Shown here: positions 1 to 64,000 of the stretch, piece after piece
Layout: each line of letters begins with the position of its first letter
Numbering within the stretch: position 1 is the first letter of the stretch
Assembly: GCF_001723355.1 (NCBI RefSeq)
Contig: NZ_LPWE01000014.1
Coordinates: 62,001-126,000, forward strand
Direction of reading: 5' to 3'
From: Methyloceanibacter stevinii
GTDB taxonomy: Bacteria; Pseudomonadota; Alphaproteobacteria; Rhizobiales; Methyloligellaceae
Length of the DNA stretch: 64,000 nucleotides
Notes under the pieces: generated by a model
What the model saw: the letters and a program-made list of their open reading frames with translations, nothing else
Told to the model about the DNA's origin: nothing
Database searches by the model: none
Program-made: the position numbers and the translations under genes

Positions 1-1227
1 GCCTTCGTTCGGTTCCGACCAGCCGAACTTGTCGCGCACCTCCTGCATCGAGACGCGGAAACCGAGCGGCACGAGCTTCTGTAGCGTGTCCGCCGCCATG
101 CTCAGGTCTTCTTCGTCGGGCCGCGCGATGACCAGGCGCGGGTAGGCTTTCTGCGGCCCGAATTCCAGATCGATCCACGGCCGCACCAGGTCGCGGTTCA
201 GAATGGCCGACAGCGCGCGTGCGTCGGCGCGCTCGATGTCCTCTTGCACCTGCCGGTGTTCCTGGCCCACGGCGTGACCGCCCGCGATCGCATCTGTCGT
301 GGCCGTCTGGCCCAGCACCGCCTTCGATACTTGCTGGTCCAGCCAGTCGCACCGTTCCTTGTAGAGCTGCGCGCCCTGGCCAACGTTCTTGGACTCGATG
401 AAGTCGATCTCCATGGACGCCGGGATGATCGCCGCGCAGTCGCCCGCAATACTCGCTACGGCGCGGTAGAGCGTGTCCTTGTCCTTCGGGGTGGCGTTCG
501 CATCGAACTTGCCGACCCGCACGGGCTGACCGAAGGTCTGCGTGAAGATCGACCAGTCGCGCTGCGTATAGGCTTTGAACATCCACGCCCACGCGACGAG
601 CCGCGCCAGGCCCGAGCGGATCGGCAGGCCGCTCTTTGCCGTGATCGTTGCCACGATGAATTTGAACGGCGGCAGCGGCTTGTCACCCTCGTTGTCGCGC
701 AGCAACGGCGTGCGGCCGTCCGCGCGGCTGAAACTGAACCAGCGCGGGTCGCGCCACTCCAGCCGTTCGGGACGCCATTGGCCAGCGCTCGTGTCCCAAA
801 TGATCTCCGTCGCGCTGAAGCCCTTGCCGACCGCGTCGAGAATATGGAACAGCTCGTCTTGCAGCTCGTCGCGCTTCAGCCATTCCCGCACCATGTCCGC
901 GTGGTCGATCGACGCCTGGTCGTCGCCGGCCGCGTCCACGCCGATCTCAATTTGCGCAACAGACCGCTTGCGCGTGCCGAGCACGCCCACATAGTGCGGG
1001 TCCTTCTCTTCGACCTGTTCCGCCAGCTCCAAATAGCGCAGCGGGTCGCCCTGGTCCGCCTCGCGCAGGATGGATGCAAGCCGGACGGGGTCCAGCCCGT
1101 CCGTGGGGTAGCCGGTTAGATGCGAGCGCACGCCGGTCAATGACGGGCCGGCAATCTCTTCTTTGAGCACGGCCCGTTCGATAGGGCGCCCCCACTGGTC
1201 CACGAGTGTCGGTGTCCGCTCTGCCAT
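1..1227 (-). CDS. Mu gp29-like portal protein (DUF935), 3' end cut by window edge
   Basis: Open from ATG 1227 to the window edge, giving 409 visible residues and no stop. The protein begins MAERTPTLVDQWGRPI and contains the DUF935-type stretches EEKDPHYVGVLGTRKRSV, KGFSATEIIW and QTFGQPVRVGKFD. These portal proteins form the dodecameric ring through which the terminase pumps DNA into the prohead. The start overlaps the stop of the preceding 62-residue gene as TGATG, and the terminase lies just upstream, the usual Mu head-gene order. The family assignment is from motif recognition and context; the missing C-terminus cannot be judged. Confidence 0.88.
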   Translation of the reverse strand, partial: MAERTPTLVDQWGRPIERAVLKEEIAGPSLTGVRSHLTGYPTDGLDPVRLASILREADQGDPLRYLELAEQVEEKDPHYVGVLGTRKRSVAQIEIGVDAAGDDQASIDHADMVREWLKRDELQDELFHILDAVGKGFSATEIIWDTSAGQWRPERLEWRDPRWFSFSRADGRTPLLRDNEGDKPLPPFKFIVATITAKSGLPIRSGLARLVAWAWMFKAYTQRDWSIFTQTFGQPVRVGKFDANATPKDKDTLYRAVASIAGDCAAIIPASMEIDFIESKNVGQGAQLYKERCDWLDQQVSKAVLGQTATTDAIAGGHAVGQEHRQVQEDIERADARALSAILNRDLVRPWIDLEFGPQKAYPRLVIARPDEEDLSMAADTLQKLVPLGFRVSMQEVRDKFGWSEPNEG

Positions 1228-1415
1228 CACAAGGACTCCTCATTCACCTTGCCAAAGAGATTGAGGTCCGCCTCGCCACGCTCCTGCAGCGTCTTCACAA
1301 GGCGGTCGGAGACCAACATCGCCTCGTAGTCGTTGAGGCATTCACAACGGATCGTCACTGTGCTGCCGTCCCGAAGAATTGCAATTTCTGCCGGCCGTCC
1401 ATCTACCAATGCCAT
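1227..1415 (-). CDS. Small phage protein between terminase and portal
   Basis: A 62-residue protein starting MALVDGRPAEIAILRDGS. ATG 1415 is chosen because it overlaps the terminase stop as TGATG and the gene's own stop overlaps the portal start in the same way; an upstream ATG at 1457 would lie inside the terminase gene. No signal peptide or membrane segment is visible. The family is not recognised; the tight coupling suggests a head-assembly or packaging accessory, which is inference only. Confidence 0.7.
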   Translation of the reverse strand: MALVDGRPAEIAILRDGSTVTIRCECLNDYEAMLVSDRLVKTLQERGEADLNLFGKVNEESL

Positions 1416-3109
1416 CACACACGCCCCCGGATCATTGCGCCGAGCGGGGATCTCCACCAGCCCCGGTTCGGCCTGTCGTCATCGTCATGGTTCGGACGGT
1501 CGAAGCCGCCCGGCCGCGCGCCGCTACCCCCTCGGTCGCTCGGCACGGCGCGATAGCCGTATTCGATCACGTCGGCTTCGGCCGCGGCCACTGCCAACAT
1601 ACCGGCGATGGCCGAGTCGCCGTGCCGCTTGCCGCCGTCAGCACCGTCCGTCTCCGCAGTGTCCGGCACCTTAGCGATCCCGCGCACCATTTTCAGGGCG
1701 CGGAAGTCTGCCTTCACGTCCGCGTCCCTCGGTAGTTCGATGGTGCGCTCTTCGAAGCGCGTCTTCAGCTTGGGCGAGTTTTCGAGATACCAGGCGTTGG
1801 AGAGCATCACGGCTTCGATCCGCGTTGCGCCGAACTCTTGCTGCATGCGTTCGGCGACGTACTGGCCATTGCCGCGCGCGTCGTGCTTGCCATTGGCGAA
1901 GCGGGGCAGCCGTTTCGTCACGTACTTGCAGAGTTGTTCCTGTTGCCTGAAGGGAACCTTCCGCAGTTCGATCATGAAGGGCGCACGCAAGACGAGGTCA
2001 CGGCCTTCCGCCAAGGGGAGATACACGGACAGATGGCCGGTGCGTCCGAAGTCGAACCCGTAGGAGTGCCGCAAGCGTTCGTCGAGCCGCTTCAGCTCCG
2101 GCGCGACATTCTCTTCCAGCCAATCGTCCACGTAGTCCGTGCGGTACGCGTCGGGCTTCAACGTGAAGTCATCGGCAAAGGTCAGCCGCAAGACCTTGGC
2201 GTCCGCCGTCATGCACGTTTCGATGAGCGCACTGGACAGGTAGACCCCGCTGCCTTGAGCGGGAACGCAGTCCAGCTCTTCGGCCGCGTCGGACCTGTAG
2301 TTGGCCCGTATGCTCGCGCGCCACTTCGCTTCGCCTTCCGGCGTCCATTCGATCCCCCGCACGAGGCAGATGCGCTTGTACAGCCCTTGCTCAATGGCTT
2401 CGTCGAACGTCGTTCGAACGACCTTCCCCGGCCGCTTCCCGGACCGGACTTCTTCGATGAGCTGCGCGAACGGATTGTCCGCGCCGTTGTGGGTCGAAAT
2501 GACCAACACCTTGCCGCCCCAGATCAGGAACGCGAAGGCTGCCTTCAGCAGCTGCGCCGCGTTGTCGTGGAAGGCGAACTCGTCGAGGATCACGAGGCCC
2601 TGTCGGCCGCGAAGGGTGCGCGGCGCCGACGACAGCGCCTTGATCTCGAAGCCAGACGCAAAGGTGATGCGGAACGCCTTGATGAAGCGATCCGCTCCGT
2701 CCTCGTCCTTATCCTCGAACAGGAATTCCTCGACCTCGGCGGCAACGTGCATGAACGCCCTGGCCACATGGCGCAGGCGCGATGACTCCCGCGTCATATC
2801 GAGATTGTAGGCGAGATAGAGCACATCCATGCCGCCCGCCGATCGCTGCGCACCCGCTCTCAAGACCGCTGCAGCACCCATGCCCCACGTGGCGCCGATC
2901 CGGCGCGACTTCTCGTCCACGACGACATCGTAGTCGTCGACGGCTTGAACCCGCTCCCGCTGGTAGGGCAACAGGATCGCCGGCAGGTCTTTGCCTTCGA
3001 GCTGCGGCGGCAAGCTCTGCAGCATGTCGCGCCGGTGCGCGGCCCATTCCTCTTCGGTGATGGGGCCTGCGTCTGCGTCGGCGATGCGTGTGGTTTCGAG
3101 GCCCGTCAT
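1415..3109 (-). CDS. Terminase large subunit (Mu gp28-like)
   Basis: A 564-residue packaging motor and nuclease. A Walker A-like stretch EKSRRIGATWG lies at about residues 66-76 and a Walker B motif LVILDEFAF at about 172-179, followed by a motif III-like VLVISTHNG. The C-terminal half has the RNase H-like nuclease signature HSYGFDFGRTGHLSVYL, whose Asp should bind metal. Length and two-domain layout fit Mu gp28-type large terminases. The start overlaps the stop of the preceding 89-residue gene as ATGA. It lies between small-terminase-like gp27 and the portal gene, as in Mu. Confidence 0.92.
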   Translation of the reverse strand: MTGLETTRIADADAGPITEEEWAAHRRDMLQSLPPQLEGKDLPAILLPYQRERVQAVDDYDVVVDEKSRRIGATWGMGAAAVLRAGAQRSAGGMDVLYLAYNLDMTRESSRLRHVARAFMHVAAEVEEFLFEDKDEDGADRFIKAFRITFASGFEIKALSSAPRTLRGRQGLVILDEFAFHDNAAQLLKAAFAFLIWGGKVLVISTHNGADNPFAQLIEEVRSGKRPGKVVRTTFDEAIEQGLYKRICLVRGIEWTPEGEAKWRASIRANYRSDAAEELDCVPAQGSGVYLSSALIETCMTADAKVLRLTFADDFTLKPDAYRTDYVDDWLEENVAPELKRLDERLRHSYGFDFGRTGHLSVYLPLAEGRDLVLRAPFMIELRKVPFRQQEQLCKYVTKRLPRFANGKHDARGNGQYVAERMQQEFGATRIEAVMLSNAWYLENSPKLKTRFEERTIELPRDADVKADFRALKMVRGIAKVPDTAETDGADGGKRHGDSAIAGMLAVAAAEADVIEYGYRAVPSDRGGSGARPGGFDRPNHDDDDRPNRGWWRSPLGAMIRGRV

Positions 3110-3375
3110 CGCACCCCCTCTACCGGCCGGCCCAGCGCCTTTGCCGCCTCACGCGCGGCCCGCTCTTCTCCCAGCCACGCGCGGTCGTCTTCCATCCGTT
3201 CTTGCAGCCTATCGGCAAAGCCTTGCCCGTATTCCCGCGCGACGGCCGCATAGAAGCCAGCGCGCTTCTCCGATGTACAGGCCAACGCCTCAAAGGCCAG
3301 TTGATCGATACGAGTCGCACCGCCACCGCGTTCGCGGATGCCCGGCAGCTCCATCGGCGCTTCTACTTCGGCCAT
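3106..3375 (-). CDS. Hypothetical phage protein with FYAxVxREYG motif
   Basis: An 89-residue soluble protein. Residues from about 40 read GFYAAVAREYGQGFADRL, closely matching FYAKVEREHGKAVADGL in the adjacent 53-residue gene upstream, so the two may be diverged duplicates. It overlaps that gene by 13 nt and the terminase by 4 nt. No known domain is recognised; its place next to the large terminase suggests a DNA-packaging role, unproven. Confidence 0.75.
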   Translation of the reverse strand: MAEVEAPMELPGIRERGGGATRIDQLAFEALACTSEKRAGFYAAVAREYGQGFADRLQERMEDDRAWLGEERAAREAAKALGRPVEGVR

Positions 3376-3524
3376 TTCACGCGCTCCCGTGTTCCCTCGA
3401 CGGTCTTGCGCAGCCCGTCCGCGACGGCCTTGCCGTGCTCGCGCTCGACCTTCGCGTAGAACGCCTTGCGTTGCGGCTTCAAAAGCCGCTTCGCCTGCCG
3501 GACCAGATCGTCGATCGTGCTCAT
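3363..3524 (-). CDS. Very small phage protein, paralogue-like to its downstream neighbour
   Basis: A 53-residue protein beginning MSTIDDLVRQAKRLLKPQ and ending RERVKWPK. It contains FYAKVEREHGKAVADGL, a match to the motif in the next gene. ATG 3524 overlaps the upstream stop as ATGA, and the 3' end overlaps the downstream gene by 13 nt, so translational coupling is likely. Codon third positions are GC-rich as in neighbouring genes. Function unknown. Confidence 0.72.
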   Translation of the reverse strand: MSTIDDLVRQAKRLLKPQRKAFYAKVEREHGKAVADGLRKTVEGTRERVKWPK

Positions 3525-3715
3525 AGCCACGTAGCCCCCATGACGACCACCAAGACCATCAGCGCTATCGCTATCGCCAGGCCGAACCCGGCTCCTCCGA
3601 GTGACGACTGCGCCAACCTCTCCATTTCCGCGCGATAGCGGAGGAGGTCTTTCTGGTAGTCCTCCCAGGACTGTTCGGGACCGCGCGGCGGCGGCGGGTA
3701 TGCGGGCATAGCCAT
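3521..3715 (-). CDS. Small phage membrane protein with C-terminal anchor
   Basis: A 64-residue protein beginning MAMPAYPPPPRGPEQSWEDY. A hydrophobic segment, GLAIAIALMVLVVVMGATWL, forms the C-terminus, so a tail-anchored topology with the charged part in the cytoplasm is likely. An AAGGAG-like ribosome site lies about 12 nt before ATG 3715. The stop overlaps the next start (ATGA). It is in the terminase region and separate from the lysis cassette; a holin role is possible but a single C-terminal segment is weak evidence. Confidence 0.7.
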   Translation of the reverse strand: MAMPAYPPPPRGPEQSWEDYQKDLLRYRAEMERLAQSSLGGAGFGLAIAIALMVLVVVMGATWL

Positions 3716-3734
3716 GTTGATTAGCGCTCCTTCC

Positions 3735-4078
3735 TCATGCCAACCCCGATTCTTCAAGGAAGGCTTCGAGCCCGACGGGCTGGGCGCTCGCATCGAACGA
3801 CGCCTTGATCTCGTCCCAGTGCCGCGCCCGCTGCTGCCACATCGCGTAGCATGGGACTCCGCCGTGGCCTCGTCCATGCGGCCTTCAGAGAGGGCCCGGC
3901 GCAGACGGTGTTCCACGGTCCGTTCCCGCCGCCGCAATTGCCTGTAGCGCTGCCTCATCGGCGGCGGCACCCGTTTCCAGTGCTTGCCGCAGATGATCTC
4001 CGCGTCCGGGCCGTATCGATCGGCGGGCGCGGTGCGCCGGCAGCCCTCCACAATGCACGGGATGCGATCGCCGCTCAT
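3735..4078 (-). pseudogene. Phage zinc-ribbon-like protein, reading frame broken by a 1-nt deletion
   Basis: From ATG 4078 the protein starts MSGDRIPCIVEGCRRTA and continues IICGKHWKRVPP, a Cys/His-rich start that may bind zinc. Codons look natural up to about SEGRMDEATAESHA (near 3,845). After that the continuing frame becomes Arg/Ser-rich and unnatural, while the frame shifted by one base reads WQQRARHWDEIKASFDASA to a stop at 3735 with normal GC-rich third positions. The span of 344 nt is one base short of a multiple of three. The start overlaps the preceding stop as ATGA. Either a true frameshift or a sequencing error. Confidence 0.7.
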
Positions 4079-4338
4079 GGGCACCCCCAACGATCACCCC
4101 GCCCGCGGCGCTTCGCATCCGGGATCGCGCTCAAGGGGTGGTAGGTCTCTTTAGCCTCGCCTGCCCGGCGCGCATCGCCCGGAATGGGATCGCCGAACAC
4201 CCGCCCGGTTAAGTCTCTCGTGTCGACGGGAATCAACGACCTTCGGCGCGCCAGCTCTCGATCCGGCAGCCGCGCGCCCTCCCCAAGACGAATGCCGTTG
4301 ATACTTCCGCTGTAGACGGTTCCCTTGCGGCCGGTCAC
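4075..4338 (-). CDS. Hypothetical phage protein
   Basis: An 87-residue basic protein beginning TGRKGTVYSGSINGIRLGEG after a GTG start. GTG 4338 overlaps the stop of the gp27-like gene (GTGA), and the gene's stop overlaps the following ATG (ATGA), which supports the frame. No membrane segment or recognisable domain. It sits in the terminase region between gp27-like and large-terminase genes. Confidence 0.68.
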   Translation of the reverse strand: MTGRKGTVYSGSINGIRLGEGARLPDRELARRRSLIPVDTRDLTGRVFGDPIPGDARRAGEAKETYHPLSAIPDAKRRGRGDRWGCP

Positions 4339-4913
4339 GACGCACCCCCGACGCCGAGGATCTTCGACTTGATCGTCTCGACCGTATCTGCGGAGAGTCC
4401 TTTTTCCTTCGCCACGACGTCGATGGCCTTGTTCGCCTTGGCGCTGAACTCGGCTTCAACCTCCTTTCGACGCCGCGTCGAAACCGTCTGCGCTTGCACC
4501 GCCGCCTGCAGCGCGCGCGCAAGCTCCATTGCGCCCTTCGGGGTGATGGGCTTGTCGCCGGACGCCTCCAGCAACTCGAACACCAGCGTCTTGATGGTCT
4601 CGGCAACCATGATGGTGAGATTGTCGGAGTCGCCCGGCTCCATATTCTCCACGAGCACCGCCGTGATCTCGCGGGTCTCGTTCTGCCGTCGCCAGGCCGC
4701 CGCCTTACGCACGCTGTAGCGGTTGAAAGCGGACGACGATACGGGCTCCAGGCCGAGATCGGCCAGGCGCCCGTTGAACTCCTGCAGGATGTCGATCTGC
4801 AGCCGCTTGCGCTCGTATAGCTCGTTGAGCGCCCACTGAATGGCACTGTCCGCCGCCTCCGGCAGAAGTTCGATGGACGAAAGACGGCCCCGGCCGCGAC
4901 GGCTCTTGGCCAT
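4335..4913 (-). CDS. DUF3486 family protein (Mu gp27-like, probable small terminase)
   Basis: 192 residues starting MAKSRRGRGRLSSIELLPEA, a typical DUF3486 opening in which a basic N-terminus leads into a helix-turn-helix-like region (IQWALNELYERKRLQIDI, then GLEPVSSSAFNRYSVRKAA). The middle, MEPGDSDNLTIMVAETIKTL, also fits the family. In Mu the gp27 product is thought to recognise pac-like DNA for packaging with gp28. Order gp25-gp26-gp27-gp28 is preserved. The family call is firm; the small-terminase role is from family knowledge. Confidence 0.87.
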   Translation of the reverse strand: MAKSRRGRGRLSSIELLPEAADSAIQWALNELYERKRLQIDILQEFNGRLADLGLEPVSSSAFNRYSVRKAAAWRRQNETREITAVLVENMEPGDSDNLTIMVAETIKTLVFELLEASGDKPITPKGAMELARALQAAVQAQTVSTRRRKEVEAEFSAKANKAIDVVAKEKGLSADTVETIKSKILGVGGAS

Positions 4914-4916
4914 GGG

Positions 4917-5216
4917 CTACACCTCCGGGCCGGGGCGCGCCACGCCTTCGAGAATGGACCGGCGCTGCACGTGGTCGAGGCCGGTCTGTGTCAGCACCGC
5001 GACGAAGACCGTGCCTGCCTCGACCAGGCGCACGGCCCCCAGCGCTTCGAGCGCCCGCAGCTGCGTGCGCACATAGTCGCGGCCAACATTGTGGCCGAAC
5101 GAGTCGAGAAGCGTCTGCAGCAACGTCTCGTTCAGCGCGTGGTCGGTCTCCCTCGCGAGCCCGCGCAGGATGACGAGGCGCGCATCGGCTGCCTTGTGTT
5201 GAGCAAAGCCATCCAT
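4917..5216 (-). CDS. Mu gp26-like winged-helix protein
   Basis: 99 residues from ATG 5216, two bases after the stop of the DUF2730 gene; a start at 5252 would overlap that gene. The sequence MDGFAQHKAADARLVILRGL then VGRDYVRTQLRALEALGAV and a beta-hairpin-like VFVAVLTQTGLDHVQ resemble winged helix-turn-helix proteins found at this position in Mu-like phages of alphaproteobacteria. A role in head or packaging gene control, or in DNA packaging, is not settled. Confidence 0.75.
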   Translation of the reverse strand: MDGFAQHKAADARLVILRGLARETDHALNETLLQTLLDSFGHNVGRDYVRTQLRALEALGAVRLVEAGTVFVAVLTQTGLDHVQRRSILEGVARPGPEV

Positions 5217-5218
5217 CG

Positions 5219-5608
5219 TCAGCCTACCGATCCTTTGTTTTGCAACAGCCATTCTTCGACGCGCTTGCTGCTTGCCAGCGACGCGCCGACCGACGCACTA
5301 AGCCCCTTCAGGTCGCCTTCGATCCGCGCGGTCGACAACGCCAACTCATGGAACGAATCCTTGGTGGGCAGCTGCCCCAGGTCCCTCTCGACCGTCACCA
5401 GGCGTTCGCGCAATTCGTGGCGGCTGCCTTCGCCCCTGCGCTTGTGATCCGCCAGGTCGTCTTCGACCCGTTTGATCCGCGCATTAACCGCGTCCATTTC
5501 CTTCCTGCGCGCGCCGGCAATGTACGTGTAGGCGGACCCCGCCAGCGACGCGACCGCCATGACCAGCGTCACCACCGGCCCGATGAAGTCTAGGATGCCT
5601 CCTTCCAC
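5219..5608 (-). CDS. DUF2730 family protein (Mu gp25-like)
   Basis: GTG 5608 is chosen since AGGGGGC lies about 6 nt upstream and it avoids overlap with the lipoprotein gene; a start at 5641 is also open. The 129 residues begin with an N-terminal membrane segment (GPVVTLVMAVASLAGSAYTY) followed by a long charged region with heptad-like periodicity (VNARIKRVEDDLADHKR), a predicted coiled coil. This membrane-plus-coiled-coil layout is typical of DUF2730 proteins in Mu-like phages. Function unknown. Confidence 0.8.
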   Translation of the reverse strand: MEGGILDFIGPVVTLVMAVASLAGSAYTYIAGARRKEMDAVNARIKRVEDDLADHKRRGEGSRHELRERLVTVERDLGQLPTKDSFHELALSTARIEGDLKGLSASVGASLASSKRVEEWLLQNKGSVG

Positions 5609-5618
5609 AGCCTGCCCC

Positions 5619-5924
5619 CTAACGCGCGTTCCTGTACGCACTGACCTGCGCGTCGCTCCACGCGATCACGCCGGTCAGGCAATTGTTCTGGCGCCGGCCG
5701 TACTTCACCGCCGCCGCGTAGGCCAGTTGGGCCTCGCGGTAGGGCAACTCGCGATTGGGCACGTCAAGGTGCTGCTTTGCGCAGGTCCGGTACTGCTGCG
5801 GCGCGCGCTCCAGCATCACGGCGGGATTGATCGTGCCCGTCGTCTTGCAGCCGGCTAGCCCGGCCGCGACGCACGCCGCCAACATCGCCGCGCAGACGCC
5901 TCTAACGAAGCTTGTCGACTTCAT
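5619..5924 (-). CDS. Putative outer-membrane spanin lipoprotein (Rz1-like)
   Basis: A 101-residue lipoprotein: signal peptide with lipobox LAGC, so acylation is expected at the Cys of GCKTTGTINP. It overlaps the 3' end of the preceding membrane protein gene by 23 nt in another frame, the nested layout seen for Rz/Rz1 spanin pairs. Two further Cys residues (YRTCAKQ, QNNCLTG) could form a disulfide in the periplasm. It lies directly after the endolysin and i-spanin candidate. The lipoprotein call is strong; the spanin call is inferred from architecture and position. Confidence 0.75.
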   Translation of the reverse strand: MKSTSFVRGVCAAMLAACVAAGLAGCKTTGTINPAVMLERAPQQYRTCAKQHLDVPNRELPYREAQLAYAAAVKYGRRQNNCLTGVIAWSDAQVSAYRNAR

Positions 5925-6357
5925 TCAGAAACTCCTCAGACCAGCCGCAATCCTGCGGCACGGGTTGCTGTTCGATCCTCGCGCGCAGCTCGGCCATGAC
6001 GGTCGCGTTGTGCGCCGCCGCCTCTCGCCCCTTCTCCATGAAGTCCGTTAGCTGCGCGTTGGTCGCGCGCTCGGCTGCGAGCGCCCGCGTCTTCTCCACG
6101 AGCCTCGTTGTGAGCTGAACAATCTCGGCTTGCGCCCGCGCGTCGGCCATGCTGTCCACAGCGTCGGCCGCGTACAGCGCGACGATCACCACGGCGCAGA
6201 CGGTCGCCGCTGCCACATAGCCGAACGCGCGGCCAACGAAGGCCACCAAGAGGCCGACGCCAAGACCGAGCACGGCAGCAAGGATGTAGGCGAACACGCC
6301 CTGGACGAGGCCCAGGAGCCCGGAGACCAACGAAACGTTGGGCAGCGCACTAATCAT
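5902..6357 (-). CDS. Putative inner-membrane spanin/holin-like protein with coiled coil
   Basis: 151 residues. The N-terminal 75 residues contain two hydrophobic segments (YILAAVLGLGVGLLVAFVG and YVAAATVCAVVIVALYAA), followed by a periplasmic-type coiled coil (IVQLTTRLVEKTRALAAERA). The gene overlaps the endolysin by 8 nt upstream and the lipoprotein downstream. This fits an i-spanin, possibly combined with holin function because it has two membrane spans rather than the usual one. No separate holin gene was identified nearby. Confidence 0.68.
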   Translation of the reverse strand: MISALPNVSLVSGLLGLVQGVFAYILAAVLGLGVGLLVAFVGRAFGYVAAATVCAVVIVALYAADAVDSMADARAQAEIVQLTTRLVEKTRALAAERATNAQLTDFMEKGREAAAHNATVMAELRARIEQQPVPQDCGWSEEFLNEVDKLR

Positions 6358-7075
6358 CCCGCCCCCCTGCCGCTATGACGGTCCACGTGTTGAAACCAAC
6401 GACACCATCGACCTTGAGCCCGTGCGCTTTCTGGAACTGCCGGACGACCGCGTCGGTGCCCGGCCCGAACTGGCCGTCGACAAGATTCATGCGCAAGCGC
6501 TGCTGTAGGTGCTCGACCCAGAAGCCTGCGGAACCACGCCGGAGCACGGGCCGGTCCGCCGGCGCGATGTCGTCGGGGTTCGGTAGCGTGACGGGCTCCG
6601 ACAGGCCCTCAATGCAGAGCTTGCGTTCGCTCTTGCGGCGGTTGACGAGCCCCTGGACGACGCGACCGCCCGCCTTGTTCCACATCAGGAAGGCATCGCA
6701 GGCGCCGTAGTGATCCCCGGCGTTCCAGCGCCGCACGACGCTGGACCTGCAGAACCCGCCTTCGCCGATGTTGTACGCGAGGCTGAGCATCGCGACGTAG
6801 GTCTTCATCGGGACTTCGTCGGGAGAGGTAAGACAACGGCGCAACGCGCGTTCGTGGCGCGTCAGCCCGCTGTCAACGAACATCCGGTCGCATTGCTCCC
6901 TGGTGAAGCGCATACCGGGCTTGATGCCTTCGGTCTCGCCGAAGCAAGCCGTCCACACCCCGACGACATCCTTGTAGGAATACAGGCGCAGCCCCTCGTA
7001 CCCTCCGATGATGGAGATAGCGAGGATCGCGAGCGCGGTCAGTGCTCCGGTCGGTCCTTTGAGGCGCGTTCCCAT
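6350..7075 (-). CDS. SAR endolysin, GH24 lysozyme with peptidoglycan-binding domain
   Basis: 241 residues. A weakly hydrophobic N-terminal segment (ALTALAILAISIIGG) looks like a signal-anchor-release sequence. It is followed by the GH24 catalytic triad with T4 lysozyme spacing: Glu27 (YEGLRLYSYKD), Asp36 and Thr42. The C-terminal ~65 residues, from LRRGSAGFWVEHLQQRL to GLKVDGVVGFNTW, form a PG_binding_1-type repeat domain, uncommon in the smallest phage lysozymes. It degrades peptidoglycan at the end of the lytic cycle. The gene opens the lysis cassette, 31 nt after the Mor-like gene. Confidence 0.9.
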   Translation of the reverse strand: MGTRLKGPTGALTALAILAISIIGGYEGLRLYSYKDVVGVWTACFGETEGIKPGMRFTREQCDRMFVDSGLTRHERALRRCLTSPDEVPMKTYVAMLSLAYNIGEGGFCRSSVVRRWNAGDHYGACDAFLMWNKAGGRVVQGLVNRRKSERKLCIEGLSEPVTLPNPDDIAPADRPVLRRGSAGFWVEHLQQRLRMNLVDGQFGPGTDAVVRQFQKAHGLKVDGVVGFNTWTVIAAGGRDD

Positions 7076-7106
7076 GCGCCGAATATGAGCGTGTAGTGGA
7101 GGCCGG

Positions 7107-7553
7107 TTAGCCCTGAACGTTTTCAGGGCCAGGTTCCAGGAAAAGGTCCTGTTGCCGGGGATCGCGTCCTAGTCGCTTCTTCGCCTTGCGCTGCTGCACG
7201 GCGCGTTCCGTGTACCCCGACGCCTCGACAATCGCAGCCGTGGTAGCGCCCTCGGCGATCATACGATCGGCAATTGCACGACGTTGTGCAACCAGCCCGG
7301 CCGGCCCTTGGGGAATATCGACTTTCATCCCGCCGCCACGCTGGCCGGCCGCGAAGTGCTTGCAGATACTCTCCGCCGCCTCACGGCCGACCGCCAGCGT
7401 CAGCCAGTGCCCCTCCGATGCTGTTCCTGGGATATGGACGCGCATCCCGCCCTTTTCCTTCGCGACCTTCATCGCCGCCTGCAAGCCCGCGACGCGCGCG
7501 ATCTCCGCCAGCACATCCGGCAGATAGTCGTATGTCGCGGCTGGCTCGGTCAC
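7107..7553 (-). CDS. Mor-family middle-operon transcription activator
   Basis: 148 residues. The N-terminal half (YLPDVLAEIARVAGLQAA, then GMRVHIPG) resembles the Mor dimerisation region, and the C-terminal half has a helix-turn-helix (AIVEASGYTERAVQQRKA). In Mu, Mor is the last early product and switches on the middle promoter, after which C activates late genes. Here it sits at the early/late boundary, directly before the lysis genes, as expected. A GTG start at 7553 lies next to the preceding stop. Whether it acts as Mor or as the late activator C is not decidable from sequence. Confidence 0.8.
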   Translation of the reverse strand: MTEPAATYDYLPDVLAEIARVAGLQAAMKVAKEKGGMRVHIPGTASEGHWLTLAVGREAAESICKHFAAGQRGGGMKVDIPQGPAGLVAQRRAIADRMIAEGATTAAIVEASGYTERAVQQRKAKKRLGRDPRQQDLFLEPGPENVQG

Positions 7554-7554
7554 G

Positions 7555-7947
7555 TCAGGCGCGCCCCCGGATCACGTGCGTGAGGCTGTCCAGGGCCTTC
7601 CCGTCGCCGCGGTACACATAGCGCACCGTGTAGTCGCCCCTGGGGTTCATCCAGAGGCCGATCGAACGGAGTACATAACCGCGTGAAAGCCGGTCGTCGT
7701 GCTCGTCCTCGATGATCGCGAGAAGATGTCCGCGCACCTCGCTGGTGACCTCGACGGGCCGTTTGCGAAGGCGTCTGTTGGTGCGGCGGGCCATCGGACT
7801 AGAGGCCCACTGAGGTGGGAGCATGCACGTCTTGGTTAGGCACGTCGGGTTGTTCTCCCGATAGCTACCCACGTCCTGCTTGGTGCACCAGCGGCCGGCG
7901 ACTACAAATTGCATCCCCAGGCGCGCGCCGTTCCTATTCATCGCCAT
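7555..7947 (-). CDS. Hypothetical phage protein
   Basis: Up to 130 residues from ATG 7947, which overlaps the end of gemA by 14 nt. The last 79 residues, starting MARRTNRRLRKRPVEVTSEV, could be a shorter product from the ATG near 7,791. The N-terminal part contains three Cys (GRWCTKQ, NNPTCLTKTC) and a start of MQFVVAGRW type. The C-terminal part (YVLRSIGLWMNPRGDYTVRY) looks like a compact beta-rich fold. Not recognised. Confidence 0.55.
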   Translation of the reverse strand: MAMNRNGARLGMQFVVAGRWCTKQDVGSYRENNPTCLTKTCMLPPQWASSPMARRTNRRLRKRPVEVTSEVRGHLLAIIEDEHDDRLSRGYVLRSIGLWMNPRGDYTVRYVYRGDGKALDSLTHVIRGRA

Positions 7948-8524
7948 AACGCTTGCTCCTTTCCGCGCGGTCGCGCAGCTCGGCGCCCAGCTCCTGCATG
8001 AGCGCGTTTAGGTCTTCGGGAAGGGTGTCCGGCCAGGGCTCGCCCAAGAGCCGGTGCTGGGCCGCGAGCACGCAGCACTTGGGGTCGTCGAACTCGTCCC
8101 AGCGCACATTGGCGGCGCGGGCTATCCAGCTCTTGAGCCCCTCAATGGCTCTGGCCGCTTCGGCAGGCTCGCGAAGCCACCGCGTGTGGTCGATCCCCGT
8201 CTGGCGCTTCACGAACGCCAGCAAGGCGCTGTCGCGGTTGTTTCGCGTCAGGCCCAGGTGCCATGCGGAGATCCACAGCGCTTGCAGCTTGGGTGCGTAG
8301 GGACCAGGCAGCCCTCGCTTGCGCGGGGCCCCTTGAGCGGGCTTCGAGAGCTTCTTGAGGCCGTCGATAATTCCGATGGCCTGGCCGTTCGTCAGCTTCT
8401 TCGACGACCGGTGCCCCGTCTCCCGCTCCAGAAAATCGCGGTAGGTGTCGTCGTCCATGCCGGCGCGAGACTTCAGCGTATGGATGGCCTTAATCTGCCC
8501 CTTGCTGATCGCGGGCGCGGTCAT
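7934..8524 (-). CDS. gemA: GemA-like regulatory protein (Mu gp16, DUF1018)
   Basis: 196 residues beginning TAPAISKGQIKAIHTLKSRA (GTG start), the typical GemA/DUF1018 opening, with DDDTYRDFLERETGHRSSK and GLPGPYAPKLQALWISAW matching the family's conserved blocks. In Mu, GemA alters host gene expression and DNA supercoiling response. It overlaps both neighbours by a few bases in the early operon. Confidence 0.88.
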   Translation of the reverse strand: MTAPAISKGQIKAIHTLKSRAGMDDDTYRDFLERETGHRSSKKLTNGQAIGIIDGLKKLSKPAQGAPRKRGLPGPYAPKLQALWISAWHLGLTRNNRDSALLAFVKRQTGIDHTRWLREPAEAARAIEGLKSWIARAANVRWDEFDDPKCCVLAAQHRLLGEPWPDTLPEDLNALMQELGAELRDRAERSKRYGDE

Positions 8525-8781
8525 GGCTTCAGCCCCCGACCTGGACGCGGCACCACTTCAAGGCCCGGCTGGCGCTTCAGCGCCTCTAGAACGTCCGTGG
8601 TGTGTGATTCCGCGGTGCGTTCAATCTCGGCCAGCAACTCCCCCAACCAGAGGTCCGCCGCCCGCTGGAACAGCGTCTGATCCTGCCTGCGCAAGCTGGC
8701 GTAGAACTGCAGACAGAGACCGGCGACTTCGTCGCCTTCCTCTTGCGCACGGTAGAGCGCGTCTAGGACTGTCAGCCCCAT
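8521..8781 (-). CDS. Hypothetical phage early protein
   Basis: 86 residues, acidic and probably all-helical (VLDALYRAQEEGDEVAGLCL, then WLGELLAEIERTAESHTTDV). It overlaps gemA by 4 nt and the upstream gene by 10 nt, so it is part of the same translationally coupled series. No domain recognised. Confidence 0.65.
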   Translation of the reverse strand: MGLTVLDALYRAQEEGDEVAGLCLQFYASLRRQDQTLFQRAADLWLGELLAEIERTAESHTTDVLEALKRQPGLEVVPRPGRGLKP

Positions 8782-9077
8782 AGCGTGCCGCCTCCCGCTA
8801 CAAACTCGGTCAGGAGCCCGCGCCCCTTCGCGCCGGCTACGATCCTGCGGATGGCCTCCTGCGCAGTCATTCCGTGGGCCTCTGCGATCTCGGCGACCGC
8901 TTCGACCGTGTCGTCGCGATGGAAGCCCACGAAGAGCTTCCGCCCGTGCGCCTTGATGGTGGCAACGTCGTCACGGTCTTTGCCGATGACGGCTCCGATT
9001 TCCCGCTTCGACATCCCGGCTGCGTCCATGGCCAGGACGGCTGCCGTGACGCTCTTGTGGTCCCCGACCTCTCTCAT
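8772..9077 (-). CDS. Helix-turn-helix-like phage early protein
   Basis: 101 residues. The stretch VLAMDAAGMSKREIGAVIGK followed by DRDDVATIKAHGRK looks like a helix-turn-helix of the type that reads DNA in resolvase or sigma-like regulators. ATG 9077 overlaps the previous stop as ATGA. It could regulate early genes, but no target is evident and the family is not certain. Confidence 0.62.
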   Translation of the reverse strand: MREVGDHKSVTAAVLAMDAAGMSKREIGAVIGKDRDDVATIKAHGRKLFVGFHRDDTVEAVAEIAEAHGMTAQEAIRRIVAGAKGRGLLTEFVAGGGTLWG

Positions 9078-9396
9078 TTCTGCCCCCGGCCTTCAGCCTT
9101 GGCGATTGCCGCGTCGATGAACCACTCCACGGGGGCGCCGTCGCCCGACTGCATGTCTGGGTGCGACCGCCGGCAGTAGTCGATGCAATCGCGAGCCAAC
9201 TTCAGGGCATCAAGCAGCTCAGGCGCTGCCGCGATCAGCGCGGCGTTGGCTTTCACCTCCAGGATGCGCTCTTCGCCGTGATGCGCCCCAATCCGGTGCA
9301 CGCCGCAAATGCAGACGCCTGTGCCTTTCTGGTGAACGCGAAGAAGACGCCCGTTGCTGACGACCCAGGCTTCGGTGTGTGTCGTGCTCCGGCCAT
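9074..9396 (-). pseudogene. Hypothetical early protein, start region broken by a 1-nt deletion
   Basis: A natural coding stretch reading TEAWVVSNGRLLRVHQKGTG through ANAALIAAAPELLDALKLAR ends at 9074, but no usable start exists in its own frame. ATG 9396, which overlaps the Gam stop as TGATG, reads MAG and then needs one extra base near 9,385-9,392 to enter the coding frame. The 323-nt span is one base short of a multiple of three. The Cys pair VCICGVHRIGAHH may bind metal. AAPELLDALK-type C-termini are common in small phage early proteins of unknown function. Confidence 0.6.
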
Positions 9397-9940
9397 CACC
9401 CGCGCCCTCCCTGTTCCGCTTCGCCGTCCGCCTGCAGCTCGGCTTCGAACGGCTCCACAACGAACTCTTCGCCGGCCGACTTGATCGTGACGCCTGGAAC
9501 GGTCTTGGCGGTCTCGGGGTCCGCCAGCATCGCTCCTTGTTGACCTCTTCCTTCGTGCGGATGAACTTCGTCAGATCGAGCTCGTGGAGACTCGCGAGGA
9601 TGTCGTCGATCTTGCGCAGGCTCACCGATGGGGGCAGGTTTCGCCATTTGACGGTGCCGGACCCCAAGGGGACCGTCTTCGTCCTGCCGTTGCGCGTCAG
9701 CTCCGACCGGTGCGCTTCTGCCCAGATTTTTAAGCCCTCAATCGCCGCGACCACCTCATCCGACAGGGGCTTGGCTTTCTCGTTTGCGGCTTCCTTGATC
9801 TTGGCGAGCTCGTCGTTCATGTCGGCCTCGATACGGGCGAGCAGCCGGCTCTTCACACCGACGGTCAGCACCATCTTCACGGCCTCTTCGCGGGATTGCG
9901 GCACGACAACATTCGCGCCACGGGTCTTCTTCCGTGCCAT
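9396..9940 (-). pseudogene. gam: Mu Gam-like host-nuclease inhibitor, frame broken by a 1-nt deletion
   Basis: From ATG 9940 the protein reads MARKKTRGANVVVPQSREEA, continues through KWRNLPPSVSLRKIDDILAS and reaches FIRTKEEVNKE near 9,534. The frame is then lost. One base over, it resumes as MLADPETAKTVPGVTIKSAG and EEFVVEPFEAEL to a stop at 9396, a typical Gam C-terminus. Span 545 nt, one base short. Gam binds double-stranded DNA ends and protects them from RecBCD-type nucleases. The lesion may be real decay or a sequencing error; the neighbouring gene and several host genes show the same class of lesion. Confidence 0.85.
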
Positions 9941-9942
9941 TC

Positions 9943-10620
9943 CTAGTTCTCCAGCTTGGTTGATCGATTGAAGTGGTGGGGGCAGAACGAGCGCGCTCGC
10001 GACGGCAGGGCGTGCGCCCCGTCGTAGGTTGCCGCTACGGTCCTGGCACCGCAGGCCATGGCGCCCTCGGGCGCTTTCGGGTCGTTCAGCACCCAGCGGC
10101 ACTGCCCGTCGTCCAGCTTCAAAAACGGCTTTGCCGTCTCCGGCGTCGGCTCTGGCGCAGCGATAGCCAGTGCCCGCCGCGCACGCCGCGTCCCGCCCGG
10201 CCGGCCAAGCCGAGGCCGGTGGGCGCCAGGCAGGTCACCGCGCGCAATCCACTGAGGTCGCATGTTCTGGAGCTTCAAGCTGACCGCATGTGCTGTGATG
10301 CGCCCGTAGCCCCTGTCTATCTCGTTCAGCGCCTCGGCTTTTTGGACATGGGTCAGCGAGCCTGCACGCTCCTGCTCCAGCAGCAACTCCTTCCGGGCCT
10401 CTGTCCACGGCGACAGGTACAGCTCCACGGGGCGTGTTGTGATGTACTTCTTGCCCCGTAGCCTGTTCAGCTTTCCTACGACTGCGTTGCGCGTCACCGG
10501 CCCGCACTCGGGGTCGACGTGGCTGAGGTCGCGCGCTATCTGCGCCATTGACCAGCCCTTCTCGTCGAGCGCCTTCAGGCGCTCGACACGCGTTTCCGAC
10601 CAGGTCTTAGGCAGTGACAT
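9943..10620 (-). CDS. Phage-encoded GcrA-like cell-cycle regulator
   Basis: 225 residues. Residues 7-54 (WSETRVERLKALDEKGWSMA, then VTRNAVVGKLNRL) match the DNA-binding N-terminus of GcrA, which in alphaproteobacteria works with sigma70 at CcrM-methylated promoters. Residues 70-120 (PWTEARKELLLEQERAGSLT, AHAVSLKLQNM) look like a second, diverged copy of that module. The C-terminus has C174RW, C190GA and SFC213PHHF, echoing the Cys-containing GcrA end. It lies between Gam and the 84-residue gene in the early operon. Family call is from motif recognition; role in redirecting host transcription is inference. Confidence 0.78.
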   Translation of the reverse strand: MSLPKTWSETRVERLKALDEKGWSMAQIARDLSHVDPECGPVTRNAVVGKLNRLRGKKYITTRPVELYLSPWTEARKELLLEQERAGSLTHVQKAEALNEIDRGYGRITAHAVSLKLQNMRPQWIARGDLPGAHRPRLGRPGGTRRARRALAIAAPEPTPETAKPFLKLDDGQCRWVLNDPKAPEGAMACGARTVAATYDGAHALPSRARSFCPHHFNRSTKLEN

Positions 10621-10861
10621 TGCTGCCTCCCTCGTCCTGGCTCGCGCGCGGGCGCAGGTAGACGACGTTGTCGACCTGCTTGGCCGGGGCCAATTCGCTC
10701 GTGACGACGACGGGCGTGTTCTCCAGCGCCATCGCGTCGTCGACGGCCCGTTCCAGACACGCCCGAAAGCACGCGACGCCTTCGAGCGTGAATTCTGCGC
10801 GGCCCTCGGCTAGTTCGTTGAACCACGCGCTGAGCGATTGAAGATCGTGTGAGAGAGCCAT
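10607..10861 (-). CDS. Hypothetical phage early protein
   Basis: 84 residues starting MALSHDLQSLSAWFNELAEG. The N-terminal half is helical and acidic; the C-terminus VVYLRPRASQDEGGSNVTA is polar. It follows MuB by 3 nt and overlaps the GcrA-like gene by 14 nt. Similar short proteins sit after MuB in several Mu-like phages of alphaproteobacteria, but no function is known to me. Confidence 0.65.
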   Translation of the reverse strand: MALSHDLQSLSAWFNELAEGRAEFTLEGVACFRACLERAVDDAMALENTPVVVTSELAPAKQVDNVVYLRPRASQDEGGSNVTA

Positions 10862-10864
10862 GGC

Positions 10865-11881
10865 CTACAGCTCCCCCCCGCGCTCTTCCCAGGCGCGCCG
10901 CACGTCTGCGGCGGCAAGCTCGCGCCGCTCGCCCGCCGCGTACATCCACGCAAGCTGCAGGGTCTTGCTGATCTGCGAGAGCGCACCGGGCTTCATGCCG
11001 ATTCCGCGACACAACTTAACGATGGCCTCGTCGGTGATACCCCAGGCATCCACGATGGCGGCAACGTCGCCCGCCGTTGGGTCCATCCGCCTAAAGCGCA
11101 TCCCGACACGGCGATGAATCTGCGCCTGGTTTGCTTTCCCCTTGGCGATGCTGAAGCGCGTGAAAACGTCTTCGTTGCCCATGAGGGCGAGGCCGACCCC
11201 GAACTGATCGAAGAAGTATCGAAGCTGGTTCACCGCATCGTCGAGCAGGTGTTGCGCTTCGTCGACGATGAGCAGCGTCTTGCGGCCGTTGCGGCGCAGC
11301 TTGTCGCCGAGGGCGCGGTCCAGATTGGCCGGGTTCTTCTCCGGCACGTCCAGCGCCACGCGAAACTCGTTCATCATGCCGTGCGCGGTCTTCGTGCTCG
11401 GGCGCATCGTGACCATGTGGACGTGCGGTCGCGTCTTCTGCAGATGCTGCGCGGTCATGGTCTTGCCCATGCCCGCGCCCGCCGTGACGATCACGATCTC
11501 CGGCGAAAGCTGCGCGTACAGGAGAATGTCCCTAATTCTGGCGCTGGTCGGCGTCTCGACGAAGCCAGGTTGCTGAGGGATCAAGGCTTCGGTCGCAGAG
11601 TCCTCGTGCAGGCTATCCAGCCATGTTTCGATGTCGTCGTTGACGTTTCGGATCGTCCCTTTGTAGTTCCCGTCGTACCACTGCGAGAGCTTGCTGGCCT
11701 TAACGTCCGCCCGTCGCGAAACCTCCGCCTTGGTCCATCCATGGCGGCGCGCCACGTCCGCAACGCGCGTGGTCAGCGCTCTCCAGCGCTGCAGCTCTTG
11801 TGACGACAAGCCATCGGGTTCGAAGCGAGGCTCCGCCCAGCCCGGTTGCAGCTCTGTCGCTTGTGTTTCGTTCGCGCTCAT
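10865..11881 (-). CDS. MuB-type transposition ATPase (target selector)
   Basis: 338 residues. Residues 37-72 form a lambda-repressor-like HTH (VADVARRHGWTKAEVSRRAD). An AAA+ ATPase domain follows, with Walker A AGAGMGKT at about 134-141 and Walker B TLLIVDEAQHL, then sensor I-like LALMGNED. MuB binds DNA non-specifically, delivers target DNA to MuA and gives target immunity. It lies 57 nt after the transposase gene, matching Mu A-B order. Confidence 0.92.
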   Translation of the reverse strand: MSANETQATELQPGWAEPRFEPDGLSSQELQRWRALTTRVADVARRHGWTKAEVSRRADVKASKLSQWYDGNYKGTIRNVNDDIETWLDSLHEDSATEALIPQQPGFVETPTSARIRDILLYAQLSPEIVIVTAGAGMGKTMTAQHLQKTRPHVHMVTMRPSTKTAHGMMNEFRVALDVPEKNPANLDRALGDKLRRNGRKTLLIVDEAQHLLDDAVNQLRYFFDQFGVGLALMGNEDVFTRFSIAKGKANQAQIHRRVGMRFRRMDPTAGDVAAIVDAWGITDEAIVKLCRGIGMKPGALSQISKTLQLAWMYAAGERRELAAADVRRAWEERGGEL

Positions 11882-11938
11882 GGGAGTCTTCCTTTTGCTA
11901 GGAGCCCTTCGGGCTCGTCCTTTGTTTGGGCGTCGAGG

Positions 11939-13888
11939 TCACGACTCGGCGCCCTTCTCCTTTCCGGTTGGGAACTGCAGCACGTCGCCACCGCTATCCA
12001 TGGCGGCGACGGCACGACCGAAACTCGTTGACGCACGCTCGTTGTCGGTCGCGTCGACCTCTGCAGGGCGTGGCGTCTCATTGACCGCGAGCCGCAAGAC
12101 GCTGGGCTCCGGCTTGTCATCGTCAGGCGGCGCATCGCGAAAGAGGCGCGCCAGTTCGTCGAGGCTCATGCGGTTTTCGAGGTCCAGACACTCACGTTGC
12201 CGCTTCAGCCACGCGCGCCGCATCCGCGCGTGCTCCTTCGCCTTGTCGATGTCGGCAAACCCGCTGGCCTCGATACAGGGCGCGGTGGCGATGAACCGTC
12301 CGTCTAGGGAATAGACCGCAACGCTCGATAGGAGGTCGTCTGGATCGAAACGGACAACGACCTTGCGGCCGGCCACGTCGACGAGCTGATCGGCCCAATA
12401 CCGATTCCCGGCCAACTGCACTTCACCCGTGGGCTTCCGCGCCGTGACGCCTTCCGCCGCCATCAGGAACATGCGCAATTGCGCTTCGGTCGCGCGCGTC
12501 ACAAGCGCCCGCTCGAGCCCGTCCTTGAATGTCTCGAAGAATGAGCGTCCGTGCGCCACCGCCGTCCGCCGCCCGTCACGTCGGTTATGGCGTGCGATCT
12601 CTGCGGCGACCAGCTTGCGGAACTCTTCGAACGGAACCGCCTTCGCGCCGTAGTTATCCGGCTTTGCGTCGGGCCTGTTCCCCGTGTAGGCGCCCTGGCA
12701 CGCCGGATGTTTGGCGATCTCTTCGCAGAGGTCGCGGAAAGCACGCTCGATAGGCTTGGCTTGCCCGTGGTAGGGCGTCGTCCAATGGACTTGGACGCCT
12801 ACCGCCTTCAGGAGGCCGACGGGCTCGTCGTCTTTGATCTTGAACCGAAAGCGGTTCGCCATACCGCCCGTGAGCCATTTGCTCGCGAAGGCCCGGCCGT
12901 TATCCAGCCACGCTTGCTCGGGAATGCCCCAGCTTTCCATCATATCGGCGAACGCGCCGCGAACCGCCGTCCAGTTCTCCGTCTTGGCGAGCCGATGCCC
13001 GACGATCATGCCGGAATAGAGGTCCTGAACCGCCACCATGAGCGGGCGCGACACCTCGCCATCCGGCCACTTCACGAACACGTCGAAGCGGTGTCCATCG
13101 GCGTTTACGGCTTGCATGGCCATGAACCCCGAACGGTCCCGCGTCTGATGCGGGAAGATCGCCTTGGCCGTATCGCGACCGCCGCGCGCCAAGACCCTCG
13201 CTCCGCGCGGCACCTCCCGGTTGACGCGCCGCTGCAGCGTCTTGGCGCTCGGGATCGGTGCCCAGCCGTGTTGCTCCGCCGCTTCCTTCATGCGGCGGTA
13301 GCAGGCTGTGAATGACGGTTGCTCGGGACGCAGATAGTCGGCTTTCAGGAATGCCCACGCCTCGGCGCTGCACTCGACCGTGGAAGTGCGACCCGCATGG
13401 CGCGGCGCGAGCACGGGCAGCCAATGAGCTTCGTCCAAACCCTCGACAAGGCGCAGCCAGCTCCACAGCGTCGTCGCCGAGACGCCATGGTCCGCAGCCG
13501 CCAGCGCTACCGCTGTCGTCGCGTCGATCCCGCCCCTGCGGAGGTCGCGCACCTGTTTGACCGCTACCAGGCGCTTCTCCGCCTTGTCGCGTACTCCCTT
13601 CGGCAGCCGCTCGAAGCGCGCCCATAGTTCCTCGGCCTTGGCCTGTTCGTTTCTGTCCGCTTCGCTCTGCGCCCCTTGTTGCGCACGCGCCAGGACGCGG
13701 CATTGAACGTCCGTAGGCAGAAGCGTGTAGTGATATTCCCAGCCGCCGCCCTGTCCGCTCTTCAGCCGCGCCCGAGCGGCGTCGTCGCGCCATCCATGGC
13801 GTTCGATGTAGCGGCCCAAGGCGCGCTCGTCGGTAGGCAGAGCGCCCGCGCCGACCTCGACCAGGTCTTGCACCGTGACCCAAGTCAT
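11939..13888 (-). CDS. MuA-type DDE transposase
   Basis: 649 residues. The N-terminus (WVTVQDLVEVGAGALPTDER) is a Mu DNA-binding winged helix. The catalytic core has Asp264 (NADGHRFD), Asp329 (WLDNGRAF) and Glu381 (QAKPIERAFRDL), corresponding to MuA Asp269, Asp336 and Glu392; WLTGGMANRFRFK is also conserved. A beta-barrel and a C-terminal MuB-interacting tail follow. It cuts and joins the prophage ends in replicative transposition. Length fits MuA (663). The start overlaps the upstream gene as ATGA. Confidence 0.95.
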   Translation of the reverse strand: MTWVTVQDLVEVGAGALPTDERALGRYIERHGWRDDAARARLKSGQGGGWEYHYTLLPTDVQCRVLARAQQGAQSEADRNEQAKAEELWARFERLPKGVRDKAEKRLVAVKQVRDLRRGGIDATTAVALAAADHGVSATTLWSWLRLVEGLDEAHWLPVLAPRHAGRTSTVECSAEAWAFLKADYLRPEQPSFTACYRRMKEAAEQHGWAPIPSAKTLQRRVNREVPRGARVLARGGRDTAKAIFPHQTRDRSGFMAMQAVNADGHRFDVFVKWPDGEVSRPLMVAVQDLYSGMIVGHRLAKTENWTAVRGAFADMMESWGIPEQAWLDNGRAFASKWLTGGMANRFRFKIKDDEPVGLLKAVGVQVHWTTPYHGQAKPIERAFRDLCEEIAKHPACQGAYTGNRPDAKPDNYGAKAVPFEEFRKLVAAEIARHNRRDGRRTAVAHGRSFFETFKDGLERALVTRATEAQLRMFLMAAEGVTARKPTGEVQLAGNRYWADQLVDVAGRKVVVRFDPDDLLSSVAVYSLDGRFIATAPCIEASGFADIDKAKEHARMRRAWLKRQRECLDLENRMSLDELARLFRDAPPDDDKPEPSVLRLAVNETPRPAEVDATDNERASTSFGRAVAAMDSGGDVLQFPTGKEKGAES

Positions 13889-14388
13889 GAGCGGCCTCCG
13901 CGCGCGCCCCGGTTCCGGACTTGAACCGGCTCGCGGTTCAGCTCCTTCTCCAGCCTCCGCCGCTGTTCGACGAGCGATTGTTCCTGCTGCCGCAGATGCC
14001 CCAACTGCGCGAGCTTCGCCTCGCGATCCTCAAGAACGAGCAGCCCGTCGTCGCTTACCAGCTCGTCCCAAAGCCACTTGGCGCCCGTGACGCGCACGAA
14101 CGCCACGAACCGAACAATCCCGATGTCGTGGTCCGGCTTGGAGGCTGCGGTGTAGGTGTAGAGTGCGTCTTCCGTCAGAGGACGGCCCGTCATTTCGGCG
14201 ATCCGCGCGGCCACGATTGGCGCCGAGTCGTCGCACTCCTTCAGCGCACGCGACATCGCCGTCTTGATCCGCAGCGACAAGTCGACCGGGCGCGCGCCCA
14301 CGGCCGGACGCCGCAACGGGAAATATGCCTCGCCCTGGAACAGGTCGTCGGTGTTCCCGCATCTATTGCGCCGCTTATCCCGTGCCAT
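13885..14388 (-). CDS. Hypothetical phage protein upstream of the transposase
   Basis: 167 residues. The middle (VAARIAEMTGRPLTEDALYT) resembles a short helix-turn-helix, and the C-terminal part is a coiled coil (LAQLGHLRQQEQSLVEQRRR). Homologous-looking proteins often precede MuA in RcapMu-like phages. It is 6 nt after the ParB-like gene and overlaps muA by 4 nt. Function unknown. Confidence 0.65.
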   Translation of the reverse strand: MARDKRRNRCGNTDDLFQGEAYFPLRRPAVGARPVDLSLRIKTAMSRALKECDDSAPIVAARIAEMTGRPLTEDALYTYTAASKPDHDIGIVRFVAFVRVTGAKWLWDELVSDDGLLVLEDREAKLAQLGHLRQQEQSLVEQRRRLEKELNREPVQVRNRGARGGRS

Positions 14389-14394
14389 GGCCCG

Positions 14395-15204
14395 CTAGCC
14401 TTCCTTGACGAGGGTGGCGTTGATGCGCTTCAGGAACCGCTTCTTCACGTCCGCAGGCGCGCGCTCCCACGCCTTCACGAGGGTCTCTAGGGCTTTGGTC
14501 TTCTGTGACGGCTGTTTCGCCGTGCCGTCCAGGATCGCTCGGGCTCCGGCCACGTTCGCGGCCTCGCCCTGCTGCAGCAGCTTGGCGACACGGGATTGAA
14601 GGGGCTTGTCGAGCGCCGCTAGGGCGCGAAGCTGAGACTCGTTGTCCGCTATGGGCAGGCCGCGAACGAGGGATCGGGCGTCCGCCGTTAGCCCGTTGTG
14701 CACCTGGACCGCCCGCTGGATTTGACGGGCGGACAGGCCGGTCTTCTCCGAGGCGGAATCAGCAAACGACAAAATGTCGTTTGCTGCGTTCTGGCGCGCC
14801 TTGCCGCCTGCCACGCCGCGTTTCGTCTGCGGATAGAGCCGTTCGTAGACCGCCTTCAGCTCCGCAAGATTGCTCGCGCGGTCCAGCGCCGAGAGTTCGC
14901 GACGCCCAACGTTTTCGAGAATTTCCTGGACCCGCTCTTCGTCCGCGGGCGACTCGGTCTCCGCTACAAAGATGTCCGCGCGGATCGTGGGCATGCCGTT
15001 CTTCTTGGCTGCCTCCAAGCGATGTTCGCCCGCAGTGAGCTTGTAGGTTCCGTCGCCGAGGTCGCGAACGCCAATCGCGCTCTGCTGCCCTTCGACCTTA
15101 ATCATGGCCGCAAGAGCGGCGACCCATTCTTCGTCGATTTCGCGCAGTCGGTTGCCTACAACGATGTCCGCAACAGGAACCTCGCGTTGCTCTACGAACT
15201 TCAT
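14395..15204 (-). CDS. ParB/Srx-like nuclease-domain protein
   Basis: 269 residues from ATG 15204, which overlaps the previous stop (ATGA). The N-terminus (VPVADIVVGNRLREIDEEWV) and the box LTAGEHRLEAAKKNGMPTI are the ParB/Sulfiredoxin-fold signature with the GEHR motif. QEILENVGRRELSALDRA and an HTH follow (SEKTGLSARQIQRAVQV). Chromosomal ParB proteins bind parS; phage versions at this position are of unknown role, perhaps DNA binding in replication or methylation-associated functions. Confidence 0.82.
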   Translation of the reverse strand: MKFVEQREVPVADIVVGNRLREIDEEWVAALAAMIKVEGQQSAIGVRDLGDGTYKLTAGEHRLEAAKKNGMPTIRADIFVAETESPADEERVQEILENVGRRELSALDRASNLAELKAVYERLYPQTKRGVAGGKARQNAANDILSFADSASEKTGLSARQIQRAVQVHNGLTADARSLVRGLPIADNESQLRALAALDKPLQSRVAKLLQQGEAANVAGARAILDGTAKQPSQKTKALETLVKAWERAPADVKKRFLKRINATLVKEG

Positions 15205-15560
15205 GTGTTCCTCGCTTTCGGTGGGATCGACGCGGCCACGTCTGATGCGAACAGCGCCGTGGCGAAGACGCCCGCCGCGTATCGCGGGAACGCCGTGTCG
15301 CTGAAATTCGATTGGGGCATGCACAGGAACCGGCTACCGATCTTGGCCGTGGCGTAGAGGTCACCGCATGCCATCGTGCTGACGACCACCACGACCTGGT
15401 TCCGCAGGGCTCGCGGCAGCTCGTTCAAAATCAGGATCGCGGTTCTTTGTTCTCGTTCCGGTGACCGCACTGGTTTGTGCGTCATTGCCTCAAGGCGCCG
15501 CTGTAGGGCGTCACGCTCGGCTATGAGGGCTTGGTGTTCTTGCAGCGACACGACCGTCAT
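15201..15560 (-). CDS. Hypothetical phage early protein
   Basis: 119 residues. The N-terminus (VSLQEHQALIAERDALQRRL) is a short coiled coil; the rest is mixed (VVVVVSTMACGDLYATAKIG). It is the first gene after the attenuator-like terminator and its stop overlaps the ParB-like start as ATGA. Not recognised. Confidence 0.62.
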   Translation of the reverse strand: MTVVSLQEHQALIAERDALQRRLEAMTHKPVRSPEREQRTAILILNELPRALRNQVVVVVSTMACGDLYATAKIGSRFLCMPQSNFSDTAFPRYAAGVFATALFASDVAASIPPKARNT

Positions 15561-15579
15561 CAGCGTGCCCTCCCCAAGG

Positions 15580-15617
15580 AAAAAAAGGGCCCGGCCTGCA
15601 CCCGAAGCAGGCCGGGC
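15580..15617 (-). terminator. Strong intrinsic terminator/attenuator inside the early operon
   Basis: On the minus strand an 11-bp perfect GC-rich stem (GCCCGGCCTGC pairing with GCAGGCCGGGC) with a 7-nt loop is followed by CC and seven T residues. It lies between the Cro-like gene and the rest of the early genes, so early transcription must either read through, be antiterminated, or restart downstream. Confidence 0.88.
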
Positions 15618-15684
15618 AGGGGGAGGAGACCCGGTTGTCTAGAACGGCGTGTCGTTTCGACTAGTCGGCGAGCTGCGCGCGGTG

Positions 15685-15938
15685 TCATCGTTGCACCTCC
15701 GGCGCCCAACGTTCGGCGTAGAGGTTCTGCAGGAGGTCTTTAGTGATGTACGGGGCACCACATTCCCGACCCGCCGTAGCAAAGCGATCCCACCACGCCG
15801 GCGGGATCGAGTTGCGGTATTTCATGCGCCCGCGTGGCCGGTCTTCAGGCGCAGTGCCTTGTCGGTCTTGGCCGGTCCGCCCAGCGCGTCGATGACTTCC
15901 GCGAAGGTTTTCGGCTCGGTCTTGGGCTCGTGAATCAT
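15685..15938 (-). pseudogene. Cro/Ner-like regulator, frame broken by a 1-nt deletion
   Basis: ATG 15938 opens MIHEPKTEPKTFAEVIDALG and continues GGPAKTDKALRLKTGHA, a small Cro-type helix-turn-helix. Around 15,826-15,833 the frame runs into a stop, while one base over it continues MKYRNSIPPAWWDRFATAGR through LLQNLYAERWAPEVQR to 15685. The SIPPAWW block matches the end of Cro-like helix-turn-helix proteins. Span 254 nt, one base short of 255. It is divergent from the S24 repressor and shares the operator with it, as ner does opposite Mu c. Confidence 0.75.
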
Positions 15939-15946
15939 GACGGCAA

Positions 15947-15965
15947 TCATTACACGATGTAATGA
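15947..15965. promoter_or_regulatory. Palindromic operator in the repressor/Cro intergenic region
   Basis: TCATTACA-CGA-TGTAATGA is an 8+3+8 perfect palindrome centred between the two divergent regulator genes. Related half-sites follow at about 15,981-15,988 (CGTAATGA), 15,998-16,004 (CGTTACA) and 16,008-16,013 (GTAATG), suggesting a series of repressor sites controlling the lysis-lysogeny switch. Confidence 0.8.
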
Positions 15966-15986
15966 CCGCAATCAACACGGCACGTA

Positions 15987-16718
15987 ATGACTATGGCGTT
16001 ACACCAAGTAATGGCACCGGAGGCCGTTGCATTGGGCGAAGAGAAGATCAGGCAGGAACAGGGGCGGCGGCTGACCGAGGCGCGGAAGGCGGCCGGCTAC
16101 AAGTCCGCGCGCGAGGCCGCCCTGATGAACGGCTGGAATGAGAATACCTACCGGGCCCACGAGAAGGGCCGGCGCACGATCGGCCTGGACGACGCCCAAC
16201 GCTACTCCCGCCGCTTCCATAGCCGAGGCGCCGCGTGCTCTGCGCAATCCCTCTTGTTCGGCGACGACGCCCCTGACGGCGACGACAGGCCCGGCCGGCA
16301 CATTATCCCGATCATGGGGTTCGTCGGCGCCGGCGGCGACATCGAGCCAGACTATGAGCAGGTGCCGCCCGAAGGGCTCGACCAGATAGAGCTGCACCAG
16401 CCCTGCGGCCTGGCGCGCGACCCCATCGGATTCCGGATACGCGGAGAATCCATGATGCCCCGCTACAACGACGGCGAGATCGTCATTGTCGAGCGCGACC
16501 AGCCATACGCCACCGACTCGATGATCGGCCTCGAAGCTGTCGTTCGAACTGCCAAGGGCAATCGCTACCTGAAGCGCATCAAGGTCGGCAGCCGGCGCAA
16601 TACTTTCGACCTTGTCAGCCTCGGCGCCGTCGCCACAATGGAGAGCGTGCGCATCGCCTGGGCTAGTCCCGTCTTGATGATTATTCCAAACGTCGGCTTG
16701 CGCCGGAAAAGGCTCTGA
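15987..16718 (+). CDS. S24-type phage repressor (c, LexA/CI-like)
   Basis: 243 residues from ATG 15987, but TTG 16032 has a much better ribosome site (CGGAGG, 8 nt) and would give 228 residues. The N-terminus is an HTH (GRRLTEARKAAGYKSAREAA). The C-terminal peptidase S24 domain keeps Ser155 (RGESMMPRYNDGE) and Lys196 (NRYLKRI), and GFVGAGGD at 111-118 offers an Ala115-Gly116 cleavage site. RecA-stimulated self-cleavage and SOS induction are therefore likely, unlike classical Mu c. It holds the prophage silent by binding the nearby palindrome. Confidence 0.88.
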   Translation: MTMALHQVMAPEAVALGEEKIRQEQGRRLTEARKAAGYKSAREAALMNGWNENTYRAHEKGRRTIGLDDAQRYSRRFHSRGAACSAQSLLFGDDAPDGDDRPGRHIIPIMGFVGAGGDIEPDYEQVPPEGLDQIELHQPCGLARDPIGFRIRGESMMPRYNDGEIVIVERDQPYATDSMIGLEAVVRTAKGNRYLKRIKVGSRRNTFDLVSLGAVATMESVRIAWASPVLMIIPNVGLRRKRL

Positions 16719-16721
16719 CCC

Positions 16722-16961
16722 ATGCGGAAGCTCGTCGTTACGGTCGCCCTAATTGTCGCCGCCTCGGCCCTCGTCTTCTGGATCGATCACGGTCGACGCG
16801 CCGAAGCGGACCGGCAGGCCAGGTGCGCCGACTATGAGCTGCGCCTAGCTGCCTTCGAGCACGGGCAGGTTACTGGCGACTATGATGCCAAAGGCGAGTC
16901 TCGATCCGGGTTGGAGTTCCGGGTATCTCGCTGCCGTCAGGCCGCCAATCCCGGCCCCTAA
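16722..16961 (+). CDS. Small phage membrane protein next to the repressor
   Basis: 79 residues, 3 nt after the repressor and in the same direction. One N-terminal membrane segment (LVVTVALIVAASALVFWI) is followed by a polar tail with two Cys (ARCADYEL, SRCRQAA). Being expressed with the repressor it may be a lysogenic-conversion or exclusion protein; this is inference from position. Family not recognised. Confidence 0.55.
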   Translation: MRKLVVTVALIVAASALVFWIDHGRRAEADRQARCADYELRLAAFEHGQVTGDYDAKGESRSGLEFRVSRCRQAANPGP

Positions 16962-17377
16962 TCGCCGACGATTGGCCGTTTCGCAGAGCCAGACTTCGCA
17001 TTCCGCCTCGATTGCCCAGCGTGGCCGCTCCGCGTTCGTTTTCTGCCATTTTCGGGACTTGGTGGTCGCCCTGGCCGAAGAATGGCACAAAGCCACTCTT
17101 GGGAGCTGTTGACGGCCGTTCCAGGTCCTATGCCGTCGAAACGGGGCGCGCCGCGAAACTCGCGGTTGAAGGCCATTTATGGCCGTTTTGAAGCTATTTT
17201 GACGGGCCGCGCCAGCAGCGCGCCGATTCCGGGTTCTAGTGTCCCGCGCTCCGCCCAGTGCGGAATCAAGTGTCTAGCGCCGCGTTCCGCCTAGACATCA
17301 AACAGTGCAGGAAAAGCGCCGTTTTCCAGGGCGTTTCCGTCTAATCCCGGTTAATTCCGCCTGTTCCCGCCTTTACA
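16962..17377. repeat. Prophage left-end region with transposase-site-like repeats
   Basis: No convincing gene. Near the end, TTCCGCCT-like boxes occur at 17,285-17,292, 17,335-17,342 (TTCCGTCT), 17,355-17,362 and 17,364-17,372 (TTCCCGCCT), and a diverged one near 17,250. Clustering within ~130 bp of the proposed terminal CA at 17,376-17,377 fits MuA L-end binding sites. The expected 5-bp target duplication would be GATTC (17,378-17,382), repeated at the other prophage end outside the window. Confidence 0.65.
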
Positions 17378-17400
17378 GATTCATGTGTCCCCTCACAACT

Positions 17401-17434
17401 ACAAAGGGCCGGCAAACGCCGGTCCTTTGTTTTT
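17401..17434 (+). terminator. Intrinsic terminator at the prophage-host junction
   Basis: A 13-bp stem with one G-U wobble (ACAAAGGGCCGGC, loop AAAC, GCCGGTCCTTTGT) followed by TTTT on the plus strand. The plus-strand unit it served must lie across the prophage, so the insertion probably fell between a host gene or RNA and its terminator. It may also act weakly for the minus-strand DUF1223 gene. Confidence 0.75.
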
Positions 17435-17457
17435 GGGGCCAGGCGATCCTGAAAAAC

Positions 17458-18276
17458 TTATTGGGGTTTCGGCTCGAACATCGCGGCGCCGAGGATGGGG
17501 CCCGCGCCTTCCACCTGCAGCAGCGACACGAGGCAGTCGCCGCCAATGCCGTGCAGATCCTTCAGCGGCAAGCGCAGTGTCGTCGGCTCGCCCTTCCACA
17601 TCCCAACCGGCATCAGTTCGCGAACCGGATGCGAGTACGTGATCGTCTCACCGCGGTTCTCGCCGCGCGTGATCTTCACCGTCTCCTCGTCCTTCGCCAC
17701 CGCCAGCCAGACAGTCGCCTGACGCATGTCAGAATTCTGGGGCGCGCTGCCAATGTCGACCAACAGACTGTCGCCCTCCGCGCGCATCGACATCGGCACC
17801 TTCACGTCCTTGAGCCGCCGCTCCGCAGTTCGAATGGCCATCTCGATGGCCGCTTCGTTGGCACCGTTCACGTGGTCGATGCCGTCGACCACCATTTGCG
17901 GCGTGTAGACCTTGCCGTCGCCGCGGGCCATCGCATAGTCGCGCTGCCGATCGCTGTTTTCGGGGCTCGAGAGCGTGTCGTGCCAGCCGAGGTAATTCCA
18001 GTAGTCCACGGCGAACGAGAGCGTGATCACGCCGGGCTTCTTCCGCAACTCATCGAACAAGGCGTCGGCGGGCGGGCAGGACGAGCAGCCCTGACTGGTG
18101 AAGAGCTCCAGCAGAATTGGCGTGTCGTCCGCGCCGTCGGTCGCACCGGCCGCACCCGTATCTTCCGTGTGTCCCACGGAGGCGGCGGCGCCCAAGCCCA
18201 AGATCGCGAACGCCAACGCGCCGCTAAACCGCAACAGGGATGTTCTGGAAATGGCAATTCTCATGGCTGACAGCAT
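17458..18276 (-). CDS. DUF1223 secreted thioredoxin-fold protein
   Basis: 272 residues with an N-terminal signal peptide (FSGALAFAILGLGAAASVGH). The mature part starts with the DUF1223 hallmark PILLELFTSQGCSSCPPADA, a thioredoxin-like CxxC (CSSC), and continues FAVDYWNYLGWHDTLSSPE and GKVYTPQMVVDG. It is likely periplasmic and redox-related, but no reaction is established. A second start at 18264 is possible. Upstream gene acnA is on the same strand 142 nt away. Confidence 0.85.
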   Translation of the reverse strand: MLSAMRIAISRTSLLRFSGALAFAILGLGAAASVGHTEDTGAAGATDGADDTPILLELFTSQGCSSCPPADALFDELRKKPGVITLSFAVDYWNYLGWHDTLSSPENSDRQRDYAMARGDGKVYTPQMVVDGIDHVNGANEAAIEMAIRTAERRLKDVKVPMSMRAEGDSLLVDIGSAPQNSDMRQATVWLAVAKDEETVKITRGENRGETITYSHPVRELMPVGMWKGEPTTLRLPLKDLHGIGGDCLVSLLQVEGAGPILGAAMFEPKPQ

Positions 18277-18417
18277 GCCGGAATCCAGTTTGATTTTCTG
18301 GCAAAATCAGATCGCGCGCAGTCACAACTCGGTGACCTCATTCCACGGAACTACCGGAAATTAAGGCACCGAATTGTGTTCGCGTATACGCGTCTTCCAG
18401 GCTGGGGCACAAGAGCC

Positions 18418-21120
18418 TTAAGCCGCCTCTTTCACAAGACCGCGCAGCACGTAGTGCAAGATGCCCCCGTTACGGAAGTAGTCCAGCTCGTCATACGTAT
18501 CGATGCGGACCAGCAACGGAACGGTTCGCGTCTTGCCGTCCGGATAGGTGATGGCGGCCTCGACGATCTGTTGAGGTTGGATATCCGCGAGGCCCTTGAG
18601 CGTCACGGTCTCGTTGCCGACGAGCCCCAGCGTTTCCCACGACGCATTGTCCGTGAACGTCAGCGGCAGCACGCCCATGCCGATCAGGTTGGAGCGATGG
18701 ATCCGTTCGAAGCTCATGGCAATGACGGCGCGCACGCCCAAGAGACGTGTGCCCTTGGCGGCCCAGTCACGCGACGAGCCCGTGCCGTACTCCTTGCCGG
18801 CGAACACCACCAGCGGCACGTTCTCGGCCTTGTAACGCATCGCCGCGTCGTACATGGCGAGCCGCTCCCCGGACGGGTAGTGCACGGTAACGCCGCCTTC
18901 GCGCCCCGGCACCATCTGGTTCTTGATGCGCGTGTTGGCGAACGTGCCGCGCATCATCACCTCGTGATTGCCGCGCCGCGAACCGTAGGAGTTGAAGTCC
19001 GCCGGAGCGACGCCGTGTTGGGTCAGATAACGGCCGGCAGGGCTGTCCGCCTTGATCGCGCCCCGCGGCGAGATGTGGTCGGTCGTGATCGAGTCCAAGA
19101 ACAGGCCAAGCACGCGCGCGTCCTCGATGTCCGTTAGCGGCGCGGGGTTCATGGTCATGTCGGCGAAGTACGGCGGCTCCTGCACATAGGTCGATGACGT
19201 GTCCCACTGATAGGTGAGTCCGCCTTCGACAGCGATGGCCTGCCATTCCGGGTCGCCCTTGAACACGTCGCCGTAGCGCTCTTTGAACATGGACTTCTTG
19301 ACCGCCTTGCGCACGAGCTTCGCGATCTCCTTTGAGGACGGCCAGATGTCCTTGAGATAGACCGGCTTGCCGTCCTTGCCCGTGCCGATCGGCTCGGTCG
19401 TAAGATCGATCGTGACCGACCCTGCCAGGGCGTAGGCGACCACGAGCGGTGGCGAGGCGAGATAGTTCGCCCGCACGTCGTTGTTCACCCGGCCCTCGAA
19501 GTTGCGGTTACCCGACAGCACCGAGGCCACGGCAAGACCGTTCTCGTGGATCGTGCGTGAGATCTCGTCGGGCAACGGTCCGGAATTGCCGATGCACGTC
19601 GTGCAGCCATAGCCGACGAGATTGAAGCCCAGCGCGTCGAGATCCTTCTGTAGTCCCGCCTGCTCCAGATAGTCGGTGACCACCTGGGATCCCGGCGCGA
19701 GCGAGGTCTTCACCCAGGGCTTCACGGTAAGCCCCTTCTCGACCGCGTTACGCGCCAGCACGCCGGCACCCACCATCACATAAGGGTTGGACGTGTTCGT
19801 GCAGGACGTGATCGCGGCGATGACGACGTCGCCATGTCCGAGGTCGTAATTCTTCCCTTCCACTGCAGCTCGCTTATCGGCCTCGGCGCCCTTGCCGTAT
19901 TCCTGATCGAGAACCTTGGAGAACGCCGGCGCCGCGTTGGTAAGCGCCACACGATCCTGAGGCCGTTTCGGGCCCGCGATGGACGGCACCACGTCGGACA
20001 GTGTGAGCGACAGCGTGTCGGTGAAAACGGGATCGGGCGTGTCTTCCTTGCGGTACATGCCTTGCGCCTTGGCGTAGGCCTTCACCAGTTCCACGCGGGA
20101 GTCCTTGCGCGCCGTTGCTTCCAAATAAGCCAGCGCCTCCTTGTCGACGGGGAAGAAGCCGCAGGTCGCACCGTATTCCGGGGCCATGTTGGCGATGGTC
20201 GCGCGGTCCTCGAGCGGCAGATTGTCGAGGCCCGAGCCGTAGAATTCGACGAACTTTCCGACCACGCCCTTTTCACGCAGCATCTCGACCACGGTGAGCA
20301 CGAGGTCGGTAGCGGTCACGCCTTCTTTGAGTTCGCCCTTGAGCTCGAAGCCGATGACCTCGGGAAGCAGCATGGAGATCGGCTGGCCGAGCATGGCCGC
20401 TTCCGCCTCGATGCCGCCGACGCCCCAGCCGAGAACCGCGAGCCCGTTGACCATGGTCGTGTGGGAGTCGGTGCCGACGAGCGTGTCCGGGTAGGCGATC
20501 GTCTTGCCGTTCTCTTCCTTGGTCCACACCGTCTGGGCCAGATATTCGAGATTGACCTGATGGCAGATGCCGGTTCCGGGCGGAACGACGCGGAAATTGT
20601 CGAACGCGCCGGCGCCCCAGCGCAGGAACGCATAGCGTTCGCCGTTGCGCTCATATTCCTTGTCGACGTTGAACTTGAAGGAGGCGCCCGACCCGAAAGC
20701 GTCGACCATCACGGAATGGTCGATCACGAGGTCGACCGGGGCCAGCGGATTGATCTTCTTTGAGTCGCCGCCGAGCTTGGTGACCGCATCGCGCATGGCC
20801 GCGAGGTCGACCACCGCGGGCACGCCCGTGAAATCCTGCATCAGCACGCGCGCGGGCCGGAAGGCGATCTCGCGGTCGCTGCGCTTATTCTGAACCCATT
20901 CGGCCAGGGCGCGGATATCGTCCGAGGTGACCGTGCGCCCATCCTCGTGCCGCAGGAGATTTTCGAGCAGCACCTTCAAGGAGAAGGGCAGCTTGCCGAC
21001 GCCGTGGAGTCCCTCCTTCTCCGCGACCTTCAGATCAAAATACTCGTACTCGTGCTTACCGACCTTCAGAGTGCGCCGGCACTTGAAGCTGTCGAGCGAG
21101 GTCAAAACAGCCGATGTCAA
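18418..21120 (-). CDS. acnA: Aconitate hydratase A
   Basis: 900 residues from TTG 21120, chosen because AAAGGAG lies 7 nt upstream and this gives the usual family N-terminus (LTSLDSFKCRRTLKVGKHEY); an ATG much further up would add an unnatural extension. It isomerises citrate to isocitrate in the TCA cycle. The 4Fe-4S ligands are visible in SCTNTSNPY and GYGCTTCIGNSGP, and the swivel domain carries GSSRDWAAKG. It works with the sdh, sucCD and mdh genes further along this window. Confidence 0.96.
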   Translation of the reverse strand: MTSAVLTSLDSFKCRRTLKVGKHEYEYFDLKVAEKEGLHGVGKLPFSLKVLLENLLRHEDGRTVTSDDIRALAEWVQNKRSDREIAFRPARVLMQDFTGVPAVVDLAAMRDAVTKLGGDSKKINPLAPVDLVIDHSVMVDAFGSGASFKFNVDKEYERNGERYAFLRWGAGAFDNFRVVPPGTGICHQVNLEYLAQTVWTKEENGKTIAYPDTLVGTDSHTTMVNGLAVLGWGVGGIEAEAAMLGQPISMLLPEVIGFELKGELKEGVTATDLVLTVVEMLREKGVVGKFVEFYGSGLDNLPLEDRATIANMAPEYGATCGFFPVDKEALAYLEATARKDSRVELVKAYAKAQGMYRKEDTPDPVFTDTLSLTLSDVVPSIAGPKRPQDRVALTNAAPAFSKVLDQEYGKGAEADKRAAVEGKNYDLGHGDVVIAAITSCTNTSNPYVMVGAGVLARNAVEKGLTVKPWVKTSLAPGSQVVTDYLEQAGLQKDLDALGFNLVGYGCTTCIGNSGPLPDEISRTIHENGLAVASVLSGNRNFEGRVNNDVRANYLASPPLVVAYALAGSVTIDLTTEPIGTGKDGKPVYLKDIWPSSKEIAKLVRKAVKKSMFKERYGDVFKGDPEWQAIAVEGGLTYQWDTSSTYVQEPPYFADMTMNPAPLTDIEDARVLGLFLDSITTDHISPRGAIKADSPAGRYLTQHGVAPADFNSYGSRRGNHEVMMRGTFANTRIKNQMVPGREGGVTVHYPSGERLAMYDAAMRYKAENVPLVVFAGKEYGTGSSRDWAAKGTRLLGVRAVIAMSFERIHRSNLIGMGVLPLTFTDNASWETLGLVGNETVTLKGLADIQPQQIVEAAITYPDGKTRTVPLLVRIDTYDELDYFRNGGILHYVLRGLVKEAA

Positions 21121-21425
21121 TGAAATCTCCTTTACGAGCCCAGATGGTGGGCAAGTCCCAGCAAATATGTGCGTCTCGGCCAACTGAATGCAAAGACGCA
21201 GCCAATTGCGTCTAGCCGCATCGCCAAGAGGGCTCAAATCAGCCCTTGCGCCCCCGATTGAGGATATTTCCCAGCCGGCAGCGCGTCTTGGCCTTTGGTT
21301 ACACGCTTTTCCGCAACTATAAAGACCCTTGCAACGACCAGACAATGACGCGAAGAGACGCGCTTTCCATCGCCGCGGCGATCTAACCTGCCGAAATTTT
21401 GCGCAACCAGGCTGCAGACCGTTTT
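21121..21425. other. Intergenic region between divergent acnA and ccmA
   Basis: About 300 bases containing promoters for both directions. The acnA ribosome site is at 21,128-21,134. No RNA gene, clear hairpin or repeat was recognised. Confidence 0.5.
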
Positions 21426-22103
21426 ATGAGCATCCCCTTCTCCGTAAACCTCAAGGCGCATGACGTCGCCTGCGACCGAGGCGGACGGCGCCTGTTCGAA
21501 GGGCTGTCCTTCGACCTCGCGCCCGGTGACGCTCTCCTGGTGCAGGGTCCCAACGGCACGGGCAAGACCAGCCTCATGCGCCAGATCGCGGGCCTGCTGC
21601 CGCTCGCAGGCGGAGAGATCACGGCGGCGGGCGCCGAGATCGATGTGCCGGCGGCCGAGCTTTGCCACTATGTGGGACACCTCAATGGGGTCAAAGCCAG
21701 CCTGAGCGTGCGGGAAAACCTGACTTTCTGGACGGACTTTCTAGAAGGCGACGCCGCACGGGGCGAATTCGAACGGGGCGATGTGGATGCCGCGCTCGAT
21801 GTTTTCGGGCTGACGCCGATCGCCGATATCGCAGCCGGGTTTCTCTCCGCCGGCCAGAAGAGAAAGCTGGCTCTCTCGCGGCTATTCGCCTGTCCGCGCC
21901 CGATCTGGCTGCTCGACGAACCGTCGGTCTCCCTCGACACCGTGTCCGTAGCGCGCCTCGGCAAGGCCATCGAGGCGCATGGGCAAGCTGGCGGCATCGC
22001 CATCGTCTCGACCCATGTCCCGCTGGGCGGAGCCTTCACCCATACGCTCGATCTGCAATGCCAGAATCCTGGCGAGGTCCCTGCCGAGGAAGGCGCGACG
22101 TGA
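21426..22103 (+). CDS. ccmA: Haem exporter ATP-binding protein CcmA
   Basis: 225 residues from ATG 21426. ABC ATPase with Walker A GPNGTGKTSL, signature LSAGQKRKLAL and Walker B IWLLDEPSVSLD. CcmA energises the CcmABCD complex that loads haem on CcmE for cytochrome c maturation. Its stop overlaps the ccmB GTG start as GTGA. First gene of ccmABCDG; ccmE, ccmF and ccmH are not in the window. Confidence 0.95.
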   Translation: MSIPFSVNLKAHDVACDRGGRRLFEGLSFDLAPGDALLVQGPNGTGKTSLMRQIAGLLPLAGGEITAAGAEIDVPAAELCHYVGHLNGVKASLSVRENLTFWTDFLEGDAARGEFERGDVDAALDVFGLTPIADIAAGFLSAGQKRKLALSRLFACPRPIWLLDEPSVSLDTVSVARLGKAIEAHGQAGGIAIVSTHVPLGGAFTHTLDLQCQNPGEVPAEEGAT

Positions 22104-22768
22104 AGGCCGCACTCGCTCTTCTTCGGCGCGACATCGCGCTCGCCTTCCGCGAAGGGGGTGCTATCGGCGTCGCGCTCGGCTTCTATCTGGTGGTCGTGGC
22201 CATTGCCCCGTTCGGCCTTGGGCCGGACATGAATCTCCTCGCGCGCGTCGCGCCGGGACTGTTGTGGATCGCGCTACTATTGGCGGCGCTGCTGTCCGCA
22301 GACCGCATCTTTCACAACGACTACGAGGACGGGTCCCTCGACGCGCTGGCCATGGGGCCTCTCCCGCTCGCCGCGGTGGCCGCATCGAAGTCGCTCGCCC
22401 ATTGGGTGACGACATGCGTTCCCCTCGCCCTGCTCGCGCCGGTCCTGGGGCTGCTGCTCAACTTCCCGATCGACGCGATCCCGATCCTTGTGCTGGCCAT
22501 GCTCGTCGGCACGCCAGCGGTCAGCTTCATTGCCGGGATCGGCGCCAGTCTCACATTGGGGCTACGGCGCAGCGGGCTCCTGCTCGCCCTCCTCGTGCTG
22601 CCGCTCTATGTGCCCGTGCTCATTTTCGGCGTGTCCACCATCTCCGCCGCGGTCACGGGCCCCGGATCGCCCTGGCCGCCCTTCCTGATGCTCTGCGCGA
22701 TCAGCCTGGCCAGCATGGTTCTGGCGCCGCTCGCCGCGGCGGCGGCCCTGCGCAACAGCTTCCGCTAG
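22100..22768 (+). CDS. ccmB: Haem exporter permease CcmB
   Basis: 222 residues from GTG 22100, overlapping ccmA. The protein starts KAALALLRRDIALAFREGGA, the usual CcmB beginning, and has about six membrane segments; DRIFHNDYEDGSLDALAMGP is the conserved cytoplasmic loop. It forms the membrane part of the CcmAB ABC transporter. Confidence 0.94.
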   Translation: MKAALALLRRDIALAFREGGAIGVALGFYLVVVAIAPFGLGPDMNLLARVAPGLLWIALLLAALLSADRIFHNDYEDGSLDALAMGPLPLAAVAASKSLAHWVTTCVPLALLAPVLGLLLNFPIDAIPILVLAMLVGTPAVSFIAGIGASLTLGLRRSGLLLALLVLPLYVPVLIFGVSTISAAVTGPGSPWPPFLMLCAISLASMVLAPLAAAAALRNSFR

Positions 22769-22861
22769 AGCAGCAATCGGCCATGTTTTCGGCACACCTT
22801 TCCGTTTTTTCATGGCGCTTCTGCTTTGCGCTTTCCGGCCAAAGCCACTAGATCAGCAACG

Positions 22862-23605
22862 ATGACATTCTCACTGACCAATCTCGCCAACCCGTCGCGC
22901 TTCTTGACCTTTGCAGGCGCCGTGATTCCCTGGCTCGCCGCGTTGACGGTGATATTGCTCGGGATCGGCCTGTACCAGGCGTTCTTCGTGGCGCCGACCG
23001 ACTACCAGCAAGGCGAGACCGTCCGGATCATGTACATCCACGTGCCCGCCGCCTGGGTCGGCATGGGCTGCTACGCGGTGATCGCCATCGCGGCGCTCGG
23101 AACCTTGATCTGGCGTCACCCGCTGGCCGACGTGGCGGCGAAAGCCGCAGCGCCTATCGGCGCCACCTTCACCCTCGTGATCCTGGTGACCGGCTCGCTT
23201 TGGGGCAAACCCATGTGGGGTACCTATTGGGTCTGGGATGCGCGGCTGACGTCGCTGCTCGTGCTGTTTCTGCTGTATCTCGGGCTGATCGCCCTGTGGC
23301 AGTCGATCGAGGATCCGGGACGGGCCGGGCGCGCGGCCGCCATCCTAGCGCTGGTCGGAGCCGTCAACCTGCCCATTATCAAATTCTCGGTCGACTGGTG
23401 GAATACGCTGCATCAGCCCGCGAGCGTGTTCCGCGCCGGCGGTCCGACCATCGACCCCGCGCTCCTCACGCCCCTCTTCGTGATGGGAGGCGCGTTCCTC
23501 GCACTCTTCGTGCTGCTGCACCTCATCGCCATGCGCGCTGAAATCCTGCGGCGCCGGGTGCGCGTCCTGCAACAAACCCAAGTCGCGCAAGCGGCCTTGT
23601 CGTAG
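22862..23605 (+). CDS. ccmC: Haem-handling protein CcmC
   Basis: 247 residues from ATG 22862. A six-span membrane protein with the WWD-type haem-binding signature, here GKPMWGTYWVWDARLTSLLV, and flanking periplasmic His residues (MYIHVPAAWVGM, and NTLHQPASVFR). CcmC passes haem to CcmE. It is separated from ccmB by 93 nt of AT-richer sequence and followed closely by ccmD. Confidence 0.95.
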   Translation: MTFSLTNLANPSRFLTFAGAVIPWLAALTVILLGIGLYQAFFVAPTDYQQGETVRIMYIHVPAAWVGMGCYAVIAIAALGTLIWRHPLADVAAKAAAPIGATFTLVILVTGSLWGKPMWGTYWVWDARLTSLLVLFLLYLGLIALWQSIEDPGRAGRAAAILALVGAVNLPIIKFSVDWWNTLHQPASVFRAGGPTIDPALLTPLFVMGGAFLALFVLLHLIAMRAEILRRRVRVLQQTQVAQAALS

Positions 23606-23619
23606 ACGAGGACCCATCC

Positions 23620-23850
23620 ATGCTCGGTCTCGGACCTCATGCCAGCTTCATCATCGGCGCCTACGCGGTGGCGTTGGTCGCGTTGGGCGCGCTCACGATC
23701 GCGATCATCGCGGACGACCGCAAACAGCGCCGCCTCTTGGCCGACCTCGAGCGTCAAGGCATTACCCGCCGCTCGGCCGCAAGACCAAGACCCGCTGCGA
23801 CGCCGACCGTGACACGCACGGCCCCGTCGGATGCGAAGGGGGCCACGTGA
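23620..23850 (+). CDS. ccmD: Haem exporter small protein CcmD
   Basis: 76 residues with one membrane segment (ASFIIGAYAVALVALGALTI) and a basic C-terminal tail. This is the typical size and layout of CcmD, which stabilises CcmE release from CcmABC. Its stop overlaps the ccmG start as GTGA. Confidence 0.88.
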   Translation: MLGLGPHASFIIGAYAVALVALGALTIAIIADDRKQRRLLADLERQGITRRSAARPRPAATPTVTRTAPSDAKGAT

Positions 23851-24518
23851 CCGGCCCTCGAAGCTCCGACGGAAAAGAAGCAGCGGCAACGCAAGCGCCG
23901 CCAAAGCGCCGGTTCGGCGTTCTCCTGCCATTCGTCATCTTCGCTGCCATTGCGGGGCTGTTTTTCGTCGCGCTGAATTCAGGCGATCCGTCGAACCTGC
24001 CGTCGGCGCTGATCGGCAAGCCCGTGCCGCAGTTCGACCTGCCACCGCTGGAGGCAGCCGATGCAACGCCCGGTTCGGCCAATGACGTGACGTCTGCGGC
24101 GCTCGGCAGGGGCAAGCCTGCCGTCATTCATTTCTTTGCATCCTGGTGCGGGCCGTGCCGGGAGGAACATCCGGATGTGATGGCGCTTGCCGAAGCGTTG
24201 CGCGCACAAGATCCGGACATTCAGTTCTACGGCATCAACTACAAGGACGACGCGACCGCCGCCCGCCGGTTCCTCGGCGGTTACGGCGATCCGTACACGC
24301 GCATCGGCGTCGACCGCTCCGGACGGACGGCCATCGACTTCGGCGTCTATGGCGTTCCGGAGATCTACGTGATTTCTGGCGACGGAACGGTTGCGCTCCG
24401 CCATGCGGGGCCGCTGACCCGAGATGTCGTCGAGGCGAAAATCCTACCGCTCATCCGAAATGGCGCGGCGTCCGCGGAGGCAGGTCAACGGCCGAGTGAA
24501 GACGAGCCGTCAGGCTAG
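23847..24518 (+). CDS. ccmG: Thiol:disulfide interchange protein CcmG/DsbE
   Basis: 223 residues. An N-terminal anchor (FGVLLPFVIFAAIAGLFFVA) places the thioredoxin domain in the periplasm, with redox motif ASWCGPCREEHP and the cis-Pro/GVPE loop (FGVYGVPEIYVI). It reduces apocytochrome c thiols before haem attachment. GTG start. Its stop overlaps the stop of the convergent marR gene by the shared bases CTAG. Confidence 0.93.
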   Translation: MTGPRSSDGKEAAATQAPPKRRFGVLLPFVIFAAIAGLFFVALNSGDPSNLPSALIGKPVPQFDLPPLEAADATPGSANDVTSAALGRGKPAVIHFFASWCGPCREEHPDVMALAEALRAQDPDIQFYGINYKDDATAARRFLGGYGDPYTRIGVDRSGRTAIDFGVYGVPEIYVISGDGTVALRHAGPLTRDVVEAKILPLIRNGAASAEAGQRPSEDEPSG

Positions 24519-24958
24519 GCGTCGTCTCCAGCGGCCACGATCGTGGCCAGCGTCTGCAGAAACTCGTTCCGTTTCGTCGCGCTGAGTCCCGCCAGGAGCC
24601 GCGAGTCGGCCGTACTTGCAGCAGGCTTCGCCTTGGTCAGCGCTTTCGTGCCCTTCGCGCTCAGCTTGATCGCGTAGGCCCGGCCGTCTTCCTTGGCGCG
24701 CTTGCGCTGAATGAGGCCGCGCCCAAGCAGCCGGGCGACGATGTCGGCGAGGGTCGAGCGATCGATGCCGGTGCGCGCGACAAGCTCCGCCTGCGGCAGT
24801 CCCTCTTCCTGCGAGACGGCGGTGAGGACCGCGTACTGCCGAGGCGTGAGCCCGCTCTTCTTCGCCTCTTCGGCAAAGATGTCCGCCGCCCGCTGACCGG
24901 CGCGATGCAACAGATGCGTCGCAGAGCTCTCGAGCGGATTCTTAGATTTCGTCGTCAT
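24515..24958 (-). CDS. MarR-family transcriptional regulator
   Basis: 147 residues from ATG 24958 (GGGGAA 8 nt upstream); longer upstream frames are less natural. The winged helix is clear: KSGLTPRQYAVLTAVSQEEG, GLPQAELVARTGIDRSTLAD, then DGRAYAIKLSAKG for the wing. It is convergent with the ccm operon. Ligand and targets are unknown. Confidence 0.88.
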   Translation of the reverse strand: MTTKSKNPLESSATHLLHRAGQRAADIFAEEAKKSGLTPRQYAVLTAVSQEEGLPQAELVARTGIDRSTLADIVARLLGRGLIQRKRAKEDGRAYAIKLSAKGTKALTKAKPAASTADSRLLAGLSATKRNEFLQTLATIVAAGDDA

Positions 24959-25209
24959 ATGGACGTTCCCCGTGTGAAACGGCGCCTCATCCCAAGTCCA
25001 CTGTCCTCGGACCTTCCGGCGCCTGATGTTATAGATCGCAAGCACACACCCGGTCGCACCATGCGGCAACGGGACATGCTGTCACCCCGAAACAAACCTC
25101 AGAGTACGCTTCCTGCAGGAGACAAGCCGCACACTGAGCGCCTCATATCGGCACCGCGCGCGCATCCTGCAAGTGCCAACGCGGCTGGATCCGTACGAAA
25201 TGCGCCGTC

Positions 25210-25836
25210 TCAATGCTGTTGCGAGTTCTCTTCCACGCCATAGCGCTGCATCAGCGGCACTTGGGACATGGCAAATAGGAATGTGATCGGGAGAAATCCG
25301 AAGGCTTTGAAACTTACCCATGTGTCAGTCGAGAAACTGCGCCACACAAATTCATTGAGCACGGCCATGGCTACGAAGAATATCGCCCACCGTATTGTCA
25401 GTTTACGCCAACCTTCCTGCGTCAGATTGAATACGGGACCAAACAATAGGGCGAGCACGGGCTTCCGTGCGAACAAGCCGCCGATCAGCAGTATGGCGAA
25501 CATCGTATAGACGATGGTCGGCTTGAGTTTGATGAACGTGTCGTCGTGCATGTAAAGCGTCAAACCGCCGAAGGCGAGAACCAGACCCGCACTGACGACC
25601 GGCATCACCGGAATCTTCCGGTACAGCCACCAGGCAAGGCCGAGAGAGATGATCGTCGCCACCATGAACGCCGCGGTGCCGGCAAAAATGCCGTAAGCCG
25701 CGTTCACACCGAAAAAGACAAGCAGCGGTCCAAGCTCGATCAGGAGCTTTCCGGCGACGGATTGCTCCGACTCCTTGCCCTTCTTGATCTCGGTCTTCGG
25801 TCCCGGCTCCGTCGTGGCCTCAGGCGGCTGCGTCAT
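25210..25836 (-). CDS. yciB: Inner membrane septation-like protein YciB/IspZ
   Basis: 208 residues from ATG 25836, overlapping the end of ftsY by 17 nt. A polar N-terminus is followed by about five membrane segments (LLIELGPLLVFFGVNAAYGI, WWLYRKIPVMPVVSAGLVLA, GLTLYMHDDTFIKLKPTIVY), the diagnostic YciB signatures. It affects cell-envelope synthesis and septation in other bacteria. Its place after ftsY is common in Hyphomicrobiales. Confidence 0.93.
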   Translation of the reverse strand: MTQPPEATTEPGPKTEIKKGKESEQSVAGKLLIELGPLLVFFGVNAAYGIFAGTAAFMVATIISLGLAWWLYRKIPVMPVVSAGLVLAFGGLTLYMHDDTFIKLKPTIVYTMFAILLIGGLFARKPVLALLFGPVFNLTQEGWRKLTIRWAIFFVAMAVLNEFVWRSFSTDTWVSFKAFGFLPITFLFAMSQVPLMQRYGVEENSQQH

Positions 25837-26785
25837 TCTCTTGGTCTGCTCCTGCAATTGCGCGCGCGTAGTCATGCGCATCGAACGGCTCGAAATCTTC
25901 AATACCCTCACCGACACCGATGGCATTTATGGGGAGACCGAACTTCTCCGCGATCGCCACGACTATGCCGCCGCGCGCCGAACCGTCTAGTTTGGTCACG
26001 ACGAGATTGGTGACACCTGCGATTTCACGAAAGGTTTGGACCTGACTCAGCGCGTTCTGTCCAGTGGTGGCATCGAGCACGAGCAGGACCGTGTGCGGCG
26101 CGTCCGCATCGAACTTCTTCAACACGCGAACGACTTTCGCCAGTTCGGCCATCAGGTCGCCCTTGTTGTGCAAGCGCCCCGCCGTGTCGATGAGCAGGAC
26201 GTCGGTGCCGTTGTCCTTCGCCCGCTCGAGCGCTTCGAAAGCCACACCGGCCGGGTCTGAGCCGACATCCCGTGCAACCACTTCGGCACCAACACGCCCG
26301 CCCCAGATCTTCAGCTGATCGATGGCGGCCGCACGGAACGTATCGCCGGCGGCGAGCAGAACGGTCTTGCCGCTCTTGACGAACTGATGGGCGAGCTTGC
26401 CAATCGTGGTCGTCTTGCCCGTTCCGTTGACGCCGACCACGAGGATCACGTGCGGCTTGGCATCGGCATCGAGTTCGAGCGGCTTCGCGACCGGCTCCAG
26501 AACTTGTGCGACCTCTTCTGCCAGAACGGCGCGCACGTCGTCCGCGGTGATGTTCTTGTCGTGGCGCCCGGTCGACAGGCGATCGCGTATGCGGTCGGCC
26601 ATGGCGAAACCGAGATCGGCCTTGAGTAGAACTTCCTCGAGCTCGTCGAGCGTCTCTTCATCGAGCTTTCGCTTGGTGAGAACACCGGTGAGGTTTTCAC
26701 CCAGCGCGTTGGACGTGCGCGATACGCCCGCCTTGAGCCGCGCGAACCATCCCTTCTTCTCTTCGGGCTTCTCCTCGCCGCTCAC
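25820..26785 (-). CDS. ftsY: Signal recognition particle receptor FtsY
   Basis: 321 residues from GTG 26785, overlapping mtaB as GTGA. The acidic A domain is very short; the NG domain has G1 GVNGTGKTTTIGKLA, G2 DTFRAAAIDQL, G3 DTAGRLHNK, and G4 TKLDGSARGG. It docks ribosome-nascent-chain-Ffh complexes at the membrane. Its partner ffh is at 32.6 kb. Confidence 0.96.
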   Translation of the reverse strand: MSGEEKPEEKKGWFARLKAGVSRTSNALGENLTGVLTKRKLDEETLDELEEVLLKADLGFAMADRIRDRLSTGRHDKNITADDVRAVLAEEVAQVLEPVAKPLELDADAKPHVILVVGVNGTGKTTTIGKLAHQFVKSGKTVLLAAGDTFRAAAIDQLKIWGGRVGAEVVARDVGSDPAGVAFEALERAKDNGTDVLLIDTAGRLHNKGDLMAELAKVVRVLKKFDADAPHTVLLVLDATTGQNALSQVQTFREIAGVTNLVVTKLDGSARGGIVVAIAEKFGLPINAIGVGEGIEDFEPFDAHDYARAIAGADQENDAAA

Positions 26786-28056
26786 CGCAGCGCCTCCGCA
26801 AGCCACGCGGCGCCGTCGTCACCGGCAACCACGCAGTTGACCAGGGCGCCGGCGCTCGCCGTGCAAGGATCGACGCGGACAGGGGTGAAATCGGGAGAGC
26901 GACCTTGATGCTCCGTCTCCATGAGCACCTGGATGCGGCGCCCCTTCGCTCCCTCGAGATGGGATTGCAGGGCGGCCGTGCCCTTCTCCCGCAAGGCCCG
27001 CGCTCGCTCGGCGATAACCTTGCCGTGGACCTGGGGCATGCGCGCGGCGGGCGTGCCCTCGCGCGGCGAGAACGGGAAGACGTGCAGGAAGGTCAGGCCG
27101 CAATCGTCCACCAGCGCGAGCGAGTTCTGGAACATGTCGGCCGTTTCCGTCGGGAACCCGGCAATGATATCGGCACCGAACACGATATCCGGGCGCACAC
27201 GTCGCATCGCCTCGCAAAACGCAACGGAGTCCGCCCGCGCGTGACGCCGCTTCATCCTCTTCAGAGTGAGATCGTCGCCCGCCTGCAAGGACAGGTGCAG
27301 ATGCGGCATCAGCCGCTCTTCCTCGGCGATGGCCGCAATGAGATCGGGATCCGCTTCGACGGAATCGATCGACGAGAGCCGAAGGCGCGGCAGCTCCGGC
27401 ACAAGCTTGAGCACGGTCCGCACAAGCTTGCCCAGCGTCGAAGCGCCCGGTAGGTCCTTGCCGTAGGCCGTCATATCGACACCGGTCAGCACGATCTCGT
27501 GATAGCCGTTCTCCACGAGGCGGCGGACCTGCGCCACGACTTCGCCCGCAGGCACCGACCGCGACGGCCCGCGTCCATATGGGATGATGCAGAAGGTGCA
27601 GCGATGATCGCAGCCGTTCTGGATCTGCACGTAGGCGCGTGCACGGCCCCCGAAGCCGTCTATCAGATGGCCCGCCGTCTCCGTGACCGACATGATGTCG
27701 TTGACCGAGACCTTTTCCGTATCGTCCGTGCCGAGACCGACCAGGCCGAGGGAGCGGTACGTCCGCGCCTCGAGCTTTTCCTGATTGCCGATGACGCGAT
27801 CCACCTCGTCCATCTGAGCGAACTGGTCCGGATCGATCTGGGCGGCGCAGCCGGTGACCACGATCTTGGCATCGGGGCGCTCGCGGCGCGCCTTGCGGAT
27901 CGCCTGGCGCGCCTGGCGAACGGCCTCACCGGTCACCGCGCACGTGTTGACGATCACCGCGTCGGCAAGGCCGGCGGCGTTCGCGTGCTCGCGCATGACT
28001 TCGGACTCGTAAGAATTGAGCCTGCAGCCAAAGGTGACGATGTCCAGATCCGACAT
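26782..28056 (-). CDS. mtaB: tRNA t6A37 methylthiotransferase MtaB
   Basis: 424 residues from ATG 28056 (SDLDIVTFGCRLNSYESEVM). An N-terminal UPF0004 domain carries three Cys for one 4Fe-4S cluster (FGCRLN, VNTCAV, VTGCAA), then the radical-SAM motif GCDHRCTFCIIPYGRGPSRS and a C-terminal TRAM-like end. It converts t6A37 to ms2t6A37 in tRNAs. It sits between dapF and ftsY, a typical alphaproteobacterial order. Confidence 0.94.
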   Translation of the reverse strand: MSDLDIVTFGCRLNSYESEVMREHANAAGLADAVIVNTCAVTGEAVRQARQAIRKARRERPDAKIVVTGCAAQIDPDQFAQMDEVDRVIGNQEKLEARTYRSLGLVGLGTDDTEKVSVNDIMSVTETAGHLIDGFGGRARAYVQIQNGCDHRCTFCIIPYGRGPSRSVPAGEVVAQVRRLVENGYHEIVLTGVDMTAYGKDLPGASTLGKLVRTVLKLVPELPRLRLSSIDSVEADPDLIAAIAEEERLMPHLHLSLQAGDDLTLKRMKRRHARADSVAFCEAMRRVRPDIVFGADIIAGFPTETADMFQNSLALVDDCGLTFLHVFPFSPREGTPAARMPQVHGKVIAERARALREKGTAALQSHLEGAKGRRIQVLMETEHQGRSPDFTPVRVDPCTASAGALVNCVVAGDDGAAWLAEALR

Positions 28057-28085
28057 GTGGCGGCTTCTAACAGAATTCATCCAGT

Positions 28086-28114
28086 GTGTCAGACACGTTC
28101 AGTGTCTCAGACAC
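28086..28114. promoter_or_regulatory. Two adjacent GTGTC palindromes at the dapF/mtaB junction
   Basis: GTGTCAGACAC (28,086-28,096) and GTGTCTCAGACAC (28,102-28,114) are both perfect palindromes and can also pair with each other. They overlap the dapF stop and precede mtaB by about 30 nt. They could be an operator or a processing/attenuation hairpin; there is no T run for a normal terminator. Confidence 0.5.
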
Positions 28115-28979
28115 CTTGCGCTTCCGAGCCGAGCAGCTCGGGCGGCAATGTGCCCTCGAAATCCAGCGAGTAGGGGCCCGTCATCAGCACATGACCGTCA
28201 CCCTCGCGCCACTCGATCACGAGATCCCCGCCCGGCAGCGACACGGTGACCTTCCGGTCCGTCAGGCCGCGCCGCACCGCCGCCACGGCGGACGCACAGG
28301 CCGCGGTGCCGCAGGCGCGGGTAAGTCCCGCGCCCCGTTCCCAGGTACGAAGGCGGACATGGCCCTCGTCCAGAACGTGCGCGACCGAGATATTGGCGCG
28401 CTCGGGAAACAGCGGATGGTGCTCCAGCATCGGCCCGATCCGGCCGAGATCGATCGTCTCGACGTCGTCGACGAAGAAGATCGCATGCGGATTGCCCATG
28501 CTGACCACGCCCGGCGAATGCAGCACCGGCGCATCGATCGGCCCGGCCTGAAGTTCGATACAGCTCGTGTCGTGGAACTCCTCGGCCAGCGGAATCTCGT
28601 CCCAGGCAAGGCGGGGTTCGCCCATGTCGATGGTGACGAGACCGTCCGCGCCCGCATAGGCGCCGAGCACCTGATCCTCGGTCTCGATGGTCACCGTAGG
28701 GCGTCCCAGCTCACCGGCTACGACGCCCGCCACGCAGCGCGCGGCGTTGCCGCAAGCGGCCACCTCGCCCCCATCGGCATTCCAGATGCGCATGAACACG
28801 TCGGCCTCTGACGACGGGTCAAGCGCGATCAACTGATCACAGCCGATGCCCGCCGCACGGTCCGCAATCGCGCGCACCGCATCGGCCGGCAAGGCAAGAT
28901 CATCGTGACGGCGATCGATCACGACGAAGTCGTTCCCGAGGCCGTTCATCTTGCGAAAGCTATGCGTCGTGGCGCTCAT
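28107..28979 (-). CDS. dapF: Diaminopimelate epimerase
   Basis: 290 residues from ATG 28979 (ATG 28988 also possible). It interconverts LL- and meso-diaminopimelate for lysine and peptidoglycan. The two catalytic Cys are in AACGNAARC (CGN motif) and TRACGTAACASAVA. MNGLGNDFVVIDRR is the family's start signature. The gene leads into mtaB-ftsY-yciB. Confidence 0.95.
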   Translation of the reverse strand: MSATTHSFRKMNGLGNDFVVIDRRHDDLALPADAVRAIADRAAGIGCDQLIALDPSSEADVFMRIWNADGGEVAACGNAARCVAGVVAGELGRPTVTIETEDQVLGAYAGADGLVTIDMGEPRLAWDEIPLAEEFHDTSCIELQAGPIDAPVLHSPGVVSMGNPHAIFFVDDVETIDLGRIGPMLEHHPLFPERANISVAHVLDEGHVRLRTWERGAGLTRACGTAACASAVAAVRRGLTDRKVTVSLPGGDLVIEWREGDGHVLMTGPYSLDFEGTLPPELLGSEAQGV

Positions 28980-29048
28980 CGTCTCCAATCCAAAGGTTCC
29001 TGCTCTCTATAGCGCCGTCGGCGGCAATGCCGCTAGGCCCGCTCGCAG

Positions 29049-30247
29049 CTACCCCTGCTCAATCGGGCGAAGCGCCAGAAAGGCGATCAGGGCCAAGCCG
29101 GCGAACCCCGCGCCGGTCAGGAACGTGGCTTCCGGCGAGACGGCATCCCAGAGGATCCCGGCAACCAGGCTCGCCACCAGCGTGGCGATCCCGGCGGTGA
29201 GGCCGAAGACCCCGAAAGCCGTGCCGCGAAGCTTGGCGGGCGCAGCGTGGGCCACCAGCGCCGAGAGCACGCCCTGCGTCAGTCCCAAATGGAGACCCCA
29301 GAGGCCGATCGCAAGGAACACGGCCACGAGGCCCGAGCCGAAGGCCAGCAGCAGATCGGCGGCGATCAGCGCGGCCAGCCCCGCCAAAAGCGGCGGCCGC
29401 GCGCCGAACTGGTCCTGGAGCCGGCCCGCCGGATAGGCGGTAAGCGCGAAGACGATGCTCATCACCGCGATGACAGCCGGGGCGAGAGCCAGAGGCAGGC
29501 CCTCTCCATAGGCCCGGATGACCAGGAACGCCTCGCTGAACCGGGCCAGGGTGAACACGGCGCCCGCGCCCACCACGAACCAGTAGAAGCGCCCGAGCCC
29601 GCCCAGGTCCCGCAGCTTGATGGGAACGCGTTTGGCACCGTCCGCCGACAGATGCTGCGGTCCGGGGTCCCGGACGAAAACCAGAAGGATCGTCACGGAG
29701 ATCACGGCGGGGATGACGGCGAACCACAACACGGTGCGGATATCGTCGTTGAAGAGCGCCATGAGCCCGATCGCCAGCAGCGGCCCGAGCGTCGCGCCGA
29801 CCGTGTCGAGCGATTGCCGCAGGCCGAAGGCCGCGCCCCGCTGCGCCGGCGGGGTCACGTCGGCGACCAGCGCATCGCGTGGCGCCCCGCCGCATGCCCT
29901 TGCCGATCCGGTCAACGAGGCGGCGAACGAGCGAGCGCAACGGTGCTCGCCAAGGGAAACAGTGGCTTGGTCACCGCCGCGAGACCGTAGCCCGCGACCG
30001 CCAGGGCCTTGCGGCGCCGAAGCGTATCGGAGAGCCAGCCCGAGAAGACCTTCACGATCTGGGCGGCTGCCTCGGCAATCCCCTCCACGAGGCCGAGGAC
30101 GGCGGCACTCGCCCCGAGATTGACGACCAGGAACAAGGGCAGCAACCCGTGGATCAGCTCTGAGGACACATCCATGAAAAGGGATGTGAAGCCCAGCGCC
30201 CAGACCGTCGGCGGGAGCGCCTTGCGGGTTGTCGTCGTTGCGCGCAC
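29049..30247 (-). pseudogene. MFS transporter broken by two nearby indels
   Basis: The N-terminal part (from 30247: WALGFTSLFMDVSSELIHGL) ends prematurely after FPLASTVALA near 29,915. The last part resumes as GAPRDALVADVTPPAQRGAA and runs to 29049. A third frame between them encodes RRLVDRIGKGMR, so two single-base changes near 29,935 and 29,890 would restore a continuous MFS protein of about 400 residues with conserved LVDRIGKGMRGAPRDAL loop. Twelve-span permease family, substrate unknown. Real pseudogene or sequencing error; other genes here show similar lesions. Confidence 0.82.
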
Positions 30248-30359
30248 CGGACCTTGGCCTTCGTCGTATCGGGGGGTTTCAAGCGTTGCGGTGGGGGCAC
30301 TTCTATGGCGTTGTGTCAGTCACTGCACCTTCTTTTCAAAAGACGGAGGCAAATAAGAA

Positions 30360-31556
30360 ATGCTGGGCATTCCGAAACACGACCCCGTTCATGCGCTCGT
30401 TCCCCATACGCTCGAAGAGCCGATAATGGGGGCCGAGGCCGGCCCCCTCGGGGGACGCAGCTTCATGGTGAAGGACCTCTTCGCCATCGCGGGCCGCAAG
30501 ACCGGGAACGGCAACCCTGAATTCTACGCCGCCGCGCCGCCGGCGAAGGCGACCGCGCCGGCTGTCGCCGCGCTCCTGGATGCGGGCGCATCCCTGACCG
30601 GCATCACCATTTGCGATGAGTTCTTCTACAGCGTGCTCGGGACCAACGCCCATTACGGCCAGCCCGTGAATCCGCGCGCGGGCCGCTATGTGACGGGAGG
30701 CTCCTCTTGCGGCTCGGCCGCCGCCGTGGCCGCGCAGATGTGCGACTTCGCGCTCGGCTCCGACACGGGCGGCTCGATCCGCGTCCCGGCCTCGTTCTGC
30801 GGGCTCTACGGGCTCCGTCCGACCCACGGCCGTGTCGACATGAACGGTGTGACGCCGATGGCCCCGAGCTTCGACACGGTGGGTGTCTTGGCGGCGGATG
30901 CGGAACTGTTCCGGACCGTCTCCCGGCTCCTGCTGCAGGGTGACGGCCGCGAGACCCCGATCGAGCGGCTCATCCTCGCGACAGACATCGTCTCCGAATG
31001 CGAAGCGAGCGTGGACCAGCTTGTCTGGCGGACCCTCGACGCTCTGGCGCCCGCACTGCCCGACGTCCAACACGCCGAAATTGCCGGAGAGACCATCGTC
31101 TCCTGGCGGGCGGCGTTCGCCACGATCCAGGGCTTCGAGATCCAGTCGACCCTCCTGCCCTTCGTGAGGGACAACAACGTGGAGCTCGGGCCTGGGATCA
31201 AGGAGCGATTCGAGATCGCCGCCGGCATCAGCCCGGAGGATGCCGAGGACGCGCGCCGGGTGCGCCAGACCGTGGCCGCCCATCTCAAATCCATCCTTCA
31301 GCCCGGGACGGCGATCGTCCTGCCGACCACGCCGACCCAGCCGCCAGAGCGTAACATTCCCGACGGCGCCTCGTTCGCGGAGTACCGCACGCGTACGCTG
31401 CAGAATACCTGCATGGCCGGCCTTGCCGGGCTGCCGCAGATCTCGGTTCCCGTGGGCGAGGCGGCCGGCTGCCCGGCTGGGCTGTCCTTCATCGGCTGGG
31501 AAGGCGGCGACGAAGCTTTGCTGGACTTTGCAGTCGGGCTGTCCGACTTGATCTGA
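30360..31556 (+). CDS. Amidase-signature-family hydrolase
   Basis: 398 residues. The Ser-cisSer-Lys triad is visible: Lys38 (RSFMVKDLF), Ser115 (TGGSSCGSAA) and Ser139 (GSDTGGSIRVPA). At about 400 residues it is shorter than GatA and lacks GatBC neighbours, so it is more likely a stand-alone amidase acting on small amides than the tRNA amidotransferase. Divergent from the broken MFS gene and followed 40 nt later by an SMR pump. Confidence 0.9.
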   Translation: MLGIPKHDPVHALVPHTLEEPIMGAEAGPLGGRSFMVKDLFAIAGRKTGNGNPEFYAAAPPAKATAPAVAALLDAGASLTGITICDEFFYSVLGTNAHYGQPVNPRAGRYVTGGSSCGSAAAVAAQMCDFALGSDTGGSIRVPASFCGLYGLRPTHGRVDMNGVTPMAPSFDTVGVLAADAELFRTVSRLLLQGDGRETPIERLILATDIVSECEASVDQLVWRTLDALAPALPDVQHAEIAGETIVSWRAAFATIQGFEIQSTLLPFVRDNNVELGPGIKERFEIAAGISPEDAEDARRVRQTVAAHLKSILQPGTAIVLPTTPTQPPERNIPDGASFAEYRTRTLQNTCMAGLAGLPQISVPVGEAAGCPAGLSFIGWEGGDEALLDFAVGLSDLI

Positions 31557-31596
31557 CGAAAGCCCCAACAGGAAGCCCGCAGGAACCGCCGCCCCA

Positions 31597-31938
31597 ATGT
31601 CCGCGCTCAAACCCTACCTCTATCTTGCCGCCGCAATCGTCTTCGAGGTGATCGGAACCTCTTCCCTGAAGGAATCCGAAGGCTTCACGCGCCTCGTGCC
31701 CAGTCTCGTCACGGCGGCCGCCTATGCGGCCTCGTTTACCCTTTTGGCCTTCACGCTCAAGACCATCCCTGTCGGGCTGGCCTATGCCATCTGGTCAGGC
31801 GTGGGCATTATCCTCATCGCGGCGATCGGCTGGTTCCGTTTCAACCAAACACTGGATACGCCCGCTCTTGTCGGGCTCAGCCTGATCGTCGCCGGTGTCG
31901 TCGTCATCAACGCCTTCTCGAAGTCGCTGCCGCATTAG
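31597..31938 (+). CDS. Small multidrug resistance (SMR) family transporter, EmrE-like
   Basis: 113 residues with four membrane spans. The essential Glu17 is in YLAAAIVFEVIGTSSLKESE, and VGLAYAIWSGVGIILIAAIG is the conserved third-span region typical of the QAC-exporting SMR branch. Proton-coupled export of cationic drugs is expected. A terminator follows at 32,068. Confidence 0.9.
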   Translation: MSALKPYLYLAAAIVFEVIGTSSLKESEGFTRLVPSLVTAAAYAASFTLLAFTLKTIPVGLAYAIWSGVGIILIAAIGWFRFNQTLDTPALVGLSLIVAGVVVINAFSKSLPH

Positions 31939-32067
31939 AGCGGGTTCCGGGAGCTTGACTTCCGAGGCGCGCTGACCGACATTCCGCGCGAAATTCATGG
32001 CAGCTCGATCCCGAGCCGCCGCCCTTTCCGGGGTCTTGGGCTTTCCAAGATTAGGAAGGGGGGTCAA

Positions 32068-32104
32068 CACCCGTCAGCGCGATGCGCCCACGGGTGCTTT
32101 TTTC
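32068..32104 (+). terminator. Intrinsic terminator after the SMR gene
   Basis: CACCCGT ... ACGGGTG stem with an inner GCG/CGC pairing and a downstream run of T (32,098-32,103). Confidence 0.7.
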
Positions 32105-32172
32105 GTTGCGTACTTGGTTTCGAACCAAGAACGCAAAGCCAGACTTTGGTCCGCAAGATGGAGGCGGATGCA

Positions 32173-32583
32173 ATGGTGTCGAAGCTCAATAGCCGGACTC
32201 TTGGCCTGGCCGCGGCCCTCGCACTGACGGGCCTGTCGGTATCGGCCTTGGCCCAGCAGCCTCAGGTTCCGGTGCTCGCGGGCGGCGAGGCGGACTACGA
32301 CGCCTGCGGCTCGCAGGGCGTGGTCCGGGGCCTCGATCCCAACGGCGACGGCTTTCTGGCCGTGCGCGGCGGACCCAGCTCCAAGTACGGCATGCTGGAC
32401 AAGATCTACAACGGCATGATCGTCAATCTCTGCGATCAGCGCGGGAACTTGCTCGGCGTCGTCTATTCGCACGAGACCAGGGATTGCGGCGTCGGGACGC
32501 CCTGGCCCCGCAGACAAGCCTATTCCGGCCCGTGCCGCTCCGGCTGGGTCTATCGCAAATTCGTTGCGGATTACGCCGGCTGA
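32173..32583 (+). CDS. Secreted SH3-domain-like protein
   Basis: 136 residues from ATG 32173 (GGAGG, 8 nt upstream). A signal peptide ends near SVSALAQQPQ. The mature part looks like a bacterial SH3b domain: FLAVRGGPSSKYGMLDKIYN and SGWVYRKFVADYAG, with Cys at DACGSQ, NLCDQ, RDCGVG and GPCRSG likely disulfide-bonded. It may bind cell-wall material. Its stop overlaps the ffh start as TGATG, an unexpected coupling of an envelope protein to ffh. Confidence 0.78.
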   Translation: MVSKLNSRTLGLAAALALTGLSVSALAQQPQVPVLAGGEADYDACGSQGVVRGLDPNGDGFLAVRGGPSSKYGMLDKIYNGMIVNLCDQRGNLLGVVYSHETRDCGVGTPWPRRQAYSGPCRSGWVYRKFVADYAG

Positions 32584-34090
32584 TGTTCGAGACCCTCTCA
32601 GATCGCCTTTCCGGAATTTTCGACAAGCTCACGCGCGCGGCGCGCTGAGCGAGGCCGATGTCTCCGAAGCCATGCGCGAAGTGCGCCGGGCCTTGATCGA
32701 GGCCGACGTCGCGCTCGACGTGGTGAAGTCGTTCACGGACCGGGTGAAGGCCAAGGCCGTCGGCCAGGACGTGGTGAAGTCGGTGACGCCCGGCCAGATG
32801 GTCGTCAAGATCGTCAACGACGAGCTCGTCCGCATGCTGGGCTCCGAGGCCCAAGGCATCGATCTCGCGGCCACGCCACCCGTGGTCATGATGATGGTCG
32901 GCCTGCAGGGCTCCGGTAAGACCACCACCACAGCGAAACTCGCCCATCGCCTCACGACCCGCGACAAGCAGAAGGTCATGATGGCCTCGCTCGACACGCG
33001 CCGCCCCGCAGCGCAAGAGCAGCTTCGCGTGCTCGGTGAGCAGGCCAATGTCGCCACCTTGCCGATCGTCGAGGGCCAGAGCCCGACCGAGATCACCGAG
33101 CGCGCCGTCGCGGCCCGGCTCGGCGGCTTCGACGTGCTGCTGCTCGATACGGCCGGCCGCACCCATATCGACGAAGAGCTGATGGCTGAGACGGCCGCGA
33201 TCGAGAAGATCGCGCAGCCGCACGAGACACTGCTCGTCGCCGATGCGCTGACCGGTCAGGACGCGGTGAACCTCGCCAAGAACTTCGGCGAGCGCGTCGA
33301 TCTGACGGGCATCGTGTTGACCCGCGTGGACGGTGACGGCCGTGGCGGCGCTGCGCTTTCCATGCGCGCGGTTTCCGGCAAGCCCATCAAGCTGATGGGC
33401 GTGGGCGAAAAGCTCGACGCGCTCGAAGACTTCCATCCGGACCGTATCGCCGGCCGTATTCTCGGCATGGGCGACGTGGTCGGCCTGGTCGAGAAGGCGA
33501 TGGAGACCGTCGAGGTCGACAAGGCCCAGAAGATGGCCGAGCGCATGAAGAAGGGTGCGTTCGACCTCAACGATCTTTCCGAGCAGCTCGGACAAATGCA
33601 GAAGCTCGGCGGCATGGGCGGCGTGCTTTCCATGCTGCCCGGCATCGGCAAGGTGAAGAAGCAGATCGACGCCGCCAATCTCGACGACAGCGTCCTCAAG
33701 CGCCAGCAAGCGATCATCAGTTCGATGACGAAGGCCGAGCGCCGGACCCCGAAGCTGCTGAACGCCTCGCGCAAGAAACGCGTCGCGGCGGGTTCGGGCA
33801 CGAGCGTGCAGGACATCAACAAGCTCGTGAAAATGCATCGCCAGATGGCCGACATGATGAAGGCCATGGGCAAGAAACGCGGCGGTCTGTCGGCCCTGTT
33901 CGGCGGCGGCATGCCGCAAATGCCGGCCGATATGCCTGAGGGCGGAAGCCTGCCCCAGGGCGCGGAGTTGCCGGCCAACTTTCCGGGCCTTCCCGGGGGC
34001 GGACTTCCCGGCGGCCTGCCGGGGCTACCGGGCGCAGGCCTGCCGCCAGGGCTTCCAGGACTTCCCGGGCAGCGCAAGAAGAAGCGCTGA
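32583..34090 (+). CDS. ffh: Signal recognition particle protein Ffh (N-terminal frameshift, probably a sequencing error)
   Basis: ATG 32583 reads MFETLSDRLSGIFDKLTR, then a stop; one base inserted within 32,633-32,641 would give the normal LTRRGALSEADVSEAMREVR and a 502-residue protein. The rest is intact: GLQGSGKTTTTAKLA, DTRRPAAQEQLR, DTAGRTHIDEELM, TRVDGDGRGG, and a Met-rich M domain binding 4.5S RNA. The C-terminus is unusual, with PGLPG-type repeats before a basic KKKR end. ffh is essential, so a real null frameshift is unlikely. Confidence 0.93.
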
Positions 34091-34142
34091 CCCGATCGCA
34101 AATGCCAACATCACATCGACTAACACCTAGGAGTAAGAAATC

Positions 34143-34610
34143 ATGTCACTGAAGATCAGACTGTCGCGGGGCGGCGCCAAGAAGCGCCCGTTTTACCGCA
34201 TCGTCGTTGCCGACTCGCGCAGCCCGCGCGACGGCCGCTATATCGAGAAGATCGGCACGTTCAACCCGCTGCTGCCGCGCGATTCCGACGACCGCATCAA
34301 GCTCGACACCGACCGCGTAAAGCACTGGCTCTCCAACGGCGCCCTGCCGACGGACCGGGTGCTCCGCTTCCTGGACGCCGAAGGCCTGATGAAGCGCGAG
34401 GCGCGCAACAATCCGGAGAAGGCCAAGCCCGGCAAGAAGCGCCTCGAGCGCGAGGAAGCCAAGCGCGCCGCCGAAGAGGCAAAAGCCGCCGAAGCCAAAG
34501 AAGCTGCAGAGAAGGAAGCTGCTGATGCAGCTGCCGCCACCGAGGAAGAGGCCGACGAAGAGGCCACCGACGAGGTTGCCGCTGAGGAAGCCAAAGAGGC
34601 TTCTGAGTAA
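34143..34610 (+). CDS. rpsP: 30S ribosomal protein S16 with long Ala/Glu-rich tail
   Basis: 155 residues. The first ~85 residues are normal S16 ([40 protein letters not shown]). The remaining ~70 residues are an Ala/Glu/Lys-rich low-complexity helix ([20 protein letters not shown]), longer than in E. coli S16 (82). Such tails occur in some alphaproteobacteria. It precedes rimM by 15 nt. Confidence 0.95.
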
Positions 34611-34625
34611 GGGCTCATACGCACG

Positions 34626-35159
34626 TTGGGCGGCGAGGCAAACCTGGTTCTCCTTGGCGAGATCGGCGCGGCACAGGGCCTGAAGGGCGAGGTGCGCGTG
34701 CGGTCCTATACGGAAGAGCCGGCCGACATCGCCGCCTACGGGCCCTTGCGCAATGAGGCGGGCACGAAGACGATTGAGATCGAGCGTGTCCGCGTCACGC
34801 CGAAAGCGGTGATCGCACGGATCAAGGGCGTGACCACCCGCGAAGCCGCCGAGGCGCTGAACCACACCAAGCTCTACGTCGCGCGCGATGCCCTGCCGGA
34901 AGCGGCCGACGATGAATGGTACGTTGGCGACCTGGTCGGCCTGAAAGCGGTCTCGGCCGAAGGCGGGCCGCTCGGCACGGTCGCGGCAATCCACAATTTC
35001 GGCGCGGGCGATATCATCGAAGTCGAACGCACCGAAGGCGGCCCTTCTCTGCTCGTTGCCTTCACGGACGACACGGTTCCTAAGATCGACATCGCCGCGG
35101 GTCGCCTGGTGCTGGTCCCGCCGGAAGAGATCGAGGCGTCAGACGACGGCGACGCTTAG
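34626..35159 (+). CDS. rimM: 16S rRNA processing protein RimM
   Basis: 177 residues from a TTG start. N-terminal RimM domain (LGEIGAAQGLKGEVRVRSYT) and C-terminal PRC barrel (DEWYVGDLVGLKAVSAEGGP, VPKIDIAAGRLVLVPPEE). It helps 30S head assembly and binds S19. Usual rpsP-rimM order. Confidence 0.94.
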   Translation: MGGEANLVLLGEIGAAQGLKGEVRVRSYTEEPADIAAYGPLRNEAGTKTIEIERVRVTPKAVIARIKGVTTREAAEALNHTKLYVARDALPEAADDEWYVGDLVGLKAVSAEGGPLGTVAAIHNFGAGDIIEVERTEGGPSLLVAFTDDTVPKIDIAAGRLVLVPPEEIEASDDGDA

Positions 35160-35200
35160 CGTCGTGCGGTACGGGCGCGTTACACGGTAGAGTGCTTCCC

Positions 35201-36499
35201 ATGACACCCCGCCCCTCGCCGCAAACAAACAGCCCGGCGCCTCGGAGCCCATCCGACTTACCGATCCTCAATCGGCTGGGTCCGCTCCGGCGCTTCGCCG
35301 AGATCGGCATTGCGGGCTACCCGCGCGAGACCCGCATCCGGCTCGCCATCATCAATGTGATGGCCCTGCTGATCGCCTTCACGTCACTGACCTATGTGGC
35401 GACCTATGCGAGCTTCGGGGCCATGAAATACTGGCCACTGATCGCGGCCAATCTCGTGCTTGTCGCCATCGCGCTGCTGGCGCCGCTTGCCCACCGCATC
35501 AACGACGTCGCGGCCATGATTCTGATCTGGGTCGCCGAATATGCCGCGCTGTTTTTCTTCGTGCGCGAGCTCGGTCACAACTCAGGTATCCAGCTGAACT
35601 ACATCATCGGCGCGGCGGTCGCCTTCGCGATCTGCGGCATCGGGCATATCCGGCTGGTCGTCGCGGCCGTACTGTCCGGCCTCGCGCTCCATCTTGCGGC
35701 ATGGTTCCTGTACCCGCCCGGCAGCGCGCGCATCGCGGCGGACCCCGCGCTGTTGCATAACCTCTACATCTCCTCCGCCGTCACAACGTTCGGCATCGTG
35801 GCGCTGGTGGTTGGCTATGCCCTCAACAAGGCCGACCGTGCCCGGGCCGAGGCCGACCGGCTGCTTGCCAATATCCTTCCCGAACCCGTCATCGACCGCC
35901 TGAAGTCGAACCCGGCCGAGCGCATCGCCGACGCGGTGCCGGACGCATCGGTTCTCTTCAGCGACCTCGTCGGCTTCACGGCGCTGTCCAAGGAGCTCGG
36001 TGCGGCCCGCACGGTCGAGATCCTCGACGGGCTGGTCACCGAGTTCGACCGTCTCGCGACCGAGCACGGGGTCGAGAAGATCAAGACCATCGGCGACGGC
36101 TACATGGCCGTCGCGGGTGTCAGCCGCGCTCAAGAAGATCATTGCCAACGCCTCGCACGGCTGGCGCTCGCCCTGCCGAAAGTGGTGGCGTCCCTGTCGG
36201 AGGCCCACGATGTCGAACTGCGCATCCGCATCGGCATTGCCCGGGGTCCGGTCATGGCCGGGGTGATCGGCGCCGACAAATTCTCCTACGATGTTTGGGG
36301 CGAGACCGTGAATTACGCGGCGCGGCTGGAATCGCACTCGCTCCCCGGCGAAATTCAGGTCTCGGCGGCAGTCTGCGACGCCCTTGGCGATAGGTTTCTG
36401 CTGACAGAGCGCGGGCCCGTCTCCATCAAGGGCGTGGGGACGCGCGAAACATGGTTCCTGATCGAAGAGGCCGGCCCGGCCCCTGAAGCCACGGCATGA
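35201..36499 (+). CDS. Membrane class III adenylate/guanylate cyclase
   Basis: 432 residues from ATG 35201. The N-terminal half has about five to six membrane spans; the C-terminal catalytic domain has metal-binding Asp in [18 protein letters not shown] and [14 protein letters not shown], and the transition-state Asn/Arg in [14 protein letters not shown]. The Lys (KIKTIGD) and Asp (YDVWGE) at the purine-specificity positions suggest ATP rather than GTP. The gene lies between rimM and trmD, breaking the usual ribosomal operon. Confidence 0.9.
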
Positions 36500-36512
36500 T
36501 TTGGACAGCTCT

Positions 36513-37217
36513 ATGACCTGGAAGGCGACCGTGCTCACCCTGTTCCCGGAGATGTTCCCGGGGCCGCTCGGCTTGAGCCTGGCGGGGAAGGCGCTTGCCG
36601 AGGGCGTTTGGCAACTCGACGCGATCGACATCCGCGACTTCGCCCATGACAAGCATCGCTCCGTGGACGACACGCCCGCCGGCGGCGGGGCCGGCATGGT
36701 GATGCGCGCCGACATTGCCGCGGCTGCCATCGATGCCGCCAAGGCCGCGGCCCCGGCTGGCACGCCCGCGATCTACCTGTCGCCGCGCGGGACGCCACTC
36801 ACACAGGCCGGCGTCGAAGTACTCGCCCATGGCCCCGGCGTGATCCTCTTGTGCGGCCGGTTCGAGGGCCTCGACCAGCGCGTGCTCGACGCGCGCGAGA
36901 TCGAGGAGGTCTCCATTGGCGACTATGTCCTCTCGGGCGGGGACCTCGCGGCCCATGTGGTCATGGACGCCTGCGTGCGCCTGCTCCCCGGCGTTGTAGG
37001 CAATGCCGGCACCCACGACGAGGAGAGCTTTGCCTCCGGCCTCCTGGAATACCCCCACTACACCAGGCCGCGGGAGTGGGAAGGCCATGCCATTCCCGAC
37101 GTGCTCCTCTCGGGCGACCACGAAAAGATCGCGGCCTGGCGCCGCGAACAGGCCGAAGCGCTCACGAAGAAGCGTCGCCCGGATCTCTGGGACTGGCGCC
37201 GCAAAGCTAAATCTTGA
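36513..37217 (+). CDS. trmD: tRNA (guanine-N1-)-methyltransferase TrmD
   Basis: 234 residues from ATG 36513 ([20 protein letters not shown]). The SPOUT trefoil-knot signatures [17 protein letters not shown] and [20 protein letters not shown] are clear, as is [14 protein letters not shown]. It methylates G37 of tRNAs reading CNN codons, preventing frameshifting. A TTG at 36501 is a less likely start. Confidence 0.96.
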
Positions 37218-37278
37218 TCGAAGTCAGGGCGTTGCGGGCCTCACGGCCCAAGCTTCCCTCAAAAATATGGAGTTGGGC

Positions 37279-37602
37279 ATGAAATCGATGACGTTGCTTG
37301 CTGCCGTGGTGGCGCTGGGCCTGCCGGGCGAGATTCAGGCTCAAGACGCCGATATCGCGGCCGGTAAGGCTTACGCGGAAGCCGTCTGTTCCAAATGTCA
37401 CGCGGTGCTGGCGGGCGAGGATCTGTCGTCCGAGTTCGGGGCCACGCCCTTTCAGGAGGTGGCCGAAACTCCAGGAATGACCGAATATGCCCTGTCTGTC
37501 TGGCTTCAGACCTCCCATCCGACCATGCCCGATATCGTCTTGGAGCAGGACGAGATGCGCAACGTCATCGCCTATATCCGGAGCCTCGACCGCAGGCCTT
37601 GA
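37279..37602 (+). CDS. Small class I c-type cytochrome
   Basis: 107 residues from ATG 37279 (GGAG 6 nt upstream). A signal peptide (MTLLAAVVALGLPGEIQAQ) precedes a single haem site CSKCH and a probable Met axial ligand in HPTMPDIVLEQ. Periplasmic electron carrier; haem attachment would need the ccm genes of this window. It interrupts trmD-rplS. Electron donor unknown. Confidence 0.87.
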   Translation: MKSMTLLAAVVALGLPGEIQAQDADIAAGKAYAEAVCSKCHAVLAGEDLSSEFGATPFQEVAETPGMTEYALSVWLQTSHPTMPDIVLEQDEMRNVIAYIRSLDRRP

Positions 37603-37798
37603 GGGCGCGGATTCCGCCCAAAAACAATCGACAAACCCCAAATCCTGGGGTAGGAAACCTCCGCTGGCCGCCGAGTATATGCCTTGGGCGGCCTAGAGCG
37701 TCTGGAAATTTCAGTTCCGGACGAAAGACCAATCAAAAAGAATGGCGTTCGTCCATGGGTCGCAAACGGCCCGGCAGGCGCCCGTGAAAGGTATCGAG

Positions 37799-38491
37799 AT
37801 GAACATTATTGCCGAGCTCGAAGCAGAGCAGATCACCGAGCGCCGCAACAAGCGCAGCGTGCCGGAGTTCGGCCCCGGTGACACCGTCCGCGTCAACGTG
37901 AAGGTTGTGGAAGGCGAGCGCAGCCGCGTTCAGGCCTATGAGGGCGTGTGCATCGGCCGCGCCGGTGGCGGCATCCACGAGAACTTCACCGTCCGCAAGA
38001 TTTCCTACGGCGAAGGCGTGGAGCGCGTGTTCCCCATCCACTCGCCGCTGATCGAATCCATCGAAGTGGTTCGCCACGGCCGCGTGCGCCGGGCCAAGCT
38101 CTATTACCTGCGTGGACGCCGCGGCAAGGCGGCCCGTATTCCGGAGCGCCGCGATACGCGCACCGACGCCAAGGGCAAGAAGGCGCACGGCTTCAAGGGC
38201 TTCACCAAGCCCAAGGGCGAGCCGGACGATCTGAAACTCATCGCCGGCATTACCGAGGATCTCGAGAAGAAGCTGAACAAGCTCGGCGTCACCAAGTTCG
38301 ACCAGATCGCCAATCTCAGCGATGACGGTATCGCCTATCTCGCCGACAGGCTCTCGCTCGGCAGCCAGATCGAAGACAACGACTGGAGCTCCAAAGCCGT
38401 CGCGCTTCTGGCCGAAACCACGGCCGAAGAAGTCCCGGCGATTGAGGACGAACCGGCAGAGTCCGACACGGCTGAAAAAAAGGACGCGTAG
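37799..38491 (+). CDS. rplS: 50S ribosomal protein L19 with extra C-terminal helical domain
   Basis: 230 residues from ATG 37799, about twice the normal size (~115-125). Residues 1-~120 are L19 ([58 protein letters not shown]). The C-terminal ~90 residues ([40 protein letters not shown]) look like the helix-hairpin-helix-type domain that alphaproteobacteria append to L21 and NuoE. Low-complexity acidic tail. Fusion appears genuine and in frame. Confidence 0.93.
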
Positions 38492-38509
38492 CGTCTTTCA
38501 AGAAGGATC

Positions 38510-38529
38510 GGCCGGGCATCGACCCGGCC
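38510..38529 (+). terminator. Possible weak terminator hairpin after rplS
   Basis: GGCCGGG-CATCGA-CCCGGCC, a 7-bp stem 19 nt after the stop. No T run follows, so termination would be weak or Rho-assisted. Confidence 0.4.
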
Positions 38530-38674
38530 GCCCCTCTCCAAAAGCCGATGCTTCTTCGGGCGGCTCTCCTAGGCGCCCCTGACGGGTGCCGTCACAGGCT
38601 TGCCGCGCAACTGGAATTTCCGGATTTAATCGCCATCTGAGGCGTGGAAGATCCGAAAGGTTGAGTTCAGATCA

Positions 38675-40078
38675 ATGGCAAAGCCCCGCACGCTCTACGA
38701 CAAAATCTGGGACGAACATCTGGTCCACGAGGCCCCCGACGGGACCAGCCTCATCTATATCGACCGCCACCTCGTCCACGAGGTCACGAGCCCGCAGGCT
38801 GAAGGCCTACGCATGGCCGGCCGCGATGTGCGCGCGCCCGAGAAGACGCTCGCCGTGGTAGACCACAACGTTCCGACCACGGACCGGTCCAAGGGCATCG
38901 ACGATCCGGATTCGGCCACCCAAGTCGCGGCGCTCGCCAAGAACGCCAAGGACTTCGGCATCGACTACTACCATGAGCTCGACAAGCGCCAGGGCATCGT
39001 GCACGTGGTCGGCCCCGAGCAAGGCTTCACCCTGCCCGGCACCACCATCGTCTGCGGCGACAGCCACACCTCGACCCACGGCGCGTTCGGCGCGCTGGCC
39101 CACGGCATCGGCACCTCCGAGGTGGAGCATGTGCTCGCCACCCAGACGCTGATCCAGCAGAAGGCCAAGAACATGCTGGTGCGTGTCGACGGCAAGCTGC
39201 CCGAGAACGTCACCGCGAAAGACATCATCCTCGCCATCATCGGCAAGATCGGCACCGCCGGCGGCACCGGCCACGTCATCGAATATGCGGGCGAGGCCAT
39301 TCGCGACCTTTCCATGGAAGGCCGCATGACCGTCTGCAACATGTCGATCGAGGGCGGTGCCCGCGCAGGCCTGATCGCGCCCGATCAGAAGACGTTCGAC
39401 TACATCATGGGCCGGCCGCGCGCGCCGAAAGGCGCCGCGTTCGAGATGGCGAAGGCCCATTGGGAGACGCTGTTCACCGACGAAGGCGCCCATTTCGACG
39501 CCGAGATCGTGCTGGACGCGGCGAACCTGCCGCCCATCGTCACCTGGGGCACGAGCCCCGAGCAGGTGGTGGCCATCGACGGCCGCGTGCCGAACCCGGC
39601 TGACATAACGGACGACACGAAGCGTCAGGCCGCGATCCGCGCCCTCGACTATATGGGTCTCAAAGGCGGCGAGAAGGTCACCGACATCGCGCTGGACCGT
39701 ATCTTCATCGGCTCGTGCACCAACGGCCGCATCGAGGATTTGCGCGCCGTGGCGAAGGTGGTCGCAGGCCAGCACGTCAACGAGAACCTGAACGCGATGA
39801 TCGTACCGGGCTCCGGCCTCGTGAAGCTGCAGGCCGAGGAAGAGGGTCTGGACAAGATCTTCACCGAAGCCGGCTTCGAATGGCGCGAGCCGGGCTGTTC
39901 CATGTGCCTTGCCATGAACCCGGACAAGCTGGCGCCAGGCGAGCGTTGCGCCTCGACCTCGAACCGCAACTTCGAAGGCCGTCAGGGCCGCCTGGGCCGT
40001 ACCCATCTGGTCTCGCCGCAGATGGCCGCGGCGGCCGCCATTGCCGGGCGCTTCGTCGACATCCGCGAGATGCATTAG
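38675..40078 (+). CDS. leuC: 3-isopropylmalate dehydratase large subunit
   Basis: 467 residues. 4Fe-4S ligands are in [13 protein letters not shown] and [12 protein letters not shown], and the substrate loop [19 protein letters not shown] is conserved. With LeuD it isomerises 2- to 3-isopropylmalate in leucine synthesis. leuD lies 3.2 kb downstream, separated by unrelated genes. Confidence 0.96.
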
Positions 40079-40119
40079 CGCAGCCGGTTGGATTCACCGC
40101 AGCTTATTGGAGAGGCGGC

Positions 40120-40878
40120 ATGACATCGCTGGTCCAGAAGAAGTTCGGTGAGGCGGCAAGCGACTACGCGGCCTGCGCCGTGCACGCGGAAGGCCCCTCG
40201 CTCGCCCGGCTCACGGAACTGATCGACCCGCTTCCGACATGGAGGCAGCTCGACATTGCGACTGGCGCTGGCCATACGGCGCTTGCCTTCGCGCCCGGCA
40301 TCGCCAAGTCGACCGCGTCCGACATCACGCCGGAAATGCTCGCTCAGGTGAAGCTGCTGGCGAAGGAGCGCGGCCTGACGAATGTCGTCACGCGCAAGGC
40401 CAACGCCCAGGACCTGCCCTTCCCCGACACCAGCTTCCATCTGGTGACCTGCCGGCTGGCGGCCCATCATTTTCCGAGACCTGAGAAATTCGTGGCCGAG
40501 GCCGCGCGCGTGCTGATCCCCGGCGGCGTCTTTGCCCTGGTGGACAATGTCTCGCCGGACGATGCGGACATCGCTGCGAGCTATAACGCGTTCGAGAAGC
40601 TGCGCGACCCCAGCCATGGCCGGGCGCTGTCGCTCAAAGAGTGGTGCGCGCTGATCGACGAAGCAGGGCTGGAGCTCCAGTCCGCCGAGGTGATGGATCA
40701 GGACATCGGTTTCGAGGCGTGGGTGGAGCGCATGCGCTGCAGCCCGCAGACCGTGGCGCGTTTGCGCGAGATGCTCGACGAGGAGCCCTTGCGGAGCCTG
40801 TTGCGCCCGCGCGAGGCCGCGGACGGCCTCACCTTCACCTTGCGCGAAGCGATCGTCCTTGCGGGGAAGCCGGCCTAG
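40120..40878 (+). CDS. Class I SAM-dependent methyltransferase
   Basis: 252 residues from ATG 40120. Motif I LDIATGAGHTALAFAPG, acidic motif II SDITPEMLAQ and NAQDLPFPDTSFHLVTCRLA are of the UbiE/Coq5 or Methyltransf_11 type. The substrate is unknown. Its 3' end overlaps the convergent small secreted gene by 44 nt. Confidence 0.87.
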   Translation: MTSLVQKKFGEAASDYAACAVHAEGPSLARLTELIDPLPTWRQLDIATGAGHTALAFAPGIAKSTASDITPEMLAQVKLLAKERGLTNVVTRKANAQDLPFPDTSFHLVTCRLAAHHFPRPEKFVAEAARVLIPGGVFALVDNVSPDDADIAASYNAFEKLRDPSHGRALSLKEWCALIDEAGLELQSAEVMDQDIGFEAWVERMRCSPQTVARLREMLDEEPLRSLLRPREAADGLTFTLREAIVLAGKPA

Positions 40879-41131
40879 CCGTACCCGTCCATTTCGGGTC
40901 GGCGAAGAAGCTGCGGGGCTGTAATCCCAGAAGCACGTCCGGCAGGGCCTGGCGGCCCGCGCAATACCCGTTCCAATCGCCACAGGGCGGCCGGCACCAA
41001 TTGTTCCAGGCGCCGCAATCGGACGAGCATTCCGCGCCGGCCGGGCATTTCTGCTTGGCGTGCGCCGTCCCCGTGGCGGCCAGCGCCAGCAGCGCCAAAC
41101 CAAGCCATGCCGTTATGTTGCGGGCCGTCAT
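40835..41131 (-). CDS. Small secreted Cys-rich protein
   Basis: 98 residues from ATG 41131. A signal peptide (ITAWLGLALLALAATGTAHA) is followed by a short Cys/Trp-rich stretch: KCPAGAECSSDCGAWNNWCR then PPCGDWNGYCAGRQ. Seven closely spaced Cys suggest disulfide bonds or metal binding. It overlaps the methyltransferase 3' end. Not recognised. Confidence 0.6.
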   Translation of the reverse strand: MTARNITAWLGLALLALAATGTAHAKQKCPAGAECSSDCGAWNNWCRPPCGDWNGYCAGRQALPDVLLGLQPRSFFADPKWTGTARPASPQGRSLRAR

Positions 41132-41225
41132 GGTGGCCAATCTACCACACCTCGCCGGATTTCCCGGCCCGGCCCGCGGCCTCCCCTTGCCATGGGCCCG
41201 TGGCGCCCTAAATGCACCAAGAACC

Positions 41226-41633
41226 ATGACGCAGTCACACCACCATCGCGTGCCGGATCTCGCCGATTTCGAAGCGGTCGCGAACCAGACATTCGCGCAG
41301 CTCCCGGCCACGTTCCGTGACATGACCCAGGAAGTGGTCATCCGCGTCGAGGATTTCCCGGCATCGGAGGTCCTTGAGAGCCTCCACATTGACTCGCCCT
41401 ATGGGCTTTTGGGCCTCTATCACGGCATCGATCTCACCCGGCAGAGCGTGCTCGATGTCTCGCCGCTCCCGGAGATGATCTTCCTCTACCGGCGTCCGAT
41501 TCTGGCCTATTGGCAGACCCGCGACGAAGCGCTCGAAGACATCATCGCCCATGTCTTGATCCACGAGATCGGCCACCATTTCGGCCTCTCCGATGACGAC
41601 ATGGAGCGCATCGAGTCGGAGGCGGCGGGCTAA
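41226..41633 (+). CDS. Metallopeptidase-like zincin (DUF1025 family)
   Basis: 135 residues. The zinc site HVLIHEIGHHFGLSDDDMER has HEXXH with a third ligand downstream, and YGLLGLYHGIDLTRQSVLD is typical of this short bacterial family. Peptidase activity is presumed only from fold. Usually annotated as metallopeptidase family protein. Confidence 0.85.
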   Translation: MTQSHHHRVPDLADFEAVANQTFAQLPATFRDMTQEVVIRVEDFPASEVLESLHIDSPYGLLGLYHGIDLTRQSVLDVSPLPEMIFLYRRPILAYWQTRDEALEDIIAHVLIHEIGHHFGLSDDDMERIESEAAG

Positions 41634-41732
41634 CGCATGGGCGGAACCGCACGGAACTTGAGCGAACGCAAAGCGCCGCGACAATCGGTGGTCATTGTCT
41701 AGACACCATTACACATCTAAACTGGGACAAGG

Positions 41733-42344
41733 ATGGGGTTCAAAACGACGATATTGGGGTGCTTGCTTTTGGCTGCCGCTGCTCTTACGGCCGCTATAGG
41801 CTGGGGCCAGACGGCAACCGCGCAGGAATTCGTCTTCCGCGGCAATCGGGCCCAGGCGCCCAGCGTCGGCCAATACATGAAGCAGGCCGGCCCCCAGACC
41901 AAAGAGGTGCCTCACGGCGCGCTGAAGATCGACGACGTGCCGGTCAATTGCGGCACGCGGCCTACCGTGCTGAACCCGAAGTTCGACAGCTGGGGCGGCG
42001 CTTTTCCCGGCTTTCTCATCATGAACACCGCCAAGATTCAGGGGCTTTCCACTCAGGTGAAGCTCTACATCTACTCCCATGAATGCGGGCACCAGTTCAT
42101 CGGCGCCAGCGAAACGAAGGCGGACCTGTTCGCCATTCGCCGCGGCGTGAGGTGGGGCTGGCTCGATGCCCAAGGCATGGAAGAGATCTGTACCTTTATC
42201 TCGAAGCTGAAGGGCGACGCGGTGCATCCGGCGGGCCCGAAACGCTGCACGACCATGCGGAATTACTACCGCGAGCTCGTCAATGGCAGCCAACAGGCAA
42301 CAAGCTCCGGCTTGCAGCCCAATACGCTCGGGCCGTCCAACTAG
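41733..42344 (+). CDS. Secreted HECGH-motif gluzincin-like protein
   Basis: 203 residues with a signal peptide (ILGCLLLAAAALTAAIGWGQ). The zinc signature YSHECGHQFIGASETKADLF is HExxH followed by ExxxD, as in gluzincins. Cys in VNCGTRP, HECGH, EEICTF and KRCTTM may be disulfide-bonded. It may be a periplasmic protease; no close family was recognised. Confidence 0.7.
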   Translation: MGFKTTILGCLLLAAAALTAAIGWGQTATAQEFVFRGNRAQAPSVGQYMKQAGPQTKEVPHGALKIDDVPVNCGTRPTVLNPKFDSWGGAFPGFLIMNTAKIQGLSTQVKLYIYSHECGHQFIGASETKADLFAIRRGVRWGWLDAQGMEEICTFISKLKGDAVHPAGPKRCTTMRNYYRELVNGSQQATSSGLQPNTLGPSN

Positions 42345-42372
42345 ACGTCCTCCAGGCCGTCATGTTAGCCGC

Positions 42373-42693
42373 CTAGAAGATCCAGGCGATCATCAGCCAG
42401 AAAATCACGAAAAAGATCAGAAACCCGACAATCGTGAACGGCAGTTCGCCGAGAATGGCGTCCCCGCCAGACGCCACCGCCATCACCAAAATGACGGTCA
42501 AGGACACGGCGAACGAGATCAGCGCGGCATTCTTCAATCCCAATCCGGCGGAGAACGGATCGCCCGACCCCATGGCCGCGCCCAAATAGTAGAGCCCGCC
42601 AAACCCGAGCAGAACGAGCAGGATCAGCGCGACAGCCACGGCGACGAACAGCTTTGTCGCCTCTTTTCGGTCCTGCCGGTCACCCTCGCCCAT
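42373..42693 (-). CDS. Small integral membrane protein
   Basis: 106 residues with three hydrophobic segments (LFVAVAVALILLVLLGFGGL, LISFAVSLTVILVMAVASGG, FTIVGFLIFFVIFWLMIAWI) and a charged N-terminus (MGEGDRQDRKEATK). Unknown function; 38 nt after the PH-domain gene on the same strand, probably co-transcribed. Confidence 0.68.
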   Translation of the reverse strand: MGEGDRQDRKEATKLFVAVAVALILLVLLGFGGLYYLGAAMGSGDPFSAGLGLKNAALISFAVSLTVILVMAVASGGDAILGELPFTIVGFLIFFVIFWLMIAWIF

Positions 42694-42731
42694 AAGCCCT
42701 CCGATGTGGTTCCCGATGAACGCGCCGCGTT

Positions 42732-43127
42732 CTAGTCGTCCAACTGTGAAGCCTGCGCCCGGCTGATCGCCTCGCGCACTTCATGGGGCTCTGGCAGTTC
42801 GCCGACGGAGAATTCGGGCTCGTCGCCGGCGGTGGCGATGATCACTTCGCCGACACCGAAAATCCGGTTGAGGAAGCTCTGATTGACCTGAACGGAGCGC
42901 ACATGACGCAGCGCGACTGCAAGCCGCTCCTTGCTCAAGATGCCCTTCTCGTAGAGCAACTCGTGGTCGGTGACAGTCAGCGATGTCGCCTGGCATTTGA
43001 GATACCAGTAGAGCAACAGGATGATGCCGAGGCCGAACACGGCAATCAGCAGCACGCAGAGGATGAAATAGAAGGGGCTGGCCCGGAACATCGCCGGATG
43101 AGCCTCGTAAATCACCGTGCCTGCCAT
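42732..43127 (-). CDS. PH-domain (bPH2/YdbS-like) membrane protein
   Basis: 131 residues. A hydrophobic hairpin (FYFILCVLLIAVFGLGIILL) precedes the bPH2 domain (TSLTVTDHELLYEKGILSKE, LRHVRSVQVNQSFLNRIFGV, GEVIIATAGDE). Membrane-associated; role unknown. Confidence 0.82.
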   Translation of the reverse strand: MAGTVIYEAHPAMFRASPFYFILCVLLIAVFGLGIILLLYWYLKCQATSLTVTDHELLYEKGILSKERLAVALRHVRSVQVNQSFLNRIFGVGEVIIATAGDEPEFSVGELPEPHEVREAISRAQASQLDD

Positions 43128-43250
43128 GCGCTCGATCTCCCCTCAGGTCCTCAAAGCCCGGCCGCACCGTGCCCCGGCAACAGCGCGGGACTGTGACAGT
43201 AGAAACTCTGTCCGGAAAGCTCTATATGGCTCTGCGAATAGAGGTTCATC

Positions 43251-43856
43251 ATGGAAAAATTCACGACACTCACGGGCATAGCCGCCCATCTGCCGATGAT
43301 CAACGTCGACACGGACATGATCATCCCCAAGAATTACCTGAAGACGATCAAGCGCACCGGCCTAGGCGAGGGTCTTTTCGCCGAGCTGCGCTATGATGAG
43401 AACGGCACCAAGCACGAAGATTTCGTGCTGCACAAGGACCCGTATACGAAAGCGCAAATCCTGATCGCGGGCGACAATTTCGGCTGCGGCTCCTCCCGCG
43501 AGCATGCGCCCTGGGCCCTGCTCGATTTCGGCTTCCGCTGCATCATCGCGCCGTCATTCGCGGACATCTTCTACAACAACTGCTTCAAGAACGGCATTCT
43601 GCCCATCGTTCTGCCGCAGGAAGAGATCGCAAAGCTGATCGACGACGCCGAGCGCGGCGACAATGCCCGGCTGACCATCGACCTGGAGGCCCAGGAGATC
43701 TCCGGCCCCGACGGCGGCAAGATCCACTTCGACGTCGATCCGCACCGCAAGCGCTGCCTGATCGAAGGGCTCGACGACATCGGCCTCACTATGGAAAAGG
43801 CGGCGAACATCGACGCCTTCGAGCAGAAAACCGCCACCGCGCGACCTTGGATCTAG
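43251..43856 (+). CDS. leuD: 3-isopropylmalate dehydratase small subunit
   Basis: 201 residues. The swivel-domain motif [20 protein letters not shown] is diagnostic, with [20 protein letters not shown] at the N-terminus. Partner of LeuC. Confidence 0.95.
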
Positions 43857-43869
43857 CAGCCATCCCGTC

Positions 43870-43947
43870 ATGCCCGGACTTGATCCGGGCATCCACGATT
43901 TCCCTGCAAGCCCGCTAGACGTAGATGGCCGGGTCAAGCCCGGCCAT
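43870..43947. repeat. Pair of REP-like extragenic palindromes
   Basis: ATGCCCGGA-CTTGA-TCCGGGCAT (43,870-43,892) and ATGGCCGGG-TCAAG-CCCGGCCAT (43,925-43,947). Each has a 9-bp stem and their loops are reverse complements, so they are two inverted copies of one element type. Similar TCATGCCCGGACTTGAT-type elements are scattered in many Hyphomicrobiales genomes. They lie between the convergent leuD and the next gene and may act as a bidirectional terminator. Confidence 0.75.
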
Positions 43948-43980
43948 GAAGGCTCTTGGTATGAATCGAGACCTGAGACT

Positions 43981-44436
43981 TTACTTGAACGGAACGGGAT
44001 CGGTTTCCTGCTCGACGACCGTCTCGCCGCCACGGGTCACGGTCACCTTCGCGGTGTACTGACCCTTGGGCCAGCCGCCCGCGGGAACGCCCGTCTTGCC
44101 CGCCTGAATCAACACGTCGGTGTCGTCCTCGGTGATCTCGTTGACGCTATGCATCAAGGACTCGCCGTCCAGCGTGAGATGGAGCTCCACGCGGTCGCCC
44201 TTCTTGGCGTGGGCGACCCAGCCGTAAGCAACGCCGGGCGAATTGAAGCTGGGTGTGGGCAGGAGCATGCGCCGCATCAGCTCTTTCTCATCGACCTTGT
44301 GATCGGTGATCCCGAGGCTCACGATCGTGGTCTTGGCCTCGGCCCTGGCCGCCGAATCGTCGGTCTCATCCGCCGCCGCTGCCAGGCTGGACCCGAACGC
44401 CAGCGCAAGAACTGTCAATAGCACCCTTGTCAGCAT
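43981..44436 (-). CDS. Secreted protein of unknown function
   Basis: 151 residues with a signal peptide (VLLTVLALAFGSSLAAAADE). The mature part (GVAYGWVAHAKKGDRVELHL, GWPKGQYTAKVTVTRGGETV) looks like an immunoglobulin-type beta fold. The mature start ADETDDSA resembles that of the protein at 45,633 on the other side of leuB. Confidence 0.65.
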   Translation of the reverse strand: MLTRVLLTVLALAFGSSLAAAADETDDSAARAEAKTTIVSLGITDHKVDEKELMRRMLLPTPSFNSPGVAYGWVAHAKKGDRVELHLTLDGESLMHSVNEITEDDTDVLIQAGKTGVPAGGWPKGQYTAKVTVTRGGETVVEQETDPVPFK

Positions 44437-44520
44437 GTCCCACTCCCGCTACCCAAAGCGCCGCCGGACTATTTCCGGCCTTTCTTTAGTGGTGCTTTAG
44501 CATAGGGCGGACGCAAATTC

Positions 44521-45627
44521 ATGGCCTCATTCAAACTCTTACTTCTTCCTGGCGACGGCATCGGCACCGAGGTGATGGACGAGGTCACCCGCCTCGTCGA
44601 ATGGGCGAACGGCACCGGGGCCATCGCAATCGAGACCGAGACGGACCTCGTGGGCGGCTGCGCCTACGACGATCACGGCGAAGCCATTTCCGAGACCGCG
44701 ATGGAGGCCGCGCACGCGGCCGATGCGGTCATGCTGGGCGCCGTGGGTGGGCCCAAATGGGACGGCGTCCCCTACGACAAACGCCCCGAGGCGGGTCTCC
44801 TGCGCCTCCGCAAGGACCTCGAGCTATTCGCCAATCTGCGGCCCGCGATCTGCTACCCGGCCCTGGCCGAGGCTTCGTCGTTGAAGCGCGAGTTGGTGGA
44901 AGGCCTCGACATCATGATCGTGCGCGAACTGACCGGCGGCGTCTATTTCGGCGAGCCGAAGGAGATCACCGATCTCGGTAACGGCCAGAAGCGCGCCGTC
45001 GACACGCAGGTTTACGAGACCTACGAGATCGAGCGCATCGCCGCCGTCGCCTTCGATCTCGCCCGCAAGCGCGGCAACCTGGTGCACTCCGCCGAGAAGC
45101 GGAACGTGATGAAGACCGGCGTGCTGTGGAACGAGGTGGTCACCCAGGTCCACAAGGACAGCTATTCGGACGTGAAGCTCGAGCACATCCTCGCCGACAA
45201 CTGCGCCATGCAGCTCGTCCGCGCGCCGAAGCAGTTCGACGTGATCGTGACCGACAATCTCTTCGGTGACGTCCTCTCCGACGAAGCGGCCATGGCCACG
45301 GGCTCGCTCGGCATGCTGCCCTCCGCCTCGCTGGGCGCCCCCGACGACAACGGCATGCGGCCGGCCATGTACGAGCCCGTGCATGGCTCAGCGCCGGACA
45401 TCGCCGGCCAAGGCAAGGCCAACCCGATCGCAACCATCGCCAGCTTCGCCATGTGCCTGCGCTACTCTTTCGACCAGGGCGCGCTGGCCGACAGGATCGA
45501 AACGGCTATCGCCGACGTGCTGGACCAGGGCTTGCGGACCGGCGACATCGCGCAGGCCGGCTGCAAGACGGTCGGGACTCGTGAGATGGGCGATGCCATC
45601 ATCGCGTCGTTAAACAATGCCAGTTAG
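44521..45627 (+). CDS. leuB: 3-isopropylmalate dehydrogenase
   Basis: 368 residues. Conserved [18 protein letters not shown], metal site [20 protein letters not shown] and NAD loop [20 protein letters not shown]. It oxidatively decarboxylates 3-isopropylmalate. Last of the three leu genes here; leuA is absent. Confidence 0.96.
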
Positions 45628-45632
45628 GTGAC

Positions 45633-46472
45633 ATGAGACACCCTTCCGCTTGGCTGCCCCTCGCCCTCATCGTGCTCCTCGCGGCGCCGCTTGCCTGGGC
45701 CGCGGACGAGACGGACGAGACCGCACCCTCTGCCTCGGAGGGCACGCCGGACACCGGCGCGGCGGCTGACGCAGAGAGCAACGACCCAGACGAAAGCACG
45801 GACGCCCCCGAGCCCGAGGCGGCGGACGCAGCGTCTGAAGAAGACGCCACGCCCTCGGAAGACGAGACCGCGATCCCGGACGCACCCGTGCTCGGGCCGC
45901 AAGTCAGCTCCAAGATCGAGTTGACGCCCGAGGAGAAGGCGGAGAAGGAAGCCCGCAAGGCCTGCAAGATCGAGATTTGCGACATCATCGCCACGCGCGA
46001 ACCGATGGGCGAGGACATCGCCTGCGACATCAAGAAGACGTGGCGGGCCGAAAGCCTGACGAAGATGCTCGGCGATCAGTTCTCCTGGCCCTGGGGTAGA
46101 GCCGTCTGCCAGTCGAAGCTCAACCTGTCGCGCGCGGATCTAGCCGGCGCCATGCTCGAATCCAACGCCACCATCAAGATGGAAAAGTTCGCGGTCTCCT
46201 GCGAGCTGCATACAGGCGAAGGGGAGCCCTACGTCGTCGAGGCGGAACTGGCGCCCGAGGTGACCTTCAGGGGCGGCAAGGCCGTTTCCGCCAGCATCAA
46301 CTGGGGCGACGTGTCGGCGCCCCTGATGATCTATCCGATCCTCTATGCGGGCACCGGCCTCGACAATCGCTCCAACCTCCTCGGCTCGGAAGTGGTCGAG
46401 ATGGTCAACGAGTTCACCCAGAAGAAATGCGCCGAGGTCAAAGTCGAACTGCCGGGCCGCCGGGTGAACTAG
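45633..46472 (+). CDS. Secreted protein with acidic low-complexity region
   Basis: 279 residues, 5 nt after leuB. A signal peptide (WLPLALIVLLAAPLAWAADE) is followed by about 75 residues rich in Asp, Glu, Ser and Ala, then a globular part with paired Cys (KACKIEICDIIATREPMGED, IACDIKK, AVCQSK, VSCEL). Function unknown. Confidence 0.68.
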   Translation: MRHPSAWLPLALIVLLAAPLAWAADETDETAPSASEGTPDTGAAADAESNDPDESTDAPEPEAADAASEEDATPSEDETAIPDAPVLGPQVSSKIELTPEEKAEKEARKACKIEICDIIATREPMGEDIACDIKKTWRAESLTKMLGDQFSWPWGRAVCQSKLNLSRADLAGAMLESNATIKMEKFAVSCELHTGEGEPYVVEAELAPEVTFRGGKAVSASINWGDVSAPLMIYPILYAGTGLDNRSNLLGSEVVEMVNEFTQKKCAEVKVELPGRRVN

Positions 46473-46588
46473 GTCCCTTGGCGGGGCTTTCGCGGCGGCT
46501 TTGACTTTCGCCGCGCCTTCCCATACATCCGCGCCAATACCGCGCGCACGCCGAATTGACCCGCTGTCGCGCCATCAGGAGTACCGGA

Positions 46589-47617
46589 ATGGGTTACAAA
46601 GTCGCCGTCATCGGCGCGACCGGCAATGTCGGGCGCGAGATGCTGAATATCCTCGAGGAGCGGGAGTTTCCCGCCGACGAGGTCATCCCGATCGCCTCGC
46701 GCCGCTCGGTCGGCCGGGAGGTCTCCTATGGCGACGCACGCCTGAAGTGCCGCGACCTCGAGACCTTCGATTTTTCCGGCGTCGACTTCGCGCTGATGTC
46801 GGCGGGTTCGGCGATTTCCAAGGAATGGTCGCCCCGGATTGGCGCGACCGGCTGCGTCGTGATCGATAACTCATCCTGCTGGCGTTACGACCCGGACGTA
46901 CCGTTGGTCGTGCCCGAGGTGAACCCCGACGCCATCGCCGGCTTCACCAAGAAGAACATCATCGCAAACCCGAACTGCTCGACCGCCCAGCTCGTCGTGG
47001 TGCTGAAGCCGCTGCACGACGCGGCCAAGATCAAGCGCGTGGTCTGCTCGACCTATCAATCCGTGTCCGGTGCGGGCAAGGAGGCGATGGACGAGCTCTG
47101 GAACCAGACCAAGGGCATCTTCGTGACCGATCCTCCGTCGCCAGAGAAGTTCACCAAGCAGATCGCCTTCAACGTCATTCCCCATATCGACATCTTCCTG
47201 GACGATGGTTCGACCAAGGAAGAATGGAAGATGATGGCCGAGACCAAGAAGATCCTGGACCCGAAGATCAAGCTCACCGCGACATGCGTGCGCGTTCCCG
47301 TCTTCGTCGGCCACGCCGAAGCCGTGAACATCGAGTTCGAGACCCCGTTCAGCGCCGACGAGGCCCGCGACGTCTTGCGTGACGCGCCGGGCGTCCTCGT
47401 GGTCGACAAGCGCGAGGACGGCGGCTACGTGACGCCGGTCGAGTGCGTCGGCGACTTCGCCACCTTCGTCAGCCGCATTCGCGACGACCAAACCGTCGAC
47501 AACGGCCTGACGCTGTGGTGCGTCTCGGACAATCTCCGCAAAGGCGCGGCGCTCAATACGATCCAGATCGCCGAGACCATGATCGAGCGCGGGCTGCTCG
47601 CGAAGAAAGCGGCTTAG
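46589..47617 (+). CDS. asd: Aspartate-semialdehyde dehydrogenase
   Basis: 342 residues from ATG 46589 (GYKVAVIGATGNVGREMLNI). The active Cys is in ANPNCSTAQLVVVL; later CVRVPVFVGHAEAVNIEF holds the substrate and catalytic His. It makes aspartate semialdehyde for lysine, threonine and methionine, feeding the pathway that uses dapF. Confidence 0.96.
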   Translation: MGYKVAVIGATGNVGREMLNILEEREFPADEVIPIASRRSVGREVSYGDARLKCRDLETFDFSGVDFALMSAGSAISKEWSPRIGATGCVVIDNSSCWRYDPDVPLVVPEVNPDAIAGFTKKNIIANPNCSTAQLVVVLKPLHDAAKIKRVVCSTYQSVSGAGKEAMDELWNQTKGIFVTDPPSPEKFTKQIAFNVIPHIDIFLDDGSTKEEWKMMAETKKILDPKIKLTATCVRVPVFVGHAEAVNIEFETPFSADEARDVLRDAPGVLVVDKREDGGYVTPVECVGDFATFVSRIRDDQTVDNGLTLWCVSDNLRKGAALNTIQIAETMIERGLLAKKAA

Positions 47618-47716
47618 GGACTCCCGACGAGACGGCCAGAAAGTGCTGGTCTCTGCCTAAAGAAAACGAACCGAGCGCCGGTTCGTCTAAGACCTCGCGC
47701 GGCCGGAACGGTGTGC

Positions 47717-48355
47717 TCAGGCCTCGACGGTCTCGGGCAAGGGCGAGAACGTGTCCGTGTCCTCGTCGAGCGCCAGGACCACGCCGCTGCCGATGTCGAA
47801 ATGGAGCCCATGCAGAGCGAGCATGCCCTCGGCTTCCTTGTTTCGCACCGCATCGAACATGCGCAGGTTCGACAGCGACTGGCGCACACCGGCCAGTTCG
47901 AAAGCCGTCTCCTCCCCGTGCCTTTCGATGTCGCTTTTCTTGACATCGAGCCCGTCGAGCTGTGTCAGCCAAGTCCCAATGAAATCGGTGTCGTCCGGCT
48001 TACCCTTCAGCTTGTCGCGATAGGCGGCCATCCCGCCGCAATGGGAGTGACCGAGCACGATGATGTTGGGAACTTTGAGCACCATGGCCGCATATTCGAC
48101 AGCCGCGCTCGTGCCATGGAACTTTCCGTCCGGCTGAAACGGCGGAACGAGATTGGCGACATTGCGCACAATGAACAGATCGCCGGGCCCCGCCCCGAAG
48201 ATCGCCGACACGTCGACGCGCGAGTCGCAGCAGGCAACCACCAGCGCGGCCGGGGCCTGCCCTAAACTGGCGAGCTGTTCATAGCGTCCCTTGTCCGCCG
48301 GATGACTGTCGTTCCGAAACCGCCAATACCCATCGAGAAGTTTTTTTGTAAGCAC
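47717..48355 (-). CDS. Beta-class carbonic anhydrase
   Basis: 212 residues. Zinc ligands: Cys and Asp/Arg dyad in VVACCDSRVD, and His-xx-Cys in LGHSHCGGMAAY. It interconverts CO2 and bicarbonate, plausibly supplying carboxylases in a C1-assimilating cell. Convergent with asd, divergent from fdh. Confidence 0.94.
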   Translation of the reverse strand: MLTKKLLDGYWRFRNDSHPADKGRYEQLASLGQAPAALVVACCDSRVDVSAIFGAGPGDLFIVRNVANLVPPFQPDGKFHGTSAAVEYAAMVLKVPNIIVLGHSHCGGMAAYRDKLKGKPDDTDFIGTWLTQLDGLDVKKSDIERHGEETAFELAGVRQSLSNLRMFDAVRNKEAEGMLALHGLHFDIGSGVVLALDEDTDTFSPLPETVEA

Positions 48356-48801
48356 GTTTCTTATCCTTGTTCCGTTCGAACGAAGTTCTCAGTTTGGATC
48401 GGGATTGTCTAACCGGAGAACCGTGTCTGTTTAATTGATATTTTCTATCTCAGGAGCCTCTCTGCTTAGAGAAAGCCCGAAACTTCGGATCACTCACGAA
48501 AACGTTCCAACGCGGGAGTCCGCTCTCAGCAACGTCGATAGAAAAAGCCGAACGGGCCTTTCGGAATGCCGTCTTGATTGGGCTGGGGCCCGGGCGCGTA
48601 ATGGACGTGCCGGCACTTCAGAAGCGCACCACAAAACCCGCGCCAACCGGCAAAAGGAAACGCGGTCCACCAACCGAATTTCAGTTCCGGTTTTGGGACC
48701 CCCAACGCGCGACATGTCTGGCGCGTCGTACATCTCCGCTTGTGGGCGCTTGCGGGACGTCCACGAGCGCCCAGTCATGTCGCCTCTAAAGGAGCGCCGA
48801 T
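48356..48801. other. Intergenic region upstream of formate dehydrogenase
   Basis: 446 bases containing promoters for carbonic anhydrase and fdh. A CGTTCGAACG palindrome lies near 48,375. No conserved RNA or gene was recognised; the short plus-strand frames have poor codon bias. Confidence 0.45.
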
Positions 48802-50007
48802 ATGGCAAAAGTTCTCTGTGTACTCTACGACGATCCAATTGACGGCTTCCCGCCGAAATATGCCCGCGACAGCATCCCCCACATCGCGGGCTACGCGGAC
48901 GGGCAGACCGCCCCGACACCCGATGCCATCGACTTCACGCCCGGCGAGCTGCTCGGCAGTGTCTCCGGTGAGCTCGGATTGCGCAAATTCCTGGAAGCCA
49001 ATGGCCACGAACTCGTCGTGACGTCCGACAAGGACGGCGCGGATTCGACCTTCGAGAAGGAACTCGTCGATGCCGACGTGGTCATCTCCCAGCCCTTCTG
49101 GCCCGCTTATCTGACGGCGGACCGGATCGCCAAGGCGAAGAACCTCAAACTGGCCCTGACGGCCGGCATCGGCTCCGACCATGTCGACCTGCAGGCCGCG
49201 ATGGACAAGGGCGTCACCGTCGCCGAGGTGACCTTCTGCAACTCGATCAGCGTCGCCGAGCACGTGGTCATGCAGATCCTATCGCTCGTTCGCAACTACA
49301 TCCCGTCCTACCAGTGGGTGGTGAACGGCGGCTGGAATATCGCCGACTGCGTCGAGCGGTCCTACGACCTGGAAGGCATGGAAGTCGGCACGGTCGCCGC
49401 GGGCCGCATCGGCCTTGCAGTGCTGCGCCGCCTGAAGCCGTTCGGCGTGAACCTGCACTACTACGACAAGCACCGCCTGCCTGTTGATGTGGAGGAGGAA
49501 CTCGGGCTGACCTTCCACCCGAATGTCGAATCCCTCGCCAAGGCCTGCGACGTCGTCACCATCAACTGCCCGCTCCATCCCGAGACGGAGCATCTGTTCG
49601 ACGATGCGATGATCGGCAAGATGAAGCGCGGCAGTTATCTCGTGAACACCGCGCGCGGCAAGATCTGCGATCGTGACGCCGTGGTACGCGCTCTCGAGAG
49701 CGGCCAGCTCGCGGGCTATGCGGGCGATGTCTGGTTCCCGCAGCCGGCGCCCAAGGATCACCCGTGGCGCACCATGCCGAACCACGGCATGACGCCCCAC
49801 ATCTCGGGGACGTCGCTCTCGGCACAAACGCGCTATGCCGCCGGCACGCGCGAGATCCTGGAGTGCTTCTTAGCCGGCAAACCGATCCGCGATGAGTATC
49901 TCATCGTTCAGGGCGGCGCCCTGGCCGGCACCGGCGCACACTCCTACACCGCCGGCGACGCCACCGGCGGCTCCGAGGAAGCCGAGAAGTACAAGAAGGC
50001 AAGTTAA
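48802..50007 (+). CDS. fdh: NAD-dependent formate dehydrogenase
   Basis: 401 residues, the same length as the metal-free enzymes of Pseudomonas sp. 101 and other methylotrophs. Visible catalytic features: Arg in VNTARGKICDRDA, Gln in WFPQPAPKDHPW, His in MTPHISGTSLSAQ. The NAD fold contains VAAGRIGLAVLRRLKPFG. It oxidises formate to CO2, giving NADH, the last step of C1 dissimilation. Terminator at 50,038. Confidence 0.95.
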   Translation: MAKVLCVLYDDPIDGFPPKYARDSIPHIAGYADGQTAPTPDAIDFTPGELLGSVSGELGLRKFLEANGHELVVTSDKDGADSTFEKELVDADVVISQPFWPAYLTADRIAKAKNLKLALTAGIGSDHVDLQAAMDKGVTVAEVTFCNSISVAEHVVMQILSLVRNYIPSYQWVVNGGWNIADCVERSYDLEGMEVGTVAAGRIGLAVLRRLKPFGVNLHYYDKHRLPVDVEEELGLTFHPNVESLAKACDVVTINCPLHPETEHLFDDAMIGKMKRGSYLVNTARGKICDRDAVVRALESGQLAGYAGDVWFPQPAPKDHPWRTMPNHGMTPHISGTSLSAQTRYAAGTREILECFLAGKPIRDEYLIVQGGALAGTGAHSYTAGDATGGSEEAEKYKKAS

Positions 50008-50037
50008 GCGCCCCTGATCGACGCAATCGGGGCGCGC

Positions 50038-50103
50038 GGCCCCGCGCTCTTCTCCCTGGTGCAGGCAGCCCCCTGACACCTTCCGGAGCGCGGGGCCTTT
50101 TTT
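50038..50103 (+). terminator. Intrinsic terminator after fdh
   Basis: A 12-bp stem GGCCCCGCGCTC/GAGCGCGGGGCC with a 36-nt loop followed by six T residues, 30 nt after the fdh stop. Confidence 0.85.
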
Positions 50104-50324
50104 CGCTCCCCGACCCCGAGCGTCACAGTGTTGAGGTGGGACATGCAGCACGTGCGAACGCGGGCGTTCCGTCACATCGGCGTCATAATCGCGCCGGGTC
50201 GCCCGGGTCGATGGCAAACAGCGTCGAAACATGCTCCTGGCACTTGCGATAAGCACCAAGCCCGTTCAGAGTAGCCGCCAATAAGCGCACAAATGCGCCA
50301 TTCAAACGGGGGGAGTGTCCACTT
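50104..50324. other. Intergenic region upstream of the oxalate/formate-antiporter-like gene
   Basis: About 220 bases between the fdh terminator and the MFS gene. No hairpin, repeat or RNA gene was recognised. GGGGGGAG lies 10 nt before the ATG. Confidence 0.45.
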
Positions 50325-51726
50325 ATGACGACCGCAGCGAGCGCGGAATCTGGAGGCGTGTTCGGCTGGCTCGACCGGTCGCACACCGTGGCGAAACCGG
50401 GCTTCAGCCGATGGCTGGTTCCGCCGGCCGCACTTTGCGTGCATCTTTGTATCGGCCAGGTCTACGCGTTCAGCGTGTTCAACCTGCCGATGACCAAGCT
50501 GATCGGCATCACCCACTCCGCGCCGGACGACTGGAAGCTCACCCAGCTCGGCTGGATCTTTTCTCTTGCGATCGTCTTCCTCGGACTCTCCGCGGCCTTC
50601 ACCGGCACCTGGCTCGACCGCGTGGGCCCGCGGCGGGCCATGTTCACCGCCGCCTTGTGCTTTGGCGGCGGTTTTCTGATCTCGGCGCTCGGCATCCATC
50701 TGCATCAGCTCTGGCTGATCTATCTCGGCTATGGCGTGCTCGGCGGTTGCGGCCTCGGGCTCGGCTATATCTCTCCGGTGAAGACGCTGATCACCTGGTT
50801 CCCCGACCGGCCCGGCATGGCCACGGGCATGGCCATCATGGGCTTCGGCGGCGGCGCGATGATCGCCTCGCCCCTGTCCGTATGGCTGATGAAGTACTTT
50901 TCCAGCCCGACCGATGTGGGCGTCATGGGCACCTTCGTCACGCTCGGCATCATCTATCTCGTCTTCATGATGATCGGCGCGGCCTCGTACGCGTGCCTCC
51001 CAACGGCTGGTTGCCCGAGGCTATGAGCCGCCCGCGCAGCCGAAGAAGATGGTCACCACCGCCCACGTCCATGTGGACGAGGCGCTGAAGACACCGCAAT
51101 TCTATCTGCTGTGGGGCGTGCTCTGCCTGAACGTGACAGCCGGCATCGGTGTGCTTGGCCAGGCCTCGGCCATGAGCCAGGAGATGTTTCCAGGGCAGAT
51201 CACGGCCGCGGCCGCGGCCGGCTTCGTCGGCCTCTTGAGCCTGTTCAACATGGCCGGGCGCTTCTTCTGGGCCTCGTCCTCCGACTTCATCGGGCGGCGT
51301 AACACCTACATGATCTTCTTTGCCCTCGGCATGGTGCTCTACGCCCTCGTGCCCTGGACGGGACAGATCGATTCCATCGTCCTTTTCGTCGCCTTGTATG
51401 CCGTGATCCTGTCCATGTATGGCGGCGGGTTCGCCACCATCCCCGCCTATCTCAGGGACGTTTTCGGCACGCGTTATGTGGGCGCCATTCACGGGCGGCT
51501 CTTGACCGCCTGGTCCGCGGCCGGCGTGTTCGGGCCGGTCCTGGTGAACTACATCCGCGAATACCAGATCAATCACGGGGTGCCGAAGGCGGACGCCTAT
51601 TCGGTCACCATGTACATCATGGCGGGGCTTCTCTTCGTCGGGTTCATCTTGAACTGGCTGATGACCCCCGTGGACCACAAGCACCACATGACCGAAGAAG
51701 AACTCAAAGCGTCGATGGAGACTTGA
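50325..51726 (+). CDS. OxlT-like oxalate/formate antiporter family MFS protein (two 1-nt deletions)
   Basis: The first 220 residues (SRWLVPPAALCVHLCIGQVY, AFSVFNLPMTKLIGITHSAP) run to about 50,990, then stop early at 51,024. A second frame encodes RVPPNGWLPE, and a third takes over as MVTTAHVHVDEALKTPQFYL. Adding one base near 50,991 and one near 51,019 restores a 467-residue permease ending VDHKHHMTEEELKASMET. Span 1402 nt, two short of a multiple of three. Placed after fdh, it may exchange formate or another carboxylate. Lesions are probably sequencing errors. Confidence 0.87.
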
Positions 51727-51728
51727 GA

Positions 51729-51866
51729 ATGACCGAAACAACCCATCACGAGACCGTCTCGGGCGCCAACAAGGTCAAGCTGGTCCTGGCCTGGACGCTG
51801 GTCGGCATTCCGCTTCTATGGGGGGTGTTCAACACGCTGGCCAAGGCGGCTTTGCTGTTTCAATAG
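51729..51866 (+). CDS. MFS transporter small subunit-like membrane peptide
   Basis: 45 residues beginning MTETTHHETVSGANKVKLVL with one membrane span (LVLAWTLVGIPLLWGVFNTL). It starts 2 nt after the OxlT-like gene. Small single-span companions are a known accompaniment to this MFS branch. Probably stabilises or regulates the transporter. Confidence 0.78.
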   Translation: MTETTHHETVSGANKVKLVLAWTLVGIPLLWGVFNTLAKAALLFQ

Positions 51867-51965
51867 CTGTCAGAATCTGACAGAACGTCGCAGATGACTG
51901 CGGTCGGGAAAGCACAACATGCTGTTTTACAAGGATAATTCCTGTAAGAATCTGTTAATGCGGCA

Positions 51966-52003
51966 GTCATGCGGTTCTCATCCGCGATCGCCATTATCTA
52001 GGG
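51966..52003 (+). promoter_or_regulatory. Conserved upstream block of pqqA copy 1
   Basis: GTCATGCGGTTCTCATCC at 51,966-51,983, then CCATTATCTAGGGA. The same order appears before copy 3 (52,555 onward) nearly unchanged and before copy 2 (52,285 onward) more diverged, 62-75 nt ahead of each ATG. A promoter or activator site is likely. Confidence 0.6.
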
Positions 52004-52040
52004 ACGATAACGTTCACCGAACGAACTCAAGGAGACGACC

Positions 52041-52130
52041 ATGAAAGAGTGGCTGAAGCCCGAGATCACCGAGTCCGAAGCTGGCATGGAAGTTACTTCC
52101 TACCTTCCGGCTGAGCTCGACCGCGCTTAA
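52041..52130 (+). CDS. pqqA: PQQ precursor peptide PqqA, copy 1
   Basis: 29 residues starting MKEWLKPEITESEAGMEVTS. Glu17 and Tyr21 in MEVTSYLPAEL are the two residues cross-linked by PqqE to make pyrroloquinoline quinone, the cofactor of methanol dehydrogenase. AAGGAG lies 8 nt before ATG. Followed by its own terminator. pqqBCDE are not in the window. Confidence 0.95.
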   Translation: MKEWLKPEITESEAGMEVTSYLPAELDRA

Positions 52131-52156
52131 TTAGCGCTGATCTAGCCTAGTTTTCG

Positions 52157-52196
52157 AAAATGGCGGTCCTAGCGATATGCGGGGCCGCCATTTTTG
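52157..52196 (+). terminator. Terminator of pqqA copy 1
   Basis: AAAATGGCGGTCC ... GGGGCCGCCATTTTT hairpin with T run. Confidence 0.9.
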
Positions 52197-52346
52197 TATG
52201 CGCGACTGGTTGTCGTCTTACTGCGCCGCTCGATCGTGACTGCCGGCAGCACCCTTAATCTGTTCAGATTGTTTTCATTGACGCGTCATGCGCCGCTCAT
52301 CCAAATTGTCGCACCCTAGGGTATCGTTTAACGAAAGGAGACGACC

Positions 52347-52436
52347 ATGAAAGAGTGGCTGAAGCCCGAGATCACCGAGTCCGAAGCTGGTATGGAAGTG
52401 ACTTCCTACCTTCCGGCCGAGCTCGACCGCACTTAA
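52347..52436 (+). CDS. pqqA: PQQ precursor peptide PqqA, copy 2
   Basis: 29 residues, identical to copy 1 except the last residue (Thr29 instead of Ala29); the other base changes are silent (GGC/GGT, GTT/GTG, GCT/GCC). Glu17 and Tyr21 are kept. AAAGGAG precedes ATG 52347. The upstream block is the most diverged of the three. Confidence 0.95.
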   Translation: MKEWLKPEITESEAGMEVTSYLPAELDRT

Positions 52437-52458
52437 TTAGCGCTGATCTAGCAAACCA

Positions 52459-52499
52459 CGAATGGCGGCTCTCGCGATGGCGGAGCCGCCATTTTTGTT
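52459..52499 (+). terminator. Terminator of pqqA copy 2
   Basis: AATGGCGGCTC ... GAGCCGCCATTTTT hairpin; the paired arms differ from copies 1 and 3 by compensating changes (GGTCC/GGGCC to GGCTC/GAGCC), which keep the stem. Confidence 0.9.
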
Positions 52500-52554
52500 T
52501 GCGTATTGGGCTCCGCGAGCGCCCCACCGCTGTTCAGATAGTTTTCATGCACGA

Positions 52555-52593
52555 GTCATGCGGTTCTCATCCACCATCCCCATTATTGTAGGA
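52555..52593 (+). promoter_or_regulatory. Conserved upstream block of pqqA copy 3
   Basis: GTCATGCGGTTCTCATCC then CCATTATTGTAGGA, almost the same as before copy 1. Further upstream, CTGTTCAGATAGTTTTCAT resembles the region before copy 2. Confidence 0.6.
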
Positions 52594-52625
52594 CGACTTC
52601 ATTGATTGAACCGAAGGAGACGATC

Positions 52626-52715
52626 ATGAAAGAGTGGCTGAAGCCCGAGATCACCGAGTCCGAAGCTGGCATGGAAGTGACTTCCTACCTCCCGGCTGAG
52701 CTCGACCGCGCTTAA
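52626..52715 (+). CDS. pqqA: PQQ precursor peptide PqqA, copy 3
   Basis: 29 residues identical to copy 1 at the protein level, with two silent changes (GTT/GTG, CTT/CTC). AAGGAG precedes ATG 52626. Own terminator downstream. Confidence 0.95.
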   Translation: MKEWLKPEITESEAGMEVTSYLPAELDRA

Positions 52716-52739
52716 TTCGCGCTGATCCAGTAAAGTTTT

Positions 52740-52783
52740 CAAAAATGGCGGTCCCAGCGATATGCGGGGCCGCCATTTTTGTT
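52740..52783 (+). terminator. Terminator of pqqA copy 3
   Basis: AAAAATGGCGGTCC ... GGGGCCGCCATTTTT hairpin, almost the same as copy 1. Confidence 0.9.
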
Positions 52784-52956
52784 TGTGGCGGCTGTTATTG
52801 CGAGGCCGCAACCGCGACACCCTCCATGGAGGGTGACAGACCCTCCCCCCGAAATTATGGTCCCACGGCGCTGGACGCCTCTCGCTGCCCCAAGGCGCCG
52901 AGAGCCCAGCCGGCGCACCGCGCGATTGGTCGCAAGAAGCAAGAGGGACCCCTGCC

Positions 52957-53280
52957 ATGCCCTGGGTGTATCTTATCGCCGCCGGGCTCTTCGAGGTCGG
53001 CTTTGCCTCGACGCTCAAACTCACCGACGGTTTCACGAAACTCTGGCCGACTCTGATTTTCACCGTCTGCATCGTTCTTTCGTTCGTCCTTCTCAACAAG
53101 GCGGTGAAGGATCTCCCGATCGGAACCGCCTATGCGATTTGGACGGGGATTGGCGCTGCGGGCACTGCCATTATCGGGATCCTCGTCTATAAGGAGCCCG
53201 TCACGGCGCTGCGCCTGTTCTTCATCGCGACGCTGATCGGTTCCATCATCGGATTGAAACTCGCAACAACGACCACATGA
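52957..53280 (+). CDS. SMR-family guanidinium exporter, Gdx/SugE-like
   Basis: 107 residues, four spans. Starts MPWVYLIAAGLFEVGFASTL with essential Glu13, and contains DLPIGTAYAIWTGIGAAGTA, which marks the Gdx/SugE branch rather than the QAC branch. Exports guanidinium in characterised relatives. Its stop overlaps the next start as ATGA. No guanidine riboswitch was identified upstream. Confidence 0.85.
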   Translation: MPWVYLIAAGLFEVGFASTLKLTDGFTKLWPTLIFTVCIVLSFVLLNKAVKDLPIGTAYAIWTGIGAAGTAIIGILVYKEPVTALRLFFIATLIGSIIGLKLATTTT

Positions 53281-54347
53281 CCCAGACACCAAAGATCGAC
53301 CGCACCGTTACCGGAAACTATTTCGAGGACTTCAAAGTCGGCGAGGAGATCGTGCACCCCACGCCGCGCACCGTCACCGTCGGCGATGTCAGCGTCTACA
53401 CGGCGCTCTATAGCGGCCGCTTCGCCGTGCAATCCTCGGACGCCTTCGCCCAAAGCATCGGCTATCCGCGCTCGCCCATCGACGACACGCTCGTCTTCCA
53501 TTTCGTCATCGGCAAGACGGTGCCCGACGTGTCGCGCAACGCCATCGCCAATCTCGGCTATGCGGAGTTCCGCTTCCTCGCGCCGGTCTATCCGGGCGAT
53601 ACCATCGCCTCGACCTCGGAGGTCATCGGCGTCAAGCAGAACTCGAGCGGCAAGAACGGCACGGTCTATGTGCGCACCACGGGCCGCAACCAGAAGGGCG
53701 AGCCGGTTCTGTCCTTCGCACGCTGGGTCATGGTGGTGAAGAAGAATCTCGACCTGCCCGCGCCCGAGACGGTGATCCCGGAGCTCGACAAGGAGATCTC
53801 GCCCGACACGCTCGGCAAGGCGCTGCCGCCCCTGAAGCTCACGGTCTACGACTACGCGCTCGCCGGCTCCCCGCGCCGCTGGGGAGACTATGCGGTGGGC
53901 GATAAGATCAACCATGTGGACGGTCAAACGATCGAAGAGGCCGAGCACCAGATGGCGACGCGGCTCTATCAGAACACCGCGCGTGTGCACTTCAACCAGC
54001 ACCGTGAATCCCAGGAGCGCTTCGGTCGCCGCCTCGTCTATGGCGGCCACATCATCTCGATTGCGCGCTCGCTCAGCTTCAACGGCCTCGCCAACGCTTT
54101 CCATATCCTGGGGCTCAACGGGGCGCGTCACGCCGCGCCGTCCTTCGCGGGCGACACGATCTACGCTTGGAGCGAGGTGCTGGACAAAGCCGAGCTTCCG
54201 GGCCGGTCGGATGCGGGTGCGCTGCGCCTGCGCACCTTTGCCGTGAAGGACCGCGACTGCGCAGATTTCCCCGGCGTGAAGGAGGACGGCAAGCTGGAAG
54301 ACGGCGTCGTGCTCGATATGGACTACTGGGTCGCTCTGCCGCGCTAA
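53277..54347 (+). CDS. mch: Mesaconyl-CoA hydratase (MaoC-type double hotdog)
   Basis: 356 residues. GNYFEDFKVGEEIVHPTPRT, SGRFAVQSSDAFAQSIGYPR and VFHFVIGKTVPDVSRNAIAN closely match mesaconyl-CoA hydratases of the ethylmalonyl-CoA pathway. It hydrates mesaconyl-CoA to beta-methylmalyl-CoA. In serine-cycle methylotrophs this pathway regenerates glyoxylate. Another MaoC hydratase is possible but less well supported. Confidence 0.8.
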   Translation: MTQTPKIDRTVTGNYFEDFKVGEEIVHPTPRTVTVGDVSVYTALYSGRFAVQSSDAFAQSIGYPRSPIDDTLVFHFVIGKTVPDVSRNAIANLGYAEFRFLAPVYPGDTIASTSEVIGVKQNSSGKNGTVYVRTTGRNQKGEPVLSFARWVMVVKKNLDLPAPETVIPELDKEISPDTLGKALPPLKLTVYDYALAGSPRRWGDYAVGDKINHVDGQTIEEAEHQMATRLYQNTARVHFNQHRESQERFGRRLVYGGHIISIARSLSFNGLANAFHILGLNGARHAAPSFAGDTIYAWSEVLDKAELPGRSDAGALRLRTFAVKDRDCADFPGVKEDGKLEDGVVLDMDYWVALPR

Positions 54348-54474
54348 AGCAGCCGTGCCAGAGGGCGGCGCGCGATCGCGCCGCCTCCCTTAGGCCTCTC
54401 TCTCTCGTTAGAGTGATGCCTAAGTTCAATAGGCCTCAGTGATGTGAGGCGCCGCCCTGAAGGAGATTTCCGCG

Positions 54475-54996
54475 ATGAAGAACCTGTTCCGTATTGCCGC
54501 CCTAGGAGCCGTCACGGTCACCCTCGCTACTCCGGCCTTGGTTTCTCCGGCGTCGGCGGCGGAGACGGCCAAGGCAGTCCTGCAGAACCCGGACGGCAAG
54601 GAAGTCGGAACGGTGACGCTGACGGCGGTGCCCTCGGGCGTTCTGCTCGATGCCGACCTGACGGGGCTGCCGGAGGGTACGCACGCCTTCCACATCCACG
54701 GGACGGGCAAATGCGAGGCGCCGGACTTCAAATCCGCCGGCGGGCACTTCAACCCGGAGGAAGACCAGCATGGCCTCAAGAACCCGGCTGGTCCCCATGC
54801 GGGCGACATGCCCAATATTCATGTTCCGGAGAACGGCAAGCTGCACATCGAAGTGCTGAACCAGATGGTGAGCCTGCCGGGCCTTCTCACAGGCGAAGGC
54901 ACGGCCATCGTGCTCCATGAGCAGGGCGACGACTACGTCTCGGACCCGGCGGGCGATGCCGGACCCCGGATCGCGTGCGGCGTCATCACCGAATAG
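54475..54996 (+). CDS. sodC: Periplasmic Cu/Zn superoxide dismutase
   Basis: 173 residues with a signal peptide ending near SPASAAETAK. Metal ligands lie in EGTHAFHIHGTGKCEAPDF, KSAGGHFNPEEDQHG, NPAGPHAGDMPNIHV and TAIVLHEQGDDYVSDPAGDA. GPRIACGVITE closes the family signature with the disulfide Cys. Converts superoxide to H2O2 and O2 in the periplasm. Confidence 0.94.
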   Translation: MKNLFRIAALGAVTVTLATPALVSPASAAETAKAVLQNPDGKEVGTVTLTAVPSGVLLDADLTGLPEGTHAFHIHGTGKCEAPDFKSAGGHFNPEEDQHGLKNPAGPHAGDMPNIHVPENGKLHIEVLNQMVSLPGLLTGEGTAIVLHEQGDDYVSDPAGDAGPRIACGVITE

Positions 54997-55094
54997 GCCG
55001 TTGTCCCCGTCACAATTCGTTAGTGTAAACCTTATGTAAAAGTTTTCGGTCCCATTCTTGAGCCTCTTAGTTCCGCGACTTGGGGGAGTTGCCC

Positions 55095-55250
55095 ATGGCT
55101 TGGGAAGGACCGTACGACGGCATGATGGGGGGCGTTGCCTACATCGTCGGCTCTCACGTTTGGGAGTCGCTCGACGGCGGCCAGACCTGGATCATGTCGA
55201 AGTTCGTCGACGACGAAGAAGCGTGCTACGAAATCGCCAAGCCCGCTTAG
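55095..55250 (+). CDS. Unrecognised 51-residue protein
   Basis: Begins MAWEGPYDGMMGGVAYIVGS and ends DDEEACYEIAKPA. GGGGGAG lies 7 nt upstream of ATG 55095, and codon choice is GC-rich at third positions. Three Trp, one Cys, no signal peptide or strong membrane span; the stretch VGSHVWESLDGGQTW looks like a compact beta hairpin. It is in its own intergenic space between sodC and sdhC. Confidence 0.6.
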   Translation: MAWEGPYDGMMGGVAYIVGSHVWESLDGGQTWIMSKFVDDEEACYEIAKPA

Positions 55251-55405
55251 AGACTTGAATCTGCTTAAAGTTTAGAGCCTTCGGCGCGTGCACCGCGCGC
55301 TTCGGCAGCATCGGCCCTGGGTCAAAGGGCCCAGGCTGTCGCGATTGCCCCTGTCTTCTCTGTGCGTTATGACAAGACCAGACTGGGCAACACATACAAA
55401 AACCA

Positions 55406-55810
55406 ATGACAGATAAGCTTGGGGCGGAGCGGCCTCTTTCTCCGCATCTGCAGATCTACCGGCCGATGCTGACGATGATGATGTCCATCGCGCATCGCAT
55501 CACTGGCGCGGGATTGGCCGTCGGCTTCGCGCTGCTGACCTGGTGGCTCGTGGCCGTCAGCATGGGCCCGAGCACCTATGCCTATGTGCAGGACTTCTTC
55601 GGGAGTTTTCTTGGCCGCGTCCTGCTCTTCGCGTTTACCTGGGCCCTGATCCACCACATGCTGGGCGGCATCCGCCATCTCATCTGGGATACCGGCGTCG
55701 GGCTCGACAAACGGACGATCGAGATTCTCGCACTGGCGACCATCATCGGCTCGATCGCGCTGACGGTCCTCGTCTGGATCCTCGGCTATTGCTACCTGGG
55801 AGCCCACTAG
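55406..55810 (+). CDS. sdhC: Succinate dehydrogenase cytochrome b556 subunit
   Basis: 134 residues, three spans. Begins with the family signature RPLSPHLQIYRPMLTMMMSI; haem-ligand region is SIAHRITGAG and WALIHHMLGGIRHLIWD. Membrane anchor with SdhD. Confidence 0.94.
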   Translation: MTDKLGAERPLSPHLQIYRPMLTMMMSIAHRITGAGLAVGFALLTWWLVAVSMGPSTYAYVQDFFGSFLGRVLLFAFTWALIHHMLGGIRHLIWDTGVGLDKRTIEILALATIIGSIALTVLVWILGYCYLGAH

Positions 55811-55812
55811 CC

Positions 55813-56187
55813 ATGGCAACGCCGCTTAAACGCGTCCGCGGCCTCGGCGCCGCCCACCACGGAACGGAAACGTTCTGGCGCCAAAGGCTGACGGCCGTCG
55901 CCAACGTGCCGCTGGTGATCTTCCTGATCGCCTTCATCGTCCGCAATGCCGGCGCGAGTTACACCGACGTGAAGGCCTGCCTCGCGAACCCGGTGGTCGC
56001 CGTCTTGATGCTGGCGCTGATCTGGTCCGCCGCGGTCCATATGAGGATCGGCTTGCGGGAAATCATCGAGGATTACCTCCACCACAAGCTCTGCAAGACC
56101 GCCTCGCTCATGCTCGCCACCTTCTTCTCTGCGGTGGTCGCCATCGCCTCGACCCTCGCCATTTTGAAAATCAGTTTCGGAGGCTGA
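55813..56187 (+). CDS. sdhD: Succinate dehydrogenase membrane anchor subunit
   Basis: 124 residues from ATG 55813, 2 nt after sdhC. Three spans; VRGLGAAHHGTETFWRQRLT and HMRIGLREIIEDYLHHKLCK are the typical SdhD signatures, the second with the likely haem and quinone-site residues. Confidence 0.93.
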   Translation: MATPLKRVRGLGAAHHGTETFWRQRLTAVANVPLVIFLIAFIVRNAGASYTDVKACLANPVVAVLMLALIWSAAVHMRIGLREIIEDYLHHKLCKTASLMLATFFSAVVAIASTLAILKISFGG

Positions 56188-56193
56188 TGCGAA

Positions 56194-58035
56194 ATGCCTC
56201 AAGACGCTACGCTCAACACGCCGCACAATGCCGTCAGTGTGAACGGCCGAGCTTACGAGATCACCGACCACGCCTATGACGTCATCGTCGTGGGCGCCGG
56301 CGGTTCGGGCCTGCGCGCCGTGGTCGGCGCCAGCGAGGCGGGCCTGCGCACGGCCTGTATCTCCAAGGTCTTTCCCACGCGCTCGCACACGGTCGCGGCC
56401 CAGGGCGGCATCGCCGCTGCGCTCGGCAATATGGGCCCGGACGACTGGCGCTGGCACATGTATGACACCGTGAAGGGGTCGGACTGGCTCGGCGACCAGG
56501 ACTGCATCGAATATCTCTGCCGCCATGCGCCCGAGGCCGTCTACGAGCTGGAGCACTGGGGCGTTCCCTTCTCCCGCACCGAGGACGGCAAGATCTTCCA
56601 GCGCGCCTTTGGCGGCATGACCACCGAGTTCGGCAAGGGCCAGGCGCGGCGGACCTGCGCCGCCGCCGACCGCACGGGCCACGCACTGCTCCACACCATG
56701 TACGGTCAGGCGCTGCGCCATTCGGCGGAGTTCTTCATCGAGTATTTCGCCATCGACCTCATCATGGACGACGAAGGCGCCTGCCGCGGCGTCATCGCCA
56801 TCAACATGGCCGACGGGTCGATCCACCGCTTCCGCGGGCATCAGACGATCCTCGCGACGGGCGGCTATGGCCGCGCTTATTTCTCCTGCACCTCCGCCCA
56901 CATCTGCACCGGTGACGGCAACGGCATGGTGCTGCGCGCAGGCCTGCCCCTGCAGGACATGGAGTTCGTGCAGTTCCATCCCACAGGCGTCTACGGCGCC
57001 GGCGTGCTGATCACCGAAGCGGCCCGCGGCGAAGGCGGCTTCCTGCGGAACTCCGAAGGCGAGAAGTTCATGGAGCGCTATGCGCCCTCCGCCAAGGACC
57101 TGGCCTCACGCGACGTGGTCTCCCGCGCCATCACGATCGAGATCCGCGAAGGCCGGGGACACGGTCCCGACGGCGAATACATGCATCTGCATCTGGACCA
57201 TCTGGACCCGGATCTGATCGACGAGCGCCTGCCGGGTATTTCCGACCTCGCCCGCATCTTCGGCGGTGTCGATGCCCGCAAGGAGCCGATCAAGATCATT
57301 CCGACCTGCCACTACAATATGGGCGGGATCCCCACCAACATGCACGGCGAGGTAATCGCGCCGAAGAACGGCGATCCCGACGCCATTGTGCCGGGGCTCA
57401 TGGCCCTCGGCGAAGCGGCTTGCGTGTCCGTCCACGGCGCCAACCGCCTGGGCTCGAATTCGCTGATCGACCTCGTGGTCTTCGGCCGGGCCGCCGGACT
57501 GCGCTGCGCCGAACTCATTCCGAAAGGCTCGGCCATTCCGGAGCTGCCGAAGGGCGCGGGCGAAGCCTCGATCGCGCGGTTCGACGGGTTCCGTTACGCC
57601 GATGGCGGCACGCCCACCGCCGAACTGCGTCTCGCCATGCAGAAGACCATGCAGCGCGACTGCTCGGTGTTCCGTACCGAGGAAGTGCTCGAAGAAGGCG
57701 TAAAGGGCATCAAGAAGGTCTGGGACGACGCGGCGGACATCAAGGTCACGGACCGGTCGCTCATCTGGAACACGGACCTGATCGAGACGCTGGAATTCGA
57801 CAACCTCATCTCTCAGGCGGCCGTGACGGTGCAGGGCGCGCTTGCCCGTGAAGAGTCCCGCGGCGCCCATGCGCGCGAGGACTTCCCTAAGCGCGACGAC
57901 ACCAATTGGATGAAGCACACCCTGTCCTACGCCGATTACGGCACGCACACGGTGAAGCTCGATTTCCGCCCCGTGCATACCTACACGCTGTCGAACGAGG
58001 TGGCTTACATCGAGCCGAAAGAGCGGGTCTACTAG
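56194..58035 (+). CDS. sdhA: Succinate dehydrogenase flavoprotein subunit
   Basis: 613 residues. FAD-binding [20 protein letters not shown]; the covalent-FAD His is in [18 protein letters not shown]. Active-site region [20 protein letters not shown] and [17 protein letters not shown]. Oxidises succinate to fumarate at complex II. Confidence 0.97.
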
Positions 58036-58099
58036 AGACGCGCGTCGAACGTGGGTCAGGCCGGGGGCAAGTCCGGCCGGCGCAAAGGAAGAAGCTGAG

Positions 58100-58888
58100 A
58101 TGGTTGAATTCGCACTTCCCAAGAATTCGAAGATCAAGAAGGGCAAAGAGTGGAACCCGCCCGCCGCGGACGCCGAGCCCGGCCGCTGGCGCGAATACCG
58201 CGTTTATCGTTATGACCCGGACACCGGCGAGAACCCGCGCGTCGACACCTATTGGGTGGACATGAACGAGTGCGGACCGATGGTTCTGGACGCGCTTCTA
58301 TGGATCAAGAACAAGGTCGACCCGACCCTCACCTTCCGCCGATCGTGCCGCGAGGGTGTCTGCGGCTCGTGCTCGATGAACATCGACGGCACCAACACGC
58401 TGGCTTGCACAATGCACGCGGAAGAGGCCAGGGGCGCGGCCATCGCCATCTATCCGCTGCCGCACATGCCCGTGGTGAAGGATCTCGTGCCGGACATGAC
58501 GCAGTTCTATGCGCAGCACCGGGAGATCGAGCCTTGGCTCAAGACCGACAGCCCGACACCGCAGAAGGAATGGCGCCAGAGCCATGACGACCGCGAGAAG
58601 CTGGACGGGCTCTACGAGTGCATTCTATGTGCCTGCTGCTCGACCGCTTGCCCGTCCTATTGGTGGAACGGCGACCGCTATCTCGGCCCGGCCATTCTTC
58701 TGCAGGCCAATCGCTGGGTCGAAGACTCCCGCGACGAACGCACGGGCGAGCGGCTGGACGATCTGGAAGATCCCTTCCGGCTCTATCGCTGCCATACCAT
58801 CCTCAACTGCACCAAGGCCTGCCCCAAGGGGCTGAACCCGGCGGCGGCGATTGCCAATCTGAAGCGGAAGATGGTCGAGCGGATGTAA
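58100..58888 (+). CDS. sdhB: Succinate dehydrogenase iron-sulfur subunit
   Basis: 262 residues. 2Fe-2S ligands in [15 protein letters not shown], 4Fe-4S in [16 protein letters not shown], 3Fe-4S in [17 protein letters not shown]. Last gene of sdhCDAB, with a terminator at 58,933. Confidence 0.97.
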
Positions 58889-58932
58889 GCGCCACTGCGC
58901 CCGCGCCGGTCTCAATCGAAAATGTGTTGCGG

Positions 58933-58973
58933 AAAGCCCGGTTTCACCGATTTTTGTCGGGCCGGGCTTTTTT
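58933..58973 (+). terminator. Intrinsic terminator of the sdh operon
   Basis: AAAGCCCGG ... CCGGGCTTTTTT, a 9-bp stem with a T run, 45 nt after sdhB. Confidence 0.85.
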
Positions 58974-58981
58974 CGTCAGGC

Positions 58982-59479
58982 CTATTTCGGGCAGCGCGGC
59001 AGCGAGAAGGTGCAGGTCGGCGTCCCCTCGCGCTTCATCTGCGCTTGCTTCTCGGGGTCTTTCTCCGCCTGCCAGGCATAGGGGCTGCGGCCTTCCTTGT
59101 GCGAATAGTTCACGCGGATCAGGTTGCCGCCTTGGAAGGTCAGGCTCGCGGTGCAGGTGGCGTCCTTGGGCGTGCCGCCCGGAACCGGCCCCGCACCCTT
59201 GTAGTGATAGATAAGTGTTTCGGCGCCGCCGCTGGCCGGGATCTGCGAGCGCGGCTGACCGGCGCATTGGAGGACCTGCTGCTTGCTCATGCCGATATAG
59301 GGCTTGCCGTAGTCGACCCGCGTAAGATCCTGGATGGCCTGTTCAGGACCGGAGAAGCCGCCACCGCACCCGGAGGCAAACACCGTCAGCCCCGCCACCA
59401 GCGCGGCGCGCCAACCACGTCGTGCCGAAAATGCTTCCCGTGCTGCGCCTAGAGTTTCGCGAAATGCGCCCAAGTTCAT
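58982..59479 (-). CDS. Lipoprotein with BamE/SmpA-like fold
   Basis: 165 residues from ATG 59479. Signal with lipobox FASGC. The region VDYGKPYIGMSKQQVLQCAG is a SmpA/OmlA/BamE-type signature, but the length and two further Cys (DATCTASL, TPTCTFSL) differ from BamE itself. Probably an outer-membrane lipoprotein; convergent with sdhB. Confidence 0.72.
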   Translation of the reverse strand: MNLGAFRETLGAAREAFSARRGWRAALVAGLTVFASGCGGGFSGPEQAIQDLTRVDYGKPYIGMSKQQVLQCAGQPRSQIPASGGAETLIYHYKGAGPVPGGTPKDATCTASLTFQGGNLIRVNYSHKEGRSPYAWQAEKDPEKQAQMKREGTPTCTFSLPRCPK

Positions 59480-59600
59480 GTCTTCCCATAAGCCTTGAAC
59501 ACGCCGTAGCGCTAGATTGCGGGCGCTTTGCGGCGGGGGCAAACGCCCGTAGCCCACAGAAATCCTTAGGCCCTGACGGCTCCCGGGCTATTCTGCCCCA

Positions 59601-60086
59601 ATGACCCTGACGAAAGCCACCCGCGCCGTTGCCGTCGCGTTTGTCCTCCTCGTGCTTGGGTTCGGCGCACCCGCCGTTCAAGCACGCGAGCCGGGCGCAC
59701 CGCCGAAAGTCCAAGCCGAGCACATTGCGACGGAGCCTCTAGCCACCGACCCCGACAAAGAAGTCGATATTCAGATCTATACCTTCCCGCCCCAAAGCGC
59801 GGTGCCCTGGCACATTCATAAGGACGCGGTCGAGATCGAATACGCGCTTCACGGATCGATCATGCTCGAGGAGGAGGGCAAGCCCCCTTACGAGGTCGCC
59901 AAGGGCAAGACCAACGTGCTGGCGCCGAACGTGGTCCATCGCGGCTGGAACCCGAGCAAGACGGAGCCCGCAACGCTCTACGTGGTTCGGATCAAGCCCA
60001 AAGCGGCGCCACTCGCGACGACCGTTCCGGCACCGGCCGAGACAGCCGGCGCGCCCGCGGCAAGCAAGTATCCCGAAGACGAATAG
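59601..60086 (+). CDS. Secreted cupin-domain protein
   Basis: 161 residues with a signal peptide (VAVAFVLLVLGFGAPAVQAR). The cupin metal motif is in VPWHIHKDAVEIEYALHG, and the second motif in NVLAPNVVHRGWNPS. An Ala/Pro-rich tail follows. Function not assigned. Confidence 0.8.
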   Translation: MTLTKATRAVAVAFVLLVLGFGAPAVQAREPGAPPKVQAEHIATEPLATDPDKEVDIQIYTFPPQSAVPWHIHKDAVEIEYALHGSIMLEEEGKPPYEVAKGKTNVLAPNVVHRGWNPSKTEPATLYVVRIKPKAAPLATTVPAPAETAGAPAASKYPEDE

Positions 60087-60131
60087 GGTTGGTGACGGGT
60101 CGTCAGCCTGCGGCCCATCGTGAGCGCCCGG

Positions 60132-60632
60132 CTAGCCCGTATCGCTCCGCCTGAGCAGCGCGTTGAGCCCGGCCGCCCAGGCGAACGCCACGACGACCCA
60201 ATAGAAGATCTTGGCGGACGTCCCCAACTGCATCCCGAGCGCCGACCCCTCGAACGTGCCGAAGCCGGCGACAACGGTGTAGAAGGCGGCAAAGGCGAGG
60301 ACGAAGGCCGTGGCATGGCGCGGGCGGAAGAAACCGATCAGGGAGCCGGCAGCCCCCCACACCAAATTGACCAACGCTTGAAGCGGGTTCAGCCTGAAGC
60401 CGGGCGGAAAGCTGTTGGGATCGGTGTCGAACCCGTACACGGCATAGGACACGAGCATGATCCCGCCGAGAGCCAGGAAGTAACTGGCGCAGCGCGCAGC
60501 CCACACCACCAGCGGCAATGGCGGGGTCGCATCGAGTTCCTCGTCCGTGGGCGCGCGACGCTCCTCGTCGGGTCCGGGCCCCGAGCCGGAATCCGGCCCG
60601 GAACCGCTCTTTGCAGGGTGGTCGCCGGTCAT
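60132..60632 (-). CDS. Membrane protein of unknown function
   Basis: 166 residues: polar Gly/Pro-rich N-terminus, then about four spans (ASYFLALGGIMLVSYAVYGF, NLVWGAAGSLIGFFRPRHAT, AFVLAFAAFYTVVAGFGTFE, IFYWVVVAFAWAAGLNALLR). The C-terminal part resembles DUF4383-type membrane proteins. Divergent from mdh. Confidence 0.65.
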   Translation of the reverse strand: MTGDHPAKSGSGPDSGSGPGPDEERRAPTDEELDATPPLPLVVWAARCASYFLALGGIMLVSYAVYGFDTDPNSFPPGFRLNPLQALVNLVWGAAGSLIGFFRPRHATAFVLAFAAFYTVVAGFGTFEGSALGMQLGTSAKIFYWVVVAFAWAAGLNALLRRSDTG

Positions 60633-60767
60633 CGTTTCTCCGGGATGTGCATCTCCCGACCGAGACTAACCCCTAATGTGGCTGACTGCGAACCAAAGAT
60701 GCAGGCGATTGTCATCGCAAACTTGCGCGCAAGGACGATTACATCTAACCATCAAAAGATGTCGTAG

Positions 60768-61793
<1,026 letters not shown>

Positions 61794-61826
61794 GTCCACA
61801 CACGTTCCGCGTCCGGAGAGTCTTTT

Positions 61827-62993
61827 ATGAACATTCACGAATACCAGGCGAAGGATCTGCTCAAGGCCTTCGGTGCCCCCGTCGGCAACGGCGTGGTCGC
61901 CACCACCGCCGACGAAGCGGTCGAAAAGGCCAAGGCGCTCAACGGCGACGTTCTCGTCGTGAAGGCGCAGATCCACGCCGGCGGACGCGGGAAGGGCGGC
62001 GGCGTCAAGATCGTCAAGACCATCCAAGAGATGCATGCTGAAGCCGACCGGATGCTCGGCAAGGCTTTGATTACGCCGCAGACCGGCCCCAAGGGACGGG
62101 TCGTACGCAGCGTCTTCGTCACCGAAGGCACCGCCATCGACCGCGAGCTCTACCTGTCGCTCTTGGTCGATCGCGCCACGGGACGGATCGCCTTCGTCGC
62201 CTCGACCGAGGGCGGCGTGAACATCGAGGAAGTGGCGGCGGAGACGCCCGAGAAGATCACCACCGTCGATGTGGACCCCGCATCGGGCCTCAGCGCCTTT
62301 CATGGGCGCGTGATCGCCGATGCTCTGGAGCTCAAAGGCGATCTCGCCAAGCAGTGCGGCAAGCTTATCAAGCAGCTCTACACGCTCTTCGTCGAGAAGG
62401 ACGCCAGCCTCATCGAGATCAACCCGCTGGTCGTCACCAAGGACGGCCAGCTCGAATGCCTCGATGCGAAGATGGGGTTTGAGGACAACGCGCTGTTCCG
62501 CCATCCGGACATCGAGGCGCTGCGCGACTTCCATGAGGAGGACCCGGCCGAGGTCGAAGCCTCCAAGCACGACCTCTCTTACGTCAAGCTCGATGGCAAT
62601 ATCGGCTGCATGGTCAACGGTGCCGGGCTCGCCATGGCGACCATGGACATCATTAAGTACTATGGCGCCGAGCCTGCGAACTTCCTAGACGTTGGAGGTG
62701 GTGCAACCACGGAGAAGGTCACCGCGGCTTTCAAGCTGATCCTCTCGGACCCCAATGTTAAGGGAGTGCTGGTGAACATTTTCGGCGGCATCATGCGCTG
62801 CGATACGATTGCCGAGGGCATCATTGCCGCGGCCAAGGAGACAAATATCGGCGTGCCGCTGGTCGTCCGCCTCGAAGGGACCAACGTAGAGCGCGGCAAG
62901 GAGCTCCTGTCGCAATCGGGGCTGGACATCATCCCCGCCGACGACCTGGACGACGCCGCCAAGAAAGCGGTGGCTGCCATTGGAGTCGCCTAG
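61827..62993 (+). CDS. sucC: Succinyl-CoA synthetase beta subunit
   Basis: 388 residues. [20 protein letters not shown] start, ATP-grasp [19 protein letters not shown] and [20 protein letters not shown]. Makes ATP or GTP from succinyl-CoA. It could also belong to a malate thiokinase of the serine cycle, but pairing with sucD after mdh favours the TCA enzyme. Confidence 0.96.
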
Positions 62994-63052
62994 CGTCCGC
63001 GCCTTGAATCTCGTGTCACAAATCCTTCCACAAACCGGCCTAGCTTTGCATC

Positions 63053-63925
63053 ATGTCAGTCCTCGTCAATAAGAACACGCGCGTCATTTGCCAGGGTTTC
63101 ACAGGCTCCCAAGGCACATTCCACACCGAACAAGCGATCGCCTACGGGACCAAGATGGTCGGTGGCGTCACCCCCGGCAAAGGCGGCACGACGCATCTCG
63201 ATCTGCCGGTCTTCGACACGGTGCGCGACGCCGTCGCCGCGACCGGCGCGACCGCGTCGGCCATCTACGTTCCGCCGCCCTTTGCCGCCGACGCGATCCT
63301 CGAGGCGATCGATGCGGGCATTGAGCTTGCCGTGTGCATCACCGAGGGCGTTCCCGTCCTCGACATGGTCAAGGTCAAGCGCGCGCTCATTGGCTCGGGC
63401 ACGCGGCTGATCGGCCCCAACTGCCCCGGCATCATCACACCGGGCGAATGCAAGATCGGCATCATGCCGGGACACATCCACAAGCCTGGACGCGTCGGCA
63501 TTGTCTCCCGGTCCGGCACGTTGACCTACGAGGCCGTGGCGCAGACCACTGCCGTCGGCTTTGGCCAGACGACCTGCATCGGCATCGGCGGCGACCCGGT
63601 CAACGGGACGAATTTCATCGACGCGCTCGCGCTCTTCCTTGAAGACGATGCCACCGAGGCTATCATCATGATCGGCGAGATCGGCGGCAGTGCCGAGGAA
63701 GAAGCCGCGGAATTCTTGGTTAAGGCCGGCAATAAGAAGCCAATCGTAGGCTTCGTAGCCGCGCGACGGCGCCCCCCGGACCGCCGCATGGGACATGCCG
63801 GTGCCGTTATTTCGGGCGGCAAGGGCGACGCAAAGAGCAAAATTGAGGCAATGCAGGACGCCGGTATCGTGGTGTCCCATTCCCCTGCAGCGCTTGGAAC
63901 AACGCTTGCAGGAATATTCAGCTAA
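63053..63925 (+). CDS. sucD: Succinyl-CoA synthetase alpha subunit (compensated double indel at active loop)
   Basis: 290 residues. CoA-binding [20 protein letters not shown], and the phospho-His loop [20 protein letters not shown]. Just before it, residues read [17 protein letters not shown] where the family has [18 protein letters not shown] base missing at about 63,761 and one extra at about 63,781 explain this exactly, so the stretch is probably miscalled. The downstream 75 bases likely lead to sucA. Confidence 0.93.
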
Positions 63926-64000
63926 AGGTGCGCTGGGCGCCAAACGCTTGCCTTTATTGCCCGGCACGCCGGAGGTCCTGATAAGGACCCTTAGGTTGGT

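Follow-up and report, generated by a model that had tools for sequence, protein, structure and literature searches.

Three tandem pqqA cassettes in Methyloceanibacter stevinii carry a phased promoter box that recurs upstream of pqqCDE

The pqqA array and its place in the genome

The window analyzed here is a stretch of 64,000 nucleotides from Methyloceanibacter stevinii (G000:C14:62001-126000, where G000 denotes the genome). It contains three consecutive pqqA units, and, as the original prediction had stated, each encodes a near-identical 29-residue PqqA precursor and has its own promoter block, ribosome-binding site and terminator (Table 1). The peptides read MKEWLKPEITESEAGMEVTSYLPAELDR followed by Ala, Thr and Ala in units 1, 2 and 3, residue 29 being the sole difference. 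AAGGAGA lies directly 5' of the ATG in every unit, and the start codons are spaced by 306 bp (units 1 and 2) and 279 bp (units 2 and 3), in line with the expected repeat step of about 280–306 bp. A search of the genome with PF08042 (cut-off 21.1 bits) returned each unit at 23.1 bits; unit 1 alone, searched separately, reached 24.5 bits with the same cut-off. The Glu-x3-Tyr motif of PqqA, named in the accessible text of PMC12423496, is present in all three units as E17-V-T-S-Y21. An Rfam search of positions 51700-53000 gave no match at E values up to 1.

Table 1. Features of the three pqqA units (positions within the window).
Feature	Position	Strand	Description	Basis
pqqA unit 1	52041..52130	+	29 aa, Ala29; RBS AAGGAGA 52029-52035	ORF; PF08042
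pqqA unit 2	52347..52436	+	29 aa, Thr29; RBS AAAGGAGA 52334-52341	ORF; PF08042
pqqA unit 3	52626..52715	+	29 aa, Ala29; RBS AAGGAGA 52614-52620	ORF; PF08042
Unit 1 box	51945..51981	+	TAAG, TAAT, TCAT, TCAT at 51945, 51956, 51967, 51978	half-site scan
Unit 1 proposed -10	51992..51997	+	CATTAT, 10 bp past last half-site	sequence; role inferred
Unit 1 terminator	52157..52195	+	hairpin and T run	sequence, folding
Unit 2 box	52264..52300	+	TCAG, TCAT, TCAT, TCAT at 52264, 52275, 52286, 52297	half-site scan
Unit 2 core	52308..52320	+	GTCGCACCCTAGG replacing CATTAT	rows compared by eye; role inferred
Unit 2 terminator	52461..52496	+	hairpin and T run	sequence, folding
Unit 3 box	52534..52570	+	TCAG, TCAT, TCAT, TCAT at 52534, 52545, 52556, 52567	half-site scan
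Unit 3 proposed -10	52581..52586	+	CATTAT, 10 bp past last half-site	sequence; role inferred
Unit 3 terminator	52741..52780	+	hairpin and T run	sequence, folding

Each unit ends in a GC-rich hairpin followed by T's, and the hairpin is kept in 34 of 34 terminators folded, units of relatives included (three pqqC-linked units, G011_1 and G002_1, which is cut by a contig end, were set aside). The paired stem changes claimed for terminator 2 are present but modest: compared with unit 1, one change is two-sided (C-G to U-A) and one is one-sided (U-G to C-G). The proposal that Thr29 alters handling by the protease or PqqD found no support; Thr29 occurs in one of the 29 genus units counted, and in G014, a near relative, residue 29 is Ala.

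The array occupies G000:C14:114047-114688. We detected pqqE at G000:C12:330039 and pqqB at G000:C4:19365, both over cut-off and both on contigs other than the array's, so the earlier statement that no pqqBCDE lies nearby holds. Two ORFs ahead of pqqE (L085) we take, mainly by position, to be pqqC and pqqD. No pqqA outside the array was found by the PF08042 search of the genome, nor any pqqA-like ORF by a regular-expression search of the 9 kb around pqqCDE (L085). The genome thus contains pqqB and pqqE together with the presumed pqqC and pqqD, none of the three pqqA copies is linked to them, and no pqqA source other than the array was found.

Two genes before the array lies a gene for an NAD-dependent formate dehydrogenase (48802-50007, + strand; NF005750 over cut-off), and most related loci long enough to include this position also have it beside the array. 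The MFS transporter gene at this locus (lactate/oxalate-formate type) is interrupted in G000 (50325-51026 and 51049-51726, + strand) but forms one open frame of about 466 codons in G004, G013 and G014; the interruption is either recent decay or a sequence error.

A phased box at the array and upstream of pqqC

Upstream of each unit, TCA/TAA half-sites recur as direct repeats at 11-bp steps, with four repeats per unit in G000 and as many as six in relatives. Neither this phasing nor the lack of further pqqA genes in the genome had been noticed in the original prediction. They stand at a fixed distance to the -10 region, except in unit 2, which lacks CATTAT. Across 35 upstream regions we counted 85 TCA pairs at a lag of 11 (shuffle mean 2.0, highest value 8 in 300 shuffles) and 67 at a lag of 22; the 35 regions are not independent because the sequences are related (G011_1, which has no box, was left out). 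The three window units alone gave 7 pairs at lag 11 versus 0.14, a count reached in none of 2000 shuffles. We found no description of this box in the accessible part of the open-licence literature.

A half-site scan of both strands, with a threshold of 3.4 points summed over six steps (TCA = 1, TAA = 0.7), covered loci from 8 of the 17 genus genomes and from nine other genomes; the reversed control counts overlapping loci. In the 64-kb window the scan returned three matches, all of them the pqqA promoters, and none in the reversed control. The 9 kb around pqqCDE of G000 contained a single match, directly 5' of pqqC; this box is weaker (3.7 of 6), and one of its half-sites is shifted by a single base from the 11-bp step. 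Matches were likewise obtained in the array and pqqC regions of G002, G008, G010, G011, G012, G015 and G016 and in the arrays of two Methyloligella genomes (G018 and G023). No box was seen in the pqqE/pqqCDE stretches read from these two (L093, L037), in the pqqB stretch of G000 (L086) or in any pqq locus read from G019, G020, G024, G030, G033, G038 and G039; G031 showed one weak match (3.4) near pqqA on the opposite strand. One row of the box scoring matrix was out of register (score -23.3).

Stricter patterns show how rare the box is in the genomes searched. TMATN7TCATN21CATT occurs at 16 places in 8 genomes, comprising 12 array units, 4 sites upstream of pqqC and none elsewhere, and its reversed control gave none; the four pqqC sites (G000, G003, G004 and G014) lie at a distance to pqqE that is equal within 4 bases. 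TCATN7TCATN7TCAT occurs at 18 places in 7 genomes: 9 array units, one site before pqqC of G012 and 8 elsewhere, one of these lying at the kinase gene in G018 discussed below. A looser four-half-site pattern with 2 mismatches gave 46 matches in 11 genomes, assigned by coordinates: 31 fall on pqqA units or pqqC, 4 are at or next to kinase/regulator genes (one in G018, two in G019, one in G023), one is ahead of a 915-aa ORF preceding pqqB in G018, and 10 are at four further places, of which two are simple repeats. In G000 it matches the three units only, the pqqC site lying beyond 2 mismatches.

Calcium- and lanthanide-dependent methanol dehydrogenases use PQQ as their cofactor, and the original prediction linked the array to methanol dehydrogenase. 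The cofactor is the part of this link that stands: no box was found in the 12 PQQ-dehydrogenase loci read out of 40 matches, nor in four further stretches with five PQQ-dehydrogenase genes of G000 (the gene at G000:C11:512361 was left out of the search). For the loci covered, we reject a box common to methanol dehydrogenase genes.

Pho boxes and other direct-repeat sites of the OmpR/PhoB family likewise have repeats at 11-bp steps immediately 5' of the -10 region. The box described here differs from them in its four half-sites (up to six in relatives), in its TCATG-type core and in its location, at pqq loci and beside candidate kinase/regulator genes (G018, G019 and, by distance, G023). The box could belong to a general regulator, PhoB or CtrA, with the array as one member of a phosphate or cell-cycle regulon. 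G000 does encode a PhoB-like response regulator (L200; the name PhoB comes from reading the sequence), and the step equals that of the Pho box; the CtrA site is TTAA-N7-TTAA. A broad regulon, however, should give more sites, whereas the array-tied patterns match no further place in G000, with the proviso that weaker or different sites would be missed because these patterns are narrow. We regard a general regulator as quite unlikely.

By eye, an element like TACGATTTGAA / TTGCGATTTGAA takes the place of the TCA box upstream of pqqC-linked pqqA genes of relatives (L088, L089, L102), and a similar element lies upstream of a pqqA array in G030 (L094). It is perhaps a second, older pqqA control element.

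Conservation of the units and multi-copy pqqA elsewhere

An assembly artefact is ruled out, because G004 and G014, two single-contig genomes of the genus, also have three units. Absence or decay of copies in close relatives, named in the original prediction as part of what would refute it, was encountered only in small part: G004 and G014 keep three units and other species two or one, so that copy number at the array locus ranges from one to three in the genus. Decay is seen in one unit of G007 (L071:2102), where a frameshift past the core changes the C-terminus (peptide end ...PADSTALNSR) and leaves the Glu-x3-Tyr core intact. The PF08042 search returned the array only in G000, G003, G004, G013 and G014, and the array plus only two weak matches under the cut-off in G009. 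Besides the array, G007, G008 and G012 have a divergent pqqA (MREWHKP..., read as peptides) directly before pqqC, and similar pqqC-linked genes in G011, G015 and G016 score 26.8 to 29.7 bits. A third kind of pqqA (MNEWLKPHIQETEAG...) was noticed in G011 (L076:846), outside the array and without box or array neighbours.

The order formate dehydrogenase, MFS transporter, small ORF, pqqA unit(s), SugE-like, MaoC-like, SodC is conserved in most array loci of the genus and in the two Methyloligella genomes, where contigs allow. Two loci of G011 have none of these neighbours and G015 none downstream, about 3 kb of extra sequence separates pqqA from the MaoC-like gene in G001 and G018, and no SugE-like match was found in G001, G010, G016, G018 and G023.

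On a tree of the units (34 rows, without three pqqC-linked units, G011_1 and G023_3), unit 1 of six species forms a group (95/79), unit 2 groups apart (100/99; eight rows, including both G006 rows) and unit 3 forms a weak group (88/36). Here and in the box, matrix, lag, codon and terminator analyses, the first unit of G006:C58 and the unit of G011:C273 were omitted. For 15 units from six genomes, chosen for clear unit positions on the tree, the 100 bp upstream differ at 0.140 per site between orthologues (33 pairs) versus 0.369 between paralogues of the same genome (12 pairs). The coding parts differ by 0.037 in both comparisons and cannot tell the duplication history because they are too short and constrained. 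Judged by these promoters, which resemble the same position in other species more than their own neighbours, the array is old, and positional conservation leads us to reject recent or concerted duplication of whole units for the promoters.

Of 29 genus units, 22 encode the identical peptide, and over all 29 units 5 of the 29 codons are invariant, 19 show synonymous change only and 5 an amino-acid change (G007_1, with its frameshift, and Methyloligella were not counted). Synonymous difference in the neighbouring maoC among species amounts to 8 to 33%. The claim that the units are independent cassettes under selection is supported by the position-conserved promoters, the peptide held constant amid synonymous change and the hairpins. 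If the copies were redundant products of neutral tandem duplication that merely persist, the variable copy number and the frameshifted G007 unit would be accounted for; these same three features, and a constancy held among species with that much maoC difference, speak against it and make it very unlikely.

Multiple pqqA copies are also found elsewhere in the order: among 297 genomes, 95 have pqqA (E up to 0.003), 59 of these two or more copies and 28 three or more. According to the title of a 2015 study by Ge, pqqA copies reportedly respond differently and one dominates. G030 has three tandem copies away from pqqC, pqqB and pqqE. Two or three tandem copies at about 150–160 bp were also noted in Methylobacterium-like loci (L256, L257, L258), where the 18–19 kb read contain no pqqC, pqqB or pqqE match; the tandem orphan copies of L256 and L258 differ from the array in having no box. 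The accessible text of PMC4109929 describes 3 to 12 pqqA copies with usually one set of other pqq genes in Methylophilaceae, and that of PMC11317620 reports precursor supply as rate-determining in Methylovorus sp. MP688. G000 resembles these organisms in its several pqqA genes and, as usual there, one set of the others, but every pqqA copy found in it belongs to a single tandem array, separate from pqqB and pqqCDE, with a box common to the array and pqqCDE; neither tandem cassettes nor a box are mentioned in what is accessible of the two papers. Copies outside the pqq operon are likewise documented, as far as the sources are accessible, in Methylorubrum extorquens AM1 (orphan pqqA2/pqqA3; PMC11317620) and Hyphomicrobium denitrificans FJNU-6 (five copies with unequal expression levels; PMC9851590), both of which, unlike G000 by PF08042, also have an operon pqqA. 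With multi-copy and orphan pqqA in print and tandem copies in other families, the array is therefore not new in kind but a member of a known one. For Methyloceanibacter caenitepidi Gela4, the accessible text of the genome paper lists pqqBCDE as scattered over the genome (GL4_3155, 2349-2351) and mentions no pqqA (PMC6417678). This gap may be filled by the array of G004, which we infer to be Gela4 and in whose single contig pqqB and pqqE are similarly placed.

The original prediction also allowed for differential regulation of the units. The core GTCGCACCCTAGG of unit 2 is kept in G004, G013 and G014 and nearly so in G003 and G009, and unit 2, without CATTAT, may be tuned differently. The units might then each respond to a condition of their own, with unit 2 relying on its distinct core promoter, and act as switches instead of a multiplier. 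Such use would suit the core kept in most unit-2 orthologues, the separate position of unit 2 on the tree, the unequal expression in FJNU-6 and, in the accessible text of PMC11317620, the response of the two orphan M. extorquens copies to the neodymium source. The same four-half-site box on all three units nevertheless predicts common control, which is the larger signal because that one box is common to the three; we consider differential use unlikely, and what remains of the earlier claim is a weak indication from the unit 2 core.

A candidate regulator and a proposed control of precursor supply

PF00486 has 11 matches in G000. One of them, a response regulator at G000:C4:4679-5365 with a kinase gene directly upstream in the same direction, lies in a pair about 14 kb from pqqB, and among the 11 it alone has reciprocal best matches in G008 (84%) and G018 (83%) and none in the pqqA-less genomes G017 and G027. 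Among 61 genomes, 19 encode a match of 70% or more to its first 60 residues (in G007 over 45 residues only), and all 19 have a PF08042 match; the other matches listed reach at most 56%. The genus genomes without it, G006 and G015, are both fragmented, and in pqqA-bearing genomes without it (G020, G024, G030, G033, G038 and G039) the pqq loci that were read showed no box. In G018 and G019 a box adjoins the kinase gene; in G023, from coordinates only, one lies at a like distance. The kinase promoter region of G000 has no box, and G019 has the response regulator without a box at its pqq loci. The correlation makes this pair a candidate regulator, although box and regulator may occur together only by descent.

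The surrounding stretch (G000:C4:1-20000, L249) comprises the kinase/regulator pair, an SsuA-like ABC transporter, a TIGR03864 ATPase (over cut-off; PQQ-dependent alcohol dehydrogenase system), an ExbB/TolQ-like protein, pqqB and TonB-receptor-like ORFs whose matches to TonB-receptor models stay below the cut-offs. It perhaps serves uptake of PQQ or lanthanides.

In G252 and G133, presumably Methylobacterium-like judging by their PqqA, a response regulator beside the operon-type pqqA has the candidate as its best G000 match (39–40% identity, 149 bits vs 132 for the next match); we call it MxbM by position only. MxbDM of Methylobacterium is adjacent to pqqA (PMC9320726) and needed for mxaF expression (PMC5784242), according to the accessible text of each source. 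As a two-component regulator near pqq genes MxbDM is like the candidate pair, and its described position (accessible text of PMC9320726) fits that in G252 and G133; the MxbDM-like regulator differs from the candidate in identity (only the 39–40% above), in position and in the lack of a box at the G252 and G133 pqqA loci.

Each PQQ consumes one PqqA, while PqqB-E are catalysts. On present evidence we think it probable on balance that the boxed cassettes multiply this consumed peptide substrate in step with the enzymes through an OmpR/PhoB-type activator. Such a protein would bind in tandem to the 11-bp half-sites on one helix face, just upstream of -10, and would turn on the three separate promoter-RBS-pqqA-terminator cassettes together with the unlinked pqqCDE, whose weaker box lies at the same distance to its -10. 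Array and pqqCDE are probably under one common activator of this type. Because PqqA is consumed and PqqB-E act catalytically, three short terminated transcripts beside one enzyme operon would favour substrate over enzyme, and a raised precursor dose, as originally proposed, is plausible. It is from the sequences that we infer that the bound protein activates instead of represses, that it belongs to this family, that array and pqqCDE are co-regulated and that the copies serve dosage. More tentatively, and with some doubt, the candidate pair near pqqB may run a regulon of PQQ genes only, in which the number of boxed cassettes sets the ratio of precursor to enzyme.

To our knowledge, little is known of how PQQ supply is matched to demand. 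The arrangement suggests that one switch matches precursor supply to the PQQ enzymes. With a short, specific box on both the precursor cassettes and a distant enzyme operon, such matching becomes directly testable, and the box itself offers a bait for finding the regulator. If the proposal is true, pqqA copy number would set the stoichiometry in the making of a cofactor that derives from a ribosomal peptide.
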